Assembly (NCBI GenBank): GCA_024655905.1
Contig: JANLFP010000005.1
Span: 1-64,000 of the forward strand
Direction of reading: 5' to 3'
DNA from: Tepidanaerobacteraceae bacterium
GTDB taxonomy: Bacteria; Bacillota; Thermosediminibacteria; Thermosediminibacterales; Tepidanaerobacteraceae
Length of the DNA stretch: 64,000 bases
In this document: one piece after another, positions 1-64,000 of the stretch
How the letters are laid out: the number at the start of each line of letters is the position of its first letter
How positions within the stretch are numbered: position 1 is the first letter of the stretch
Notes under the pieces: model-generated
The model's input: the letters and a program-made list of their open reading frames with translations, nothing else
Databases searched by the model: none
What the model was told of the DNA's origin: nothing
Position numbers and translations under genes: made by a program

Positions 1-361
1 TGTTCAAGACATCATATATTCCTAATGCATCATAAAGCCCGTCAAGCAGAAAATATCCGATGTTTTTAGGATTACAAACGCAGTCATCCTCGTTGTCGAT
101 ATCGTATTCAATCATAACGCGCTTTCGTATGGGTTTATTTTCAACCAGATCATTAAGGCTTTCTATGATTGGTTTTCCTTCTTTAAAAGATTGCCGCAAT
201 CGCTCAAGATAATCCGGTTTGCCATCGTCGAAACGCGACAGTGGCCCTATATTGCGGACGACCCGACGTCGACATTTTGAGGCGCTGCCTTCTTCGGCGC
301 GATATCCCTCCATAACTCTAAGATAGTCTATGCCATTGTTTTTAAAACACTCAATAAACAT
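1..361 (-). CDS. IS1634-type transposase, N-terminal part (cut by window edge)
   Basis: An open frame runs from an ATG at 361 leftwards off the window, about 120 residues without a stop. It begins MFIECFKNNGIDYLRVMEGY and continues with a basic stretch and a VVRNIGPLSRFDDGKPDYL segment. This is the usual start of IS1634/IS1549-type DDE transposases (IS4 superfamily), where a short beta-rich N-terminus precedes the catalytic domain. The catalytic residues lie outside the window, so integrity cannot be judged. A GGAGG sits just upstream of the ATG (GGAGGaccactt). Family assignment is from remembered N-terminal similarity. Confidence 0.75.
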   Translation of the reverse strand, partial: MFIECFKNNGIDYLRVMEGYRAEEGSASKCRRRVVRNIGPLSRFDDGKPDYLERLRQSFKEGKPIIESLNDLVENKPIRKRVMIEYDIDNEDDCVCNPKNIGYFLLDGLYDALGIYDVLN

Positions 362-424
362 AAGTGGTCCTCCGTATATTGTATATGTCAACAATATTAT
401 ACCATACATATTGTGGGATTGCAA

Positions 425-465
425 GAAAAAAGTGCCGGAAATTGAATGTTTCCAGCACTTTTTTT
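425..465. terminator. Bidirectional terminator-like hairpin beside the IS
   Basis: AGTGCCGGAAA and TTTCCAGCACT pair around a short loop, flanked by an A-run on the left and a T-run on the right. Either strand could therefore terminate here. It lies 65 bp upstream of the transposase start and may sit inside the IS end. Confidence 0.55.
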
Positions 466-524
466 CTTGAGTTTACTTTATTTAACTGTTAAACTCGGGT
501 GTTACTTTCATATTTACTTTTATG

Positions 525-552
525 TTTACTTTTCTAAATTTAGTGCTATAAT
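525..552 (+). promoter_or_regulatory. Promoter of the antisense RNA
   Basis: TTTACT, a 16-nt spacer and a perfect TATAAT with an extended -10 (TGC directly upstream). The predicted start is near 559, directed at the 3' end of the toxin gene on the other strand. Confidence 0.6.
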
Positions 553-558
553 ATAGTC

Positions 559-649
559 AGAGGTAACCGGACCCGCAAAAGTGCGGTTGCCATATAGGGT
601 AATTAAAGAATAATCACCCGCTGGGGCATAGCAGGGTGATTATTTTTTT
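559..649 (+). ncRNA. Candidate antisense RNA of a type I toxin-antitoxin pair
   Basis: The promoter at 525-552 points into a short non-coding stretch that ends in a strong intrinsic terminator: AATAATCACCC (609-619) pairs with GGGTGATTATT (634-644), followed by Ts. The predicted RNA is about 90 nt. Its 3' end overlaps the last codons of the convergent small toxin gene at 640-750 by about 10 bp and would pair with the 3' untranslated region of the toxin mRNA. This is the arrangement known for txpA/RatA-like pairs. Transcription itself is inferred. Confidence 0.55.
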
Positions 650-750
650 CCTTTGCTTATCGCCTTAATCAGCACGACAATTAAGGAAATCAGCGATACG
701 GTAAGCATAGAGGATGCAATCATTAATGATAGAGCCTTGTATGTAGCCAT
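640..750 (-). CDS. Small holin-like membrane toxin (type I TA, TxpA/BsrG-like)
   Basis: A 36-codon frame starts at ATG 750, nine nucleotides after a strong AAGGAGGTG site, and ends in TAA at 640-642. The peptide begins MATYKALSLMIASSM, followed by a hydrophobic helix of about 18 residues (LTVSLISLIVVLI) and a basic tail ending KGKK. This matches the short Firmicutes 'putative holin-like toxin' peptides that insert in the membrane when their antisense RNA is lost. The stop codon lies inside the terminator of the convergent RNA at 559-649. The strong ribosome site, the helix and the neighbour together make this a real gene despite its size; toxicity is inferred from the family. Confidence 0.7.
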   Translation of the reverse strand: MATYKALSLMIASSMLTVSLISLIVVLIKAISKGKK

Positions 751-894
751 ACCGTACCACCTCCTTCCTTCTGATATAAAGGAGGTGGCAACCACACCCT
801 GCTCATCCAGTTACCTGAAATACATGGTATCATATTCTACATTTTTATTCAATTTGCAATTTATTTTTTCTTTCAAACAAGCAGAGGAAAATAG

Positions 895-1029
895 CCGGCC
901 GATCACGCGGCACTTCAAGCAGGCAAGGCACTCGGCAATGAGCGGCGCTTTTACATCGGTCGCCGCAAGTGGCGTCAACCCGAACTTCTTAAACTTGTCC
1001 ACCTCCGCACCAGAGATTGCACAGGGCAA
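895..1029 (-). pseudogene. Flavin reductase-domain (flavoredoxin-like) fragment
   Basis: About 45 residues read CAISGAEVDKFKKFGLTP and then VKAPLIAECLACLKCRV. This is the characteristic middle of flavin reductase-like FMN-binding proteins (a 'SG.DVDKF..FGLTP' block followed by 'APLI.EC...ECRV'). No matching N-terminal or C-terminal part is present: the frame runs into unrelated low-complexity sequence before it stops at 811. It is therefore a decayed fragment, not a gene. Identification rests on motif memory; the surrounding 800-1320 stretch holds other broken pieces. Confidence 0.55.
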
Positions 1030-1044
1030 AAAAGAGCGGAAAGC

Positions 1045-1155
1045 TTGAATAAATACAGAGGCCTTTTGACCAAAGCGGCAGTCATCTTCATCGTAGCTAC
1101 ATGGATCTTAGTAGCCAAGGTCGAAGCTGTCAGAGTGCCGGTGATGAACTTTTAA
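1045..1155 (+). CDS. Possible 36-residue single-helix membrane peptide
   Basis: A TTG-started frame (LNKYRGLLTKAAVIFIVATW...) encodes a basic N-terminus, one hydrophobic helix of about 16 residues and a short tail ending VPVMNF. The upstream GAGCGGAA is only a weak ribosome site. I do not recognise it. It could be a remnant, or a second small membrane peptide near the toxin gene at 640-750, which has the same length. Evidence is composition only. Confidence 0.25.
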   Translation: MNKYRGLLTKAAVIFIVATWILVAKVEAVRVPVMNF

Positions 1156-1168
1156 GCATTATGATGTA

Positions 1169-1312
1169 ATGTTTTCCCTTTACACCGGCGATGGTGAAGA
1201 AATAAGAGAAGTATCGGGAAAGGTAACGCTGGACGGGAAGCTGATTTTTTCCAAAGAAGAGACAGGCAGATTCCCTGAGCCGGGCGAAGTGGAAAATAAA
1301 ATAATATGTTGA
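1169..1312 (+). pseudogene. SelT/SelW/SelH (Rdx)-like C-terminal fragment
   Basis: A 47-codon frame contains VTLDGKLIFSKEETGRFPEP followed by GEV. This is the very typical C-terminal block of the Rdx thioredoxin-fold family. The redox CxxC/CxxU motif that should lie at the N-terminus of a roughly 70-90 residue protein is absent, and no ribosome site precedes the ATG. I therefore read it as a truncated relic. It ends 11 bp before a bidirectional hairpin terminator. Confidence 0.5.
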
Positions 1313-1323
1313 GAGCATAAAAT

Positions 1324-1366
1324 AGGGGCTGTTTTCAATTTTTTTTGAAACAGCCTCTGTTTTATT
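1324..1366. terminator. Bidirectional terminator between relic and Rpn gene
   Basis: AGGGGCTGTTTTCA pairs with TGAAACAGCCTCT around a T-rich loop; TTTTATTT follows on the + strand and an A/T run on the other. It serves the Rpn gene that ends at 1413 on the minus strand. Confidence 0.6.
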
Positions 1367-1412
1367 TAAGCCTGGCTCCTCATCATAGCCTATATCATGC
1401 TTATGCTACGCT

Positions 1413-2432
1413 TTAATTTGCTTGCAGTCTTAATATTTCTTCTTCAGGCAAGCCGGTAATTTCCATTATTTCTTTTACATTTCTGCCTTTATTTAGCAGT
1501 TTTCTTGCTATTTCTAACTTGGCTTCCAACATGCCTTTTTCAATGCCTTTTTCTATCCCTTTTTCTATCCCTTTTTCTATCCCTTTTTCCATACCGATAA
1601 TTTCTCTTTTCCGAAATTCTTCCTGTAAAGCTCTTTCAAGGTTATATATCATCTCATCCACCTCCTCGCTTTCTTCTATTACTTCCGAAAGCTCTCGCTT
1701 TTCCTCCTCGGGCAGTCCCCTTACTATGACTCTTTTCAACCATGTCTTGAACAGGAGAAATTCTTCGGGGCTCAATTTTTTCAGAACATCTATGAGTTTC
1801 TGCAATCTTTGCTTTAGCTTTTCTATATCGGCTTTCTGGTCGATTAGAAATACCGCTCCTATAAGGTTGGACAGTCCCATAAGTTCTTCTTCGCTATACC
1901 GGTTTACATCTACCAGGATGTATTCAAAGTCCAGCACCTGTTGTTTGAAAATCTCCTGGCCATTCAGGGTGTTTCTAAAGTTCATAGACGCTGTCCAGTT
2001 GTTTTCACCGTTGTATAATACTATTGGAATAATGGCGGGAAGTCTGAAATCTTTTCTTTCTGTTTCTGCCTTCGGTAAATCTTTAAGCATGCTTCTCCAT
2101 ATTTCCACCATGTAGAGCAGCAATCTATAAGGCATTTGAAAATCTACGGTTGACTGCAGTTCCAATAATACATAGAAAATTACTTCTTTGTTTTCTATTT
2201 TCAGTTTGTAGACTATATCTGCTTCTTTTTCGTCAAAGTCGGGTAAGATGAATGATTTATCTATTTTTTCTATTTTGTTTTCGTCGATTTGTTCTGCCCA
2301 TTCATAATTTACGAAGCTTTTTATTAGCTCCAGAAATACCCGCTTGCTGGACAGTAAAAACTTATAGCCTTTGTCGTATTTGTTATGGAGGGGTTTTTCG
2401 CCGGTATTTATTTGGTTATCCTCAGTTGCCAT
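1413..2432 (-). CDS. Rpn family PD-(D/E)XK nuclease / putative transposase
   Basis: The 339-residue product resembles the Rpn (YhgA-like, PF04754 type) family, whose members are DNA endonucleases linked to RecA-independent recombination. The N-terminus carries HNKYDKGYKFLLSSKRVF and the core FYVLLELQSTVDFQMPYRLL, where the E-L-Q triplet after a hydrophobic strand fits the PD-(D/E)XK nuclease fold (D66 region, then E-x-Q). Residues about 280-300 are a tandem EKGI repeat encoded by 12-bp DNA repeats, and a helical C-terminus with NVKEIMEITGLPEEEILRL follows, as in many family members. GAGGG precedes the ATG by 6 nt. It stands alone between terminators in a region of mobile elements, consistent with horizontal movement. 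Confidence 0.75.
   Translation of the reverse strand: MATEDNQINTGEKPLHNKYDKGYKFLLSSKRVFLELIKSFVNYEWAEQIDENKIEKIDKSFILPDFDEKEADIVYKLKIENKEVIFYVLLELQSTVDFQMPYRLLLYMVEIWRSMLKDLPKAETERKDFRLPAIIPIVLYNGENNWTASMNFRNTLNGQEIFKQQVLDFEYILVDVNRYSEEELMGLSNLIGAVFLIDQKADIEKLKQRLQKLIDVLKKLSPEEFLLFKTWLKRVIVRGLPEEEKRELSEVIEESEEVDEMIYNLERALQEEFRKREIIGMEKGIEKGIEKGIEKGIEKGMLEAKLEIARKLLNKGRNVKEIMEITGLPEEEILRLQAN
1531..1591 (-). repeat. In-frame 12-bp tandem repeat inside the Rpn gene
   Basis: About five copies of a 12-bp unit (TCTATCCCTTTT on the + strand) encode successive EKGI/EKGM tetrads. Four central units are almost identical, so copy number could change by slippage without shifting the frame. Confidence 0.85.
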
Positions 2433-2655
2433 AATGTTCCCTCTTTTTTATATTTGATTTCAATATAATATGGTTTTTGATATGTCTTTTTCATGTATTA
2501 TATCACAGATTTCATGCTACTGCAAAAGCTTTTCATGCTCTTAGCCCATAATTCGCGCGCAATCTTTCCAGATTTCCTAAATCTTCCATTTCTTCCCAAT
2601 CTAAAAAATGAAATTTGTGATATAATCAGAGTTTAACAGTTCTATTAATAAAAAA

Positions 2656-2683
2656 TTCCTTGTGAATCAGTAGCCACAAGGAA
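2656..2683. other. Perfect 9-bp inverted repeat (hairpin)
   Basis: TTCCTTGTG and CACAAGGAA flank a 10-nt loop. On the minus strand it is followed by ATTTTTTATT, so it looks like an intrinsic terminator for a minus-strand transcript, but no gene feeding it is visible. It may be left from a lost element. The stretch 2684-2940 to its right has no intact gene. Confidence 0.45.
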
Positions 2684-2924
2684 CTTGAGTAAAATATCAT
2701 GGTATAAAATTGTAGTCATATAATGGCTGCCATTTGCTTACATCTCTTCATGATTGTTTTGGCTTAATGCGCCGACAGGAAATTTTGCCGCCGAAAAATG
2801 TACACCAAAACTTCAAACGGTAACAGCTTTATCGAACGAATATTTCAGTTTGCGAAGCTCGCTGGCCGTTGGCAGCCTTAGATCGGCATGGATGCCAAAG
2901 GAATCAAGGTGACCCTCCCCCGAT

Positions 2925-3472
2925 TTGTAGGACACAGAGTTAAGAGTATATAATAAAAACAAAGAGGCGCTATGTCCATGGGAGAGTCCAGACGACAATA
3001 TGATGAAGAGTTCAAGCGCGATCTTTATTCCAAAAGGATTGTAGGTTATTCGATGCAGAAATACGTCACCCGCGAACTGGTTATCGAAGCTCTACATATG
3101 GCCATCACCAACCGCCGCCCCGACCCGGGATTGGTCATCCACTCCGACCGCGTCAGCCAGTATGCGAGCTGCGATTATCAGCGACTACTCCGGCAATATG
3201 GTTTTATCTGCTCCATGAGCCGTAAGGGAGATTGTCGGGATAATTCACCTATGGAAAGTTTCTTCAAAACATTGAAGACCGAACTCGTCTACAATCGCCG
3301 CTTCAAAAGCCGTGCAGAAGCCAAACTGGGAATTTTTGAGTACATCGAGGTTTTTTACAACCGTCTCAGGTTACATTCAGCCCTTGGGTATGAGACACCG
3401 GAAGAATTCGAGAAAAACTTTGAGAACCTGATAAAAGTGGCTTAAGTTAGTGTCCAATTAACCGGGGGAAGT
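2925..3472 (+). mobile_element. IS3-family element, internally deleted relic
   Basis: The left part begins near TGTAGGACACAGAGTTAAGAG and the right part ends near TGTCCAATTAACCGGGGGAA, a plausible pair of degenerate ends (TGTAGGACA / TGTCCAATTAA). Between them is a single frame joining the start of orfA to the end of orfB. A full IS3 element is 1.2-1.5 kb, so about two thirds is missing. The boundaries are approximate. Confidence 0.55.
2972..3445 (+). pseudogene. IS3-family transposase, OrfA start fused to OrfB end
   Basis: The 157-residue frame starts MGESRRQYDEEFKRD, the standard start of IS3 OrfA helix-turn-helix proteins. After about 15 residues it continues with LYSKRIVGYSMQKYVTRELV, which belongs to the rve integrase core of OrfB. 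It then runs through VIHSDRVSQYASCDYQ (the second catalytic Asp), DNSPMESFFKTLKTEL (the catalytic Glu) and a normal OrfB C-terminus (HSALGYETPEEFEK). The OrfA body and the OrfB N-terminus with the first catalytic Asp are deleted, yet the junction keeps the frame open. The product cannot be an active transposase. Confidence 0.8.
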
Positions 3473-3479
3473 TCAAACT

Positions 3480-3625
3480 TTCTCTTCCCTGACGGATAGG
3501 AGCTTGTGAGAAGCTCCAATACGGAACCCGCGCTTATAGTTCGCTGCGAAGCAAGTACCAAAGAAGGTTTGGAGCGTATCAAGTCGGAGATGAAGGAGGC
3601 ATTAAAGCCGCTGCAGCTTTTCTGA
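3480..3625 (+). pseudogene. Phosphomannomutase/phosphoglucomutase C-terminal fragment
   Basis: Immediately right of the IS3 relic a + strand frame reads LFPDG-stop-ELVRSSNTEPALIVRCEAS and then KEGLERIKSEMKEALKPL. The SNTEP loop with RCEA is the phosphate-binding C-terminal domain of alpha-D-phosphohexomutases. An in-frame TAG at 3497 stands where a Trp is usual (DGW-x-LVR). The preceding 400 or so residues are absent. This is the stump of a gene cut by the IS insertion or deletion, ending with TGA at 3623-3625 just before the glucosidase gene on the other strand. Confidence 0.65.
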
Positions 3626-3638
3626 ATGCGGTTCCTCT

Positions 3639-5123
<1,485 letters not shown>

Positions 5124-5156
5124 TCAGGCTTTTACAGATTCTCCTGCCCCGTATCA

Positions 5157-6443
5157 TCAGTTATTTTCTATTTCCCTGTTTGTCATCAACACAAATGGAA
5201 TCCACGTAAGGATGGTAACCGCAATGCATATAATCTGGACTATAATACCCTGCCAGCCGTGTCCGATAAAGGCGCCAATTAAGAGCGGAACGCCAAACGG
5301 AGTATCAACCGTATTGCACGGCATAAATCCGATTTTTGTTGCAAACAATGCGATTGCGCAAGAAATGGCGGAATTAAAAATGAACGGAATAGCAAACCTT
5401 ACATTCAATACCAGAGGCAAGCCGAATACAACGGGCTCGCTGATGCCAAACACGCTCGGGCCAAGCCCCACCTTGGCAATCATCCTGTAATCCTCTCGTT
5501 TCGAGCACAGCAATATTGCTATAATCAGCGAAAAGATCATTCCGGCTCCGCCAGGCACAATGAAGTTCATCCAAAAACCGTAAGTAACCGGCTGCGTGGC
5601 CTGCTGACCGGCAGAGACTGCCGCAATATTGGCTGCAATCGCCGCCGCCATGAGCGGATTCCTTATAGGAGATATGACAAGACCGCCATGAATGCCAAGA
5701 AACCAGAATAGCTGCGCGAAAACAACTATCGCAATGATGCCTGCCGGGCTCTGAAAAACTGCTTCCAGCGGGGCCTGCATAACCTTATAGACAAATTCGT
5801 TCAGGTACGTTCCTGTACCCAGTTTGAATAAGGCCCCGAAAACACTTACACTCACCAGGGTAATCAAAATTGGAATCAATGTGTTGAAAGATGTTGAAAT
5901 GCCAGCCGGCACGGATGGCGGCATCGTAATTTTAATTGCTTCGATTCGGGTTAGTTTCGTGAAAAATTCGACAACAACCACGGTTAGGAGCATGCCGACG
6001 AACAGCCCCTGCGCCCCAAGCGCCGGCGCAGGAATGCCTGCGGCGCTTCCGGTAGCCGAATTTACTGTAACCGTTACTACTTCCGGAATGACCGAACAAT
6101 AAGCCGCCACAGCAACAATACCTGCGATGTATTCGGGCACTTTATTCTTTCTGGCCAGATTCATAGCAATGAGGAAAATAACCGGTATGCTCATAATTCC
6201 CAGTGTCGCAAAGTTCATTGCCGTGAAAGCCACGCTTAATTTGCTCAATGCGGGAATCCATTTGGCCAGCCCTGTCTGGGGGCTGCAAATTATTGAATTA
6301 AACAGCGTCGCAAATGAGCCGACAATAACAAAAGGCATGAAAACCGTAAAAGAATCTTTTATGCTATTCAGGTATTTATTCTCATCAACTTTTTCAGCAA
6401 TGACCATTAAAGAATCCTGAAATTTTCCCGATAATTCTGCCAT
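5157..6443 (-). CDS. celB: PTS lactose/cellobiose-family EIIC permease
   Basis: A 428-residue membrane protein with about ten hydrophobic segments. It has the N-terminal signature of cellobiose/lichenan EIIC domains (NKYLNSIKDSFTVFMPFVIV) and the conserved GISEPVVFGLPLVLN motif near residue 335, part of the sugar-binding site. It carries a beta-glucoside across the membrane while EIIB phosphorylates it. A GGAGG site lies 10 nt before the ATG. It follows the EIIB gene by 44 bp and precedes the phospho-glucosidase. The length, without fused domains, is typical of the Lac/Cel family. Confidence 0.92.
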   Translation of the reverse strand: MAELSGKFQDSLMVIAEKVDENKYLNSIKDSFTVFMPFVIVGSFATLFNSIICSPQTGLAKWIPALSKLSVAFTAMNFATLGIMSIPVIFLIAMNLARKNKVPEYIAGIVAVAAYCSVIPEVVTVTVNSATGSAAGIPAPALGAQGLFVGMLLTVVVVEFFTKLTRIEAIKITMPPSVPAGISTSFNTLIPILITLVSVSVFGALFKLGTGTYLNEFVYKVMQAPLEAVFQSPAGIIAIVVFAQLFWFLGIHGGLVISPIRNPLMAAAIAANIAAVSAGQQATQPVTYGFWMNFIVPGGAGMIFSLIIAILLCSKREDYRMIAKVGLGPSVFGISEPVVFGLPLVLNVRFAIPFIFNSAISCAIALFATKIGFMPCNTVDTPFGVPLLIGAFIGHGWQGIIVQIICIAVTILTWIPFVLMTNREIENN

Positions 6444-6487
6444 TTAAATCGTTCCTCCTCTTAACATTCTGATATATTTGTCATTCT

Positions 6488-6799
6488 CTATTTTTTATTC
6501 TTCAACAATTCTTCCGCCTGTTTCAAAACGGCGGCACCGTCACAGCGGCCGTACGCCACAGGATTGATTACATCAACCGGAGCTTTCCCATCAACAATTT
6601 TGCTTACTTTTTTCAAAATATGCCTGACCTGCGGTCCCAGCAATAACACGTCGAAATTGCCCAGTTCTGCTTCAATCTGGGTCTGGTCTGCAGCCCAAAT
6701 CTTATAATCGGTTTTCCCCTGCTGCTTTGCCACCTCCTCCATTTTTGACACCAGCATGCTTGTAGACATTCCAAGACAGCATGCAAGCATAATTCTCAC
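6488..6799 (-). CDS. celA: PTS lactose/cellobiose-family EIIB
   Basis: This phosphocarrier passes phosphate from EIIA to the sugar. I place the start at GTG 6799, six nucleotides after GAGGTG, giving 103 residues; the longer open frame to 6844 would add 15 residues that overlap the EIIA gene and have no homologous counterpart. The phosphorylated residue is Cys7 in ACCLGMSTSM, the C-x-x-GMSTS loop of this family. It lies 25 bp downstream of the EIIA gene. The second Cys beside it is less usual but does not disturb the motif. Confidence 0.9.
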   Translation of the reverse strand: MRIMLACCLGMSTSMLVSKMEEVAKQQGKTDYKIWAADQTQIEAELGNFDVLLLGPQVRHILKKVSKIVDGKAPVDVINPVAYGRCDGAAVLKQAEELLKNKK

Positions 6800-6824
6800 G
6801 GCCTTCACCTCCTCCTTTTCGTTT

Positions 6825-7175
6825 TCATTCCAGGTTGTTTTCAATTGCCAATTTATCCATAAGTCTTTTCATGATTTTATACAAATGTATAAACTCTTCA
6901 GCATTTTTTATGGCCATCATTGCCATTGTCAGATGATCCTGTGCATGAACCAGAATAATATTGACGTCTACCGGAGCTCCGCCGGCTTCCTGCTGAATCA
7001 TCCGGGTTTGCGCACGATGCGCTTCGAGCATTTCCGCTTCGGCTTCCTGCATGCGTGCCTCTGCCTCCGCAAAATCAAATTCTCTCGCCGCTTCAATGGC
7101 CATTAAAGCGGCAGATTTCGCATTTCCTGCATTGGTAATTAATTGAAAGGCACCATCATATTTACTTTCTTCCAT
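6825..7175 (-). CDS. celC: PTS lactose/cellobiose-family EIIA
   Basis: A 116-residue, all-helical phosphocarrier that accepts phosphate from HPr. The active-site block is VHAQDHLTMAM with His77 as the expected phosphorylated residue and Asp80 as its partner in the trimer. The region before it is rich in Ala and Glu, as in this three-helix family. The ribosome site GGAGG overlaps the end of the upstream regulator gene (stop at 7179), so the two are translationally coupled. Confidence 0.9.
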   Translation of the reverse strand: MEESKYDGAFQLITNAGNAKSAALMAIEAAREFDFAEAEARMQEAEAEMLEAHRAQTRMIQQEAGGAPVDVNIILVHAQDHLTMAMMAIKNAEEFIHLYKIMKRLMDKLAIENNLE

Positions 7176-7178
7176 CGA

Positions 7179-9095
7179 TTATTCCTCCATTTCTGCTTCC
7201 ACTTTGGCGATTAAATTTTTAAAGACCTGATAGTCCCTGGACGCAATCAATTTGTCTATACAGTCTTTATTCAGCAAAAACTTTGATGTAACTCTGTAAA
7301 ACTTTTGCAGCGTCTTATTTTTCTTTTTTCCCACGGATACAAGAAAAACCACCTGTACTTCCGTTTCATCCCAGACAATCGGTTTTTCAAGTATTCCGAC
7401 ACACACAAACGTATTTTGACTTAGCGTTTTAACCGGGTGCGGCATTGCTACCCTGTTGCCAAATTCTGTGCGGGCAAGCTTCTCTCTTTCCAATACGGCA
7501 TCATAAAAGTTGTTGGGAATATCATGATATTTTTTTACATTGTCACACATGAATCTTAATATTTCCTCTTTTGTCCTGCATTTTATATTTGCCAAAAATA
7601 AATTGGGGCTGTAATATTCATCGCAAATGCCCGAAGATTTAGATGCCAGGACCTTTTTCATCCTCTCAATATCATCGTCGTCAAGAAAGTATTTTATCTC
7701 CATGATGGGAACCGGCACCTTATCCCGAATCGGCACTGTGGAAAATACATAATCAATTTTTGAAAAATCGATCGTGCCGATTGAGTTGACATCGCAGGTT
7801 TTAACTTCATTTATCTGATCATGAAATTTCTCCTTACATTTGTAGGCAAGCAGCCTGGCGCTGCCTTTGCCGGAGGAACACACCAGCAGAATATTCTTTT
7901 TTGTGTTTTTTGTTTTTTGCCTTTCCAGGGCGAGGGCAAACAGCAATGCGATATAACCGATTTCATCGTCTTTTAGCACTTTTTTATACCTTTCATTAAT
8001 CACTCCGCTTGCGTGCGCCGCCATTGCATAGGCCAGTGCAAACCTTTCCTTTATATCTTTAAGTAACGGATTTCGCATGTTCATATCGCACTGAATCCTG
8101 ATTTTTAAAGGAATTAAATGCTGGCACAACGATATTTTTAAATCCAGATCATTTCGGAAATCAACCTTGAAAGCATCATATACCGATTGAATCATGGCGC
8201 AAACCAGCATATTTGTTTCGTGATCTATAACTATATTCTCGCTGCCATGCGATTCTGCAAGGGTACGCTTTCCCGCCAGGTGAAGCGCAACATAACGGAT
8301 TTCTGATTCAGGAAACTGGACTTGATAATTTTCTTGAATTTTTTCCACAATCTTGGATGCAATCAAATATTCATCATCATTGTATGAGCCATTTATCCAC
8401 TCTTCTTCCAACGGGATATAATGATTGCCCTTAATGCGTTTAATTGCAATAAACAAATGAATGATAAGATTCTGCAGTGCAATATCTGATAAATGATAGT
8501 TGAAAGCCCTGAGACAATCCTGAATGCATTTTGCCAATATGTCCATGTTGTTTTCGTTCATAATCTTCGTTTGACTGCTGGTTACAATATAGTTGGCAAG
8601 GCATAACCTTAGACTGAATTCCTTACCTTTTAATTTGATGCCATGGTTCGGTTTGCGGATTAACTCGATGTTGTAAGGTTTAATTATTTTTTCAATATCT
8701 TTCAGATCATTTGTAAGCGTTCTTTTTGATATATACATTGATTCACTTAAATCATCCAGTTTTATATAATCTGTACTGTAAATCAAGTATTCCAGAAGGT
8801 ATTGGATTCTCTCCTTGGAAGTTTGAGGCAGATTTTTTTTGTCAGACTGTTTCAAATAGAAATCTTTAAACTCCTCCCATGCTTTTTGCTCGTAAACCCG
8901 CAGGCAAAAACCGCTGCCTGGTTTGGATTCAATTGCAGCACCATGTCCTTTGATGAGCCTGTTTATTTGCTTCAGAAGATTTCTCACCGTTTTCGCGCTC
9001 AAATGCAGCTTTTCGGCAAAAGATTCTGCCTTTTGATATTCCGATTCACGGATCATTTCCATTAATAAATACAATCTTATGTCGTTCATATACAA
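7179..9095 (-). CDS. licR: LicR/ManR-type PTS-controlled transcriptional activator
   Basis: A 638-residue multidomain regulator. The order is an N-terminal helix-turn-helix (residues 1-60), a second HTH (about 85-150), two PRD domains with conserved His (about 175-385), an EIIB-like domain with ILLVCSSGKGSARLL near 400, and a C-terminal EIIA-like domain with NRVAMPHPVKT near 555. Phosphorylation of these domains by HPr and the cognate EII proteins couples activity to sugar supply. It heads the operon, which suggests autoregulation. The start could be TTG 9095 (five nt after AGGAGG) or ATG 9089; both give the same protein within two residues. LicR is named by architecture and gene context. Confidence 0.88.
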   Translation of the reverse strand: MYMNDIRLYLLMEMIRESEYQKAESFAEKLHLSAKTVRNLLKQINRLIKGHGAAIESKPGSGFCLRVYEQKAWEEFKDFYLKQSDKKNLPQTSKERIQYLLEYLIYSTDYIKLDDLSESMYISKRTLTNDLKDIEKIIKPYNIELIRKPNHGIKLKGKEFSLRLCLANYIVTSSQTKIMNENNMDILAKCIQDCLRAFNYHLSDIALQNLIIHLFIAIKRIKGNHYIPLEEEWINGSYNDDEYLIASKIVEKIQENYQVQFPESEIRYVALHLAGKRTLAESHGSENIVIDHETNMLVCAMIQSVYDAFKVDFRNDLDLKISLCQHLIPLKIRIQCDMNMRNPLLKDIKERFALAYAMAAHASGVINERYKKVLKDDEIGYIALLFALALERQKTKNTKKNILLVCSSGKGSARLLAYKCKEKFHDQINEVKTCDVNSIGTIDFSKIDYVFSTVPIRDKVPVPIMEIKYFLDDDDIERMKKVLASKSSGICDEYYSPNLFLANIKCRTKEEILRFMCDNVKKYHDIPNNFYDAVLEREKLARTEFGNRVAMPHPVKTLSQNTFVCVGILEKPIVWDETEVQVVFLVSVGKKKNKTLQKFYRVTSKFLLNKDCIDKLIASRDYQVFKNLIAKVEAEMEE

Positions 9096-9141
9096 CTCTG
9101 CCTCCTGCCTTCAGTTGTATACGAGCATGTTAACTACTGTT

Positions 9142-9170
9142 ATTTTAACATTTGCAGACTTTCAACTCAA
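9142..9170 (-). promoter_or_regulatory. Promoter of the beta-glucoside PTS operon
   Basis: On the minus strand TTGAGT (9165-9170), a 17-nt spacer and TAAAAT (9142-9147), about 45 bp before the regulator start. A perfect palindrome lies directly upstream of the -35 box. Confidence 0.55.
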
Positions 9171-9178
9171 CGACTGTT

Positions 9179-9202
9179 TTTTCCACTGCTTAAAGTGGAA
9201 AA
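9179..9202. promoter_or_regulatory. Putative operator of the PTS regulator
   Basis: TTTTCCACT and AGTGGAAAA form a perfect 9-bp inverted repeat with a 6-nt centre. Its edge is 9 bp upstream of the -35 hexamer, where an activator would bind. Assignment to the LicR-type protein encoded just downstream is inference. Confidence 0.5.
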
Positions 9203-9226
9203 GGTTGCTTGCAAAAAAACTGAGTG

Positions 9227-9352
9227 CTAAACTGTCCTGCCGTCGGTCTTCCCTAAAGCTGCCATGGCATTGAGGTCACGGTAAATCTGACTTGCCTGTG
9301 GAAGATCGAAGTATTTAGTGATATAATTTCTGCTGAGAAGATGATGATCACC
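9227..9352 (-). pseudogene. Unassigned fragment, winged-helix-like
   Basis: A 41-codon minus-strand frame reads GDHHLLSRNYITKYFDLPQA followed by SQIYRDLNAM. The pattern (a short helix, then 'AS.IYRDL..L') resembles the recognition helix of a C-terminal winged-helix domain such as that of Fic or DeoR-like proteins. No start codon or ribosome site is present and nothing upstream continues it. I cannot name a parent gene; it lies in the 395-bp gap before the phosphoesterase gene. Confidence 0.22.
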
Positions 9353-9386
9353 TTGAATCGGTCGTAGATTGTGAGCATAATTTCCG

Positions 9387-9450
9387 TTTAGACATTCATG
9401 AGCCAAAATGCATCACCATCAGATGGTGAAAATATTTATCTATATTTTCC
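9387..9450 (+). repeat. Dispersed three-hairpin repeat, copy A
   Basis: About 64 bp matching the family consensus TTTAGACATACATGATGCAA / AACGCATCACCATCAGATGA / TGAAAATATTTATCTATATT / TTC. This copy reads TTTAGACATTCATGAGCCAA at its left end and GGTGAAAATATTTATCTATA toward its right. The second and third inverted repeats (CATCAGATGGTG and GAAAATA...TATTTTC) are preserved; the first is degraded. It lies 40 bp upstream of the phosphoesterase start. Confidence 0.8.
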
Positions 9451-9489
9451 GTTTAAAATTAATCAGCTAGATAAGGTGTGGTGTGAAAC

Positions 9490-10359
9490 ATGCTAAAAAA
9501 ATACAAGAGAATTAGAATTTTGCTTTTTGTGGCATTTGTTATTGCAAGCATGTCATTTTTTTGTGCATGGCAGAACAATGATATAACAACAACATACATT
9601 AATTATAGCAACACTAAGATACCGCATGAATTTGACGGATACAGGATCGTCCATATTTCGGATTTGCATAATAAACAATTTGGCAAAAATCAGGAGCGTT
9701 TATTGAAGAAAATCAGAGCAATTTCTCCGGATATAATCGTGGTCACAGGAGACTTGATTGACAGAAGAAAATATGACCTTGCCACTGCGATGATATTTAT
9801 AGAAGGAGCGATGAAAATTGCCCCGGTTTACTATGTTTCCGGAAATCATGAGGCATGGTCCGGTGATTATGAAAATATCAGCCGTAAACTGTTGAGCTGT
9901 GGCGTGCAGATACTTGACGACAATAAAGTAAAATTGATAAAGGGCAGAGCCGAAATAGAAATATTGGGCTTATCTGACCCCGATTTTCTTACATCTTCCT
10001 ACATGGACGGGACAAATTCGTCTAAATTGGAAGAACATCTCATGCGCCTATCAGATGATTCTGTTTTTCAGATTTTGCTTTCTCACAGACCTGAACTTTT
10101 TGATTTATATGCAAATGAAAATATAGACCTCATCTTTTCAGGACATGCTCACGGAGGACAGTTCAGAATCCCTTTTGTCGGGGGATTAATAGCACCGGAT
10201 CAGGGCCTGTTTCCTAAATACACAAGCGGTGCCTATACACAAAATCAATCAACGCTCATCGTCAGCAGAGGACTTGGCAATAGCATCATACCCGTAAGAA
10301 TATTTAACAGGCCGGAGATTGTAGTGGTAACCTTGCAAAATGTAAAATCATCTATTTAA
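9490..10359 (+). CDS. Membrane-anchored metallophosphoesterase (YaeI/YkuE-like)
   Basis: A 289-residue calcineurin-like phosphoesterase with an N-terminal signal anchor (residues about 8-27). All metal-binding motifs are present: HISDLHNKQFG, VTGDLID, YVSGNHEAW, LLSHRPELF and SGHAHGGQFRIP. The C-terminus ends with the VSRGLG block common to this subfamily. The active site should face outside the membrane; family members act on lipid or nucleotide phosphates, but the substrate here is unknown. It is monocistronic, with a terminator 66 bp after the stop. Confidence 0.88.
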   Translation: MLKKYKRIRILLFVAFVIASMSFFCAWQNNDITTTYINYSNTKIPHEFDGYRIVHISDLHNKQFGKNQERLLKKIRAISPDIIVVTGDLIDRRKYDLATAMIFIEGAMKIAPVYYVSGNHEAWSGDYENISRKLLSCGVQILDDNKVKLIKGRAEIEILGLSDPDFLTSSYMDGTNSSKLEEHLMRLSDDSVFQILLSHRPELFDLYANENIDLIFSGHAHGGQFRIPFVGGLIAPDQGLFPKYTSGAYTQNQSTLIVSRGLGNSIIPVRIFNRPEIVVVTLQNVKSSI

Positions 10360-10424
10360 ACTTAACAGTCGCACAACTATATGATCTTTTTTTGTAAATT
10401 TCACGGTGTATCGCCCACAAAAGC

Positions 10425-10468
10425 AAAAAACACAATCACCCGAAAACATTCAGGCAATTGTGTTTTTT
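10425..10468 (+). terminator. Terminator of the phosphoesterase gene
   Basis: AAAAAACACAAT pairs with ATTGTGTTTTTT across a loop that can extend the stem with CC/GG. Works on both strands. Confidence 0.8.
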
Positions 10469-10577
10469 AAATAGCTTCCATAATTAATGGCGGACTACTA
10501 ACTCGCTCCACTTTTTTTCTTGCTTTTCTCGGCATAAATTAAATTCCAGCCTTTGTTACGCTTAATGCGAAATGTTG

Positions 10578-10765
10578 TCAATAACCCAGCCCCCTTGACA
10601 GAGTATTGTCTGCTTTTCTGTAAATAATCATAATATAGATAAAAGCAATAATAACCAAAAAAAAATGCTGAGACTACTGGCAAAAAAGGATGCGCGGATC
10701 CCAAACTTCTGTGCTACCCAACCAATGTCTACCACGCTAATCACCTCTCTGGCAGATCCGGCCAT
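10578..10765 (-). pseudogene. MFS transporter C-terminal fragment with frameshift
   Basis: The minus strand from 10765 reads GWVAQKFGIRASFFASSLSI, the typical entry to the last helices of a major-facilitator protein. A run of nine Ts follows near 10656-10664; ten Ts would restore a hydrophobic helix (FFLVIIAFIYIMIIY) and a natural end at 10578. The first ten helices are absent. It is a truncated, frameshifted remnant. The longer overlapping minus-strand frame (10498-10704) is the shifted reading of the same DNA. Confidence 0.55.
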
Positions 10766-10796
10766 ATTATAAACCGATAACATGGTCGCCCTATAT

Positions 10797-12944
10797 TTAT
10801 CTTGAATGTAAACACGGCGCTTGAGCTTTTTTGGCTTCTACCAGTTCAAAATCTATCTGCCTCTCGGGCACATTCACCTTTGAGACCCTGACCCTGACCG
10901 CATCTCCGATGCGAAATACTCTGCCTGTGCGCTCGCCCCGCAGAGTAATGCTCTTTTCTTCAAAGTGATAGAAGTCATCTTCCAGGTTGCTCACATGGAC
11001 CAGACCCTCTACGGTGTTTTCCAATTCCACAAACATCCCGAAGGGGGTGACGCTGGAAACAATGCCCTCATAAATTTTTCCTATGCGCTTTGCCATGTAT
11101 TCGGCAATTTTCAAATCCGTGCTCTCTCTTTCAGCTTCTTCGGCTACGCGTTCCCGCTCCGAAGATATCTTTGCCACCCTGGCCACAATGTTATTTAATT
11201 TTTCCTGCCTTGATTCATCCAGCCTCCCCTCCAGGTGTTCCCGGATGATTCTGTGTATCATCAAATCGGGATAGCGCCGTATGGGGGAGGTAAAATGCGT
11301 GTAAAAGTGAGCAGCAAGGCCGAAGTGCCCCAGGTTTTCTTCGCTGTAGCGGGCCCTTTTCAATGACCTCAAAAGCACTGTATTCACCACGCGTTCTTCG
11401 GAACGGCCCTTCACTTTTTCCAGAATATCCTGCAGTGCCTTGGGCTTTATATTTTTTATGCCTTTGATGGTATAGCCCAGGTTATACAGAAATTCCCTGA
11501 GTGAAAACATTTTCTCCTCGTCGGGCACCTCGTGGACTCTGTAGACGAAAGGTGCCTTTAGCCAGTACATGTGCTCGGCTATTGCCTCGTTGGCTGCCAG
11601 CATAAATTCCTCGATGATGCGATTGGCCGTGCGCCTCTCCTCCTTCACTACATCCACCGGGCTGCCGCTTTCATCCAGTATTACCTTTGCTTCTTCTATG
11701 TTAAAATCTATGCTTCCCCTGGAAAACCGTTTTGCCGTAAGTTTTCTGGCCAATTCCTCCATGAGCCTGAAGTCTTCCACCAGATATTCATAGCGCTTTA
11801 TTGCGTCAGCATCATTTTCCTCCAGGATTTTCGTGACTTGGGTATATGTCATCCTTTCGCAGGTCTTTATCACTCCCGGAGTTATCCGGTAACTCTTTAC
11901 ATCCGCATTTTCGTCAAAGTCTATGATAATGCTCATCGTGAGACGATCGGTCCTGGGGTTCAAGCTGCAGATGCCGTTAGAAAGCTTTGGCGGAAGCATG
12001 GGGATGACCCTGTCCACAAGATAGACGCTGGTGCCCCTCTTCATGGCTTCGATATCCAGGGGGCTTTTTTCCCTAACATAGTAGCTAACATCGGCTATGT
12101 GAACACCCAGCCGGTATCCGTCTTTTGTGCGCTCTATTCCCACCGCATCGTCCAGATCCTTTGCATCCTCACCGTCTATGGTCACTATCTTCTTATCCCT
12201 GAAATCCTCCCTGCCCTTCAAATCCTCGGGCCTTACTTCATCGGGTATACTTTCAAGCTGGTTCAATACTTTTTTGGGAAATTCCAGAGGAAGGTCGTAC
12301 TTTTTTATGATGGAAAGCACATCTATGCCTTTTTCCCCTTCATACCCCAGCACTTCTATAACTTCACCCTCGGGGTTGCGCCTTTTTTCAGGCCATCGGG
12401 TTATTTTCACAACCACCTTCTGTCCGGATTTTGCACCCATGGTGTGATCCTTTGGAACGAATATGTCATAATAAAACCTTTTGTCATCGGGCGTTACAAA
12501 AGAAAAATGCCTGTCTCTTTCAATTGTGCCCACGACCTTTTTCGCGGCCCTCTGCAGAATTCTTATCACTTCTCCCTCGGTTTTACCTTCATGCCTTGCG
12601 GGCAGCTTGGGACGGACTATGACTTTGTCGCCGTGAAGGGCGCCGTTCAAATCTTCGCGGCTGATATATATATCTTCCATTTCCTGATTTTCAGGGATTA
12701 AAAAGGCATATCCTTTCGGATGGCCCTCTATTTTCCCCACGACAAGATTCATTTTTTCAGGGATGCCATAAAGGCCCCGGCGCGTTTTTACCACGAGACC
12801 TTCCTTTTCCATATGAAGAAGGACTTTCAATAAAAGGTCGAGCTCCCCAGCATTTATATTCAGTGCATGGGCCAGCTCGCTTTCCGTCATGGGTTTATAT
12901 GCTTCCTGCCTCATGAATTCCATTAGTTTTTCTTTAAACGGCAT
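10797..12944 (-). CDS. rnr: Ribonuclease R
   Basis: A 3'-5' exoribonuclease that degrades structured RNA and helps trans-translation. The start is ATG 12944, six nt after AGGAGG, giving 715 residues; an upstream in-frame ATG lacks a ribosome site. Order: N-terminal winged helix (residues 1-70), two cold-shock OB domains (about 70-220), the RNB catalytic domain with IDGEDAKDLDDAV whose Asp residues bind Mg, and a C-terminal S1 domain (about 620-705, GIVSSVTPFGMFVELENT). It follows an amidase gene by 64 bp on the same strand. In many Firmicutes rnr lies near secG and smpB; secG is 7.5 kb away here. Confidence 0.95.
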   Translation of the reverse strand: MPFKEKLMEFMRQEAYKPMTESELAHALNINAGELDLLLKVLLHMEKEGLVVKTRRGLYGIPEKMNLVVGKIEGHPKGYAFLIPENQEMEDIYISREDLNGALHGDKVIVRPKLPARHEGKTEGEVIRILQRAAKKVVGTIERDRHFSFVTPDDKRFYYDIFVPKDHTMGAKSGQKVVVKITRWPEKRRNPEGEVIEVLGYEGEKGIDVLSIIKKYDLPLEFPKKVLNQLESIPDEVRPEDLKGREDFRDKKIVTIDGEDAKDLDDAVGIERTKDGYRLGVHIADVSYYVREKSPLDIEAMKRGTSVYLVDRVIPMLPPKLSNGICSLNPRTDRLTMSIIIDFDENADVKSYRITPGVIKTCERMTYTQVTKILEENDADAIKRYEYLVEDFRLMEELARKLTAKRFSRGSIDFNIEEAKVILDESGSPVDVVKEERRTANRIIEEFMLAANEAIAEHMYWLKAPFVYRVHEVPDEEKMFSLREFLYNLGYTIKGIKNIKPKALQDILEKVKGRSEERVVNTVLLRSLKRARYSEENLGHFGLAAHFYTHFTSPIRRYPDLMIHRIIREHLEGRLDESRQEKLNNIVARVAKISSERERVAEEAERESTDLKIAEYMAKRIGKIYEGIVSSVTPFGMFVELENTVEGLVHVSNLEDDFYHFEEKSITLRGERTGRVFRIGDAVRVRVSKVNVPERQIDFELVEAKKAQAPCLHSR

Positions 12945-13008
12945 GCTTTGCCTCCTGTTCAATTTAATGCAATATATCATATCTTATTTTATGCTTTTTT
13001 GGCATATT

Positions 13009-13941
13009 TTACAAGCTATGCGGAAATTTATCGGTAATATTTTTGTATTCTTCATACCGACAGCTGTCAAAATATCTTGCAATGCCATTTATAATGGCCT
13101 GTGCCGCCCTCTCTTTAAAAACCGGGCTGCGAAGCCAGCCTTCTTCCACCGGATTCGATATGGTGCAGACCTCAATGGTCACAAAGGGTATGCTGTACTC
13201 CATTGTTTCAAAAAAGCCGGCCAACTTTGAAAAGCTTTCTTCGCATATACCATTGTTTTCCAATTTTAATTTTTTGCCGATTTCCTCAAGAATGTATCTG
13301 CAAAGCAGCTCGCCCTGCTTGGAATGATACAGCGCTCCGGCTCCGCATTTGCTTTTGTCCCGGTCCCAGCGGGTGTGAATGCTTATCCATATATCAGCTT
13401 CCAGCAATCGGGCCGCCTGCAATCTGTCTATAAGGTTTACGGATATGTCTTTCTCTCTGGTAAGTACTGCCCTGCCCCCCGCATCTATTATCTTCGCCTT
13501 TAAATAATTTGCAATATGCATCACCACATTTTTTTCCAGAAGGTTTATATAGCCCCTGCGCCCGGAATCGCCGCCGCCGTGGCCCGGGTCGATCACTATC
13601 ATTTTTTCTTTCATTATTTGTTTTAAAAATGCTCTGTCGAAATTAATTTCAAGTCTGTTTGGAATGCCCCGGACCTGTTTTAATCGGCATGACGATGGGT
13701 GCTGCAGCAGGATGGAAACCTGAGCGTCTCCATTTTTTTGCGATACGCTGATTGTGTTTATAATCCCGTCATATATATTAACGGTATCGGGCGCCATTAT
13801 AAGTTCTCCATCCAGCAAAACCTCATAAATATGGCGAGAAAGCTTTCTTACGGTATGAGAAAGCGGTGCTGTGGATTCCAGTGCAATGGTGGAAAAATCG
13901 GAACCGGTCCTGGCATATAAGTTTGTCAATCCCTTCTTCAT
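13009..13941 (-). CDS. N-acetylmuramoyl-L-alanine amidase (Amidase_3)
   Basis: A 310-residue protein with an AMIN-like beta-rich N-terminus (about 1-120) and a C-terminal Amidase_3 domain. Zinc ligands are in IDPGHGGGDSGRRG (His), the Glu a little further (NLLEKN) and SIHTRW (His); the catalytic Glu lies in VTIEVCTISNP. It cleaves the amide between MurNAc and the stem peptide. No signal peptide is evident at this start (MKKGLTNLYARTG), so export is unclear. It lies upstream of rnr on the same strand and is divergent from another amidase operon at 14072. Confidence 0.85.
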   Translation of the reverse strand: MKKGLTNLYARTGSDFSTIALESTAPLSHTVRKLSRHIYEVLLDGELIMAPDTVNIYDGIINTISVSQKNGDAQVSILLQHPSSCRLKQVRGIPNRLEINFDRAFLKQIMKEKMIVIDPGHGGGDSGRRGYINLLEKNVVMHIANYLKAKIIDAGGRAVLTREKDISVNLIDRLQAARLLEADIWISIHTRWDRDKSKCGAGALYHSKQGELLCRYILEEIGKKLKLENNGICEESFSKLAGFFETMEYSIPFVTIEVCTISNPVEEGWLRSPVFKERAAQAIINGIARYFDSCRYEEYKNITDKFPHSL

Positions 13942-14071
13942 GCGGACCCCCCTCGAACCCTATTTTTTCTTCATCATCTTTATTTTATTCACTATTTTTT
14001 TTATGGTGACTAAAATCAAATTCTAAAATATTTTTGTGTTGAATAGAAATTATATTGGAGGTATGGCAATC

Positions 14072-14734
14072 ATGGTATTATCCGCAGCAGGATGGGCGCC
14101 CGTGCCCATCAGGACTCACATCATAACGGAAAAAGACGATATCGTGGATGTCGTAATAAAATATACCCGGCCTGTGGCTGAATCCGGAGATATAATCGTA
14201 ATAGCCGAAAGCCCCGTGGCAATATCCCAGGGAAGGGCGGTCTTATCCAGTTCCATGAAAAGCGGCCTGCTGGCGCGTTTTTTATCCAAATTTCCGGACA
14301 AGGATGGAAGCCTGGGTACGCCCGAAGCCATGCAACTGGCCATAAATGAGGCGGGCAAATTTCGCATTATCCTGGGTGCTATAGCGGCAGCCCTGGGAAA
14401 ATTGTTGGGTCGCAGGGGCGATTTCTACAGAGTGGCAGGCAGGGATTTGGCCAAAATAGACGACATAGCGGGAACCCTCCCTCCTTATGACCGCTATATA
14501 GTGCCGGGACCAAAAAATTCGAAAGAAATCACGGAGAAGATATATGAAAAAACCGGTATAACCACCGTAATTGCTGATATAAACGATTTAAAATGTGTGG
14601 ACATTCTGGCCATATCCGGAAAAGTAAAGGAAAGGGAACTGATTGAAATTTTAAAAAACAATCCCTTGGGCAATGACGACCAGCAAACACCCATCGTGGT
14701 ATTAAAGCGCATAAGAACAAGGGAGGCGGTTTAA
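14072..14734 (+). CDS. CofE-like (F420-0:gamma-glutamyl ligase domain) protein
   Basis: A 220-residue protein with the fold of coenzyme F420-0:gamma-glutamyl ligase. It opens VPIRTHIITEKDDIVDVV and continues with DIIVIAESPVAISQGRA, the metal- and GTP-binding segment of the CofE family. The start is ATG 14072, ten nt after GGAGG; the ATG at 14063 is only one nucleotide from that site. Clostridia generally lack F420, so the real substrate is unknown; a different gamma-glutamylation is conceivable. Its stop overlaps the amidase start by one base, so the two are coupled. Confidence 0.72.
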   Translation: MVLSAAGWAPVPIRTHIITEKDDIVDVVIKYTRPVAESGDIIVIAESPVAISQGRAVLSSSMKSGLLARFLSKFPDKDGSLGTPEAMQLAINEAGKFRIILGAIAAALGKLLGRRGDFYRVAGRDLAKIDDIAGTLPPYDRYIVPGPKNSKEITEKIYEKTGITTVIADINDLKCVDILAISGKVKERELIEILKNNPLGNDDQQTPIVVLKRIRTREAV

Positions 14735-15492
14735 TGAAATTTCCCGGCCAAAAACTTTACAGCATCCTCAAAAACCTGTTTAAAAAATCGAATTCAATAT
14801 CAAATCCGAAATTGCAGGCGATAATTTTTGTTGTAATACTTATGGGGTTAAGCTATCATATGTTTGTTACTGGCAACATTCCGGTATTCAAGTTCCTCGC
14901 TCCTTATGGGACCGTTGTTATCGACCCCGGTCACGGGACTATTGACAGGGGGGTCGTCCACAGGGAAAGCGGTGTGGCCGAGAGCCCAATAAATCTGGCG
15001 GTTTCTCTGAAATTGAGGGAAATCTTGAAGCAGCAAAAATTCAATGTAGTTCTCACCCGCGATAGTGAAACCCAGGAACAGATGGCCAATCACAGAGAAC
15101 TTAAACGAAGAATCGATATGGCGGTATCAAATAAAGCGGATATTTTTGTCAGCATACATGTAAACCAGTATCCCGATTCGTCCTGCTTTGGAGCACAGTG
15201 CTTTTACAATCCTCAAAAGCCGGAAAGCAGGTTGCTGGCTCTGCTCATACAGGAGGAATTGAAAGCCCTGGAACCGGAAAATTTCAGGGAAGCCCTGCCC
15301 CGAGACCTTTTTATTCTGAGGGAATCACCCATGCCTGCGGTAATTGTGGAAATGGGGTTCATATCCAATCCCTCGGACCGCAGCAAACTGCAGGATGCCG
15401 CTTATCAGGAAAAAATAGCAAAAGCCATTGCAAATGGCATAAAACGCTACTTTGATAAAGATTCTCCCAATCGCGCACCCGACTACAATTGA
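14734..15492 (+). CDS. cwlD: CwlD-like N-acetylmuramoyl-L-alanine amidase
   Basis: A 252-residue protein with one N-terminal transmembrane helix (residues about 28-46) and an extracytoplasmic Amidase_3 domain. Zinc-binding His is in VVIDPGHGTIDRG, a second Glu in HRESGVAES, a second His in SIHVNQY and the catalytic Glu in VIVEMGFISNPSD. Length and single anchor match CwlD, which forms muramic-delta-lactam in the spore cortex. That role is inferred from size and architecture. It is translated with the CofE-like gene. Confidence 0.75.
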   Translation: MKFPGQKLYSILKNLFKKSNSISNPKLQAIIFVVILMGLSYHMFVTGNIPVFKFLAPYGTVVIDPGHGTIDRGVVHRESGVAESPINLAVSLKLREILKQQKFNVVLTRDSETQEQMANHRELKRRIDMAVSNKADIFVSIHVNQYPDSSCFGAQCFYNPQKPESRLLALLIQEELKALEPENFREALPRDLFILRESPMPAVIVEMGFISNPSDRSKLQDAAYQEKIAKAIANGIKRYFDKDSPNRAPDYN

Positions 15493-15635
15493 TTTGGATT
15501 CTTATTTTTCATTTGTTCGGCGGGTGTATGCCGCCGGCTTGCAAATTAAATGCCTCTATGGCGTTATAAAATGTAACGAATGGGCAGTGCCTCTCATAGT
15601 ATATTTTGAAGATTTTTTTGAGAGGTGTTTTTTTT

Positions 15636-16097
15636 ATGTTGCCGCTTCCAAAAAGATACAGGCTCGTTGCCGGCAGCTCCGAAGGAACCACCGAGCTCAA
15701 TGCCTTTGATGGCGCTCTGCTTTCGGCCGGAGCGGGAAATCTTAATCTCCTCAGGGTTAGCAGCATTTTGCCCCCCGGGGCGGTATGCGATGAAAATCTG
15801 CTCATTCCTCCGGGAAATCTGGTGCCCGCAGCCTACGGTTACATAGTGAGCAATAGGATCGGGTCTGTCATATCCGCTGCAGTGGCTGTGGGAATCCCGG
15901 GAGATGGTGATTACGGCGTCATAATGGAGCTTTCGGGAGAATTTGACCGGTTTGCCGCCGAACGCCGAATAGGGCAAATGGTGGCGGATGCCTTCAAAAT
16001 TAGAAATAAAGCTCTGGCGGACATAAGAATTTGCTCTGCAGAACATCTGGTGACAAAAATAGGTTGCGCCTTTGCCGGAGTGCTGCTCTGGTATTAG
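15636..16097 (+). CDS. pdaD: Pyruvoyl-dependent arginine decarboxylase
   Basis: A 153-residue proenzyme that converts arginine to agmatine. It cleaves itself at a Ser-Ser bond to form the pyruvoyl cofactor; the cleavage loop here is NLLRVSSILPPGA with the two Ser near residue 43. The GSSEGTTELNAFDGAL start and the VPAAYGYIVSN segment also fit PvlArgDC. I choose ATG 15636, eight nt after GAGAGGTG; an in-frame start 30 bp upstream has no ribosome site. The stop overlaps the convergent MFS gene by four bases. No agmatinase or spermidine synthase gene lies nearby. Confidence 0.85.
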   Translation: MLPLPKRYRLVAGSSEGTTELNAFDGALLSAGAGNLNLLRVSSILPPGAVCDENLLIPPGNLVPAAYGYIVSNRIGSVISAAVAVGIPGDGDYGVIMELSGEFDRFAAERRIGQMVADAFKIRNKALADIRICSAEHLVTKIGCAFAGVLLWY

Positions 16098-17227
16098 ATT
16101 AAAATCCAAATTCCCAGAGCCGCCAGAATCCCCATAATCCCTCCGAAGTAAAAGGGAGCGGCGGCTCCGAACATGTTCCATAAAGCCCCGGCCAGAATTG
16201 ACGCCGGAAGAAGTCCTATTCCAACCAGAGTGGCGTGCAGGCCTATTAATGTCCCCCGGAGGCTTTCCGGCGCTATGTCGGCCACAAAAGCCTTTTCCAC
16301 GCCTTCGGTGAAAGCGATATAAAGTCCGTAAACCCCGAAAAGAATCCAGATGGCATTTGGCTTGCCGGCCAGGGCAAACCCGAAATATACCAGGCCGTAA
16401 ACAAAATAACCCGCTACCAGCATTTTCTTCCTGCCGATGCGGTCCGATATCCATCCCGCAGGATAGGAAAATATATCGTATATTACATTATATAAAAGGT
16501 ATAGAAGCAGTACAGTCTTTGCATCAAAACCCACATTCTGGGCTTTTAAAAGCAGGAATTGGTTGGATGAATTTCCGAGGGTAAAGATGAACATCAGGAT
16601 TAAAAAGAATTTCAAACGTTTATCCAAGGCGTTCCAGTTCAGTGATAATTTTTTGGATGCATTTTTAACCTGAGTGACCTTTTCTTTTACCAGAAAGAGC
16701 GCTCCCACGCCAAGTACAGCCGGAATCAGGGAATAGAGAAAAACGCTGTAATAATCGCCGGGGCGTCGTACCATAAAATAATAAGCCAGCACAACCCCTA
16801 TGGCCGCCCCCAGGGTATCCATCGCCCTGTGAAGCCCAAAAGCCCTGCCTCTAGCATGGGGCGCTGCCGACTCGGCGATGAGCGCATCCCTCGGGGCCGT
16901 ACGCACTCCCTTTCCGAAGCGGTCCGCCATCCTGCCTGCCAGCACCAAAGGCCACGATGACGCGAGGTACAGCAGCACCTTTCCTATGGTGGAAAAGCCG
17001 TATCCCATAATGGCGAAAGGTTTCCGCCTTTCCACTTTGTCTGAAAAATAACCGGAAAATACCTTCAAAAGGCTGGCCAGACTTTCGGCCATGCCTTCGA
17101 TAGTGCCCACGATCAGAGGCGTCGCTCCCAGCTTTGTGGTGAGAAATAAAGGGAGCAGCGGATACACCATCTCGGTGCTTATATCGGTTAAGAGGCTGGT
17201 TATGCCAAGAATGATGATGTTGAACAA
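16094..17227 (-). CDS. MFS transporter
   Basis: A 377-residue protein with about 11-12 hydrophobic helices. It contains the major-facilitator loop motif after helix 2 (GYFSDKVERRKPFAI) and the repeated GWISDRIGRKKMLV loop in the second half. Substrate unknown; an efflux role is likely from the family (drug or metal resistance). The start is TTG 17227, one base after the stop of the upstream ChrB-like gene, so the pair is translationally coupled and probably works together. The 3' end overlaps the arginine decarboxylase gene tail to tail. Confidence 0.85.
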   Translation of the reverse strand: MFNIIILGITSLLTDISTEMVYPLLPLFLTTKLGATPLIVGTIEGMAESLASLLKVFSGYFSDKVERRKPFAIMGYGFSTIGKVLLYLASSWPLVLAGRMADRFGKGVRTAPRDALIAESAAPHARGRAFGLHRAMDTLGAAIGVVLAYYFMVRRPGDYYSVFLYSLIPAVLGVGALFLVKEKVTQVKNASKKLSLNWNALDKRLKFFLILMFIFTLGNSSNQFLLLKAQNVGFDAKTVLLLYLLYNVIYDIFSYPAGWISDRIGRKKMLVAGYFVYGLVYFGFALAGKPNAIWILFGVYGLYIAFTEGVEKAFVADIAPESLRGTLIGLHATLVGIGLLPASILAGALWNMFGAAAPFYFGGIMGILAALGIWILI

Positions 17228-17770
17228 TTACATCGACCCCTCTTTTTTATATATTTTTTCGGCAAACTCCATTAGCATCTTTCGACACTTTGCCATCATT
17301 TCTTCCGCTTTTTGCCGCTTATTTGAACAGAAAAAATCCCTTTCCCTTATTTTTGAAAACCAGCGGGAAAGCTTATCAATTTCCTCGTCGTTTTCTTCCA
17401 GCTCCGCAAAAGTGAAATTCTGTTTTGCGGTCTCTTTTTCTATTTCTGAATAAAAGTCATTGCATTTATCCATCAATTCCTCATATTCCAGGTCCCTCTG
17501 CTCGTTGAATTTTGAGATAAGATAATTTTCATCTTCACTGGAAAGGGCCGCCACTTGAAGCAGAAGAGCTTCTCCCCCGGATTCCTTTATATCTTTTGTC
17601 AGGATGAGGATTTCATTCTCGAGGTTGTTTATGCCCGGGTAAACGGCTACCGACTGCTGCAAATATAATGCCCCCACCTCTTTCAGCTTTCTCCAGGCCT
17701 TCACCCGGAGGGTTGAGGGCTCCGACGGGACTTTATAGATGAGTAGATGCCAGGTTGTTTTTTCGGACAT
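17228..17770 (-). CDS. ChrB N-terminal-domain-like protein
   Basis: A 180-residue protein. The first 90 residues (WHLLIYKVPSEPSTLRVKAW ... VGALYLQQSVAVYPG) match the N-terminal domain of ChrB, the chromate-resistance regulator, which has a PadR-like winged-helix form. The rest is acidic, probably coiled coil (residues about 90-175), and the ChrB C-terminal domain is absent. A GGAGG lies nine nt before the ATG. It is directly coupled to an MFS gene, not to a chrA chromate transporter. A regulatory role over the MFS gene is inference. Confidence 0.72.
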   Translation of the reverse strand: MSEKTTWHLLIYKVPSEPSTLRVKAWRKLKEVGALYLQQSVAVYPGINNLENEILILTKDIKESGGEALLLQVAALSSEDENYLISKFNEQRDLEYEELMDKCNDFYSEIEKETAKQNFTFAELEENDEEIDKLSRWFSKIRERDFFCSNKRQKAEEMMAKCRKMLMEFAEKIYKKEGSM

Positions 17771-17935
17771 AAAGATTCGCCTCCTTTACAACATATGTTT
17801 ATTAATGACAATTGTAACATATGTTTCTGATTAATGCAACAGCCGTTAAATTTTGATTTAAATATTGATATCTATTTTAATGTATTTTACAATTTTATGT
17901 AAGAATTTATTACTATAAGTAAGGAGGTAAGAAGA

Positions 17936-18268
17936 GTGAATTATAATATTGTAAAGGTAACAAGCAAGGGTCAAATGACTATTCCACATCTCATTAGAAA
18001 GAAACTGAGTATAAAAAAAGATGATTCTTTAATAGTCTATTTACAAAATGATGAAATCAGGATAAAGAAGCTGTCAGTGGTAGAACCATTGGGAGATAAT
18101 GATCCTATATGGAAATTCACAGGTACCCTGGTTGATGAGCCGGATGTAGCCGAAAATCACGACAAATATTTAGTAATGGAAGAAAAGAAGCATTTAGAAT
18201 ATAAAAAGGATGCAGCCTTTACTTTTGATAAACATTTTGTACAATACGGATTTAAACAACTACAATAA
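17936..18268 (+). CDS. SpoVT/AbrB-type antitoxin fused to the tail of a PIN toxin
   Basis: The N-terminal 50 residues (VKVTSKGQMTIPHLIRKKL) form a swapped-hairpin AbrB DNA-binding domain as in MazE/VapB antitoxins. Residues about 60-82 (FTGTLVDEPDVAENHDKYL) are a typical antitoxin tail. The last 20 (DAAFTFDKHFVQYGFKQL) look like the end of a PIN-domain ribonuclease, where a conserved Asp precedes 'KHF...GF..L'. I infer that an in-frame deletion removed the body of a vapC gene and fused the two ends. It starts at GTG 17936 after AAGGAGG. The product should bind DNA but cannot be a nuclease. Confidence 0.6.
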   Translation: MNYNIVKVTSKGQMTIPHLIRKKLSIKKDDSLIVYLQNDEIRIKKLSVVEPLGDNDPIWKFTGTLVDEPDVAENHDKYLVMEEKKHLEYKKDAAFTFDKHFVQYGFKQLQ

Positions 18269-18306
18269 AAAAGCTTCTACTTTATTTGTCAAGTAGAAGC
18301 TTTTTT
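18267..18306. terminator. Bidirectional terminator between antitoxin fusion and hppA
   Basis: AAAAAAGCTTCTACTT pairs perfectly with AAGTAGAAGCTTTTTT, loop of eight. It separates convergent genes. Confidence 0.9.
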
Positions 18307-18310
18307 GCTT

Positions 18311-20317
18311 TTATCTCATGAAGAGCGGAGCAAACACCAGGGACACAATGGTCATCAGTTTTATCAGAATGTTGAGCGATGGCCCTGAAGTGTCTTTAAA
18401 GGGATCGCCCACGGTATCGCCCACCACGGCGGCTGCATGTGTAGGTGTACCCTTGCCACCGTAATTGCCTGACTCGATGTACTTCTTTGCATTGTCCCAG
18501 GCGCCGCCGGAGTTTGCCATCTGAATGGCTATCATGACGCCGGTCACCAGCGATCCCGCAAGCAGTCCTCCCAGAGCCTCTCTTCCGAATATTAGCCCCA
18601 CTGCCAGTGGCGCAACCACAGCCATTAGACCCGGCAGTACCATTTCTTTTAGTGCGGCAGCGGTGCTGATGTCCACGCACTTTGCATATTCGGGTCTGGC
18701 CTTGCCTTCCATAAGGCCTGGAATGGTTTTAAATTGTCTTCTCACCTCTTCTATCATCTGGAAGGCCGCTTTGCCCACGGCTTCCATCGTCATTGCGGAA
18801 AACAGGTAAGGCAGCATGCCGCCTATCAACAAGCCCATTATCACATCGGCCCTGAGCAGGTTTATGCCTTCTTTCAATCCAGCGGCGGTGGTATAAGCAG
18901 AAAACAGAGCAAGGGCCGTCAGCGCTGCGGAACCTATGGCAAAGCCCTTGCCTATGGCCGCTGTAGTGTTGCCCACGGAATCGAGCTTATCGGTTATCTT
19001 TCGCACCGCCGGGTCCATTTCCGACATCTCCGCTATGCCTCCGGCGTTATCCGCTATGGGGCCGTAAGCATCCACAGCAACCGTCATACCGGTGGTTGAA
19101 AGCATTCCTATGGCAGCCAGCGCAATGCCGTATAATCCCGCAAATTTGTAAGCTACGATTATCGCAAATGCTATGAACAGCACCGGCCATGCGGTGCTCT
19201 TCATACCCACCGCCAATCCCGAGATTATGTTGGTCGCCGGGCCCGTCTGGGAAGATTTGGCTATACCCTGGACAGGCGGGTTGTCGGCAGATGTATAATA
19301 TTCGGTAATCATTCCTATGATAATTCCTACAATTATTCCCGATGCAGCTGCATAGAAAACTCCCAGTTCTCCCAGGATGAATCTGCTTAAAAAGAAGGAG
19401 GCAAGTATTATGAGTATGCCGCTGGCAAATGTGCCGTTCGTAAGGGCTTTCTGGGGATTTGCTCCTTCGCCGGTCCTGACAAATAGTGTGCCGATGATTG
19501 AGCACAGGATTCCGGCAGCAGCTATTATCATGGGGAATATAATGCCTTTTATTCCGTATGGTTCACCTGTTGCGGTGCTCACCGCCACGGCTCCTATGGC
19601 CATTCCGGATACTATGGAGCCCACATAGGATTCAAAGAGGTCTGCGCCCATTCCGGCCACATCGCCCACATTGTCGCCCACATTATCCGCAATTACCGCC
19701 GGATTTCTGGGGTCGTCCTCGGGTATGCCAGCCTCCACCTTGCCCACCAGGTCCGCTCCAACATCAGCAGCTTTGGTGTATATTCCTCCCCCCACTCTGG
19801 CAAAAAGAGCTATGGAGCTTGCACCCAGGGCGAATCCGTTTATCACGTCAAAGCTCTTTATGTCAGCAGGATTGCCAAAAACAAAATAAAGCATTCCAAG
19901 CCCCAGAAGTCCAAGACCCACCACCGACATGCCCATGACCGCCCCGCCGGAAAAAGCGATGTTAAGAGCCTTGTTCTGGCCTTCCTGGGCGGCGTTTGCG
20001 GTGCGGACATTGGCTCTTGTGGCCACGTTCATGCCTATGAAGCCTGCCGCCACTGAGGCTATAGTTCCGGTTATGTAGCTTACCGCAGTCTGCCAGTTGA
20101 TAAAAATGCTTATCACGGCAAACATAATGATGACAAATACTGCCAGGGTTCTGTATTCCCTGAAAAGAAACGCCATAGCCCCTTCATGGATAGCGTCGGA
20201 AATTTCCTTCATGCGATCGCTTCCCGCGGGGCTATTCACCACTCGCATAGCCAGCATGTATGCAAAAGCCAGGGCAACGATGCCCATTACTGGCGCGGTC
20301 GCTATAAGGTTTACCAT
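18311..20317 (-). CDS. hppA: Membrane-bound proton/sodium-translocating pyrophosphatase
   Basis: A 668-residue integral membrane pyrophosphatase with about 16 helices. It couples PPi hydrolysis to ion export. The PPi site is present ([20 protein letters not shown], then the EDDPRN and [20 protein letters not shown] motifs). [18 protein letters not shown] has Ala at the position that is Lys in K+-independent enzymes, which indicates the K+-dependent subfamily. Whether it moves H+ or Na+ cannot be read reliably. I start it at ATG 20317, seven nt after GGAGGG, rather than the in-frame ATG two codons earlier. Such pumps are common in acetogens, where they save PPi energy. Confidence 0.93.
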
Positions 20318-20412
20318 AAGCATCCCTCCATTTTTGAGATTGGTTTGAAATTTCTTGCTATAAAAATTTCATTCTTACCTGCACTGATATTGCGGTATGG
20401 AAAATTTCATTG

Positions 20413-20432
20413 AAAAAAGCCGCTCTCGCGGC
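20413..20432 (-). terminator. Terminator after secG
   Basis: On the minus strand GCCGC-GAGA-GCGGC is followed by six Ts, directly after the secG stop. Confidence 0.75.
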
Positions 20433-20437
20433 GCTCA

Positions 20438-20665
20438 CTACTTTAAAAAAATCATCATTACAATTGACATCGCCAGAAAGCCTACAGCCAGAAACTCCGT
20501 ATACTTTGCCAGTTTCTCATCAATGCCCTTCTTTTTCCCAAAAAAGGTTTCGGCGCCGCCGGCAATACTTCCGGAAAGGCCGGCGCTCTTGCCCGATTGA
20601 AGCAGAACCGTTGCAACAAGGCCCAGACAAATAATAACATAAATAATCGTCAAAAATATCTCCAT
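20438..20665 (-). CDS. secG: Preprotein translocase subunit SecG
   Basis: A 75-residue protein with two transmembrane helices, MEIFLTIIYVIICLGLVATV and a second near the C-terminus, separated by the conserved LLQSGKSAGLSGSIAGGAET segment. It assists SecYE during protein export. The start is ATG 20665, seven nt after GGAGG; the longer open frame to 20725 lacks homology. It is monocistronic here, ending at a small strong terminator. In related genomes it commonly sits next to eno or rnr. Confidence 0.92.
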   Translation of the reverse strand: MEIFLTIIYVIICLGLVATVLLQSGKSAGLSGSIAGGAETFFGKKKGIDEKLAKYTEFLAVGFLAMSIVMMIFLK

Positions 20666-20939
20666 CGGTGCACCTCCAGAAAAATTTACGAATGATATTT
20701 TATCACAAAGTTCATAAAAACTCAATATACAACAAGATAATTATGGCACATTTTTTATAAAAATCCTGAATTAATATGTCTTATATCAAATTTTGACACA
20801 TATTTCGATCAAATTATGCAGTTACATGATATACTTATTCCCATATCGAATATATTGAGGCATTTCTTTTTAAACATTTGTCAATAAAATTTTATCCTTT
20901 CATGATTTACGGGCTGAAATCCAGCGGGTTCAAACTTTC

Positions 20940-21003
20940 CCGAAAATATAGATAAATGTTTTCATCATCTGATGGTGATGCGTTTTTTATCATGTACGTC
21001 TAA
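20940..21003 (-). repeat. Dispersed three-hairpin repeat, copy B
   Basis: On the minus strand it reads TTAGACGTACATGATAAAAA then ACGCATCACCATCAGATGAT and GAAAACATTTATCTATATTT. It keeps the CATCA/TGATG palindrome and the A/T-rich third palindrome; the first hairpin has a changed loop. It sits in the 457-bp gap between secG and the aldehyde dehydrogenase gene, which otherwise holds only the terminator at 21023-21072. Confidence 0.8.
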
Positions 21004-21022
21004 TCGCTTATTAGCCAAAAAT

Positions 21023-21072
21023 TGCGCCCGCCTTTTCGAATTCACGAGGCGAATTCGAAAAAGACGGGCGCA
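21023..21072 (-). terminator. Long hairpin terminator after the aldehyde dehydrogenase gene
   Basis: TGCGCCCG...TTTTCGAATTC pairs with GAATTCGAAAA...CGGGCGCA over about 20 bp with a 7-nt loop. On the minus strand ATTTTTGG follows. Confidence 0.7.
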
Positions 21073-21122
21073 TTGAAAGAGCGGGACTGCGTCAACTTTC
21101 CTGGCAGTTTGCCAGCACTTTT

Positions 21123-22562
21123 TCATCTGTATTTTAGATAAACCACCTTGGTCTGCAGGAATTCCTCCATGCCGTGCCTGCCGTCATCTCCGCCGATGCC
21201 TGATTTTTTCCAGCCCGCATGGTAGCCGTTGATGGCCTCTCCCTGCTGTCGGTTTATATAAAGTTCTCCGGCTTCAATGCTGTTTGCTACTTCAAAAGCC
21301 GTGCTGAGATCATTGGTGTATAAACTGGAGGTCAGACCGTACTCGCAGTCGTTTGCCAGCTCCAGCGCCTCCTCCAGGGTTTTGAAAGTCATTATCGGAA
21401 GCACGGGCCCGAAGATTTCTCTTTGCATTACATCCATGTCCTGCCTGCAGTTCATCAGCACAGTAGGCTCATAGAAACTGCCTCTTTTGAGATGCTCTGG
21501 CGCCTTACCCCCTATGAGCACCTCTGCTCCCTCTTCCACAGCTTTTTTAACCAGGCCATCCACGAATTTTACTGCGCCGTGGTTTATGAGCGGGCCCATG
21601 GTGACTTTGGGGTCTGCCAGGCCGTCGCCTATGGTGATTTTCTTCATCAACTCCATCACTTTATCCGTAAATTCTTCAGCCACTTTCTCATGCACGTACA
21701 CCCTCTCCACGCAGTTGCACACCTGTCCGGCATTGATGGTCTTAGACCCCACTATGCACCTGGCCGCAAGGTCCAGGTCTGCATCATCCATGACTATGGC
21801 CGGTGCTTTTCCGCCCAATTCCAGGGAGACCTTTGTGATATTGTGTGAACACATCTCCATTATCCGGGCGCCGGTCTCCCCACTTCCCGTGAAGGTCACC
21901 ATGCTGACCGCAGGGTTTGTGCATATGGCCTTTCCGATTTCTGCACCTTTTCCGCAAACCACATTTACTATTCCCTTCGGAAGGCCAACTTCCTGGACAA
22001 TTTTGGCAAATTCTAGGGCACAGTTGGGTGTCTCGCTGCTGGGCTTTATGACCACACCATTGCCGGTTATGAGAGCCGGCGCCACCTTTCTGACCAGGAT
22101 GCTGAAAGGGGAGTTCCAGGGCACTATGCATGCCACAACTCCCATGGGTTCCTTGCATATGAATATATTTTCCTTTTCATTATCGCTGGGGACAATTTCC
22201 CCCTCAATTCTGAGAGCCCATTCTGCGTGATATTCCATCCGCTCTGCGGCTTTTTTCACTTCACTTACCGCCTGCGGAAGGGGCTTGCCCTGCTCTTGGG
22301 TCACAACTGCACCCAGTTTTTCGGCATTTTCCACTATTTTCGCAGCCATCTTCTTCAGGTAGTCAGCGCGCTTTGAAGGCGAAAACCTTCTCCACTGCTT
22401 CTGAGCCCTTCTGCAGGCCTCCACGGCTCTTGCCACGTCCTCTGCTGTGCACTGCGGCACCCGGCTTATCACTTCGTCTGTGGCGGGGTTGATCACATCA
22501 AAGCAATTACCAGAACTCGATTCCACGAACTCACCGTCGATAAAAACCTTGTATCTTACCAT
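21123..22562 (-). CDS. NAD-dependent aldehyde dehydrogenase (AldA-like)
   Basis: A 479-residue ALDH-superfamily enzyme of normal length. Substrate-channel and NAD motifs are present: the catalytic Glu is in LELGGKAPAIV, the catalytic Cys in NAGQVCNCVERVYV, and the NAD-binding segment in VPWNSPFSILV and TFTGSGETG. Overall layout resembles lactaldehyde/glycolaldehyde dehydrogenases. It lies just downstream of two decayed ALDH genes on the same strand, and its first codons follow the second relic by only 10 bp, so transcription may originate upstream of the relics. Start at ATG 22562; upstream ribosome site (GGGTGAATAATTGGG) is weak. Confidence 0.85.
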   Translation of the reverse strand: MVRYKVFIDGEFVESSSGNCFDVINPATDEVISRVPQCTAEDVARAVEACRRAQKQWRRFSPSKRADYLKKMAAKIVENAEKLGAVVTQEQGKPLPQAVSEVKKAAERMEYHAEWALRIEGEIVPSDNEKENIFICKEPMGVVACIVPWNSPFSILVRKVAPALITGNGVVIKPSSETPNCALEFAKIVQEVGLPKGIVNVVCGKGAEIGKAICTNPAVSMVTFTGSGETGARIMEMCSHNITKVSLELGGKAPAIVMDDADLDLAARCIVGSKTINAGQVCNCVERVYVHEKVAEEFTDKVMELMKKITIGDGLADPKVTMGPLINHGAVKFVDGLVKKAVEEGAEVLIGGKAPEHLKRGSFYEPTVLMNCRQDMDVMQREIFGPVLPIMTFKTLEEALELANDCEYGLTSSLYTNDLSTAFEVANSIEAGELYINRQQGEAINGYHAGWKKSGIGGDDGRHGMEEFLQTKVVYLKYR

Positions 22563-22571
22563 CCCAATTAT

Positions 22572-22950
22572 TCACCCTCTCCATGTTTTAAAATTGCCAG
22601 CTGCATGACACAGCCTCCGCTCTTTTTGAGTATCGCATATCGTTTCAAATTCAATAATAGGAAATACTGGCCCAAAAACTTCCATTTCAAAGATGATCAT
22701 GGCATCGTTGCCGCCAAGTTCTAAAAAGACACGATGCAAATAAGAGGCAGCGATCTGGGCTATCTCTCTACCGGCTTCAGTACTACCTGTCATACTGACC
22801 GCATTAATTTTATTGTTGGCCACTAGCCATTTACCCACTTTAGCTCCTCTACCCGTTATTATCTGTACAGCATTTTCTGGGATTCCAGCTTCCAATAACA
22901 GCTCAGTCATCCTGATAAGAGCGAGAGGATCTTCAGTAGACGGTTGGTGC
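22572..22950 (-). pseudogene. Aldehyde dehydrogenase fragment, both ends missing
   Basis: The frame contains PSTEDPLALIRMTELLLEAG, then QIITGRGAKVGKWLVANNKI, then SMTGSTEAG and VFLELGGNDAMIIFE. This is the NAD-binding domain of an ALDH with the catalytic Glu. It then jumps to MEVFGPVFPIIEFET, skipping the catalytic Cys domain, and ends RRLCHAAGNF before unrelated residues. Two deletions are therefore visible. The closing RLCHAAGNF block is the same one seen at the deletion joint of the neighbouring relic at 23227-24112. Confidence 0.75.
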
Positions 22951-23226
22951 CTGCAAAACCTTATTTATGGCGGGTTTGCTCAGGATGCTCTTAGGTTTAG
23001 CCCCCTCGCCACTTCTTTAAGCAAGTGCCTTTATGCTGTCTTCGCCACCTCCTCGCTGTGATAGATAAACTTGCTTTGGCAACCCTGCCTTCGCAAGCAG
23101 CCTCATGTAACAATACCTCTTAAATGTATTACAGGCGGGTTTATCTAAATCGTTATGCTTTTAAAAACATAATGGGCCTGCTCCTGTCAAACATTTTTCA
23201 CCGGCGTTTAAGCTTTAATCCATTGT

Positions 23227-24112
23227 TTAAACCTCATTCATGAATAGATATCTGTACTCCATCGGCGGGACAAACGTTTCGCTTACAGTCCTCATACTCG
23301 ACCACCTCGGCAGGTTCATCTTGCTCCCAGCTTTATCGTTTGTTCCAGAAGCCCTGCTGCCTCCGAAGGGCTGCTGTCCTACTACTGCCCCCGTAGGCTT
23401 GTTGTTTATATAAAAGTTACCGGCTGCATGGCATAACCATCGCTCCATCTGTACTATCGCATTCCGTGGAAGCGGGCTTCCATAAGACCACATTTCCCAT
23501 TATAGCCGGTGCAGTTATCAGATTGCACGCTATGGCCGTAAAATTAAAGGGAGTTACTGCAAAAACATACCCTTCCAGGGGCCTGTATTCCATCCTGTTC
23601 CAAACATTTTGCGATGAATATGGTTGCTCACCATATATTTGTGTCATATTGTAAGCATTGAATCTCAGATAATCTATTAATTCACAGGCAGCATCGATTT
23701 CCGACTGGTAGACGGTTTTGCTCTGGTTCAACATCGTGGCGCCGTTGAGGACCGGTCGCCATGGTCCCGAGGTCATTTCCGCTGCCTTCAAAAATATAGA
23801 GGCTCCATGTTCCCATGGCATGTTTTCCCACTGGCTTTTAGCTTTTAGGGCTGATTCAACAGCTGTTTGAACTTCTTTTTCGCCAGCCTTGTGATATATA
23901 GCCAACACATGATGCCTATCGTGCGGAATGATGCATTTTTCAGCATTTCCGGTCCTGATTTCCCTGCCTCCTATAATAAGTGGGATCTCAATTTCTATCT
24001 CTCTCATCCTTTTCAGTTGCTCTTTTAAGACTGTTTTTTCAGCACTGCCGGGTGCATAGTTTAATGTCCGCTCATTCTGGGGTCTCTCCATTCTAAAAAG
24101 GCCATTTGCCAT
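23227..24112 (-). pseudogene. 1-pyrroline-5-carboxylate dehydrogenase, internally deleted
   Basis: The N-terminal piece (24112 to about 23475) matches P5C dehydrogenase: FNAYNMTQIYGEQPYSSQNV, then NRMEYRPLEGYVFAVTPFNF and TAIACNLITAPAIMGNVVLW. The frame then breaks after KPAST. The C-terminal piece (about 23440 to 23227) reads CHAAGNFYINNKPTGAVVGQ, then PFGGSRASGTNDKAGSKMNL and ETFVPPMEYRYLF. Some 250 residues with the catalytic Cys and Glu are missing, so it cannot function. It is preceded by a long structured leader with its own promoter at 24506-24535, which may still be transcribed. Confidence 0.85.
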
Positions 24113-24318
24113 TCGAAAATACCTCCTGTTTTTGTTTTATAGCGGGCGCCCCGGCATTTCAGAAGTTGATGCAAATATACCCCGGTCAACCAATCCATCG
24201 CCTGTTGTACGTGAATTTAAACGATACGGTCAGTTTCTTATCACCCATACCGGCATTTGAATGTAAATAGTTGCAGTTGCGTGATTATGACAACCGGCTT
24301 ATTTTAAGAATTACTACG

Positions 24319-24475
24319 AAAAATCCGCCCTGTGGAAATCACAAGGGCGGACTATTACCGTCATCCGCACTTTCTCTTCTTTCCACACCGGGAGGCGCAA
24401 CCGTTTCCAGCTACACCCTAACGGTCTTAAAACCCTGGATTGTATCTTTAGGTTAAAAAGACTCGAAGAGGTTTA
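24319..24475 (-). promoter_or_regulatory. Structured leader with terminator; candidate Moco/Tuco riboswitch
   Basis: A minus-strand leader about 170 nt long lies between a strong promoter and an intrinsic terminator (ATCCGCCCTGTG pairs with CACAGGGCGGAT, 24319-24352, T-run). Its 3' part reads GCGCCTCCCGGTGTGGAAAG followed by AAGAGAAAG (24370-24398). The GCCTCCCGG...GGAAAGA...GAAAG pattern recalls the Moco RNA motif, and the direct joining of CCCGG to the next segment would fit the tungsten-cofactor (Tuco) variant that lacks one stem. Pairing ACCGTT/AACGGT and CTCTTC/GAAGAG supports a folded RNA. The assignment is from memory of the consensus and is tentative; the leader itself is well supported. 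Confidence 0.5.
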
Positions 24476-24505
24476 AATAAACGGGCATTTTCAATTTTCA
24501 TTTTT

Positions 24506-24535
24506 ATTTTAATATACTGAGTGTACTTATGTCAA
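24506..24535 (-). promoter_or_regulatory. Promoter of the structured leader
   Basis: On the minus strand TTGACA (24530-24535), 18-nt spacer, TAAAAT (24506-24511). Transcription would begin near 24498. Confidence 0.7.
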
Positions 24536-24680
24536 GCTTTTATTCAGGCTAATTTTATAAAGCGAAGCACGCTTCAATCAAGCATATTTTTGTATACTCA
24601 GAGTAAAAGTGAATTCATCTAGTCCGGAATTCCCGCTTGAACATTCTTCTAATTTATGTCAAATGCGGCTTTATAAGCCA

Positions 24681-24707
24681 CAGGTGGCCGAAAGTTTTGG
24701 CCACCTG
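24681..24707 (-). terminator. Strong hairpin downstream of eno
   Basis: CAGGTGGCC pairs perfectly with GGCCACCTG around a 9-nt loop; a second short hairpin (GGCTTTATAAGCC) follows on the minus strand. There is no clean T-run, so it may terminate weakly or protect the 3' end of the glycolytic mRNA. Confidence 0.45.
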
Positions 24708-24725
24708 CAGGTATTGATATAAATG

Positions 24726-24788
24726 TTTAGACATACATTATGCAAAACGCATTACCATCAGATGATGAAAATATATATCTATATTTTC
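24726..24788 (+). repeat. Dispersed three-hairpin repeat, copy C
   Basis: It reads TTTAGACATACATTATGCAA, AACGCATTACCATCAGATGA, TGAAAATATATATCTATATT, TTC. All three inverted repeats can form. It ends ten bases from the eno stop codon, in the 3' untranslated region of the glycolytic operon. Confidence 0.85.
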
Positions 24789-24797
24789 TGGATAGTA

Positions 24798-26120
<1,323 letters not shown>

Positions 26121-26159
26121 TTATTCCGGAATGAGAAGCGGGAATGGATTGTCTGCATA

Positions 26160-27701
26160 TTATGCGGTATCTATCAGCGATTCACCTGTCATTTCTTCCG
26201 GTTTTTCGATATTCAAAAGCTCTAGCATGGTGGGCGACACGTCGGCCAGTTTGCCCGGATGCAGCCTGTAATGTTTATCTCCCACCAGAATAAAGGGCAC
26301 GGGGTTGCTGGTATGGGCGGTATGGGGTTCGCCCGTAGCGTAATCCAGCATCTGTTCCGCATTGCCATGGTCCGCTGTTATAATCGCGGTGCCGCCCTTA
26401 TTGCGGATGGCATCAACCACCCTGCCGATGCACCTGTCCACTGCCTCCACCGCTGCCACCGCAGCCTCAAAAACTCCAGTATGTCCCACCATATCCGAGT
26501 TGGCATAGTTCAATATTATTACGTCATATATTTCTTCTCCGATTTTTTCGATTACCTTATCCGTGACCTCATAGGCGCTCATTTCGGGTTTCATATCGTA
26601 GGTTGCCACTTTGGGCGACGGAATCAGGATTCTATCTTCTCCTGGATATGATTTTTCAACACCGCCGTTGAAGAAGAAGGTAACATGCGCGTATTTCTCG
26701 GTCTCGGCGATGCGAAGCTGTCTTAAGCCTTTTTTCGAAATCACTTCTGCAAATATATTCTCAAGGGACTGTGGCCGATAGGCGATTTGCGCGTTTTTTA
26801 CTTTCACATCATACTGGGTCATGCACACATAAAATACTTTTAAAAGCCCTTTCCTACGCTCAAAGCCCTGAAAATCCTCATCGCAAAAAGCATAGGTGAG
26901 CTGCCTGGCCCTGTCGGGTCTGAAGTTGAAAAATATAATGGAATCCTTTTCATTCACTGTGCCTTTCGGATTGCCATCTTCATCCGTTATAACCGTCGGC
27001 ACCACGAATTCGTCTGTTTCTTCCCTGGAGTAGCTCTTCGCAAGGGCCGTCAGCGCATCGCCCTCTTTTATCCCGTCGCCGAAAACAATGGCGTTGTATG
27101 CCTTTTCGGTTCTATCCCATCTTTTGTCCCTGTCCATAGCATAATATCGCCCTGCGATGGTGGCGATCTCTCCGATGCCTAGCTCATCCATTTCTTTTTC
27201 GAGGCGCTTTATATATACCTCTGCATTTGCAGGGGGCACATCCCTGCCATCCAGAAATGCATGGACATATACTCTGGCAACGCCATGCTGCTTTGCCATT
27301 TTTAACAGTGCCAGCAGATGGTCTATATGGCTGTGCACTCCTCCGTCGGACAAAAGACCCATCAAATGAAGGGAACTGCCGTTTTTTGCAGCATTGCCCA
27401 TGGCATCAAGCAAAACCGGGTTTTTAAAAAAGCCGCCATTTTTTATATCCTCGCTTATTCTGGTAAATTCCTGATAAACAATCCGCCCAGCCCCGAGATT
27501 CAAATGGCCGACTTCAGAGTTGCCCATCTGACCTTCCGGCAAACCTACAGAAAGACCGCTGGTTTGCAGGATTGTGTTGGGATAATGCCGCATCAGCTTG
27601 TCAAAATTCGGGGTTTGAGCTTTCAGGATGGCATTGCCTCGGGCATGCTCATTGATTCCCCATCCATCCAGTATCATCAACATCAATGGCTTTTTTGACA
27701 C
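26160..27701 (-). CDS. gpmI: 2,3-bisphosphoglycerate-independent phosphoglycerate mutase
   Basis: Interconverts 3- and 2-phosphoglycerate using two Mn ions. The 513-residue size is usual. The catalytic Ser is in [14 protein letters not shown]; metal-binding residues are in [20 protein letters not shown] and [12 protein letters not shown] place the start at GTG 27701, nine nt after AGGAG, because the TTG three codons upstream abuts that site. It begins 12 bp after the tpiA stop and is translationally close to it. Confidence 0.96.
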
Positions 27702-27713
27702 CGTTTTCAACTC

Positions 27714-28472
27714 CTAGCTCCGATTAAATGCCGCAATCAGATAAAATCCATCGGGCTTGAGGCTGGCGCCGCCCACAAGGGCCCCGTCAATGTCCTGCTG
27801 CGCCATGAGCTCTTTAATGTTTTCAGGCTTGACGCTTCCTCCGTAAAGCACCCTGACCTTTTCCGATACGACGGCATTGAAAAGTTCCTCAATCTTTTTT
27901 CTGATTGCCCCTATAACATCCTGGGCGTCCCGGCTGGATGCGGTTTTGCCAGTTCCTATAGCCCAAATGGGCTCATATGCGAACACAACCTTTTGCGCTT
28001 CCTCATCACTCAATCCTGAGAGGGCATTTTCCACCTGCCCCAGGACCCAGGGCATGGTAATTCCCTGCTCTTTTTGCTCCAGGGTCTCGCCTACGCAAAT
28101 AATGGGGGTCAATTCATATTTTAAGGCAGTCTTTACCTTTTTATTCACCGTTTCGTCGGTTTCCGCAAAATATTGACGCCTTTCAGAATGGCCTATGATC
28201 ACGTAATCGCATGGGATTTCTTTGAGCATGGCCGCGGAAATTTCTCCGGTAAAGGCGCCTTTTTCCTCCCAGTGCATGTTCTGAGCTCCGAGTTTTACCC
28301 CCGAACCCCGAATTTTTTCTGCCGCCGCCCAGAGGTCCGTGAAAGGAGGACATATGGCGACTTCGGCTTCCAGGTCTTTAGCCCTCGGCAAAAATGCCTC
28401 GAGAAACTCCATGGTTTCCTTTCTGTCGTTATGCATCTTCCAGTTGCCTGCTATAAGAGGAATCCTTTTCAC
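27714..28472 (-). CDS. tpiA: Triosephosphate isomerase
   Basis: A 252-residue TIM-barrel enzyme interconverting glyceraldehyde-3-phosphate and dihydroxyacetone phosphate. Active-site residues: Lys in AGNWKMHN, His in IIGHSERRQYF and Glu in VFAYEPIWAIGTGK; the phosphate loop GGSVKPEN is also present. The start is GTG 28472, five nt after GGGGGTG; the open frame to 28508 has no counterpart in the family. It lies 35 bp after pgk. Confidence 0.97.
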   Translation of the reverse strand: MKRIPLIAGNWKMHNDRKETMEFLEAFLPRAKDLEAEVAICPPFTDLWAAAEKIRGSGVKLGAQNMHWEEKGAFTGEISAAMLKEIPCDYVIIGHSERRQYFAETDETVNKKVKTALKYELTPIICVGETLEQKEQGITMPWVLGQVENALSGLSDEEAQKVVFAYEPIWAIGTGKTASSRDAQDVIGAIRKKIEELFNAVVSEKVRVLYGGSVKPENIKELMAQQDIDGALVGGASLKPDGFYLIAAFNRS

Positions 28473-28507
28473 AATATCACCCCCGGATAAATTTGAAACA
28501 AGGCGCA

Positions 28508-29695
28508 TTATTTATCGTTCAAAACCGCCACTCCGGGCAGTTCCCTTCCTTCCAGGAATTCCAGCGATGCACCGCCGCCGGTGGATATGTGGGTCATGGC
28601 ATCGCCAAATCCCAGCTGTTCAACCGCAGCCGCCGAGTCTCCCCCTCCTATTATTGTAACCGCCCCGGATTCCGCCATTGCCCGGGCTACGGCCAGCGTC
28701 CCTTGCGCAAACTCCCGGATTTCAAAAACTCCCATGGGCCCGTTCCATACCACTGTCTTCGCGTCTTTTATGGCTTTCGCAAATTTTTCCCTGGTCTTTT
28801 CGCCGATGTCGACCCCCATCAAATCGTGCGGAATTTCATTTGCGGGAACCGTCCTGTAAGGCACTCCCTGTTTTATCTCCTCAACAACAACCACATCGTC
28901 GGGCAGAAGCAGATTTACCCCCATTTCTTTCGCCCGCTTCAAAAGGTCCGCCGCCAGTTCGATTTTATCCTCTTCCAAAAGCGATTTGCCTATTTCATAT
29001 CCCATGCTCTTTAAAAATGTATAGGCCATGCCACCTCCGATGAGCAGAGAATCCACTTTTGAAAGCAGGTTCTGGATAACGCCTATCTTGTCGCCAACCT
29101 TGGCGCCTCCCAGAATGGCCACAAACGGTCTCTCCGGAGCTTCCAGGGCTCTGCCCATTATATCTATTTCCTTCTTCATCAGATATCCCGCTCCTGCGGG
29201 CAGGAACTCCGCCACCCCCGCCGTAGATGCGTGGGCCCTATGAGCAGTGCCAAAGGCGTCGTTTATATAAATATCAGCGAGACTGGCCAGTTTTCTTGAG
29301 AATTCCCTATCGTTCTTTTCCTCTTCGGTATAAAATCTGACGTTTTCCAGCAGCACTACATCTTGCGGTTTCATAGCCGCTACAGCCTTTTCAGCAGGTT
29401 CTCCGATGCAGTCCGGCGCCATTGCCACATCTTTTCCCAGGAGCTCGGAAAGCCTTTTTGCCACAGGTGCCAGGGTGTATTTCATATTCACCTTCCCCTT
29501 GGGCCGCCCCAGATGTGAAGCCAGTATGACCTTTGCCCCATGCTCCGAAAGATACTTTATCGTAGGCAGAGCCGCCTTTATGCGGGTATCGTCCGTAATG
29601 CGCCCCTGCTCATCCATAGGCACATTGAAATCCACTCTCACCAGCACTCTTTTGCCGTTTACGTCAAAGTCCTCAAGAGTCTTTTTGTTCATCAT
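28508..29695 (-). CDS. pgk: Phosphoglycerate kinase
   Basis: A 395-residue two-domain kinase making ATP from 1,3-bisphosphoglycerate. Motifs: [13 protein letters not shown], the SHLGRPKG loop, [14 protein letters not shown], and the nucleotide-binding end [13 protein letters not shown]. The start is ATG 29695, eight nt after AAGGAGG. Its first codons overlap the end of cggR by 23 bp, so pgk translation is probably coupled to the regulator. Confidence 0.97.
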
Positions 29696-30728
29696 TCCTT
29701 TTCCCTCCTTCGATATAAAGAAGCCTTCTCGCAGCCCCTTCATCCGTGATTAAAACCGTTGGCCGGTGATACCTCAGAAAAGCCTGTATTGCAGGCGCCT
29801 TGCTGGCTCCGCCTGCAATCGCGATCACCGTCCTTATATTCTTCAAGTCCATGACGGAAAGCCCTACGCTCGTCGTTGCATGAACTATGCTGCCTTCACT
29901 GTTGAAATAATATCCAAAGGCTTCCGCTACAGCGCCTTTTTTTAATATTTCTTCAATTTGCTGTTCGGCCATGCCACGGCGCCTTGCCATTTCTTCGGCC
30001 CCTCCGATGCCATGCAGCAGAATACTGGCCTGTCGTATGGTGGCAATAACCTCTTTGATGCCGGGTTCATTCACTATCGATTCCATGGCCTCTGACCCAA
30101 GATTATCCGGGACGTAGAGGAGCCGGTACTGGGCTCCCAATTTTTGTGCGAGTTCTGCGGCTATGGAATTGGATTGAAGCTCCACCCTCTCGCCCAGACC
30201 ACCACGGCCGGGCACCACCACAACCTCATTAAAGCCCGAAGCAGGGGGCATGCTGTGCGGTACCTGAGCCATGGTGGTCCCTCCCGTTACCGCCACTATG
30301 TCGCCGTTTTTCAAAAACGACAGAAGATTTCTGGCCGCTTCCCTGCCCAGCTGCTTTTTGATAGTTTCATCCTTATCCGAATCTCCGGGAACGATTATGA
30401 CATGCCTGCACCCGAATTTTTCTTCGATGTTCCGGGCAACGGGGCTTAGGCCTCTCAGGTAAAATATGAAATCCTCCAGCCTGTTGATTGTGTCTTCCCC
30501 TTCAACGGAAACCTTCATGCCCTTTTGCTCGATTTCCACCAGACCCTGTTCTTCCAGCTTCTTTATTTCACTCCTGAGCGGTCTTTCGGACCAGGAGATT
30601 ATTCCGGCCAGTGCCCTTCTGCCGATGGGCTGGTAGAAATATATGTTCTGCAGGATGGTATAGCGGTTTTCCACCTCTCTCACAATTTCAGGGGCAATCT
30701 TTTTTAGCAGTTCCGCTACCTGTTCCAT
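29673..30728 (-). CDS. cggR: Central glycolytic genes regulator (SorC family)
   Basis: A 351-residue repressor. Residues 1-90 hold a winged-helix DNA-binding domain ([20 protein letters not shown]), and residues about 95-340 form the SorC/DeoR-like sugar-phosphate-binding domain, including [15 protein letters not shown] and [18 protein letters not shown]. In Bacillus, CggR senses fructose-1,6-bisphosphate and controls the gap operon. Here it follows gap by 46 bp and overlaps pgk. This differs from the common order with cggR first. GAGGAG precedes the ATG by 7 nt. Confidence 0.93.
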
Positions 30729-30774
30729 TTATAATCTCCTCAGTTTAAAATAGCCCAGAGTCGGGCTATTTAAC

Positions 30775-31836
<1,062 letters not shown>

Positions 31837-31921
31837 TTACAGCCTTTTAAAAAACTGCACTACTTAAAGAATCGGTAAATTGAGCTGATTTTATGCAGTT
31901 AAAATGATATAATATCATGCG

Positions 31922-31959
31922 GGTCAAATTTAGGCCCATGATTTAATTTTATGTCCCAT
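31922..31959 (-). promoter_or_regulatory. Putative CggR operator (direct repeat)
   Basis: The minus strand has two similar half sites 20 nt apart: ATGGGACATAAAATTAA and ATGGGCCTAAATTTGAC. The GGGAC-N6-T(G/T)A(A/C) spacing recalls the tandem CGGGAC-N6-TGTC sites of Bacillus CggR. It sits downstream of the predicted promoter, where a repressor would block elongation. Confidence 0.45.
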
Positions 31960-32001
31960 ATTGTTCAAAAAATCAGGGTTCAAAGAAAACCCATATTATC
32001 T

Positions 32002-32031
32002 CTTATAATTTTATTCTACACTTTTTGGCAA
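32002..32031 (-). promoter_or_regulatory. Promoter of the glycolytic genes
   Basis: On the minus strand TTGCCA (32026-32031), 18-nt spacer, TATAAG (32002-32007). It leaves a leader of about 200 nt before gap that carries the direct-repeat operator. Confidence 0.5.
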
Positions 32032-32065
32032 ATTCCTTCCTTATTGGAAAAATTTTTTTAAACGA

Positions 32066-33457
32066 TTAATATCTCTTCCTCTTTGCCGAAGATGGAATGC
32101 CCAGTTCTTCCCTATATTTTGCCACAGTCCTTCGGGAAATGATGATTCCATTCTTCTTCAAATCATCGGCCAGCCTTTGATCGCTGAGCGGATTATATGG
32201 ATCCTCCTCTCCCACCATCTTCTTTATCATTTTTTTTATGCTCTCGGAAGAAGTGGATGAACCGTTAATATTGTCGAGACCGTTTTTAAAGAAGAACTTC
32301 AACTCAAAAACTCCTCGCGGAGTCTGTACGTACTTGCCGCTTATGGCTCTGGATACGGTTGACTCGTGTATGCCGACTCTATCCGCTATCTGCTTCATGG
32401 TAAGGGGCTTGAGGTATGCGACTCCGTAATCCAGGAAATCCCGCTGAACTTCCACTATGCTGTTAATCACTTTGTTTAGGGTAAGCCGGCGCTGTTCTAT
32501 ACTTTTGATGAGCCACATGGCTGAATCCAGCCTTTGAGACAAAAACTTGGAAATATTTGATTCCCGGTTCTCGGAATAAAGCAGCGAGCGGTAGTAGGAA
32601 TTTATAGAAAGCCTAGGCGATATGCTGTCATTCATAATCACGACGTATTCGTCGCCCACCTTTTCAATAACCGCATCCGGCACGATGTATTGCGTCTCGT
32701 CGCTAGTGGAAAAGTTTCTTCCAGGCTTTGGATCCAACGTCAATATTATATCTTTCAGCTTTTGGACTTCCGACAGCGAAATGTTCAAAGCCTCCGCTAT
32801 CCTGCTGTAGCGAGCCTCCGCCAGGTCTTTCAGGTGAAATGCTATCAATTCACGGATTTTGGGCGCGCTTATATTCCTCTGTTCAATCTGTATCAAAAGG
32901 CATTCTATTAAATTTCTCGCTCCGATTCCTGCGGGTTCGAAACTCTGTATTATTTTTACTACATCCTCCACTTCCTGCTCTGATACTTTCAAAATCTCCG
33001 CCGCTTCGGCCGAGGTTATGGTCAGGTATCCCTTCTTATCGATATTCCCTATTAAAAATTCACCGATTTTAAACTCGGTTCGGGAAATGGAACAGAGGTG
33101 CAGCTGCATCATCAGATGTTCCTGGAGAGTAGGCGTTGAAGAGACAAAATTTTCAAATCCCGGCTCTTCCTCCTTTTTTTCCCTTGGGAACCTTAAAAAA
33201 TCGAGATCCGCGCAATCCTGAAAATATTCCTCCCAATCGATGGTATCGGAATCTTTTTGCTCTGATTTTTCTATAATGTCTTCATTTTTTGAAATATCTT
33301 CATTCAAATCTAACAGGGGATTTTCCAAAAGCTCCTGTTCTATATATTCATCAAGTTCCTGAGCGGACAGCTGCAATATAGTGATGGCCTGTCTCAATTC
33401 CGGCGTCATGACCAGTTTTTGCGTTTGTGCAAGTGTTAGGCCATAACTCATCTGCAT
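32066..33457 (-). CDS. rpoN: RNA polymerase sigma-54 factor
   Basis: A 463-residue sigma-54 with all regions. The Gln/Leu-rich activator-binding region is at the N-terminus (LTLAQTQKLVMTPELRQAIT). The core-binding region follows, then the HTH near residue 350 (MKQIADRVGIHESTVSRAIS). The RpoN box near the C-terminus reads RRTVAKYREELGIP. It reads -12/-24 promoters with AAA+ activators; none of its activators is visible here. Linkage to the glycolytic genes is common in Firmicutes. The 3' gap before gap (277 bp) holds an independent promoter. Confidence 0.97.
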   Translation of the reverse strand: MQMSYGLTLAQTQKLVMTPELRQAITILQLSAQELDEYIEQELLENPLLDLNEDISKNEDIIEKSEQKDSDTIDWEEYFQDCADLDFLRFPREKKEEEPGFENFVSSTPTLQEHLMMQLHLCSISRTEFKIGEFLIGNIDKKGYLTITSAEAAEILKVSEQEVEDVVKIIQSFEPAGIGARNLIECLLIQIEQRNISAPKIRELIAFHLKDLAEARYSRIAEALNISLSEVQKLKDIILTLDPKPGRNFSTSDETQYIVPDAVIEKVGDEYVVIMNDSISPRLSINSYYRSLLYSENRESNISKFLSQRLDSAMWLIKSIEQRRLTLNKVINSIVEVQRDFLDYGVAYLKPLTMKQIADRVGIHESTVSRAISGKYVQTPRGVFELKFFFKNGLDNINGSSTSSESIKKMIKKMVGEEDPYNPLSDQRLADDLKKNGIIISRRTVAKYREELGIPSSAKRKRY

Positions 33458-33584
33458 TTCATAACCCCCCCAAAGGCCGCAAAATGGTAAAACCCATATC
33501 TTTATTTATATAATATATATTCTATAAAACATCAATTTTTCCTCTTTTTTTTCAACAATTCCCCAAAATTAATAATCCTGTCCC

Positions 33585-33646
33585 AAAAATATGGATAAAT
33601 TTTCTCATCATTTGACTGTGATGCGTTTTGCATCATGTATGTCTAA
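33585..33646 (-). repeat. Dispersed three-hairpin repeat, copy D
   Basis: On the minus strand it reads TTAGACATACATGATGCAAA, ACGCATCACAGTCAAATGAT, GAGAAAATTTATCCATATTT. This copy preserves the first hairpin perfectly (TGATGC-AAAAC-GCATCA) but the second is degraded. It lies in the 319-bp gap between rpoN and the gene at 33777, which otherwise shows no gene. Confidence 0.8.
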
Positions 33647-33776
33647 GAATAAATTTTCTTATATTGATCAAATTCTATGCAATTATTATACCATAAAACC
33701 CGTGTGCAGTGAAGTTTCTAAAAAAATATTTGTGCGCGATTTATTAAAAGCAGGGCTGCATTCGCCCTGCTTTTAT

Positions 33777-34289
33777 TCAATGAGTTTCGACATCTTTCGC
33801 TCCGTTTTTTCTCATTATCGCGGCTGCATTGCCAACCTTCTGCTCGTGCGTTTTTACCGCAGCGAGTATCCTGCCTTTTCTGACTTCGCCCTCGTAATAG
33901 CGGCCCCTCTCTTCGGGAATCCCCATATCCAGCAGGCCACCTGCCACACCGCCAGTAGCCGCTCCCGATATCAGCCCCGCTATGGGTCCTGCGGCGATTA
34001 TTGGTCCCAAGCCGGGCACGGCCAGCACCCCGGCTCCCAAAGCCAGGCCGGCGAGACCTCCCAATGCCCCGCCCGCAGTGGTTCCATCGGCTATAGTATC
34101 CATATCCAGAGTGCCGCCGTCTTCGTCGTCACCGTCATTTCCGTTTCCTTCCGCTCCATCTGAACCGTTTTTTCCTCCTTTGGCCACAATTGATATTTCG
34201 TTTGTATCAAAGCCAGAACTCCTCATGTGAGAAACAGCTTTATCCGCCTGTTCCCTGCTATCGAAAACCCCTATGACGGTCTTTACCAT
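33777..34289 (-). CDS. General-stress-protein-17M-like glycine-rich protein
   Basis: A 170-residue protein. Residues 1-40 (MVKTVIGVFDSREQADKAVS) form a beta-alpha-beta unit as in YflT/GSP17M-type stress proteins. A Gly/Asp-rich linker follows at about 43-65. A long Gly/Ala-rich helix-breaking hydrophobic region (about 70-125) resembles the low-temperature-induced or glycine-zipper proteins. A closing domain (AAVKTHEQKVGNAAAIMRKN) repeats the first motif. The start is ATG 34289, nine nt after AGGAGG. Function is unknown; membrane association through the glycine zipper is inference. Confidence 0.6.
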   Translation of the reverse strand: MVKTVIGVFDSREQADKAVSHMRSSGFDTNEISIVAKGGKNGSDGAEGNGNDGDDEDGGTLDMDTIADGTTAGGALGGLAGLALGAGVLAVPGLGPIIAAGPIAGLISGAATGGVAGGLLDMGIPEERGRYYEGEVRKGRILAAVKTHEQKVGNAAAIMRKNGAKDVETH

Positions 34290-34708
34290 TCGCAAATTCC
34301 TCCTCTTTCTGTTAGAAAAATTTTGATTTTACTGTGAAAGCCTAAAGAAGATGATACATGACTGCCGAAGGCACCATAAACCGAGGTTTGACCGCATTTA
34401 AGTCCGTGCAACACCCAACCTCGGTGTGTGCGGCATTCACGGATGCATGTTGCCCGGCACCCGAGGCGGGGCGCCGAGTTGCCGCCTGCCCTTGAAGTGC
34501 AGAGCCAGACTTTAGAGCGGTTTACCGAGCGATCCGGCATCGGGGCCGTCACTACCATCAAAATTGACTTTCTGCATTTAAATCAATTTTATTTTAACCT
34601 CATTTCTTGAAGGTATGCGTAAAACCATCACATCTAAGCCTATGAATTTTTATTGGCAACTCGGCAAATATTAAATAAAGAAAAAATAAACGCAGGGAGG
34701 AAAAAAAT
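34290..34708. other. 419-bp gene-free stretch with GC-rich block
   Basis: No convincing gene on either strand. 34321-34388 shares TTTGATTTTACTGT and GGCACCATAAA blocks with 53979-54027. 34400-34560 is unusually GC-rich with many short self-complementary pieces (CCTCGG/CCGAGG, GCGGCA/TGCCGC), so a structured RNA or an old insertion is possible. A + strand ribosome site for the next gene begins near 34696. Confidence 0.4.
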
Positions 34709-35296
34709 GTGGCCGATAAAAACGATGTTGCCCAAAAGAGCAAACAGGACAAGACCATGAGTGAAATCAGCGAAAGGCTCGGAACAGAAACAGTGAATCA
34801 AATCCAGGATATCGTCAATCAGCAGCGCCGGCAGAATGCCGTACAATATCAAAATGATCAGCACAAGCAGTTTTCCACCAATATAGAATGTCTGGTAAAT
34901 GCCGCCCGGGAGCAGCAGATGGCTTCGGAACAGCAAATTCAGAGTACTTTAAACCAGGCATCCACCAGCCTAATGGATGCCCGCAGGCTTGAAAGTCTTT
35001 ACAACAGCGCCCAGCAGCTACAGCAGGGAGCACAAATGGGAATATCAAACCTTCAGATGAATGCCAAACAGTATATTAAAACAATTGAGCAGATGGAAAA
35101 GGATTGCCACGAGCAGCAGGTGTCCACGGATATGCAGGCAATTCAGTCCATGCAGCAGGCCGTCTCCGCTCTTGCACAGGCTCAGAATGCCATCCTTCAG
35201 AGCCAGGCCATAAATAAGATGTTCGATTCCATAACAAAATGCGAAGACAGCCTCACGCAAATAGAGCAAATGGAACAATCTGCCATAACCATGTAA
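34709..35296 (+). CDS. Gln-rich coiled-coil protein of unknown function
   Basis: A 195-residue, soluble, almost wholly helical protein, rich in Gln, Ser and Met with heptad spacing (VNQIQDIVNQQRRQNAVQYQ; QMASEQQIQSTLNQ). There are only two Cys and no transmembrane segment. It starts at GTG 34709, eight nt after GGAGG. I do not recognise a family. It is convergent with the FG-GAP/DUF3794 gene and ends in a shared terminator. A structural role, perhaps in the spore, is only a guess from its composition and that neighbour. Confidence 0.65.
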   Translation: MADKNDVAQKSKQDKTMSEISERLGTETVNQIQDIVNQQRRQNAVQYQNDQHKQFSTNIECLVNAAREQQMASEQQIQSTLNQASTSLMDARRLESLYNSAQQLQQGAQMGISNLQMNAKQYIKTIEQMEKDCHEQQVSTDMQAIQSMQQAVSALAQAQNAILQSQAINKMFDSITKCEDSLTQIEQMEQSAITM

Positions 35297-35317
35297 GACG
35301 TTCAGTTTGCGCTTATC

Positions 35318-35347
35318 AAAAAGCCCCGGGCAAACCCGAGGCTTTTT
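35318..35347. terminator. Terminator between convergent genes
   Basis: AAAAAGCCCCGGG pairs with the CCGAGGCTTTTT arm around CAAAC; A-run and T-run on the two sides allow use from both directions. Confidence 0.8.
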
Positions 35348-35351
35348 ATTC

Positions 35352-36908
35352 TCACCAGTCATCGTGGCAATCATCATGGTCTTTATCGTGGTATTTATCG
35401 TGATGTTTATCATGATATTTATCATGACCCGTGTCCGGACATGGCTCATGATGCTTGCCATGATGCTTGTCGTAATATCCATCGTCGCACCAGCAGGGCT
35501 TTTCGAGTTTGACCAGCATCTCGAACAGTATCGTAACTTTAATTCTTCTGGGGCTCACCGCATCCACATTTATATGTTCCACTTTAAAAAATACCAGGGC
35601 TTCCATTCCAGGTTCCGCACCATGCAAATGGACGAACTGCAGGAAAGGAAATACGGCTTCAAAAAAGTGCACCGGCTGAGATGGAATTGAAGCAACATAT
35701 AAAATTTTTGCAGTCACTTCGCCATCCACAATAACCTTATCGCAAAGCACCCTCACCTCATCGACCATAAAAGAAGCTCTGGCCTCTACGCCTCTTTCGG
35801 CGTCGGGTTTGCCCTGCGGAATCTCTACCGTGTCCTGCACGATGGCCTGAATTCTGCCCACCCATAATTTCCCTCTCTGTAAATCCCTGCGGGCCTGCAT
35901 AACATAAATATATCCGTACACGGTGCCCAGGCAAATTTCACCAAAGCCTCTAACATTTAATTCTCCCGCATCAACGCATATGACGCCGTTCGGTATGGTC
36001 TGCTTCCACTCCAGCACAATGCTTCTGCCCTTCCAGCCATATATATACACGGTGTTGAGACAGGTAAGCACGAGTTCTTTTTGACCGTCTCCATCAACAT
36101 CGAAAACTGCCGCATCCTTTGGGTCATGGTCCAACGCCGGGCATTCCCACATCGCTTCATATGTTCCGCCTTTAAAATGCAGCATCTTTACGGTTCTGTC
36201 GGCGCAATCAAAGATAATTTCATCTTTTCCATCACCGTCAAAATCATCCACCACGACAAAATCCTTGTCGGCATCCTGTACGGAGCCGCTCCATTTTTCC
36301 ATTTTTCTGCCGCCCTTAAAACAAACCACATGTATGTCGCTTCCCCTAAAGCCGCGGGTTTTGAAAACCACCTCGCATGTACCATCGCCGTCGGTATCAC
36401 CGGAATCCACGCAATAAACATTATTTTTAAAGACTTCCTGCCTTAAAAAAATCAGCTTTCCGTCAAAGCGGAACATGTGAACGAGCGTCTTCCCCTTTAT
36501 TGCCGCCACAATCTCAATTTTACCGTCTCCGTCCACATCGGCAATGGCCAGCGAAACCACTTCTCCTCCTATTGCAAGGCTTTCTGCGATTTTAATCAAT
36601 TCCTTGCCTCGCATCTTGTATATGAAAATGCTCCCGTAACTGCCTATTATTATCTCGTCTCTACCATCTCTATCAATGTCAAATACTTTTATGCACCGCA
36701 CATCATTTTCCCCGAGATGAATTCTTGCCAACTGATGGTAAGTATCCCTTTCGAATCTGAATACATATAAATGAGCGTTTCCGGAAGATGCTGCAGTGGT
36801 CCCCGCAACTATATTCTTTCTGCCGTCGCCGTTTATATCACCCAGAGCTATTCTGGTCTCCTGACCCAGATCCTTGCCGGCCCATTCAAGCTGATAGGTT
36901 TGACGCAT
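35352..36908 (-). CDS. FG-GAP/VCBS repeat protein with DUF3794 domain and His/Asp tail
   Basis: The 518-residue product has at least six FG-GAP-type repeats in residues about 1-360, each with a calcium-binding D-x-(N/D)-x-DG loop (GDINGDGRKNIV, FDIDRDGRDEII, ADVDGDGKIEIV, GDTDGDGTCEVV, DDFDGDGKDEII, FDVDGDGQKELV). This suggests a beta-propeller. Residues about 375-480 look like DUF3794/SipL, a spore-coat domain. The last 35 residues are nearly all His, Asp, Lys and Tyr, a likely metal-binding tail. The start is ATG 36908, seven nt after AGGAGG; the frame extending to 37019 has no ribosome site. No signal peptide is visible, so it may act in the mother cell. Confidence 0.72.
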   Translation of the reverse strand: MRQTYQLEWAGKDLGQETRIALGDINGDGRKNIVAGTTAASSGNAHLYVFRFERDTYHQLARIHLGENDVRCIKVFDIDRDGRDEIIIGSYGSIFIYKMRGKELIKIAESLAIGGEVVSLAIADVDGDGKIEIVAAIKGKTLVHMFRFDGKLIFLRQEVFKNNVYCVDSGDTDGDGTCEVVFKTRGFRGSDIHVVCFKGGRKMEKWSGSVQDADKDFVVVDDFDGDGKDEIIFDCADRTVKMLHFKGGTYEAMWECPALDHDPKDAAVFDVDGDGQKELVLTCLNTVYIYGWKGRSIVLEWKQTIPNGVICVDAGELNVRGFGEICLGTVYGYIYVMQARRDLQRGKLWVGRIQAIVQDTVEIPQGKPDAERGVEARASFMVDEVRVLCDKVIVDGEVTAKILYVASIPSQPVHFFEAVFPFLQFVHLHGAEPGMEALVFFKVEHINVDAVSPRRIKVTILFEMLVKLEKPCWCDDGYYDKHHGKHHEPCPDTGHDKYHDKHHDKYHDKDHDDCHDDW

Positions 36909-37194
36909 TTTACCCCCTCCTTTTCGGTGCCACATCTTCTTTACTATAATATTCCCCGGAGGGAGGTATGGTTCATAATGGAGGTGGGAAGTCAGATTTA
37001 ATTGGAATTTGCGGCTCAAAATCCCTTCTGCTCCGATATCCGGCTTCCGGGCTTTTACAGAGCAAAAAAGATATGCGGCGCAGGTAACTCTTGCAGCAAA
37101 GCGATTTTCTGCACCGGAATATCCATGCCAGCAAGTATGAAATTCAACATGCGCCGAATCCGACAGAATTAAATTTCATGCCACAAATCATGCC

Positions 37195-38208
37195 TTAAAT
37201 AAGAGAATTCTGCACCATGTATTCCGCTATCTGTATAGCATTATAAGCTGCGCCTTTTCTCAAATTATCCGCCACTATCCACATGTTAAGACCGCATGGG
37301 ATTGAAAAATCCTCGCGAATTCTTCCTACAAAAACATCGTTCTTGCCCGATACCGATGCCGGCAGCGGATAAACCTTATTTTGAGGATCATCCGCAACCT
37401 TCACCCCGGGGGCTTTTGCCAGAATACTGCGGGCTTCTTCTGCTGTAAGCTTTTCAACCGTTTCAACATTTACAGCCTCCGAATGTCCATTGATAACTGG
37501 AACCCGCACAGTGGTGGCTGTAACTTTTATGTTTTCATCGCCCATTATCTTTTTTGTCTCTCTTATCATTTTCCATTCTTCCTTGCTGTATCCCGTATCG
37601 TCGAATAAATCTATATGCGGAAGAACGTTAAAGGCTATCGGATGGGGATAAACCCTACCCTCGGGCGATCCTCCGTTTAAAAGCTGCGCGGTCTGCAGCT
37701 TCAATTCTTCTATTGCATCAAGCCCCGTCCCTGACACGGCCTGGTATGTGGAAACCACAACCCTTTTTATTCTTGCCCTGTCATGTATGGGCTTTAAAAC
37801 CACCACCATCTGGATGGTAGAACAGTTGGGATTTGCAATAATTCCCCTGTGCCGATGAATATCCTGCGGGTTTACTTCCGGTACCACCAGGGGGACTTTA
37901 GCATCCATTCTGAAAGCATTGCTGTTGTCGATAACCACAGCCCCTCTTTTGACGGCTTCCGGTGCAAGATTTAGGCTCACATCCTGCCCTGCGGAAAAAA
38001 GAGCAATATCGATCCCCTCAAAGGCAGCAGGGACAGCCTCCTCCACTGTAATCCTTTCACCCATAAAATCTACCGTATGTCCGTTCGATCTGGCAGATGC
38101 CAGGGGCAAAATCTTTTTAACGGGGAAACTTCTTTCCTGCAAGATTTTAATCATGGTCTGGCCAACCGCACCTGTTGCACCCACCACTGCCACATTGTAA
38201 CCTTTCAT
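37195..38208 (-). CDS. asd: Aspartate-semialdehyde dehydrogenase (first of two)
   Basis: A 337-residue enzyme making aspartate semialdehyde from aspartyl phosphate for lysine, methionine and threonine synthesis. The N-terminal NADP motif is VAVVGATGAVGQTMIKIL, the catalytic Cys is in NPNCSTIQMV and the active-site His in INGHSEAVNVE. It is monocistronic. A second copy lies at 41231-42244 with the same motifs. The 37020-37194 stretch downstream holds nothing I can identify. Confidence 0.93.
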   Translation of the reverse strand: MKGYNVAVVGATGAVGQTMIKILQERSFPVKKILPLASARSNGHTVDFMGERITVEEAVPAAFEGIDIALFSAGQDVSLNLAPEAVKRGAVVIDNSNAFRMDAKVPLVVPEVNPQDIHRHRGIIANPNCSTIQMVVVLKPIHDRARIKRVVVSTYQAVSGTGLDAIEELKLQTAQLLNGGSPEGRVYPHPIAFNVLPHIDLFDDTGYSKEEWKMIRETKKIMGDENIKVTATTVRVPVINGHSEAVNVETVEKLTAEEARSILAKAPGVKVADDPQNKVYPLPASVSGKNDVFVGRIREDFSIPCGLNMWIVADNLRKGAAYNAIQIAEYMVQNSLI

Positions 38209-38535
38209 AATACCTCTCCTTTAAATTAAATAGAATTATTGCAACGATTCGATGAGCAGCCTTGCTCATCATTAATAATTATATGCAAAATATATTATTA
38301 CAGTTACCACCCCTGTGTCAATATATATAATGGAATATAAAAAAATTTAACTAAAATTTAACACTTTAAAATACAAAAATCATGAATTTGTCTCTGCTTA
38401 ATGGATATTTGTTCTTCATAAAAAGACAGTTGAGATAATATATTCTACAAACATTTCAATAATCCTTTTTTCTGAAATTATTTCCTAGTGAAAATATAAT
38501 GAATAATATTGTTATGAGTCAAAACGAATGAATAT

Positions 38536-38660
38536 AAATTTAAAACGGCAGAAAAACTGCCGTTTAGGGGAGTTATTTATATTGAACGGAATGGTTTATC
38601 CTGCGGCTGCTTTTAAGCAGCCTTTATGTTAAAGGGAGGGTCAACATTTTTTTCGATTTT
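38536..38660 (-). ncRNA. Candidate small RNA with exposed C-rich motifs
   Basis: The 565-bp gap between asd and pstS contains, on the minus strand, an extended -10 (TGCGATAAT, 38661-38669 region) and then TTGACCCTCCC, a hairpin (GGCTGC/GCAGCC), CTCCCCT, and a terminal hairpin (AAACGGCAG/CTGCCGTTT) with a T/A-rich tail. The CCCTCCC and CTCCCCT segments lie outside the stems and are complementary to GGGAGG-type ribosome sites, as in several known Gram-positive regulatory RNAs. No -35 box is clear, and the tail is not a pure T-run. The rest of the gap is AT-rich and shows no gene. Confidence 0.4.
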
Positions 38661-38980
38661 ATTATCGCATAAATAATTTAAGAAAATATTAAGCTCATAT
38701 TAAATATTTGTTAAAACTTACAAAGAAATCGTAAATTTTTTTGTGAGTTCTGTAAGGGTTAAGGCAGTATCCGCTAGGGCTGATGCTTCGCAGGACATTT
38801 TTTTGCCATTTCAAGATGTTCTTTAGAAATCTGTAATATATTTCTGCTTATATCAGCAGTAGCCCCGGCCACTCCTGCTACTTCCTGAACCGATAGCAAT
38901 AGAATTTTCCCCTTAAGACTAAGCTTTTTGTAAAGATGATTCTGCAAATGCCATTCCCCCATTTTTATTTTTTGCAAAAT

Positions 38981-39011
38981 AAAAGCCGGAGAAAGAATCA
39001 TCGTCTCCGGC
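38981..39011 (-). terminator. Terminator of pstS
   Basis: On the minus strand GCCGGAGA pairs with TCTCCGGC, then TTTTATTTT follows; 15 bp after the pstS stop. Confidence 0.85.
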
Positions 39012-39026
39012 AGAGGAAGTATTTTA

Positions 39027-39962
39027 TTATCTTGAAACCTTCATATCGGAAATCGGTATATATCCCAGTTCTGCCACCAAGGATTTTACCTCATCGCTTA
39101 CCATATAGTCAAGGAATGCTTTTGTGAGGCCGGTGGGTTCGCCTTTCGTATACATGTGTTCATAAGACCATATGGGGTATTTGCCGCTGGTAATATTTTC
39201 GGCTGTGGGCTCAACACCATCCAGTTTCAAAGCTTTAACACTGCTGTCCACATAAGACAGGGCTAGATAGCTGATGGAACCCGGAGTATCAGCTATGGCT
39301 TTCTTAATGGCTCCGGAGCTTTCTTCCGTCAGAGCGATACCCTGAGCTTCTTCCTGGCCGTCGAGAGCATATTTTTTGAAAGTTGCTCTGGTCCCGGAGC
39401 TGGTCGGTCTGTTGAGTATGACTATTTTTTGGTCATCGCCGCCGACTTGTTTCCAGTTGGTTATCTTGCCTGTGAAAATATCAATCAATTGCTGCTTTGT
39501 AAGGTTGTCTACCTTTATGTTCGGATTTACGACCGTGGCAAAGCCGACCACGCAAACTTTATGGTCAACCAGCTCTTTCGCCTTGTCCGCATCCAGTTTT
39601 TCTTCAGCAAAAATATCAGAGTTTCCTATTTCCACAGTACCTTCCGATACCAGTTTAAGTCCCGTGCCGCTGCCTCCTGCCTGGACGTTTATTTTGGCGT
39701 TGGGGTTCTTGCTCATAAATTGCGATGCGGCCTGTTCCACCAGAGGCAATAAAGCAGATGAACCCGCTGCAGTTATGCTGCCCGATACTTCGCTGCTCTG
39801 GCTGGAGCTCTGGCTTGAGTTCTGATTCTGGCTTTGACTCTGGTTTTCACTGCCGGAATTCTCGTTTTGATAGGCCGACTGCTTTCCACAGCCCACCAGC
39901 GTCATAATCACAATGATGAAAACCGCTATTGCTGAAAGAAAGCCCTTTTTTCTTCTTAACAC
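39027..39962 (-). CDS. pstS: Phosphate ABC transporter substrate-binding lipoprotein PstS
   Basis: A 311-residue lipoprotein. A basic, hydrophobic signal ends in the lipobox MTLVGC with Cys25 as the lipidated residue. A Ser/Gln/Asn-rich linker (about 30-65) tethers it. The binding domain begins GSITAAGSSALLPLVEQAAS; the AGSGTG and NRPTSSGTRATF loops bind phosphate. It should scavenge phosphate for a Pst importer, yet no pstC, pstA, pstB or phoU gene lies in the window. A weak ribosome site precedes the ATG (GGAGGTG). It ends in a strong terminator. Confidence 0.9.
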   Translation of the reverse strand: MLRRKKGFLSAIAVFIIVIMTLVGCGKQSAYQNENSGSENQSQSQNQNSSQSSSQSSEVSGSITAAGSSALLPLVEQAASQFMSKNPNAKINVQAGGSGTGLKLVSEGTVEIGNSDIFAEEKLDADKAKELVDHKVCVVGFATVVNPNIKVDNLTKQQLIDIFTGKITNWKQVGGDDQKIVILNRPTSSGTRATFKKYALDGQEEAQGIALTEESSGAIKKAIADTPGSISYLALSYVDSSVKALKLDGVEPTAENITSGKYPIWSYEHMYTKGEPTGLTKAFLDYMVSDEVKSLVAELGYIPISDMKVSR

Positions 39963-40180
39963 AATTACACCTCCATTATTTTTTGCTTGCTTGCAAAAAA
40001 AATTATACTAGCTTATTGTAAAGTTAGTATTAATCTGATGTTAAGATTTAGTAAATTCTTTAAAAATACTGCAAACAAAAAAGGAGCATGGCATCGCCAC
40101 CTCCCTTATCAATACAGTCGCAATATTTAATTCTTTGGCCCTTACGACGCAATTTTCTTCGTCAAATACATCCTTTTACC

Positions 40181-41200
40181 TTAACCGGCCTCTTCTATTT
40201 CCTGTGTGAAGAAACCATCAAAAATTGCTCTGACTGCCGGTCGGACATGGTCTCCCTCAACCTCGGCGCAAAACATGTTAGACATGATTTTCCTGCTTTT
40301 TACGGGGATGCCTGCCGCTGACAGCAGAGACTCTATCCTGGCGCTTATAGCGCCGGCGTTCACTGCGGCATCGCACTCGTTATATACCACCGATACTGCA
40401 GAAATTCCATTTTCCATGTCTTTGACGGATATGCCCGAAACCGGGTAATCGTTTCCCTTCGGGCCCACCAGAGTTCCATCCCCATCGTCGAAAGTGGATT
40501 TTATTCTGAAAGGCATGTTGAAATTCATGGCAGCTTTTACCGCCCTGGGATGTATGACTTTTGCACCGTTTTCCGCCAGAGTGAGCATTTCGCCGAAGGA
40601 TATGCATGTTAAAAAAGGAGCCTCCGGGATAATGCGCGGGTCCGTCACTGCAACCCCCGGTACATCTGTGTATATCTCCACCAGATCCGCCCGTAGATAG
40701 CCTCCCAGCACCACAGCGGTGGTGTCGCTGCCTCCACGCCCCAGCGTGGTTATTTCGCCCTTTTCGGTTCGGCCCTGAAAACCGGCCACCACCACCACTT
40801 TGCCTTCTCTTAGCTTTCCAAGCACGGGTTCCGGATCGATGTCGATAATATCGGCATTGCCGAACTCCCCGGTAGTCAGTATCCCTGCCTGAAATCCGGT
40901 CATAGCTTCCGCAGGCATACCGGCCGCCTCAATATTTGCAGCCATGACGGCCGAAGAAATAATTTCTCCGCATGCCATTATAAGATCTCTCTTCTTCAGA
41001 CATTCGGGCCCGCCCTGAGCCTGGAGAAGTTGTATCAGGGTATCCGTGGCGTAAGGATCTCCCTTCCTCCCCATGGCCGATACCACTACCACCACGTCGT
41101 TGCCTTCATTTCTCGCTTTTAAAATATGTTTTAAAGCCGCTTTTCGATTTTCTAAAGTCCTTACGGATGTACCGCCGAATTTCTGTACTACAATAGCCAT
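40181..41200 (-). CDS. dapG: Aspartate kinase, short form
   Basis: Phosphorylates aspartate in the first step of the lysine/threonine/methionine pathway. Motifs: VVQKFGGTSVRT for ATP and aspartate binding, LGRGGSDTTAVVLGGYL, and the VKVIHPRAVKAA segment. The start is ATG 41200, six nt after AGGAGG, giving 339 residues. Typical class enzymes are about 400 residues with two C-terminal ACT domains. Here only about 95 residues follow the catalytic domain, so one ACT domain seems shortened or missing and feedback control may differ. It is 30 bp downstream of the second asd gene and likely cotranscribed. Confidence 0.88.
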   Translation of the reverse strand: MAIVVQKFGGTSVRTLENRKAALKHILKARNEGNDVVVVVSAMGRKGDPYATDTLIQLLQAQGGPECLKKRDLIMACGEIISSAVMAANIEAAGMPAEAMTGFQAGILTTGEFGNADIIDIDPEPVLGKLREGKVVVVAGFQGRTEKGEITTLGRGGSDTTAVVLGGYLRADLVEIYTDVPGVAVTDPRIIPEAPFLTCISFGEMLTLAENGAKVIHPRAVKAAMNFNMPFRIKSTFDDGDGTLVGPKGNDYPVSGISVKDMENGISAVSVVYNECDAAVNAGAISARIESLLSAAGIPVKSRKIMSNMFCAEVEGDHVRPAVRAIFDGFFTQEIEEAG

Positions 41201-41230
41201 TATTTTCCTCCTTTTCTTCAAGATAAGAAT

Positions 41231-42244
41231 TCAAATCAGGCCCATCTTTACAAGAGTTTCGGCAATTTGAACCGCATTGAGCGCAGCGCCCTTCCTCAGA
41301 TTGTCCGCCACCACCCACATATTGAGGCCGTTTTCTATGGAAATATCTTCCCTGATCCTGCCCACGTAGACATCATCCGTGCCGATAAGTTCTGCAGCTA
41401 GCGGATAGAGATTTGCGGAAGGGTCATCCATTACTTTTATTCCCGGCGCCTTCTCCAGGATTTGTCGCGCTTCCGCCGCGCTCGCATGCCTTTCGGTCTG
41501 TATGTTGATGGCCTCCGAATGGCATCGCATGACGGGGATACGTACTGCGGTTGGACATACGGCTATGCTGTCATCATGAAGCATTTTACGGGTTTCGTTC
41601 ACCATTTTCATTTCTTCTCTGCTGTAGCCGTTTTCCAGAAATATGTCTATGTGGGGCAGGGCGTTAAAAGCAATCTGATGGGGATAAACCGAAACTTCCA
41701 GCGGTCTTTTCTCCGCAAAGGCCCGGATTTGGCCTTCCAGTTCTGCAATGCCCGCAAGGCCCGTGCCCGAAACGGCCTGATAAGTGGAAACCACGATTCT
41801 TTTTATCCTGAAGCAATCATGCAGAGGCTTTAGAGCCACCAGCATCTGGATGGTGGAGCAGTTGGGGTTTGCTATAATATTCCGGTGCCATCTGAGGTCT
41901 TCCGGATTAACCTCCGGAATTACCAGCGGCACATTCGGATCCATTCTAAAGGCATTGCTGTTGTCGATAACCACGCATCCTTCGGCTGCAGCCACCGGTG
42001 AAAGCTTGAGGCTGGCGGCTTCACCGGCGGAAAAAAGCGCCACGTCCAGGTCCTTGAAAGCACCCTCCCGTGCCGTTCTCACTTTGACACTTTCACCCCG
42101 GAACACGATTTCTCTGCCTTCATTTTCGGCTGTGTCAAGCGGCACTATTTTTTCTACGGGAAAATCTCTCTGCTCAAGCGTTTTGAGCATTTCGGCTCCT
42201 ACCGCCCCCAGGGCCCCGACAACACCCACGCGATATTTTTTCAT
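41231..42244 (-). CDS. asd: Aspartate-semialdehyde dehydrogenase (second of two)
   Basis: A 337-residue paralogue of the gene at 37195-38208, with VGVVGALGAVGAEMLKTL, the catalytic Cys in NPNCSTIQML and His in RCHSEAINIQ. The start is ATG 42244, seven nt after GGGAGG; the open frame to 42406 reads into non-coding sequence. The two copies differ throughout, so the duplication is old. It forms a pair with the aspartate kinase gene. Upstream, 42245-42530 shows no gene. Confidence 0.93.
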   Translation of the reverse strand: MKKYRVGVVGALGAVGAEMLKTLEQRDFPVEKIVPLDTAENEGREIVFRGESVKVRTAREGAFKDLDVALFSAGEAASLKLSPVAAAEGCVVIDNSNAFRMDPNVPLVIPEVNPEDLRWHRNIIANPNCSTIQMLVALKPLHDCFRIKRIVVSTYQAVSGTGLAGIAELEGQIRAFAEKRPLEVSVYPHQIAFNALPHIDIFLENGYSREEMKMVNETRKMLHDDSIAVCPTAVRIPVMRCHSEAINIQTERHASAAEARQILEKAPGIKVMDDPSANLYPLAAELIGTDDVYVGRIREDISIENGLNMWVVADNLRKGAALNAVQIAETLVKMGLI

Positions 42245-42530
42245 ACATGTTCCTCCCAAAAATTTATTTTTAAAACTGCCCGGATATAACCGGAAAATAT
42301 GATTAAACAATTCGTAATCTGCTGGCGCGACTTTTAAAAGAGGAACATCAGCAATATATATTCGACACACCCTTTGCCAAGTCCTCTTTCTGAAAAATAA
42401 TCGCAATCAGCTCCGGGGATGTAAACTTTTTTTACATTGCGAAAACCAATATGAATCAAAGGCATGCACCCAATGAGAGAGCTTTTTTGTGATTATATTT
42501 CGAAACGCTTCTTTGGTCAATAATAAATAT

Positions 42531-42576
42531 TAAAAAAAATGCTCAAACACTTCACGTTAAAAGGCTTGAGCATTTC
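42531..42576 (-). terminator. Terminator of the aromatic amino acid operon
   Basis: AAATGCTCAA and TTGAGCATTT pair around a 19-nt loop, with eight Ts on the minus strand. It closes the pheA-aroF-tyrA-aroA transcript. Confidence 0.85.
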
Positions 42577-42656
42577 TATTTTTTTTATATAATTTTTATA
42601 ATAATGCAAAAGCTATAGATTATTGACTTTTGTGCCGGTCTTGCCCGGCATAGAGG

Positions 42657-44015
42657 TTAGTCGCCGAATTTGTTTAATTCTGCCAGTGCATCGAAAAATC
42701 CGGGATATGAGATTTTCACGCAGTCCACATCATTTATTATGGTTTCGCCTTCGGCTCCAAGTGCAGCTATGGCGAGCGACATGGCTATACGATGGTCGCC
42801 GAAGCTGTTCACCCTGCCGCCCTTCAGTCGGTTCGTCCCTTGTATTTCCATTCCGTCAGCGGTTTCCTTTATACGCGCTCCAAGCCCGGAGAGCCCTTCC
42901 ACCATGGCAGCTATCCTGTTGCTTTCTTTAACCCTGAGCTCGGCTGCATCTCGAATTACGGTAGTGCCCCGCGCAGAAGCCGCTGCCACGGCAAGAATCG
43001 GAATTTCATCTATGATGCGGGGGATGATGGCTCCTCCTACTTCAATGCCTTTTAGCCCGCTGCTTTTCGCCTTAATATCGGCCACCGCCTCTCCATTTAT
43101 CGTCCGTTCATTTAAAATCTGAATATCCGCTCCCATCAGCCTAAGGGCATCGATTATACCGGTCCGGGTGGGATTAATCCCCACATTTTCAATAATCACT
43201 TCCGAATCCGGCAATATGCAGGCTGCTGCCAAGAAAAACGCCGCCGAAGATATGTCGCCCGGCACCCTTATCTTACGGGCCGTCAGCCGCTCTACGGGCG
43301 TCAATCTGATTTTGTTGCTTTCACGGCAAATATCAGCACCAAAGGCCTTCATCATTATTTCGGTATGGTCCCTCGATTTTTCCGGTTCTTCTATGATAGT
43401 CGATCCTTCCGCGTAGAGACCGGCCAGAAGCAGGGCTGATTTCACCTGGGCGCTTGCAATCGGAAGTTTGTATTCTATGCCTTTCAGCCTTCCTCCCCTT
43501 ATTTTCAAAGGAGCTCTGCTCCCGCCATCCGCACCGTCGATGCTGGCTCCCATCAGTTTCAGGGGCCATGTCACCCTCCCCATTGGCCTTTTTTTTATTG
43601 ATTCATCCCCCGTTATTTCCGTCTCGAAGTCCTGCCCTGCCAGGATGCCCGAAAGAAGCCTTATGGTGGTGCCTGAATTGCCGACGCAAAGGGGGCCGTC
43701 CGGTTTTTTAAGGCCATAAAGACCCCTGCCGAAAATTTTCACCACTGCACTTTCCGGCCGGGAATCGAAGCCTTCACATCCCGGTTCCTCTCCATCGATG
43801 CGACCTTTATTTTCATAGGTTATCTCTATCTCGACACCCATTTTTCTGAAACAGTCAATGGTGGAAAGGCAATCTTCCGCCATCAAAAAACCTTCTATTT
43901 CTGTAATGCCATCGGCGATGGCCCCGAGCATTGCAGCACGGTGCGAAATGGATTTGTCGCCGGGCACCGATATGCTGCCTCTAATGCTTTGGATTCCCCT
44001 CAATATTTTATCCAC
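42657..44015 (-). CDS. aroA: 3-phosphoshikimate 1-carboxyvinyltransferase (EPSP synthase)
   Basis: Joins phosphoenolpyruvate to shikimate-3-phosphate. Motifs: [14 protein letters not shown] near the N-terminus, [13 protein letters not shown] near 110 and the C-terminal [17 protein letters not shown]. The start is GTG 44015, five nt after GGGGGTG, giving 452 residues, slightly longer than the common 430; there is a Gly-rich insertion (EGREEPGCEG type) in the first domain around residue 70. It begins 4 bp after the tyrA stop and is the last gene of the operon. Confidence 0.95.
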
Positions 44016-44019
44016 GGCT

Positions 44020-44907
44020 TCACCCCCTGCTTTTATACGCCTTGGCATTCTGAAATCTTTCTATAATTGTATTGCCTTCGGAAGATGCTATTGCTGCTTC
44101 CAAATACAGGAGCTGTTCTTTGAAGGCTGATATCAGCGGCAGTATTTCGTCTTTATTGCAAATGAGTATATCCTTCCACATGAAGGCATTGGAACCGGCT
44201 ATGCGCGTTGTATCGCGCCAACCCCCTCCTGCCAGTTCCATGATGCGGTCTTTCGGGCATGACCCGGACACCGCATTTACCAGGGTAGTGGATACGAGCT
44301 GGGGCAAATGGCTTGCTGCAGCAGCCATTCTGTCATGCTCTTCCGGAGACATTATTACGGGCTTTGCACCCATAGCGGTCACCAGTTTTATTACGGTCCA
44401 CACAGCTTCTGCATGGGTGCGGTCAGTAGGGGTAATTACATACGGTGCTCCCACGAAAAGGTCTTCCCTGGCCCATTGAAAGCCGGAATTTTCAGAGCCT
44501 GCCATGGGATGGCCGCCTACAAAAAATATGCTGTCAGGCAAAGCGTTCTCTATTTCATGGACGATGATTTTTTTTACGCTTCCGGTGTCGGTAATTATCG
44601 CATTTTGAGGCAAATATCCCGCAATAATCCTGATAGCGTCAACAATGCAGCATACCGGGAGCGATACGAAAACTATATCCGCATCGGCAAAAATATGCGG
44701 TATGGCCGTTTTATCGGCCATACCTTTCATATCGAATCTATAACCTTCTATCCCTTTTTGTCGAGCCATTTCCAATGCATTTTCATCCGAATCCAGCCCA
44801 ATCACAGCAAAGCCATTATTCTTTAATGCCATTGCGATGGAGCCCCCTATAAGCCCAAGCCCTGCAACTATCGCTTTCCTATGAGCGTTTTCCCGCATTT
44901 GCTTCAT
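44020..44907 (-). CDS. tyrA: Prephenate dehydrogenase
   Basis: NAD-dependent step to 4-hydroxyphenylpyruvate for tyrosine. The N-terminal Rossmann motif is [18 protein letters not shown], the catalytic His is in [14 protein letters not shown], and the helical dimer domain follows. No ACT domain is present, so Tyr feedback must act elsewhere. I favour ATG 44907 (eight nt after GGGGG), giving 295 residues; ATG 44922 and 44898 are alternatives. It lies between aroF and aroA in the operon. Confidence 0.93.
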
Positions 44908-44940
44908 TTGCAATACCCCCATATGCCACCATGCATTTTT

Positions 44941-45966
44941 TCAATTTTCAATCCTGAAGCTTCTCCCAACTATTGCCGCGGTTTGTTTCAGCTCTCTGCT
45001 CAAAGCCATGAGATTTTCGGGGTTCAGAGACTGCGGCCCGTCGGAAAGAGCCTGTTTTGGATTCGGGTGAACCTCTATTATAAGTCCGTCGGCTCCAACA
45101 GCCACGGCTCCGCGCGAGAGCGGAACCACCCAGCGCCAGTTGCCGGCGGCATGGCTGGGATCCACTATTACGGGAAGGTGGCTCAGGTGCTTTACAATGG
45201 GAACCGAACTCAAATCCAGCGTGTTTCTGGTCATGGTCTCAAAAGTCCTAATGCCCCGCTCGCAAAGTATTACGTTGAAATTACCTTCATTCATGATGTA
45301 TTCGGCGGCATTCAGCCATTCCTCAATGGTCGAAGAAAGGCCGCGCTTCAACATTACGGGTTTATCCGTCTTGCCCACCACTTTCAGCAGTGGAAAGTTC
45401 TGCATGTTTCTTGCCCCTATTTGCAGTATATCGGCATATTGGGCCACAAGGCCCACAGTCTCGGTATCCATTACTTCGGTTATCACAGCAAGGCCAGTTT
45501 TCTCGCGAGCCTCAGCCAAAATCTCCAGCCCCTTTTCTCCAAGCCCCTGGAAGGAATAGGGGGAGGTTCTAGGTTTGAAAGCCCCTCCGCGCAGTATTCT
45601 CGCTCCAGCCTTTTTTACAATTTCCGCCGTTTCCAGAAGCTGCTCCCGGCTTTCTATGGCACACGGCCCCGCCATCAGGACCACATCATTGCCGCCTATT
45701 TCAACGTCCTTCACCTTTATCACCGAAGACTCCGGATGAAAACTCCGGCTAGCCAGCTTATACGGCTCCATAATCGGTACCGTTTTCTCAACGCCGTCCA
45801 TCAGCTCTATGGGTTTTTCCGCCAATTTGCGCCTGTCGCCGATGACGCCGATGATGGTCACATCTTCGCCCTTCGATATGTGAACCCCAAGTCCCGCATT
45901 TTTTATCACCTCACACACATTTTCAATATCTTCCGGAGTTGCTTTTTTTTCCATTACAATTATCAT
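44941..45966 (-). CDS. aroF: DAHP synthase, type I-beta
   Basis: Makes 3-deoxy-arabino-heptulosonate-7-phosphate, the entry to aromatic synthesis. The 341-residue protein has an N-terminal ferredoxin-like regulatory domain ([20 protein letters not shown]) and a TIM barrel with [31 protein letters not shown] and [12 protein letters not shown]. The regulatory domain in this type usually mediates Tyr or Phe inhibition. Start ATG 45966, eight nt after GAGGAGG; the frame to 45987 lacks a ribosome site. It is 62 bp after pheA. Confidence 0.95.
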
Positions 45967-46028
45967 TGTTGATTCCTCCTCAACCATGCTACATAATTTT
46001 AAAATGAAATCACTGCCATCCTACCATC

Positions 46029-47009
46029 CTACACTAATTCTTCTCCCCCCGCAGGGGGATAAGCCTTCCTCACCGGCATGGTGATAAGTTTTTCATAAAC
46101 ATCTCGCTTTTTCAACAAATGGTCAGACGCCATTTTTTCATCCCTTTTGCCGCATAAAGCAGAATCGCAAAACGCGGGGTATGACCCGAGCAGCTTGATA
46201 AATCCTGCATGCTGTTTTAAGGTTTCCAGAGCATGTTTCAATACCCCATCTTCCCTGTGTCCCTCCACTTCAATGAAGAATACATATTCCCCCAGCATTC
46301 TTTTTGACGGTCTTGACTCAATCTTCGTCAGATTCAAATTTCTTTGCGCGAACACCCCAAGGCTTCGAAAAAGGCTTCCGGGCCTGTTCTCTGTGGAAAA
46401 TGCCAGGGCGGTCTTGTCTCTGCCCGTTCTGGCCGCGTCATTTGCCGAAAGCACATAAAATCTAGTCAGATTGTTTTTTTGACCCTGTATATCCTCTGCC
46501 AGTATCTTCAAGCCGTATATTTCTGCCAGGCGACGGCTCCCAACGGCTGCAACGCTTTTGCCACGCTCGGCCACCATCTTTGCGGCTTCGGCAGTGCTTA
46601 GAGTCTCATTTGCTTTGGCCTGCGGCAATCTGTCATTTATAAATCTTATGCTCTGATAAAGCGCCTGGGGATGCGAAAATATTTCCTCCACATTTTCAAG
46701 AGGCATATTCTCTTTTGCCAGCAGGCATTGCCTGATGGGAATTACCAATTCGCCTTTAACCATTACGTTTGCTTCGTGTATCAGCATGTCTACGGTTATA
46801 TTCACGGAACCTTCCAGGGAATTTTCCACCGGCACCACTGCCTCATCCAAATCCCCTGCATCAAGAGCGTTTATGAGCTTCGGAATTGAAGAATGCTCAA
46901 CTCTGGTATATTCATTTATTGTATCACTTTTTTGTGTTTCAATCCACATTTCCATGGCCTCTTCTGTAAAAGTTCCCCGGGGCCCCAAATATCCGATTTT
47001 TATGGTCAT
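46029..47009 (-). CDS. pheA: Prephenate dehydratase with ACT domain
   Basis: Converts prephenate to phenylpyruvate. The start is ATG 47009 (MTIKIGYLGPRGTFTEEAME), five nt after AGGAGGG; the long frame to 47189 runs back into the T-box leader. Residues 1-190 form the PDT catalytic domain (NSLEGSVNITVDML; the substrate motif NNLTRFYVL). Residues about 200-280 form the ACT domain with ENRPGSLFRSLGVFAQRNLN and ESRPSK, the Phe-binding signature. A tail of about 40 residues has no counterpart in short enzymes. First gene of the Phe T-box operon. Confidence 0.95.
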   Translation of the reverse strand: MTIKIGYLGPRGTFTEEAMEMWIETQKSDTINEYTRVEHSSIPKLINALDAGDLDEAVVPVENSLEGSVNITVDMLIHEANVMVKGELVIPIRQCLLAKENMPLENVEEIFSHPQALYQSIRFINDRLPQAKANETLSTAEAAKMVAERGKSVAAVGSRRLAEIYGLKILAEDIQGQKNNLTRFYVLSANDAARTGRDKTALAFSTENRPGSLFRSLGVFAQRNLNLTKIESRPSKRMLGEYVFFIEVEGHREDGVLKHALETLKQHAGFIKLLGSYPAFCDSALCGKRDEKMASDHLLKKRDVYEKLITMPVRKAYPPAGGEELV

Positions 47010-47084
47010 GGCATCCCTCCTTCTTATTCTGTTTTGTATCATGGCAATCGCTTTGAAAAACACAAGCCGGCCTGCATTTATATA

Positions 47085-47385
47085 TAAAAAACCCCTCGCC
47101 CAGCAAAGGGGCGAGAGGTTATGATTTCCCGCGGTACCACCCAAATTGACCTGCAACAAACAGGCCCTCTCATAAAGGGTACGAGACATAAAATGCCTTT
47201 ATACCCCCTTCCTTTTCACGGTGGAAGCTTCCGGTCACGCCTAATAGCTTTCGGGAAATATCCCGCGCATTCAGGTGACAGCTCCAGGGGGAACTTCAAA
47301 GGATTCCTTCATACCGGCTTTCACCTTCCCGGCTCGCTTTAAATCCGATAATCCATCTACTTTCCCCTGTCATGGCTGTTGAGCT
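47085..47385 (-). promoter_or_regulatory. T-box leader, probably tRNA-Phe specific
   Basis: The minus strand shows the T-box core GGGTGGTACCGCG (47128-47142 region), an intrinsic terminator (CCTCTCGCCC/GGGCGAGGGG with six Ts) and a long stem I with AGTAGA and GGTGAAAGCC. In the specifier loop the stretch TTTGAAGTTCCCCC places TTC, a Phe codon, after GAAG. Uncharged tRNA-Phe would stabilise the antiterminator and switch on pheA-aroF-tyrA-aroA. Specifier identity agrees with the first gene but should be confirmed by alignment. Confidence 0.92.
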
Positions 47386-47406
47386 AATTTCGTATTGATT
47401 GGTAAA

Positions 47407-47436
47407 ATTATAAACCATGGATAAGTTGTTTGTCAA
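47407..47436 (-). promoter_or_regulatory. Promoter of the T-box operon
   Basis: TTGACA (47431-47436), 18-nt spacer, TATAAT (47407-47412) on the minus strand; both hexamers match consensus. Confidence 0.85.
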
Positions 47437-47465
47437 TAGGAGAATTTTAAAAAACCCAGCAATGG

Positions 47466-47966
47466 CTATCTGTATTCTCCGGCCAGTTCCGCATACTCAA
47501 CCGCCCGGTTTTTTGCCATTTGTCTGTATTCATCAGATAGCTCTTTCACCGCTTTTGCCGGAACTCCCACAGCCAGGGTGTGCGGAGGTATTTCTTTTTT
47601 CTCGGTGACCAGGGCTCCGGCTCCCACGAGCGCTCCTTCGCCTATTATCGCCCCATCCAGGATTATGGCTCCCATGCCGATAAAGGCGTTGTCCTTTATG
47701 ATGCAGCCATGAATGATGGCTCCATGGCCGATTGTGACATTATTTCCTATGATGGTGGGGTATTCTCCGGCCACATGCACAATAGTGCCATCCTGAATAT
47801 TGGTGCAGGACCCTATTTCTATCCTGTTTACATCCCCCCGCAGCACCGCGTGATGCCATATGCTGGAATTTTCCCCCACGGTCACATCTCCGATCACGTC
47901 GGCAGAAGGTGCAATAAAAGCCGTTTCGTGAATCTTTGGATTCTTGTCCTTGAAGTTTGCTATCAT
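47466..47966 (-). CDS. Gamma-carbonic anhydrase-like hexapeptide-repeat protein
   Basis: A 166-residue left-handed beta-helix protein of the YrdA/PaaY/gamma-CA group. Hexapeptide repeats run from APSADVIGDVTVGENSSIWH onward. His residues in the usual metal positions are in IVHVAG, TIGHGAIIHGC, matching the zinc ligands of the family. A trimer is expected. Start ATG 47966, nine nt after GGAGGG. It lies 19 bp after the PHP gene on the same strand. Whether it hydrates CO2 or transfers acyl groups cannot be told from sequence alone; a role with CO2 would fit an acetogen. Confidence 0.8.
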   Translation of the reverse strand: MIANFKDKNPKIHETAFIAPSADVIGDVTVGENSSIWHHAVLRGDVNRIEIGSCTNIQDGTIVHVAGEYPTIIGNNVTIGHGAIIHGCIIKDNAFIGMGAIILDGAIIGEGALVGAGALVTEKKEIPPHTLAVGVPAKAVKELSDEYRQMAKNRAVEYAELAGEYR

Positions 47967-47985
47967 AGAATTAATCCCTCCATAA

Positions 47986-48846
47986 TCATATATGAATTCC
48001 ATCAAGTTTTAACTGTGATAAGCGTACATCGGGATGTCCAAGATGCCTGCCTACTACAAATTCTCCGTGGCAATCCGAGCCGCCTGTCACCAATAAATTT
48101 TTCGATTGGCATATTTCAAGACAGTATCGGGTAATTTCCGGACTATTCTCCGGATGATAGCATTCTATGCCCCTTATCCCTTCGCCAATCATAAACGCAA
48201 TTAAATCCTTATAACCGCCATTATAAAATCCTGCGCCCGGATGTGCCAGTATTGATACTCCTCCTGCCATGTGAATAGTTTTTATAACTTCATCGGGCGG
48301 AGCAAATATGAGTTTCTCAAAAGGATTGCCCCAGCCTTCGAATAGGCTGAAAAAGTCTTTATAACTCGTGCAAAGTTTTTTATCGATCAAGTAGTTTAGC
48401 GCTTTCCAGCCGCCTCTAGCCGGGTTATTGACATATTCCTTATATTCATCAAAGGATACCTGCGGAAATTTGCCTTCAAGAAATTTTATGCTCTCATCAT
48501 CTTTTGCTTCAGTCAATTCCCTGTTTTTTTTCAAGAGCATCTGCAATTCCTTGTTTCCGGGATCGATTCCCAAACCAAGTATATGGTAATTTCGTCCGCT
48601 GCAAGTTGCGTTAATCTCGACTCCGGCAATAAATTTAAGGCCTCGCTCTCTGGCTGCGGAAGCAACCTGCGCCAGGTTTTCCGTAGTATCATGGTCCGTT
48701 ACGGCAAATATTTCTATTCCTGCACCCAGCATGTTTTCCACCAGTTTTTCGGGTGGCCAGGTGCCGTCAGAAGCCGTCGTATGAACGTGCAAATCCACTT
48801 TAATATTATCCGTATTCTTATTTTCAAATAACGGACTGTCTATCAT
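47986..48846 (-). CDS. PHP-domain metal-dependent phosphoesterase
   Basis: A 286-residue TIM-barrel-like PHP protein. Metal ligands: DLHVHTTASDG at the N-terminus, AVTDHDTTEN, the Glu in FIAGVEINAT, ILAHPGAGF and TGGSDCHGE. Proteins like this (YciV/RnaseAM or 3',5'-nucleotide bisphosphate phosphatase) remove phosphates from nucleotides or 5' ends of RNA. Start ATG 48846 after GGGAG. The exact substrate is unresolved. It is cotranscribed with the gamma-CA gene. Confidence 0.85.
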   Translation of the reverse strand: MIDSPLFENKNTDNIKVDLHVHTTASDGTWPPEKLVENMLGAGIEIFAVTDHDTTENLAQVASAARERGLKFIAGVEINATCSGRNYHILGLGIDPGNKELQMLLKKNRELTEAKDDESIKFLEGKFPQVSFDEYKEYVNNPARGGWKALNYLIDKKLCTSYKDFFSLFEGWGNPFEKLIFAPPDEVIKTIHMAGGVSILAHPGAGFYNGGYKDLIAFMIGEGIRGIECYHPENSPEITRYCLEICQSKNLLVTGGSDCHGEFVVGRHLGHPDVRLSQLKLDGIHI

Positions 48847-49188
48847 TCGTTACTCCCTTTCTTAAGTTTTGTTATGATTCTCTAAATGGTTTAATTCAAC
48901 TTATTTTTGCATATTCCTTCTTTAATACGTTTAATTTTTGATATAAGATTTTTTATGTTTCCAGCAGATTCCATGGAACTTTTTTTGATTTTTTTCGTCT
49001 ATAATTATTGGGATAGAAATTTCCAGAAGTTTTCATCTCTGGAAGGAAGGATTTGCGGTTTTTATTGCGAATAGTATAATTAGCCGGGGGGATCGCACCA
49101 AAGAGGAGGGGTAAAATTACGGGTCATAATCCCGATTATTGCTGCTTTCAACAAAAAACAAAGATACACATATGGAGGGAATAATTAC
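48847..49188. other. 342-bp divergent region, no gene
   Basis: It lies between the PHP gene (minus) and the large secreted-protein gene (plus). A hairpin (TTCCAGA/TCTGGAA) sits at 49020-49043, and 49085-49120 has the purine-rich GCCGGGGGGATC and AGAGGAGGGG stretches. A frame without a start codon runs in phase into the next gene. I see no recognisable riboswitch. Confidence 0.5.
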
Positions 49189-52100
49189 ATGCTACATACG
49201 AAGACTTGTTTTTGGAAACTCTGGAGAAAACGTGCGATTTCGATTCTCCTGGCGGTTTTGCTTGTGCTGGGCTCATCCCCGGCCTTTGCCCAGGAAATAT
49301 CCCTTTATGAGGATTCCCTGACTTTTCCTGTAACAGCAGGAGTGACCTATGAGGGCAAGACGCTTTTTACCTCTCTTGGATGGCAAAAAATCCATATATT
49401 GAAGGTCGACCTTTCTTCGGAAAATGTAATCATTGATTCGCTTTTGCCCGCAAAAGGCCTCTCGCAGAGGGATACTCTCGGCAGGATGGTGCAGGACAGC
49501 AGCGCTGTAGCGGGCATAAACGGCGATTTCTTTATAATGGCCACGCCTTCATCACCCATAGGAGTCCAGGTGAAAGACGGCAGGTTGGTTTCATCGCCTT
49601 CCAACCGTCAAGACATGGCTGCTTTCGGACTTACCTTGGATAAATTGCCGGAAATCCTCCGTATGGAATTTTCCGGAAAAGTGGAAGCCCCCGACGGAAC
49701 AACATTCGATATCGGGGGAATAAACAAGATTGGAGACGGTTACAGTAAGATTTTCGTATATACCCCTGATTTCGGAGCGGCCACTCCTGCCGTTGCCGAT
49801 ACCGCTTCAGACCTTACTTTCGCCATAATAAGAAACAACCGGATAGAAAATATCGTAGATGGAAAAGCCGTCGATATCCCGAAAGACGGGCTGGTGCTTG
49901 CCGCCAGAGGAGACGGTGCCAATTTTCTTAAAAGTCGTTTTAGCATTGGGGACCCGGTTAAGCTGGACCTCAATATCACTCCGGATATTTCAAACCTCAA
50001 GATGGCCCTGGGAGGTGGAGCTGTTCTTGTGGAAAACGGAGCTGTTCCTGCAACCTTTTCCCATAACATACCCGGCACCAATCCCAGGACCGCCGTTGGA
50101 TTTTCCGCCGACAAGAAGATTATGTTCCTGGTGGTGGTAGACGGCCGCCAGGCGGCGAGCCGCGGAATGACTCAGAAAGAATTGGCGGAGCTAATGGTGA
50201 AACTAGGGGCTTCCTTTGCCCTGAACCTTGATGGAGGCGGCTCATCCACCATGGCTGTCAGGCCTCTGGGAGAAAAACAGCCCACTGTTATAAACAGCGT
50301 TTCCGAAGGCGTCCAGAGGCTGATAGCCAACGGCATCGGCATTTTTTCCAAAGCTTCTGCATGCGATGTCTACGGTATCAGGATTGTATCCAGCTCATTC
50401 AACATTCCTAAAGGCGGGCACAGGACGTTTGAGGTGAGGGCCTATGATAAAAACTATAACCCGGTGGAAATTGATCAGGATAGCGTTAAATGGAGCGTTA
50501 CCAACAATCTGGGCGCTTTCAGCAAAAATGTATTTTATTCTTCAAGGCCCGGATACGGCCAAGTAACAGCCACTCTGGGCGGTATTAAAGCGACCCAGGA
50601 GATAAAAGTGCTGTCCGACGGCGCAGCACTTTCTGTGAGTCCGGGGAAAGCTCAAATGAATTGCGGTGATAAAAAGACTTTTAATGTCATTATAACCGAT
50701 GTGCAGGGTTTTAAAGCTCCCGTAGAACCTTTGGACATAAAGTGGGAAATACTGGGCAATATCGGTGATTTCAGCGCCGGTGAATTCGTTGCAGGGCAGA
50801 CTCCCGCCAGCGGCGCCGTCATCGCAAATTTTTCTGGCTTAAGGACAGGAGCCCTGTTGCAGGTCGGCATGGGTGAAAAAATTCTGGAAGACTTTGAAAA
50901 ACCGGATGGCAAGGAATTTTCTTCATATCCGTCTACCCTCGGAGGTTCCTTCTCGATTGTGACCCAGCCGGAACCGGTAAACCAGGGCACTTCTTCGGGA
51001 AAACTCGCCTATGAATTTCCCGTAGGGGACAGCACGAGAGCCGCTTATGTGAACTTCAGCAGCCTTTCACTTCCCGCAGGCACCGTGAAGCTGTCGCTGA
51101 TGGTGTACGGTCAGGCAAAAGGGCACTGGCTCCGCGGCACGGTGACTGACGCCGACGGAAATGACTACAATATCGATTTTTCAAAAAACATTGACTGGCA
51201 GGGTTGGAAGAAGGTAGAAGCGGAACTCCCCGATGGCAAGCAACCGTTCAGCTTAAAACGCATATATTTGGTGGAAATCGACCCAACCGACAGCGATTCG
51301 GGAGTCATATATCTGGATAACTTTTCTGCAGTTGTGGCGGGAAAATATGATGAATCCCTTCTTCCGCCCTCATCATCATGGTATGATTTTGCAAACAATG
51401 CCGCAGGTGCGGGAAACCTTGTGTTCAGCGCAACGGGAAACTTAATTATTGATTCCAGCGCCCAAAGCCAGAAGGCTGCAAGCATCGCAGCCACCATGGC
51501 AAATCAGCATAAGACCAGGTTTAATCTTATAGCTGGAAAATCATCCGTATCCATTAAACTATCTTCAGCAAGTCCCATTGCGACTTTTATAAAGAACGCA
51601 AAAGCAGCCGGCTCGGGTTATCAAACGCTGGCGGATAAGGAAGCCTCCTTCATATTCCTGGATTCCTCAAAAGGAAGTTTTCGGCTTACGGATTACAATC
51701 AGTGGATAAAGCTTAGGCAGGATTTAAATGCGCTTCCAAAATCCAAAACCGTATTCATAACAATGGATAGAGCGCCGGAAGCTTTTTCAGATGCATTGGA
51801 AGGCGAGCTGTTTAAGAAAATACTATCCGAAAATGTTAAAAACAAAAACCTCAACATCTGGGTGCTATGCGGCGGTGCAAACCGTTTCGGAGCAAGCATG
51901 GAAAATGGCGTTCACTATATTTGCCTCCCGCCAACCAATGCGAATGAGCCTTCTATTGCCATCTTCAAGGTCTCCGGAGGCAATGTCAACTATAAAGTGG
52001 TGCCTGTTATAGAAAAAATTGTTTCCGAAACCCCTGCCGCAAAAAAAGGCATTGCTGCCAATCTGAAAGTCTACGGCATTTCTCCGGCAGGCCAGAAGAT

Positions 52101-52623
52101 GCTTCTGTCTTATCCGTATGCGGTGGATTGGAATCTTCCTAATGGTTTGGGCGGCTTTGACTTCCGGTCACTGGTACTTACTGCCGCAAAAACCGGCACT
52201 TTTAATCTGACCGCAAAAACCGCCGGGATATCTTCATCCTTCAACCTGACTGTGGTGGATATGACCGTGAGAGTAAACGGCAGGGAAATCTCCTTCCCGG
52301 ATCAGCAGCCTTACCTCAATAAAGACGGCCGCACCATGGTTCCGGTAAGATTCATTTCCGAAAGCCTGGGAGCAAAAGTGGACTGGGATGAAAAGACAAA
52401 AACAGTGACTATAGCGGGTACAGATAAGTCCGGCAAAACCATGCTTATCAAGCTGCGGATCGGAGAAAATAAAGCCAATGTCAACGGCAAGAACGTAACC
52501 TTTGACACCAAAGCCGAGTTCAAAAACGGCAGGACCATGGTTCCCCTGAGGTTCGTGAGCGAAGTCCTGGGCGCAAAGGTAACCTGGGACCAAAACACAA
52601 GGACCGTAGATATCGATGAATAA
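49189..52623 (+). CDS. Secreted multidomain protein: NAGPA, Ig-like, CBM-like, degenerate phosphoesterase-like, copper-amine-oxidase-N repeats
   Basis: A 1144-residue exported protein. A signal peptide ends near AFA at residue 35. Residues about 55-390 form a phosphodiester glycosidase (NAGPA) domain with AGINGDFF, GTNPRTAVG and NLDGGGSSTM. Two Ig-like segments follow (about 395-560). A jelly-roll CBM-like region is near 565-720. Residues about 740-945 resemble a calcineurin phosphoesterase without its metal ligands. The C-terminus has two copper-amine-oxidase N-terminal-like units (DGRTMVPVRFISESLGAKVD; NGRTMVPLRFVSEVLGAKVT), domains that often attach proteins to the cell surface. GGAGG is ten nt before the ATG. 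It probably acts on a surface polymer. Confidence 0.82.
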   Translation: MLHTKTCFWKLWRKRAISILLAVLLVLGSSPAFAQEISLYEDSLTFPVTAGVTYEGKTLFTSLGWQKIHILKVDLSSENVIIDSLLPAKGLSQRDTLGRMVQDSSAVAGINGDFFIMATPSSPIGVQVKDGRLVSSPSNRQDMAAFGLTLDKLPEILRMEFSGKVEAPDGTTFDIGGINKIGDGYSKIFVYTPDFGAATPAVADTASDLTFAIIRNNRIENIVDGKAVDIPKDGLVLAARGDGANFLKSRFSIGDPVKLDLNITPDISNLKMALGGGAVLVENGAVPATFSHNIPGTNPRTAVGFSADKKIMFLVVVDGRQAASRGMTQKELAELMVKLGASFALNLDGGGSSTMAVRPLGEKQPTVINSVSEGVQRLIANGIGIFSKASACDVYGIRIVSSSFNIPKGGHRTFEVRAYDKNYNPVEIDQDSVKWSVTNNLGAFSKNVFYSSRPGYGQVTATLGGIKATQEIKVLSDGAALSVSPGKAQMNCGDKKTFNVIITDVQGFKAPVEPLDIKWEILGNIGDFSAGEFVAGQTPASGAVIANFSGLRTGALLQVGMGEKILEDFEKPDGKEFSSYPSTLGGSFSIVTQPEPVNQGTSSGKLAYEFPVGDSTRAAYVNFSSLSLPAGTVKLSLMVYGQAKGHWLRGTVTDADGNDYNIDFSKNIDWQGWKKVEAELPDGKQPFSLKRIYLVEIDPTDSDSGVIYLDNFSAVVAGKYDESLLPPSSSWYDFANNAAGAGNLVFSATGNLIIDSSAQSQKAASIAATMANQHKTRFNLIAGKSSVSIKLSSASPIATFIKNAKAAGSGYQTLADKEASFIFLDSSKGSFRLTDYNQWIKLRQDLNALPKSKTVFITMDRAPEAFSDALEGELFKKILSENVKNKNLNIWVLCGGANRFGASMENGVHYICLPPTNANEPSIAIFKVSGGNVNYKVVPVIEKIVSETPAAKKGIAANLKVYGISPAGQKMLLSYPYAVDWNLPNGLGGFDFRSLVLTAAKTGTFNLTAKTAGISSSFNLTVVDMTVRVNGREISFPDQQPYLNKDGRTMVPVRFISESLGAKVDWDEKTKTVTIAGTDKSGKTMLIKLRIGENKANVNGKNVTFDTKAEFKNGRTMVPLRFVSEVLGAKVTWDQNTRTVDIDE

Positions 52624-52678
52624 TTTTTCATCTCCCGGTTTGCCCGGGGATGAACAGTAAAAAGCCTATTATCGTAAA

Positions 52679-52713
52679 ATCGGCGGGCTACTTTAGCCCG
52701 CCGGATTTTTTTT
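52679..52713. terminator. Terminator of the secreted-protein gene
   Basis: CGGCGGGCTA pairs with TAGCCCGCCG around a 3-nt loop, followed by eight Ts. The opposite strand has a T-poor tail, so it mainly serves the + strand gene. Confidence 0.9.
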
Positions 52714-52729
52714 CCATTGTACCGGATTT

Positions 52730-53848
52730 TTACAATTCCACCAGCTCATAATCCCTGCTGCCCATGCCCAGCTTCTCGCCGTATTCAAGCTGGATGAGTC
52801 CGTTGGTCTTAGGGTGAACGGCTTTGAATTTATCCTCTCCAGGCGCAAGGCCGCTGTTTGCGTCACCCAGGGCGCTGGCGGCAAGACCCGCCTGGCTGTT
52901 TACCAAATCAAAACTGGCTTTATCGATGGCGACAGGGTCGAAAGATGCCAGTATGCCTACATCAGGCACCAGCGGGGCATCGCTCCAAGGAGTGCAGTCG
53001 CACAGGGGTGTTATATTCATTACAAAGTTTATAAAGGCTATCTTGTTTTCTTTCTTGGTCTTGTAAGCCCCATAAGCATATTCCGTCATACGTTCGGTGA
53101 AGGCATCCATGTCGGTTTCCCACTGGGGTTTTATGACCCGATAATAGCACATGGATATGCACTCGCCGCAGCCTATGCATTTCTCGGGGTCTATGTAGGC
53201 GGCTCCATCCACCATGGATATGGCCTGTTCGGGGCAATTTCTTAAGCACGACTGGCATGCCCGACAATTTTCTCCTACAACAGGTTTTAACGTGGAATGC
53301 TGCTGCTGTTTTCCGGCGGCCGGTGCGCAGCCCATGGCAAGATTTTTTATAGCGCCGCCGAATCCTGCCACTTCATGGGCTTTAAAGTGGGACATGACTA
53401 TCATGGCATCGGCATAATATATGTTGGATGATATCTTTACACTCTCAAAATGCTTTTTGCGGATCTCCACTTCCATTGAATCCTTGCTCACAATACCGTC
53501 GGCGATGACCAGAGGTGCATTTACCACCGCATAGGCGAATCCATTTTCAATGGCCGTTATCAGATGGTCCACGGCATTGCTCCGGGCCCCCTTATAAAGA
53601 GTGTTAGAATCCGTCAGGAAGGGTTTTCCGCCGCAGCTTTTAATCTTGTCCACCATCTGCCTCACATAGATGGGATTTATGTATGCGTTGTTGCCCTTTT
53701 CCCCGAAATGTATCTTCACGGCCACAAGATCATCTTTTGAAATGGCGTTTTTAAATCCCGCCGCATCAAACAATCTTCCCACTTTATTTATAATATTTTC
53801 GGACCTCCTTTTGGCCCGCATGTTATAAAAATAAACTTTTGATTTCAT
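52730..53848 (-). CDS. DUF362 protein with two [4Fe-4S] clusters
   Basis: A 372-residue protein. The DUF362 N-terminal part (about 1-180) contains VAVKIHFGEKGNNAYINPIY and VMSHFKAHEVAGFGGAIKNL. Residues about 190-235 are a bacterial ferredoxin with two Cys sets, CRACQSCLRNCP and CIGCGECISMCY. The end has GILASFDPVAIDKASFDLVN. Function of DUF362 ferredoxin proteins is not established; redox transfer is likely. GGAGG is seven nt before the ATG, and the gene is monocistronic. Confidence 0.88.
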   Translation of the reverse strand: MKSKVYFYNMRAKRRSENIINKVGRLFDAAGFKNAISKDDLVAVKIHFGEKGNNAYINPIYVRQMVDKIKSCGGKPFLTDSNTLYKGARSNAVDHLITAIENGFAYAVVNAPLVIADGIVSKDSMEVEIRKKHFESVKISSNIYYADAMIVMSHFKAHEVAGFGGAIKNLAMGCAPAAGKQQQHSTLKPVVGENCRACQSCLRNCPEQAISMVDGAAYIDPEKCIGCGECISMCYYRVIKPQWETDMDAFTERMTEYAYGAYKTKKENKIAFINFVMNITPLCDCTPWSDAPLVPDVGILASFDPVAIDKASFDLVNSQAGLAASALGDANSGLAPGEDKFKAVHPKTNGLIQLEYGEKLGMGSRDYELVEL

Positions 53849-53978
53849 GCCTCATCCTCCTGTTCCATAATTTTCATATCGAGTTTAGAACAAAAAGTGC
53901 GGAGGTGAAAATAGCGCTTCCCTACCGCCTGCCTTTTACCAGCTAACTATCATTATATATAAAAATGCCAATAAGTAA

Positions 53979-54027
53979 AGATTTGATTTTACTGTAAAAA
54001 CAAGACTTGACGGCCAAAGGCACCATA
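53979..54027 (+). repeat. Second dispersed repeat, copy shared with 34321-34388
   Basis: TTTGATTTTACTGT is identical to 34321-34338 region, and GGCACCATAAA recurs 15-25 bp further at both places, with similar sequence between (GACGGCCAAAGG against GACTGCCGAAGG). This copy abuts the IS3 relic, so it may be an insertion-element end. Confidence 0.5.
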
Positions 54028-54037
54028 AAGCGAAGCC

Positions 54038-54375
54038 TTCAACGAGGCACAAAAAATCAACAAGCCTGAGATTGCAGGCAGCGAGCAGGGAAGCCAGTTC
54101 ACCAGCAATCGATATGCAAATTTGCTACTAGAAAACCAAATAAAAATAAGCATGGATGGTCGTGGCCGGGCCATGTACAACATCTTCACACAGAGGCTCC
54201 GGCGCACCGTTAAATAAAGGAAGTATACATGAACTATTATGCAAGCCCCGGAGAAGCTCGCATAGGCCTTGCGAGGTTCTTTGACAAGTACAGCAACTGC
54301 CGACCCCATCAATCATTAAAGTATTTAACGCCAGCAGAATTATACTATGGGAACTACACATTAAAAAGATTTTGA
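54038..54375 (+). pseudogene. IS3-family transposase (OrfB) fragment, frameshifted
   Basis: Translation from 54041 gives NEAQKINKPEIAGSEQGSQF, then ISMDGRGRAMYNIFTQRLRR and a stop at 54215. Shifting the frame near 54212-54223 resumes with YMNYYASPGEARIGLARFF, SNCRPHQSLKYLTPAELYYG and a natural end at 54375. These are the C-terminal half of an IS3/IS150-group OrfB, with catalytic Asp changed to Glu in the usual DQGSQF motif and the later Glu replaced (N-I-F-T-Q in place of NIFxER). The N-terminal half is absent. It is dead. Confidence 0.85.
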
Positions 54376-54496
54376 ATAAACGCCTTCAATATGTAAGGCC
54401 AAAAAAAATGTATTGACAACTTTAGCCACCATACACCAATACGCAAGCTCATCTTTTGGTTTTGCAACCTATTTTATAATAGAAATCGTTATGTCG

Positions 54497-54952
54497 CTAA
54501 AACCTCAATGTGGCTATCAATCGCTTTGTATGCTTGAAAAGCTCAAGGGCTTCCGCAATATTGTTCACAACTATGTCGGCTTTAAGCAAAGCATTTGCCG
54601 CAGCGCCTTCATTTCCCAGCACGCATATTGAAAGGTCGTCTATTTCAAACATGCCGGTATCATTGTTGCCGTTACCTATGCATGCCTTGCCGCCCTGGAG
54701 CCTTTCGACGAACCGCTTTTTTTCCTCGGCACTGGATACAATATGGACTTCGGCCTTTAAATTGTTTTGCAAATCGCTTGCCGTACCGTAAGTGTCTGAT
54801 GTCAGCACATAGATTTTATATTGTTCGCTTAATTCATTTATAATAGAAATCGCATCGTCTATCGGCTTGCCGTCTTTTGCAAATGTACCGTTATAATCCA
54901 GCACAATATTCTCAATTTCCAAAGTGCGGTAATTCGGAATATCCCATCTCAC
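54497..54952 (-). CDS. HAD-superfamily hydrolase, P-type-ATPase-like
   Basis: A 151-residue single-domain HAD protein. Motif I is LDYNGTFAKDG with the nucleophile Asp and an Asn where the second Asp usually stands; motif II is VLTSDTYG; motif III a Lys in AEEKKRFVE; motif IV is IGNGNNDTGMF. This layout resembles the P-domain of P-type ATPases and the small soluble KdpB-like HADs. It likely acts on a small phosphorylated molecule, but no substrate is evident. Start GTG 54952, seven nt after GAGGGGTG; TTG 54958 is an alternative. No neighbour helps. Confidence 0.75.
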   Translation of the reverse strand: MRWDIPNYRTLEIENIVLDYNGTFAKDGKPIDDAISIINELSEQYKIYVLTSDTYGTASDLQNNLKAEVHIVSSAEEKKRFVERLQGGKACIGNGNNDTGMFEIDDLSICVLGNEGAAANALLKADIVVNNIAEALELFKHTKRLIATLRF

Positions 54953-55063
54953 AGTCAAACACCCCTCTCCTATCAGTCGTTTAAACAGGCTTTTATCATT
55001 ATTTTGCGCATTTTCATCTTGGAATTTTAAACGAGTTTTAAAACGAAGCGATTATGCACCGCC

Positions 55064-55095
55064 AAAAAAGCTCATGAGCAATCATGAGCTTTTTT
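55064..55095. terminator. Terminator at the end of the acs operon
   Basis: AAAAAAGCTCATGA pairs perfectly with TCATGAGCTTTTTT. It lies 7 bp beyond the DUF3842 stop on the minus strand and closes the run of genes beginning with acsD. Confidence 0.9.
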
Positions 55096-55101
55096 GACTA
55101 A

Positions 55102-55521
55102 TTACAATACGCTGCTGCAATCCCTTATCTTATCTATGGCTTCTTTTATGGATAAAAACAACGGTTTTTTTTCCATGCCGAGCAACACCATGTCTTCGCT
55201 GTCCACAATTGGTATAAGGATTTTTTTAGCGCTGCAGGATGTTATGGCTTCGGCGATTTTCGGAGTTATCTCTCCCATCATGGAATTGGGTATTACTATA
55301 CCCAGGGAGCCAACAACCACATCGGCCTTTTTTACGCTGTAAACGATGGCGCTTTCACCGGTGGCCCCTCTGTTGGCCTTTTCCTTCATCATGTTCGTGG
55401 TGGCGGCGGAATTGGTGCCCAGGGCATATATCCTCACGTCCGGCGGCAAGTCCTGCCTCAAAAGGGCGATGACCTGAGCGCCTATGCCTCCTCCCATGCC
55501 GTCTACTACCGCCACTATCAT
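55102..55521 (-). CDS. DUF3842 protein
   Basis: A 139-residue protein of the DUF3842 family. It starts MIVAVVDGMGGGIGAQVIAL, with a glycine-rich loop like a Rossmann fold, and continues with LGTNSAATTNMMKEKANRGA and VVGSLGIVIPNSMMGEITPK. No function is established. Its start overlaps the stop of cooT by four bases (ATGA), so it is coupled to a nickel-protein gene at the end of the acs operon. A link to Ni or corrinoid cofactor handling is inference. Confidence 0.8.
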   Translation of the reverse strand: MIVAVVDGMGGGIGAQVIALLRQDLPPDVRIYALGTNSAATTNMMKEKANRGATGESAIVYSVKKADVVVGSLGIVIPNSMMGEITPKIAEAITSCSAKKILIPIVDSEDMVLLGMEKKPLFLSIKEAIDKIRDCSSVL

Positions 55522-55718
55522 TTCTTATCTTTCCTGCTTTCCAGTATTATCTTATGCTCGAGAAGCTTTACCTCTTTTATGACTGCATCCACTATCTTCT
55601 GCTCGCCCAGCAGGTCATACATGAATACCTTGCCGTCCTGAGGCTCGATGTAAATCACATTTTCCATTATAGGCATTTCGGAACCGTTTTCCCTAAGATA
55701 AACCCTGGATTCGCACAT
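55518..55718 (-). CDS. cooT: CooT-type nickel-binding protein
   Basis: A 66-residue protein with the family start MCESRVYLRENGSEMPIMEN and core EPQDGKVFMYDLLGEQKIVD. The conserved Cys2 near the N-terminus is the nickel ligand known for CooT, which supplies Ni to CO dehydrogenase. Start ATG 55718, eight nt after GGGGTG; the frame to 55754 lacks a ribosome site. Its position downstream of acsB and acsV fits a role in nickel supply to acetyl-CoA synthase or CO dehydrogenase. Confidence 0.82.
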   Translation of the reverse strand: MCESRVYLRENGSEMPIMENVIYIEPQDGKVFMYDLLGEQKIVDAVIKEVKLLEHKIILESRKDKK

Positions 55719-55784
55719 ATGCTTTTCACCCCTGCCATTATTTTCATTTTTCATTATTATTTTGCAACATTTTCGTCTTATTGT

Positions 55785-56036
55785 CTAGATATGTTTTTTC
55801 GCTTCCAATAGGTACAGGCTTGCTGCATTGAGCGAATCCGCAGCTTTTGATATCAACTCCGCAACCCTTGCCTTTCCGAGTTTATCGGATTTTTCGGCCC
55901 ACTCTCTGAAATTTTCTTCATGGGACTTGTTGTGTTCTATCCAATGGGCCAGAAGAATGCGCAGGGTTTCAATATCCTTATCCTTGTCCTGAATAGAACC
56001 GCCAGCAGATGGATGATTGTGATTGTGATCGCACAT
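55785..56036 (-). CDS. Small His-rich helical protein of the acs operon
   Basis: An 83-residue protein. The N-terminus MCDHNHNHPSAGG carries a Cys and three His that could bind metal. The rest is helical with conserved-looking LLAHWIEHNKSHEENFREWA and KARVAELISKAADSLNAA. I do not recognise a characterised family, though similar short proteins occur near acs genes. The start is ATG 56036, eight nt after GGAGG. It lies 66 bp before cooT and 135 bp after acsV, which suggests a nickel or cofactor chaperone; that is inference. Confidence 0.7.
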   Translation of the reverse strand: MCDHNHNHPSAGGSIQDKDKDIETLRILLAHWIEHNKSHEENFREWAEKSDKLGKARVAELISKAADSLNAASLYLLEAKKHI

Positions 56037-56110
56037 AGTCAATACCTCCATATAAATATTGATTTGCCTGGTTTGCCAACATTTTAATGCCTGAGTTAGT
56101 GCGCTGCCGT

Positions 56111-56164
56111 GAGTCAATTGAGTCGGGGACGGTTCCTTGACTCATTTCATCCCCTGACTCATTT
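56111..56164. repeat. REP-like GAGTCA...GACTC element
   Basis: Three imperfect copies of a GAGTCA/TGACTC palindrome enclose GGGGACGGTTCCTTGACTCA and its reverse-oriented part CCCCTGACTC. The GTCAAGGAACCGTCCCCTGAC motif is a widespread repeat in Firmicutes, often linked to IS200-like (RAYT) transposases. It occupies the acsV-to-downstream gap. Confidence 0.6.
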
Positions 56165-56171
56165 GGCAACT

Positions 56172-58100
56172 CTATTTATATACGTACCTGACGCTGGGGA
56201 ATAAGTTCATGTCGGTATGTGGCAAGAAGCATGCGCTGACGAATTCTTCCATATAGGCGGGGTCCGCGCTCAGCTCTATATAAGTCATCAAATCGGCAAT
56301 CTGCCGCGCTTTATGTCTCGCTTCATCGCTGATGAGGCACAGATATGCCCCCGTAAGCGAGCTGTTGCCGATAAATTCGAACCTGCTCCTGTCTATGTCC
56401 GGAAGCAAGCCAATCCGCACGGAGTTTTCAATGTCCAGGTTCTGTCCTATTCCTCCGGCTATGATTACCTTTTGTATATCATTCATGCCAAGCCCCACGC
56501 CGTTGAGGAGGGTTTTAATGCCTGAATAAACGGCACCCTTTGCCCTCAAGAAATTGTCGATGTCAATCTCGTTTATCACTATATCCCTGCCGTGGGCTGT
56601 GTCTTTTGCAGGCACCAGCAAATACTCGCGGCATCCCGCAGTATTATCGAAACGTATCCTGCAACTCTTCGAAAATTGCTTTATCTTGCCTTTTCCATCG
56701 ATTATGCCGGAAAAAAACATCCCTGCTATCAAATCAATTATTCCTGAACCGCATATGCCCGAAGGTTTGGTATTGCCTATCACATTGACGTTGGGTATAA
56801 AAGTTTTTTCATCTATCCTTACCCCGTCTATAGCGCCTGGAGCCGCCCTCATGCCGCAGCTGATGTCTCCGCCCTCAAAAGCCGGGCCTGCTGAACAGGC
56901 GCATGTCACCATCCAGTCTCTGTTTCCCAGCACCAGTTCGCCGTTTGTGCCGAGATCCATGAACAGCGTGATTTCATCGCTGTTCCAGAACCCTGCTGCC
57001 AGAACTCCAGATGTTATATCTCCACCTACATAGCTCGCCACATTTGGGAGAATGTAAACCGGAGCGTTTGGATTGATGTCGAGGGCTATGTCTTTCGCCC
57101 TGAAAACCGGTGAATTTCTGAACGCCGGGATATATGGCTCAAGCCTTATGTTTTCGGCGGGCACGCCCAAGAATAAATGGGTCATCGTCGTGTTGCCGGC
57201 AAAAACGGAACTGACAATATCCTCCCGCCTGCAATCCTTTTTTTCCATCATGCGTTCTATCAGTTTGTTCACATTGCCCTGCACTATGGCATCCCGAAGT
57301 TTTTCAAGGCCGCCGGGCTTTGTGGAATGAATTATCCTGCTTATGACATCCGCGCCGTACTGCATTTGGAGGTTTCCGGAGTTGGCCGAGGCTTCGATCT
57401 CACCGGTATATAAATCGACGAGGCATGCTGCTACGGTGGTGGTTCCTATATCCACGCAAAGGCCGTATATCTTTTTTTCCTTATTCGCCGCTATGTCCAG
57501 AATCTCATAGTTTTTTTCATCTTCACGAAGCACAAGGTTCACATCAAAACCGGCCTCTCTGATTATCCGCGGCATTTTTCTCAAGACTTCCACAGAACAG
57601 TCCGGTTTTTTTGATTCCATCAATGGATTTAACTCCCTTGCAATTCTCTCAAAATCCGGAATATTGTCGTCCAGAGTGGGTTCCTTAATTTTTATTTCTA
57701 TCGATCTGAAGCTGTTTTGAAGCTTTATGCCGGAGTCTTTCAAAACCTGAATGGCTTTTTCCACCCTCAATTTTTTTGTTTTATCAGATGTAATATCTTC
57801 AACTATTATATCACCAACGCCTACGGTTTGCACGAGTTCCACCGTCATATCGCCCTCTACGGTTGTAAGGCAGGCAAGCCTTATGCCGCTCTCTTCTTCT
57901 TGCCGGTCAATAAGGCGGGAAGGCTTATACCGGTGTTCCCCTTCGATTACTTTTACCCTGCATTTTCCGCACTGGCCCCTTCCCCCGCAAGGTGCATCAA
58001 GAAAAACCCCGGCTTTTTGCGCTGCATCCATGAGGCTGGTACCCTTTTCCACTTCCACGTTCTTTGCCGAGGGTTTAAAATGAACAGAGCATGTCCGCAT
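56172..58100 (-). CDS. acsV: Reductive activator of the corrinoid iron-sulfur protein (RACo-type)
   Basis: A 642-residue protein that uses ATP to reduce the inactive Co(II) form of the corrinoid iron-sulfur protein. The N-terminal plant-type [2Fe-2S] ferredoxin domain has Cys38, Cys44, Cys47 and Cys77 (APCGGRGQCGKC). A linker follows to about residue 205, and the C-terminal ASKHA ATPase (DUF4445) starts VDIGTTTVAACLVDLYTG and ends with IIAGGIGQNLDIENSVRIGL. Start ATG 58100 after AGGTGG. It follows gcvH in the acs operon. Confidence 0.92.
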   Translation of the reverse strand: MRTCSVHFKPSAKNVEVEKGTSLMDAAQKAGVFLDAPCGGRGQCGKCRVKVIEGEHRYKPSRLIDRQEEESGIRLACLTTVEGDMTVELVQTVGVGDIIVEDITSDKTKKLRVEKAIQVLKDSGIKLQNSFRSIEIKIKEPTLDDNIPDFERIARELNPLMESKKPDCSVEVLRKMPRIIREAGFDVNLVLREDEKNYEILDIAANKEKKIYGLCVDIGTTTVAACLVDLYTGEIEASANSGNLQMQYGADVISRIIHSTKPGGLEKLRDAIVQGNVNKLIERMMEKKDCRREDIVSSVFAGNTTMTHLFLGVPAENIRLEPYIPAFRNSPVFRAKDIALDINPNAPVYILPNVASYVGGDITSGVLAAGFWNSDEITLFMDLGTNGELVLGNRDWMVTCACSAGPAFEGGDISCGMRAAPGAIDGVRIDEKTFIPNVNVIGNTKPSGICGSGIIDLIAGMFFSGIIDGKGKIKQFSKSCRIRFDNTAGCREYLLVPAKDTAHGRDIVINEIDIDNFLRAKGAVYSGIKTLLNGVGLGMNDIQKVIIAGGIGQNLDIENSVRIGLLPDIDRSRFEFIGNSSLTGAYLCLISDEARHKARQIADLMTYIELSADPAYMEEFVSACFLPHTDMNLFPSVRYVYK

Positions 58101-58128
58101 ATAGATTCCACCTTGAAATTAAATTTTA

Positions 58129-58153
58129 CAAGCCACTTTTTTCAAGTGGCTTG
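58129..58153 (-). terminator. Hairpin between gcvH and acsV
   Basis: CAAGCCACTT pairs with AAGTGGCTTG around a 5-nt loop, followed on the minus strand by an A/T-rich stretch rather than a T-run. Probably an attenuating or processing hairpin within the operon. Confidence 0.5.
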
Positions 58154-58160
58154 CCTAAGA

Positions 58161-58535
58161 TTATAGACTTTTTTCGTAATCGGTATTATTCATCAAATTG
58201 TCCAGTTCTCCCGGATCGGCAATTTTTACCTTAATCATCCATCCCTTATCATACGGGGATTCGTTAACAATTTCGGGACTGTCTTCCAATTCCCCGTTGA
58301 CCTCTATTACTTCGCCGCTCACAGGTGCATACAAATCCGACGCCACTTTGGCGGACTCCACGCTTCCGAAAACTTCCCCCTGCTTTATCTTTTTGCCCGC
58401 ATCCGGCAAATCCACATATAGGATTTCTCCCAGCTGGTCCTGAGCGTGATCGGTAATGCCTATGGTGGCCACATCACCTTCAATCTTTGCCCATGTATGC
58501 TCGGCATGATATTTGATGTCAGACGGAAATTCCAT
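58161..58535 (-). CDS. gcvH: Glycine cleavage system H protein
   Basis: A 124-residue lipoyl carrier. The lipoylated Lys63 is in GSVESAKVASDLY and the overall fold signature (EHTWAKIEGDVATIGITDHA) is complete. It moves the aminomethyl group between the P, T and L proteins. No other gcv gene is in the window, but in acetogens gcvH often sits inside the acs cluster. GGAGG is placed before the ATG. Confidence 0.95.
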   Translation of the reverse strand: MEFPSDIKYHAEHTWAKIEGDVATIGITDHAQDQLGEILYVDLPDAGKKIKQGEVFGSVESAKVASDLYAPVSGEVIEVNGELEDSPEIVNESPYDKGWMIKVKIADPGELDNLMNNTDYEKSL

Positions 58536-58855
58536 GATATCCCTCCTTTTATTTTTAATAAATAACCATCATCATTCACCGATGCAACGATTTTTTGCTC
58601 GCTCCAAGTTCGCACCGACAGCACCGCGGTTTGTTCGGACTGAAATTGCGGCACTGCAAATGCGGAATGAATCTTTCCGCCATGCCATATTTATTTGCAA
58701 AGCCAGTTTTAATAAATGTGTGGCTTTAATCTGCCACAAAGCTTCATGCCGCAGACCGATTACCCTCACTGCGCTTTGTGCTTTTACCGGCGCTGCACAA
58801 GTCACTTGGCAAAAAACCACTTGCACCATCGCAAGGTGCCGAATAATAACATTTT
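58536..58855. other. 320-bp gap in the acs operon, no gene
   Basis: Between acsB and gcvH. GC-richer than nearby spacers with many short repeats of GCAC, GTGC and CGGTG/CACCG. Both strands carry open frames, but none has a ribosome site or recognisable protein. Part of it (AAAGCGCAGT) resembles 61040-61055. It may be an old insertion or a structured RNA. Confidence 0.4.
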
Positions 58856-60979
58856 TTACAGCATCGGATCCATGGCCAGTGCGGGATGGCCGATTTTTGT
58901 CAAATATTCCACTACCGTATCCGGATCGGTGCCTACGGTCTCGTCGGCTATCATGTCGTAGAAGTTGTCTACGCCCATTTCTTTTGCTCTTTGTTCCAGT
59001 TTTTCCTTCAGAGCCTCTTTTAATTCTTTAGGCATCCAGACCACTCTGGCGAGCCCGCCGTCGGCATACAGGAATTTTTTGCTGGTGATGAACTGCCGTC
59101 CGTGGCCCATAAATCCCGGCGTTTGGACACCTCCTCCCGTGGTTGATGCTAGTTCCCCGAAGGTCATGCCCAGTGGCGTCATGCCCGCATACTCTCTGTT
59201 GACTATTATGACTCCATTGGCTTCGGGCATGATTCCGCAGATGCATTCAAAGCACCCGCACGATGTCATCGGGTCTTCCATTATGGTATAAATATTCACT
59301 TTGCTTACAGCACCGTGGGAAAGCTCAGACACCGCTTTGTCCACTGTTTCCCAGCTGCCCTTCACTTCATCGGCGCATGCGCCTTTTTCTATGGGCTGGC
59401 ATGGCCCGGCTGGATTGAGTTCCTTTGTGGCTTTGGCGTCCAGCCAGCTCACTGCGCCGCAAAGCCCCAGCCTTTCCGGCGTCACTATGCACACATGGGC
59501 CGGCGCAAAGGATTGGCAAAGCAGGCATGAATAGAAGGTGTCCACGCTCTCGTCGGTAAGTCCTGCCAGTCTGGCATCCCTGGCTTCATATCGCGGCTTT
59601 GCTATTTCATCCAGAAGTTTTTCTACTTTTTCCTTGTCGGTAATTATGGTTACCTGCACCTTATCCACAATGCTTCCGAATTCATCAAGCATCTTGGCAT
59701 AGAGCACTTCTCCGATATGTTTGAGCCTGAAGCCCGCATCGTAGGTGGATTTGCTTATCCTTATCCATACGATGTCCCGCTGCCCCAGGTGCATTACTCC
59801 TTCTGTATAATTGGCAAAATAATGTATCCTTCTTTCCATAACAGGCTCAAAATCCTGCTGCATGTTCTTGCCGGCGACTTCCACCAGCAGCGCCAGAGGG
59901 AGCTTGCCTCCATCGGGCGCGAGAGTGTCTAAATCCGGACCGATCACTTCTATCTTATGGTCTTCAACCTCCGACATCTCTCTCATCCTCACCAGTTCCC
60001 AGGCTGTGGTCCTGCTTCCTCCAAATTCGGCGAACATGTCTTCCTTTCTTACCCTCTCGCCTTCGAAAGCCGCTGCAAACCCTACCGGGATGGGAATTTC
60101 CGTGATTTTTATTTTTATACCCCTGGCTTCCAGGGACGTGGCAACGATTTTATCGTAATCCTTCTGAACTATGAGATTTTCGGGTACTTCCTGGACGTCC
60201 TGGTCGGTTATTACCGGGAATCCCAGGGCGATGGCTCCTGCTCCTGCGGATACCACTAGTTCGCTCAAGGGGCCAAGAGCATTGACAAAAGCGGGAACCC
60301 TCTCTTTTGTGTATTTGAGAAGCTCGGCGAGATTCCCCGGCTGAACATTGCCGAAAATGAGGGCTGCCCTTATGGCCACAGTCACCACATGAATAACCGA
60401 TGTGACATCATACCCGAGCGGTATAACCCTGAGCTCCAGGCCCATTTTAACCTTAGCATTTATCGCCTGGTCTATGATTTTCCCCACCAGGAAAACCAGC
60501 AGGCCCTTGTTCTGATATCCCTTTATGACTTTTGCAGCCTCTTCCTCTGACGGCGCTTCGCCTATAACCACGGCCACACCCGGAATATCTCCGGTCACCA
60601 ATGGAACCCCCAGGGAGCGGATTACTGTATCCGGAACAAAGCCGATGCACAGCTCTGCATAAGGCGTGGCTCCTCCCGCATACTTGCAGGCCTCTATCAC
60701 TTCCGCCGCCACGGCGGTTGCAAGACCTGCATTGAGAGCTTTTTCCAGATTCTGCTCTTTGACTATGAGGCTCTCGATTATCGGCATGACACCCTTCAAT
60801 TCGGCAAGGGTGCTTATTTTCTTGCCCGTAGCTGCATAAATCGTGGGCAGGCTGTACGCGGTGCCGGGAAAAGCAACTTTTTCATTTTCCCCCAGTTCCG
60901 CCACCGTCTTTTCCACAACAGACTTGCATGCGGCAAGAGCCTGCTCGGATCCCGTGAAAATAATGTCGAATAAGCTCAC
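58856..60979 (-). CDS. acsB: Acetyl-CoA synthase (CO dehydrogenase/ACS alpha subunit)
   Basis: Joins CO, a methyl group from the corrinoid protein and CoA at the nickel A-cluster. The 707-residue size is usual for bacterial ACS. A-cluster ligands lie in CLLCQSFAPAHVC, GLCGAVSWLDA, GPCQPIEKG and CGCFECICG near residues 495-590. The N-terminal CODH-interacting domain (about 1-300) is present. Start GTG 60979, eight nt after GGAGG; the frame to 61039 lacks a ribosome site. acsA, the CO dehydrogenase, is not in the window and may lie beyond 64000. Confidence 0.96.
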   Translation of the reverse strand: MSLFDIIFTGSEQALAACKSVVEKTVAELGENEKVAFPGTAYSLPTIYAATGKKISTLAELKGVMPIIESLIVKEQNLEKALNAGLATAVAAEVIEACKYAGGATPYAELCIGFVPDTVIRSLGVPLVTGDIPGVAVVIGEAPSEEEAAKVIKGYQNKGLLVFLVGKIIDQAINAKVKMGLELRVIPLGYDVTSVIHVVTVAIRAALIFGNVQPGNLAELLKYTKERVPAFVNALGPLSELVVSAGAGAIALGFPVITDQDVQEVPENLIVQKDYDKIVATSLEARGIKIKITEIPIPVGFAAAFEGERVRKEDMFAEFGGSRTTAWELVRMREMSEVEDHKIEVIGPDLDTLAPDGGKLPLALLVEVAGKNMQQDFEPVMERRIHYFANYTEGVMHLGQRDIVWIRISKSTYDAGFRLKHIGEVLYAKMLDEFGSIVDKVQVTIITDKEKVEKLLDEIAKPRYEARDARLAGLTDESVDTFYSCLLCQSFAPAHVCIVTPERLGLCGAVSWLDAKATKELNPAGPCQPIEKGACADEVKGSWETVDKAVSELSHGAVSKVNIYTIMEDPMTSCGCFECICGIMPEANGVIIVNREYAGMTPLGMTFGELASTTGGGVQTPGFMGHGRQFITSKKFLYADGGLARVVWMPKELKEALKEKLEQRAKEMGVDNFYDMIADETVGTDPDTVVEYLTKIGHPALAMDPML

Positions 60980-61130
60980 GATAAGCTCCTCCTTTTTCAA
61001 ATATAATATTGGTGTAGAAAATATGTCCACTGCCTCCACAAAGCGCAGGACTAAACTCTAGAGCGACAGGATGAGCGGAGGTGCCGGGCCATCGCCGGCA
61101 GCGAATTTTAGTTTCTTCACCAAAATCAAA

Positions 61131-61916
61131 TTACAACTCCAGGTAGGAATCGCAGTACAGATTTCTGCCTTTTATTACATCCGCAGTCTTGATGATGTCC
61201 ATGAGCATCCTGTTTAGCGGATTTACGATGGCCGAGGTCAAGCCGCACTGGATTGCCATGGCGCAGAAAGTCGCTTCGATGAGTCCTCTCAGCTCTTTCG
61301 GGCAGCCGTTGGAAACGTTGCTCAGGCCGCCGGTAGTCTTGAATCCCATTTCGGTAATCTGGCGAAGTGCCTCCAGAACCTCCTGCTGCTTGTCCTGCAT
61401 CCCTTTCACCACCACAAAAAGGGGGTCGAACAAAATATTTTCAGGGTCAAGCCCCGCTGCCATCGCCCTGTCGAGGATTTCGGTGCAGTACTGGATTCTT
61501 TCGTCGTTGTCTCTGGGTATGCCCTCTTTTGCGCAAAGTCCAATGACCATGGCATCATATTCCGCCGCCAGATCTATCATTCCTATTCTTGAACCGGCAT
61601 CGGCCGAATTTATTATCGGCTTTCCGGCCTTGCGGTCGTAAACTTTGATTCCGGCCTCCAGAGCTTTGGTATTTGCGGTATCCAGGCATAGAGGGGTGTT
61701 GGGGAATTCCTGCTGAAGGAGCTTCACAACCCACGGCATCAGTTCTTCGCCATCCCTGTCCGCAGGCCCTATGTTCACATCAAGATAATTGGCTCCAGCT
61801 TCCACCTGCTCCCTGGCCCTTTCTACGATTGGTTTTGGGTCCCTTTCCTGCAGCGCTTTTCTTATGACAGGGGATATTACGTGAATTCGTTCTCCTATTG
61901 ATATAAATCTGGCCAT
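61131..61916 (-). CDS. acsE: Methyltetrahydrofolate:corrinoid/iron-sulfur protein methyltransferase
   Basis: A 261-residue TIM barrel that passes the methyl group from 5-methyltetrahydrofolate to the corrinoid protein. Pterin-binding residues are in FISIGERIHVISP, ANYLDVNIGPADRDGEE, INSADAGSRIG and TTGGLSNVSNGCP. Length is standard. GGAGG is eight nt before the ATG. It lies 25 bp after acsC. Confidence 0.95.
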   Translation of the reverse strand: MARFISIGERIHVISPVIRKALQERDPKPIVERAREQVEAGANYLDVNIGPADRDGEELMPWVVKLLQQEFPNTPLCLDTANTKALEAGIKVYDRKAGKPIINSADAGSRIGMIDLAAEYDAMVIGLCAKEGIPRDNDERIQYCTEILDRAMAAGLDPENILFDPLFVVVKGMQDKQQEVLEALRQITEMGFKTTGGLSNVSNGCPKELRGLIEATFCAMAIQCGLTSAIVNPLNRMLMDIIKTADVIKGRNLYCDSYLEL

Positions 61917-61941
61917 TCGCTATTCCTCCCGATATGCATTT

Positions 61942-63303
61942 TTATGACGCCTTTTCCTGGCGGTACTCCTTTAAAAACGCCGGCAGAGCAGCGGCTTCGC
62001 GGGTTCCCACTATTACCTTCCAGCCCGGCAGTTCGTCTTCGATGTCGGATTTCAAAACCGCCACTTTCCCCGGGATGATGAGTTCTCTCGTCTTCAGCTT
62101 GCCTTCCACTTCAAAATCCTTAATCGCCTTTGCAATGGATTTTGCATTGAGTTTTCCCGAAGCCCATGCAGTCAGCACCGAATATCCCCCTGCATCGGGA
62201 ATCAGTATCCATGACGGCACCTTTGCCCTCTCCACCTCTCCGGAAACTATGAAATATGTCAGCGCAAAGTCTACGGTAACCAGAAGAGGCGATTTTTCAT
62301 CAGCCTGACCTATTCTGTAAATGCCCTGTTCAATCCTCATGGGCCTCTGAGGATCGGTGTAAATATTCTGCCTCAGGGAAAAGAGGGGCAGAGCCATTGA
62401 GTAATCCATATCGCTCAATACAATAATCGACGCATATTTTTCAATAAACAGCGCCGCCATGGCGACTTCCATCATCTTATCCCGCGTCATGTCGCACACA
62501 AAAGCCACAGTGGGGTATCCAAAAGTCCTGTCTTTTGAAAGAAGCGCCGTCCGCCTTATATTGACAGCATCATCAAAGGCGGTTTTCAAACTCCTGCCGC
62601 CGCCGTCCAGGAGAAGTTCGCGAAAGCCCATGCTCTGTATCTTCTGGACAGTATCATACAACTTTGCCTGATCCTCTGCTTTTACTCCGAGCAGAAGTTT
62701 GTGCTTGCTTGCTATTCCTGCCATGGCTTCGCAGTTTTTTTCATTTGCACCGTAAATTATGGGCCCAAGGGCGGCAAATTCTTCCGCAGCTGCCGAAGCT
62801 ATGTCTGGATCTTCGGAAATTATCATGGGCACCACTTTTTTGCAATCGGAAGTAACCTTTTTAATCAGCGAAATAAATTTCTGCTTGTCTTGCGACGAGC
62901 ACCTGAATGCCGCTATCTCCACGTACATTTCTTCGCTGATGCGGGTATAATTCACCGCATTTATATGGTTGATTTTTTTTGCTACATCATCCGCATTTTC
63001 TCCATCGTCGAACATCACCGCAAATCTGGGTTTGTTCACGAATGTTTTCTCGTGCCTGAAAAGGACATTTTCGCCTCCCAGTGAATATGCCCTGTCACCT
63101 ATGCCGAATGTCACCGTCTTCATTGGCGGGGCTGTAGCCTCTGCCAGTTTGTCTTTCGCCTCATCGGACATGTAAGGGCATTTTTCCGCCTGAGTTCCTC
63201 CCTGAGCCAGCTTCATGGCAAAGGCGAGGCATGTGGGGAACCCGCATTCCTTGCAATTTTTCTTTGGAAGCATTTTGTATATTTCCATACCATTTAAGGC
63301 CAT
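61942..63303 (-). CDS. acsC: Corrinoid/iron-sulfur protein large subunit
   Basis: A 453-residue subunit that carries the methyl group on cobalamin and holds a low-potential [4Fe-4S] cluster. Cluster Cys residues are 17, 20, 25 and 42 in NCKECGFPTC and QAEKCPY. A TIM-barrel domain follows, then a C-terminal Rossmann-like corrinoid domain (residues about 320-445). Start ATG 63303, six nt after AGGAGTG; the frame to 63312 adds three residues. It is 18 bp after acsD. Confidence 0.96.
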   Translation of the reverse strand: MALNGMEIYKMLPKKNCKECGFPTCLAFAMKLAQGGTQAEKCPYMSDEAKDKLAEATAPPMKTVTFGIGDRAYSLGGENVLFRHEKTFVNKPRFAVMFDDGENADDVAKKINHINAVNYTRISEEMYVEIAAFRCSSQDKQKFISLIKKVTSDCKKVVPMIISEDPDIASAAAEEFAALGPIIYGANEKNCEAMAGIASKHKLLLGVKAEDQAKLYDTVQKIQSMGFRELLLDGGGRSLKTAFDDAVNIRRTALLSKDRTFGYPTVAFVCDMTRDKMMEVAMAALFIEKYASIIVLSDMDYSMALPLFSLRQNIYTDPQRPMRIEQGIYRIGQADEKSPLLVTVDFALTYFIVSGEVERAKVPSWILIPDAGGYSVLTAWASGKLNAKSIAKAIKDFEVEGKLKTRELIIPGKVAVLKSDIEDELPGWKVIVGTREAAALPAFLKEYRQEKAS

Positions 63304-63320
63304 GATCATCACTCCTATCG

Positions 63321-64000
63321 TTATAACAGTTCATCGATAAAATTGCGGATAATCTCCACGGATTTTGGATGCCTCAAAATAACGGCGTTGGAACCCGCAG
63401 CCAGCACCCCCGCGGCTGTTGCTATTTCCATGGCGATGCCTCTTTCTTCCTGGCTGCCCCATTCGGGCATATCTTCTTCCGATGCCGCAGATTCTTTAAC
63501 TTTCCATGTTTCGAAGGATACCGGGCTAACAATCGGCATTTGAAGTGTGGCGTCGTTCTGGTCCAGGGCGGCCAGCTTTATCCTGTCCATTGTGGTGATT
63601 ACATACTCGAAGCCGTATCCCACCGCAGCGCATCCGGGGTTCATCACCATTTTTTCCGGTTTTACACCCAGCTGGGTTATGAGTATGTTCAACTGTTTTG
63701 CCAGATTTAAATCAACCGAAGACTCGGCGCTCACGATGTTCCCGTATGCCATTCCGCAGGCGGCGCCTACCTCCTTGTAGTTGGCTTCCACCGCCGAAAG
63801 GAAGACATAATTTTTGTCCGGCAAAGCCTCGGCTATTTTGACAAATATTTTGGCGTTTTTTTCATCGGAATCGCATCCCGCTATCATCAGCGGAACCGGC
63901 ACTTCCCCCGCAAGCCTCTCCGCCGTCCGGGCGCATTCCTCCGGAGACCTGTCTTCTCCTTCCGGATTTGCTCCCTCAAATCTTATGCATATAAAATCGG
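63321..64000 (-). CDS. acsD: Corrinoid/iron-sulfur protein small subunit (start beyond window)
   Basis: The C-terminal 226 residues of the CoFeSP small subunit. The frame stays open past 64000, reading FICIRFEGANPEGEDRSPEE at the edge. Family features include PLMIAGCDSDEKNAKIFVKI, LSAVEANYKEVGAACGMAYG and MVMNPGCAAVGYGFEYVI of a TIM-barrel. The subunit supports the large subunit and binds the corrinoid. The start codon and promoter of the operon lie outside. Confidence 0.93.
   Translation of the reverse strand, partial: DFICIRFEGANPEGEDRSPEECARTAERLAGEVPVPLMIAGCDSDEKNAKIFVKIAEALPDKNYVFLSAVEANYKEVGAACGMAYGNIVSAESSVDLNLAKQLNILITQLGVKPEKMVMNPGCAAVGYGFEYVITTMDRIKLAALDQNDATLQMPIVSPVSFETWKVKESAASEEDMPEWGSQEERGIAMEIATAAGVLAAGSNAVILRHPKSVEIIRNFIDELL

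Follow-up and report, generated by a model that had tools for sequence, protein, structure and literature searches.

A P3-less Moco/Tuco riboswitch before a decaying P5C dehydrogenase gene: a proposed cofactor-controlled exchange between aldehyde-oxidising enzymes

A P3-less aptamer of the molybdenum/tungsten cofactor (Moco/Tuco) riboswitch family was identified 5′ of a broken P5C dehydrogenase (P5CDH) gene in a 64-kb stretch of DNA, here called the window. P5CDH is a member of the NAD-type aldehyde dehydrogenase superfamily, acts on glutamate-γ-semialdehyde and needs neither metal cofactor. As the best reading of the analysis, we infer a cofactor-controlled exchange between aldehyde-oxidising enzymes, in which the riboswitch would act on transcription and turn P5CDH off in favour of aldehyde ferredoxin oxidoreductase (AOR); a probability of about 0.62 is given to this reading. 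The window's own genome is labelled G000, the genomes of relatives carry G numbers and their loci L numbers.

The leader is located between the enolase gene (26084-24798) and a series of aldehyde dehydrogenase genes. The interval marked in the initial annotation does contain a real leader, but all of its elements lie on the minus strand, which is a correction. Following a search against Rfam, the aptamer (24480..24360) was matched to RF01055, the Moco/tungsten-cofactor riboswitch model, over its full length (positions 1-135) with 69.8 bits, the gathering score being 36 bits, and an E-value of 8.8e-15 for the whole window. Membership of the Moco family, initially put forward together with this covariance-model search as its check, was thereby borne out. 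Just two Rfam matches were found within the 64 kb, the RF01055 aptamer among them. A T-box leader (RF00230, 107.2 bits) was recorded at 47104-47382 on the minus strand. Our own covariance model, R1, the training set of which includes the window copy, gave the aptamer 106.4 bits. The aptamer is of the type that has no P3 stem, the P3 positions being deletions in the RF01055 alignment, and it shares this absence with the proposed Tuco (tungsten) subtype.

The promoter (24506..24535, minus strand; TTGACA-18-TAAAAT) matches the consensus at 11 of 12 positions, and an intrinsic terminator hairpin followed by T5 was recognised from sequence and fold at 24319..24351 on the same strand, so that both elements named in the initial annotation were recovered. 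Within the aptamer, the segment UGUGGAAA (24380..24387), which is the predicted antiterminator arm, is the exact complement of UUUCCACA (24331-24338) in the terminator; terminator and 8-nt complement make up the predicted expression platform 3′ of the aptamer. Two related copies of the leader, a second one in the own genome and one in G001, retain the terminator, carry an identical 3′ half of the aptamer and have the same promoter save for one inserted spacer base. The promoter spacer contains a near-palindrome, TACACTCAGTATA, unchanged in both of these copies despite differing flanks, which may be the operator of a protein regulator acting in addition to the riboswitch. A stretch of ~190 nt that separates the terminator from the P5CDH start codon (24125-24318) is present in the window copy only, being absent from the other two, and represents an insertion on this comparison.

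Promoter-like and terminator-like consensus matches in the window are not commoner than in shuffles, and folding of the plus-strand interval gave an unremarkable plain energy (z −1.41); it is the covariance-model match that places the leader beyond chance. Across 23 P3-less sequences, the window copy included, 92.9% of the stem cells are paired and two-sided changes occur at 18 of 24 pairs. This pairing was reached by none of 500 shuffles, the structure having been taken from the same alignment, so that the result leans towards it. Conservation of the core among homologous leaders, on which the initial annotation had made its proposal depend, was thus found. The identity of the leader as a true RF01055 member is near certain, and the copy itself appears to be decaying.

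Downstream, the P5C dehydrogenase pseudogene and the aldehyde genes expected from the initial annotation were both present on the minus strand. The pseudogene, of a type 1 P5C dehydrogenase, consists of two fragments, residues 1-218 (23459..24112; TIGR01236, 261.8 bits; 81% identity to the G001 protein) and residues 464-542 (23233..23469; TIGR01236, 100.2 bits; 82% identity), between which ~245 residues are missing owing to an internal deletion. As expected for a broken gene, both scores are below the TIGR01236 equivalog cut-off of 613.6 bits, which is passed by the P5CDH of relatives (G001, 791.4 bits; G326, 807.8 bits; L121, 783.7 bits). The first fragment has no internal stop and, compared with G001 over 218 codons (NG86), gave a dN of 0.105 and a dS of 1.56, indicating that selection acted on P5CDH until recently, over most of the period since the two lineages split. 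The P5CDH fragments are followed by a remnant of a second aldehyde dehydrogenase (22572..22910; PF00171, 84.7 bits over residues 2-75) and by an intact aldehyde dehydrogenase gene (21123..22562; NF007497, 676.1 bits, cut-off 500). A mobile element bounded by the inverted repeats 20934-21011 and 24719-24796 was considered and rejected. The arms belong to a dispersed ~70-nt repeat with 27 matches in the genome (in the window at 24719-24796, 20934-21011, 9386-9449 and 33573-33646), so the flanking pair is no evidence of a mobile unit.

The own genome contains three RF01055 matches, namely the window copy, C1:124113-124229 (68.9 bits) and C1:74918-75031 (44.2 bits). At C1:124113, promoter, aptamer and terminator are retained in front of a P5CDH reduced to 47 residues, and this stub is followed by the end of the neighbouring gene; the riboswitch-P5CDH unit hence occurs twice in the genome, with P5CDH broken in both. 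In G001, a genome of the same genus, an intact P5CDH of 543 residues is preceded by the same leader of promoter, aptamer and terminator (L033, 7259-7378 and 7455-9086). The initial suggestion that the original target gene had been lost or replaced was abandoned in view of this intact orthologous unit. Since the unit precedes an intact copy in G001 and two more lineages show the same pairing, the broken P5CDH is regarded as the target, and P5CDH as the native target of the window-type riboswitch is well supported.

Recurrence was assessed over P5CDH loci from several collections. In the phylum, 18 of 398 genomes, the own one among them, gave a match at 1e-100 or better; in the class, 5 of 26 did so at 1e-60. 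Matches were also obtained in 18 of 39 genomes from the phylum of L121, which is Candidatus Wallbacteria GWC2_49_35, and in two of three from the order of G326, neither of them new; from a wider genome-contig collection, the best 80 of 581 were kept. Among the 116 loci, at least two pairs are duplicates, with identical rows (L106/L060 and L158/L076), and five have less than 450 nt upstream. A riboswitch was found directly 5′ of P5CDH in six of the 116, the best 80 of 581 from the contig collection being counted among them: L033 (G001), L057 (G326), L058 (G367), L121, L152 (G446) and L153 (G447). It was missing at the other 110 in scans by Rfam and/or R1 (L070-L149 by R1 only, with L121 also by Rfam; the remaining loci by both). 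Outside the window's genus, the pairing is present in another Firmicutes family (two genomes) and in Wallbacteria and kin (three genomes); within the window's family, G002 carries a P5CDH at 65% identity and no riboswitch. In a tree of 117 P5CDH rows, the seven riboswitch-bearing ones, the window fragment included, are found in three places, and the starred branches force three changes. With 50 chosen rows only two changes are forced, and a single clade was not rejected by the AU test (p 0.10 to 0.13 in four tests). Cobalamin riboswitches were also observed 3′ of P5CDH in G326 (L057, 2588-2774, minus strand) and G367 (L058, 4400-4585, plus strand), and in G326 the gene after it encodes a PF06826 permease.

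RF01055 matches were obtained in 219 of the 398 phylum genomes. At 89 other riboswitch loci, a set that left aside the three leaders of P5CDH in G000 and G001, no aldehyde dehydrogenase was detected downstream (0/89; blastp, two queries, E up to 1e-8). Sixty of these loci, mostly read for ~4 kb, are mostly best-scoring RF01055 matches and so not a random sample; 29 were read for ~1.5 kb. The idea that Moco riboswitches generally go with aldehyde dehydrogenases was rejected on this count. By eye, the first genes often resemble moeA, moaA, mobA or those of molybdate/tungstate-type binding proteins (uncounted), and AOR-like genes were detected by blastp at four of the 89 loci (L003, L030, L208 and L194). 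At L218 (G397, 440-4269), the genes downstream of a Moco riboswitch comprise one like nifH, two resembling nitrogenase component 1 and one with a MoeA N-terminal domain; this set is another unexpected riboswitch target. The second riboswitch of G326 (L243) lies 5′ of a molybdopterin-binding oxidoreductase-domain gene and the gene of an ABC_cobalt-type membrane protein, and the surroundings of the second riboswitch of G367 (L242) resemble it by eye.

The direction of switching was predicted from fold energies. For the G001 leader, the antiterminator fold (−61.4 kcal/mol) stands against P1 plus terminator at −61.3 kcal/mol, and for the second own copy the values are −59.2 and −58.4 kcal/mol; in the minimum-energy fold of both, UGUGGAAA of the aptamer is paired with UUUCCACA of the terminator. 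Two balanced folds of this kind have the shape of an OFF switch. As the antiterminator consumes aptamer bases, the ligand should favour the terminator, and we infer that the cofactor would switch the P5CDH gene off. An exact 8-nt complement was reached by 9/1000 shuffles for G001, 18/1000 for the second copy and 13/1000 for the window, the three copies being related, so that these tests are not independent. In the window leader, 9 nt of the linker are gone and the terminator is preferred by 5.3 kcal/mol (−56.5 with the terminator vs −51.2 kcal/mol with the antiterminator); in the model, this loss would tip the leader to 'off', in keeping with decay. A terminator also follows the aptamer in L121 and G446, where the complement is at chance level (302/1000 and 149/1000 shuffles) and the fold with P1 and terminator is the more stable one by 10.0 and 4.3 kcal/mol, respectively. 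No terminator was found behind the aptamer in G326 and G367; in both, the predicted folds would allow CCUCC to pair with GGAGG around the ribosome-binding site.

In the own genome, a riboswitch precedes an operon with AOR (PF01314 and PF02730), and the same arrangement was found in G005 and G007 and, by R1 with 44.8 bits, in G001. AOR genes were present in all five riboswitch-P5CDH genomes tested, a set made up of G000, G001, G326, G367 and G409. Among four P5CDH genomes without a riboswitch at that place, AOR is clear in G251, there is a 44-residue match in G106 and none was found in G140 and G171; with four comparison genomes only, AOR presence is too sparse to count as a correlation. According to the cited passages of one study, a mutant without the usual aldehyde dehydrogenase was the source of a purified tungsten AOR of Aromatoleum, an enzyme that accepts a very wide range of aldehydes (PMC6365974). 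The riboswitch on the AOR operon, the AOR genes alongside and the Aromatoleum case led to the proposal that plentiful cofactor shuts off the NAD-type enzyme. That a cofactor riboswitch stands before an aldehyde gene not needing the cofactor likewise suggests a switch-off when a cofactor-dependent enzyme can serve. In short, when cofactor is absent, UGUGGAAA from the 3′ portion of the aptamer would pair with UUUCCACA in the terminator and transcription would enter P5CDH. With cofactor, the aptamer would hold UGUGGAAA, P1 would form and the terminator would halt transcription. The likely purpose would be to spare the NAD-type enzyme whenever AOR, the operon of which bears the same riboswitch, can work. 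The window unit would be a decaying version, with its internal deletion in P5CDH and its leader biased to 'off'.

The AOR leaders of G000, G005 and G007 show the reverse of the P5CDH layout. In their free fold, AAAGGAG, which forms the 3′ strand of P1, is drawn into the terminator hairpin; this fold lies below the P1-held fold by 8.9, 6.1 and 6.5 kcal/mol, respectively. As the hairpin takes the P1 3′ strand, the cofactor could loosen this terminator. It is conceivable, if rather doubtful, that Tuco works two opposite switches, stopping the NAD-type P5CDH and permitting the AOR operon. A shorter hairpin with the same U-run persists in these leaders when P1 is held. In G001, 12 nt are missing from the riboswitch of the AOR operon (L241, 2556-2685), the P1 3′ strand among them, and so this switch may be broken there. 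For both reasons, the reciprocal arrangement remains only the bold case; if true, an RNA-sensed metal cofactor would decide between metal-dependent and metal-free aldehyde oxidation in one cell.

Several alternatives were weighed against the exchange. As to the ligand, the P3-less window aptamer makes the tungsten cofactor the probable and, from sequence, a plausible one, and AOR genes are present in the own genome. In Wallbacteria-type RNAs the P3 stem is present, so 'tungsten' does not follow for those. P3-bearing Moco-type RNAs were also observed upstream of the gene of a PBP_like_2 binding protein in G447 (L244, Pfam match) and G446 (L245). We take this protein to resemble the tungstate-binding TupA, in which case the rule that P3 means molybdenum would break in these two genomes. 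This speaks for the molybdenum cofactor as ligand, as does the fact that the P3 rule is a correlation. The cited passages of Regulski et al. 2008 (PMC2408646) bear on both sides: the P3-less type was tied there to the tungsten cofactor, with signs of Tuco metabolism in 17 of 19 organisms having P3-less RNAs, and deletion of P3 in E. coli left the specificity unchanged. On balance, a molybdenum ligand is considered somewhat unlikely. An ON switch, by which the cofactor would allow P5CDH expression, is quite improbable. This direction is known for some riboswitch classes and is not fixed by the folds of G326 and G367; against it, the antiterminator of G001 and the second own copy uses aptamer bases, and E. 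coli moaA, the sole tested member in the cited part of PMC2408646, is an OFF switch.

The riboswitch might also stand before P5CDH by chance or hitchhiking, without regulatory meaning, with which the small share of carriers (6/116) and the compatibility of a single origin and later losses with the AU test (p 0.126) would agree. This is very improbable, as each of the three lineages has retained it in different species, immediately 5′ of P5CDH and with matching orientation, as the leaders behind the aptamer differ, and as it is the only RF01055 match in the genome G409. A last alternative is compatible with the best explanation for the relatives: the window switch would still work, its present target being the intact aldehyde dehydrogenase 1.8 kb downstream (21123-22562), reached through dead genes. 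From the leader's own terminator up to this gene, no terminator-like site was seen on the minus strand, and the aptamer 3′ half stayed identical in the three copies though the dead gene has reached saturation at synonymous sites. Such a target is nevertheless unlikely, given a leader short of 9 linker nt with unbalanced folds, and a gene that was seen as part of the unit in the window's genome only.

If the exchange between aldehyde-oxidising enzymes is true, cofactor level would be used by cells to choose between enzymes, and P5CDH on/off would offer an approachable readout for what P3-less 'tungsten' aptamers sense. Moco/Tuco riboswitches have so far been described from genes making, importing or using the cofactor, and P5CDH is an unusual recurrent target; no description of it as a riboswitch target was found within the literature searched, where Regulski et al. 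2008 was the only report retrieved on Moco riboswitches together with AOR. The window presents a case in which the regulated gene is dead and the switch still recognisable.

Among known systems, the RF01055 riboswitches in the cited passages of Regulski et al. 2008 (PMC2408646) have the same P3-less aptamer and also terminators behind the aptamer; their targets make, import or use the cofactor, whereas P5CDH is a non-user. The P3-less RNAs of Syntrophomonas wolfei described there precede putative sulphite oxidases, which are putative molybdoenzymes, unlike P5CDH, and a similar idea was raised in that text for two S. wolfei genes. The B12 riboswitch before metE, as presented in the cited part of PMC11260477, differs in its cofactor and RNA class, and metE shares its reaction with the B12-dependent counterpart, whereas for AOR and P5CDH an overlap in substrates is no more than likely; there, likewise, a cofactor-sensing RNA governs a cofactor-independent enzyme.

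Follow-up and report, generated by a model that had tools for sequence, protein, structure and literature searches.

In R. rubrum, CooC, CooT, and CooJ are required when nickel is scarce, and cooC, cooT, and cooJ mutants need extra nickel; CooT binds nickel via Cys2 and CooJ binds several nickel ions (PMC6006190). CooT and CooJ are already known from operons that encode carbon monoxide dehydrogenase (CODH) and acetyl-CoA synthase (ACS) (PMC13056359; for CooT also PMC6344411), and a survey from 2026 collected CooJ by hand (PMC13056359). In C. autoethanogenum, deletion of cooT (nbp) or of the adjacent His-rich gene (hp) lowered the amounts of AcsB and CooS1 protein and shifted the products; the deletion strains had no growth defect on minimal medium, and loss of cooT left autotrophic growth on this medium unimpaired whether or not nickel was supplemented (PMC10230548). 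The His content of hp and the position of its gene suggest that hp is CooJ. If so, the deletions of cooJ and cooT that were called for when the present locus was first interpreted have in part been published already (PMC10230548).

The locus analyzed here lies in a stretch of 64,000 nucleotides from a Tepidanaerobacteraceae bacterium (assembly GCA_024655905.1, contig JANLFP010000005.1), referred to as the window. It resembles R. rubrum cooCTJ in bringing together CooC-like ATPases, CooT, and a CooJ-type protein in the operon of a Ni-CODH, and differs from it in that ACS is part of the operon, two CooC-like ATPases are encoded, and a gene for a DUF3842 protein is added. A small His-rich protein and CooT are encoded right behind the C1-fixation cluster, as with hp and nbp of C. 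autoethanogenum, and DUF3842 is unmentioned in the part of that report considered here (PMC10230548). The locus is interpreted, with a probability of roughly 0.7, as the CooJ/CooT nickel-supply set of a CODH/ACS operon, joined by DUF3842 as an accessory of CooT. A literature search limited to the open-licence part of PubMed Central turned up no mention of DUF3842. Nor did it turn up the constant company that DUF3842 keeps with CooT, its association with genes for nickel transport and hydrogenase maturation, or the distinct clade of trio-type DUF3842; within that scope these are new.

Organization of the locus

All three genes of the trio named in the original prediction were found on the minus strand, at 55102..56036, in the order CooJ-type gene, cooT, and DUF3842, and all of them downstream of acsV (Table 1). 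The expected ATGA overlap of the cooT stop with the DUF3842 start was seen at 55521-55518, and a strong hairpin terminator lies directly 3' of DUF3842. Beyond the window, further upstream on this contig, are genes for two MinD-type (CooC-like) ATPases, at 64375 and 72669, with lpdA and methyl-branch genes between them, and then the gene for the CODH catalytic subunit at approximately 73474-75369. Both ATPases are P-loop proteins of the MinD/CbiA type, and no CooC-specific model named either of them.

The trio had been placed on one transcript with the acs genes. The common strand and the closing hairpin make a single transcript plausible, and a search for a promoter signal found none above chance (7 sites versus 6.4 expected). 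The caveat is the 135-nt gap between acsV and cooJ, where a hairpin folds better than most shuffles; this stem could be an attenuator or a message-processing element. The same spacer is rich in palindromes (GAGTC...GACTC, TCGGGGACGGTTCC) and could be a repeat element or an attenuator. An open reading frame in the gap between gcvH and acsB (58572..58829) was considered as a further gene; it has no family match and is probably not one, because its match in the nearest relative splits into two overlapping, frame-shifted pieces. Just past the operon terminator, the window encodes a small HAD-type protein (54497..54958, minus strand) that resembles the phosphatase domain of P-type ATPases, and a DUF166 protein is encoded between fhs and fchA of the same operon (contig position approximately 69782).

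Table 1. Coordinates of the trio, its flanking signals, and the acs genes upstream
Feature	Position	Strand	Evidence or remark
Bidirectional hairpin terminator, operon end	55061..55098	.	-26.8 kcal/mol, z -6.1
DUF3842, 139 aa, signature DGMGGGIG	55102..55521	-	PF12953; model pLDDT 94
CooT, 66 aa from likely start	55518..55718	-	PF10133; 6fan match; ribosome-binding site
CooJ-type protein, 83 aa	55785..56036	-	GGAGG 8 nt before ATG; helical hairpin predicted
HWIEHNKSH codons (HWx2Hx3H; residues 31-39 of CooJ-type protein)	55920..55946	-	
acsV-cooJ spacer with sizeable stem	56037..56171	-	z -2.4
acsV, upstream neighbor of the CooJ-type gene (corrinoid activation/regeneration protein)	56172..58100	-	NF040756, 918 bits
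gcvH	58161..58535	-	Pfam and NCBIfam
acsB (acetyl-CoA synthase)	58856..61039	-	Pfam and NCBIfam
acsE (methyltransferase)	61131..61916	-	NCBIfam
acsC	61942..63312	-	NCBIfam
acsD	63321..64000 in window, continues to 64289	-	

The 83-residue protein as a CooJ candidate

The first protein of the trio had been described as His/Cys-rich and unassigned. The former is generous: the protein has 7 His and 1 Cys overall, with 3 His and the Cys in its first 8 residues, and conservation extends to the HWIEHNxSH core and not to the tail. Close relatives have the common core TLRILLAHWIEHN.SHEE.FR.WA but do not share the N-terminal tail that carries the His and Cys residues, several having no His tail. Across 18 diverse members from Bacillota, Chloroflexota, Desulfobacterota, Nitrospirota, and archaea, the set from which the broad profile was built, the invariant residues are H31, W32, H35, N36, H39, and A79 (HW..HN..H). 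Pfam and NCBIfam returned no match for the protein, loose thresholds giving chance hits only, and NCBIfam had no match for the other two trio proteins either.

R. rubrum CooJ reportedly carries an HWx2Hx3H signature (Alfano et al. 2019, cited in PMC7079680), and it is a helical-hairpin protein that forms a coiled-coil homodimer. The signature was presumed to be a mark of CooJ before any test was performed and was then seen directly in the sequence of R. rubrum CooJ (PDB 6hk5), in an HF.. form; HWIEHNKSH of the window protein fits the resulting H(W/F)x2Hx3H. The broad profile aligned with R. rubrum CooJ at 13 bits, collinearly over 63 positions, with LAHFLDHVEGH of the latter paired with LAHWIEHNESH. 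Against this single target, 1 of 50,000 composition-preserving shuffles reached that score, and none had the motif. In a search of the whole PDB, the 6hk5 match was weak (E 0.8) and by itself not decisive, designed helical proteins scoring equally or better, and the broad profile was needed, as PDB searches with a narrow profile or with single sequences found no CooJ. The predicted model of the monomer is a two-helix hairpin (pLDDT 89); 6hk5 was absent among the 50 matches listed when this model was submitted to Foldseek. The matches listed were rubrerythrins and other helical bundles; none of them was significant, and they were treated as generic helices.

The motif, the profile match to R. 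rubrum CooJ, the predicted hairpin, and the adjacency of cooT in a CODH-bearing operon led to the protein being filed as CooJ-type. It can be described with good, if not complete, confidence as a putative nickel chaperone of this kind, and so is better termed a candidate for a described protein than an unassigned one. The window protein and R. rubrum CooJ are alike in the HWx2Hx3H-type site (HF.. in R. rubrum CooJ), the hairpin (predicted here), and a gene beside cooT and CODH. They differ in the His-rich tail, which is common among homologs, short in the window protein, and absent from some relatives; it is N-terminal here, whereas that of R. rubrum CooJ is C-terminal. The operon differs as well, encoding CODH/ACS with DUF3842 added.

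Distribution of the CooJ-type family and its link to ACS

When about 85,000 species genomes were scanned, the 83-residue family was found at 35 loci, 25 of them from Thermosediminibacterales (11) and Peptostreptococcaceae including Clostridioides (14) and the other 10 from Chloroflexota, Desulfobacterota, Nitrospirota, and archaea. In all 25 Thermosediminibacterales and Peptostreptococcaceae loci the gene stands together with cooT and DUF3842. Most of these trios (21/25) are downstream of acsB-gcvH-acsV, with at most two genes between in Peptostreptococcaceae; the remaining four adjoin a NikMN/CbiQ transporter instead of acs, and ACS is encoded elsewhere in those four genomes. A third trio lineage came from a sample of the class Clostridia, in which one genome has the order AcsB-CooJ-CooT-DUF3842-CooJ. 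The trio gene order is far beyond chance.

When the broad profile was applied to 80 ACS genomes, five more members were obtained (E < 1e-6), each immediately upstream of a cooT start and found by the profile with neighborhood left out of the search. Some of the five have His-rich tails of approximately 50 to 110 residues, and some have an altered first His or Trp. Among broad-profile homologs the tail holds from 0 to 17 His residues, with far more at loci L191, L192, L206, and L210. In most of the lineages examined, cooT stands beside the family member. Two side observations concern individual loci. At L191, an open reading frame beside cooJ and cooT combines a long His-rich tail with what appears, by eye, to be an RcnR/CsoR-type metal-sensing repressor domain. 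At L072 (Romboutsia, 5142..6943), acsV and cooT are separated by two genes, a radical SAM gene (PF04055) and one that lacks a Pfam match, and both may have acs-linked functions.

Co-occurrence was counted over a fixed set of 378 genomes from the phylum to which the window belongs, and every search used this set. ACS was present in 108 of them (29%), CooT above its cut-off in 111, and DUF3842 in 170. The original prediction tied both the 83-residue family and DUF3842 to acs, and their occurrence mostly outside acs genomes was to count against it. The former family is indeed linked to acs, with ACS in 30 of 31 member genomes, a figure to be read against baselines of 29% in the window's phylum and 67% (53/79) in a phylum that holds some of the distant loci. 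DUF3842 goes against the proposal, since 85 of its 170 genomes have ACS and 85 do not; it is not restricted to ACS genomes, as a factor specific for the ACS A-cluster would be. CooT occurs with ACS in 87 of 111 genomes and without it in 24. DUF3842 is present in 105 of the 111 CooT genomes and absent from 6, and in 61 genomes it occurs with neither CooT nor ACS. The proposal that the two proteins are candidates for nickel loading of the A-cluster or CODH is thus upheld as far as it ties the nickel set to CODH/ACS, and is not supported in the specificity for the A-cluster or CODH that it gave to DUF3842.

CooT and DUF3842

The assignment of CooT was confirmed by PF10133 (1.5e-24; 86.5 bits against a curated cut-off of 27) and by a phmmer match to R. 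rubrum CooT (6fan; 4.4e-5). The open reading frame spans 55518..55754, and the likely start at 55718, where GGGGTG precedes ATG, gives the N-terminal sequence MCESRVYL with Cys2 in place. The protein is of the same family as its R. rubrum counterpart and shares Cys2; here it is paired with DUF3842, and some relatives in such pairs are fused to DUF4198.

DUF3842 is a clear member of PF12953 (5.1e-48; 163 bits against a curated cut-off of 28.5). Its predicted model is of the Rossmann type, with a DGxGGGIG loop. The trio had been regarded as consisting of small metal proteins, a description that does not fit DUF3842, as no conserved His or Cys was found in 42 sequences. Comparisons by Foldseek and VIA-align left Rossmann folds of the FtsZ, malate/lactate dehydrogenase, and UbiX types tied near Z 8-10, a tie that does not permit a choice between GTP and NAD; going by the model, the ligand is likely a nucleotide or dinucleotide. 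In a tree of 91 DUF3842 sequences, all 28 trio-type copies formed one clade (support 100/90, with the bootstrap not fully settled), which sets them apart from PF12953 at large. The motif DGMGGGIG was present in 28 of the 28, and mostly DGQGGGIG in the others. In this sample the clade is confined to CooJ/CooT cassettes, and an acs-linked DUF3842 copy of the non-trio type (L142) falls outside it. The fixed DGMGGG signature suggests adaptation to the CooJ/CooT partners.

Genomic neighborhoods of the DUF3842-CooT pair

At least 63 genomes carry the DUF3842 and CooT genes close together on one strand, usually with DUF3842 first and mostly 18-85 bp apart, and where acsB is on the same contig the pair is nearly always distant from it. 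In Desulfobacterota, 3 of the 3 DUF3842 genes found are directly upstream of CooT. A NikM/CbiM-type transporter gene lies within 6 kb of 20 of 45 pair loci, spread over 10 families; NikM and CbiM were counted as one class, so some of these may be cobalt transporters. Within the same distance, HypB is encoded at 7 of the 45 loci and the large subunit of [NiFe] hydrogenase at 6, and 21 have no nickel gene, their surroundings being mostly housekeeping genes (yebC-ruvCAB, nadE, cysK). Fusions of CooT to DUF4198 through an HHHHH linker were seen at loci L107-L110 and in relatives; their cluster also holds DUF3842, FmdE, Ni/Co ECF genes, HypAB, and [NiFe] hydrogenase.

Of 23 loci where DUF3842 stands without CooT, 12 have the gene for an unnamed ECF S-component next to it and 4 have a cation-efflux gene there. 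The role of DUF3842 may therefore be broader than nickel, given these neighbors and the 61 genomes that have DUF3842 without CooT or ACS. The S-component (L111, L114, L160, L161, L163, L164, L166-L169) has a conserved PMH(I/L/F)PxxxxG motif, and its matches to FolT, ThiT, and ThiW were sub-threshold only.

Discussion

On the best reading, the trio closes the CODH/ACS operon with genes for nickel supply. CooJ would buffer Ni(II) with its variable His/Cys tail and hold one nickel at the HWx2Hx3H site; CooT, as a dimer built around Cys2, would take the nickel and, with CooC-type ATPases, pass it to the C-cluster of CODH and possibly to ACS also. Since the operon has CooC-like ATPases, CooT, and CooJ beside CODH and ACS, the role with the best support for CooJ and CooT is to store nickel and hand it on to CODH. 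The presence of ACS in nearly every genome with the 83-residue family, including those of distant phyla and archaea, and the position of most trios directly after acsB-gcvH-acsV would suit a dedicated role of the 83-residue protein and DUF3842 in loading nickel into the A-cluster of ACS and not into the CODH C-cluster. That alternative is nonetheless improbable: the operon also encodes CODH, which co-occurs with ACS, CooJ and CooT of R. rubrum serve CODH without ACS (PMC6006190), ACS is common anyway in some of the groups concerned, and half of the sampled DUF3842 genomes are without it. Encoded in one operon and nearly always found together, CODH and ACS are not separable as targets by these data. 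Corrinoid handling together with AcsV, also part of the original prediction, has nothing in its favor beyond the adjacency of acsV and the chance that some CbiM-type neighbors import cobalt, and is very improbable, considering that CooT and CooJ are nickel proteins used for CODH in R. rubrum (PMC6006190), that the trio stays together beside NikMN when away from acsV, and that some DUF3842-CooT pairs have HypAB and [NiFe] hydrogenase as neighbors.

Judged by linkage and fold, DUF3842 most likely helps CooT through a step that requires a nucleotide, or else links CooT with the uptake of nickel. As an accessory of CooT that is not itself a metal binder, this Rossmann-type, probably nucleotide- or dinucleotide-binding protein would connect CooT with uptake through NikMN/CbiMQO or gate the hand-over to whichever nickel enzyme is being made. 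The ECF S-component and cation-efflux genes beside CooT-less DUF3842, and the NikMN/CbiMQO neighbors of pairs in 10 families, could instead reflect general uptake of metals or micronutrients via ECF-type transporters, with DUF3842 present in the acs operon only through its physical tie to cooT. Such an explanation is possible, if doubtful; trio-type DUF3842 forms a clade of its own with a fixed DGMGGG signature, and most acs-operon trios had no adjacent transporter genes in a survey that was not aimed at transporters. A role as a linked bystander, with a housekeeping task and no part in nickel handling, is unlikely for DUF3842. Many pairs do stand upstream of yebC-ruvCAB, nadE, or cysK, in a neighborhood of NAD, cysteine, and DNA-repair genes, and the 61 genomes without CooT and ACS are compatible with such a job, but CooT rarely occurs without DUF3842 in the window's phylum (6/111), and the adjacency is kept across many different neighborhoods and in a second phylum.

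The accessory role preferred here for DUF3842 can be extended, tentatively, to that of a nucleotide-dependent CooT partner in a general bacterial route from nickel import to nickel enzymes, with the CooJ/CooT cassettes harboring a specialized clade. If this is true, the DUF3842 route would join import by NikMN/CbiMQO to CODH/ACS and to [NiFe] hydrogenase. Present in close to half of the genomes sampled from the phylum, DUF3842 is named here as a protein that constantly accompanies CooT and, in many cases, genes for nickel import. The small 83-residue protein becomes a testable CooJ, with a usable profile where Pfam and NCBIfam returned nothing. CODH and ACS are central to acetogenesis and gas fermentation, which is why the route by which nickel gets to them matters.
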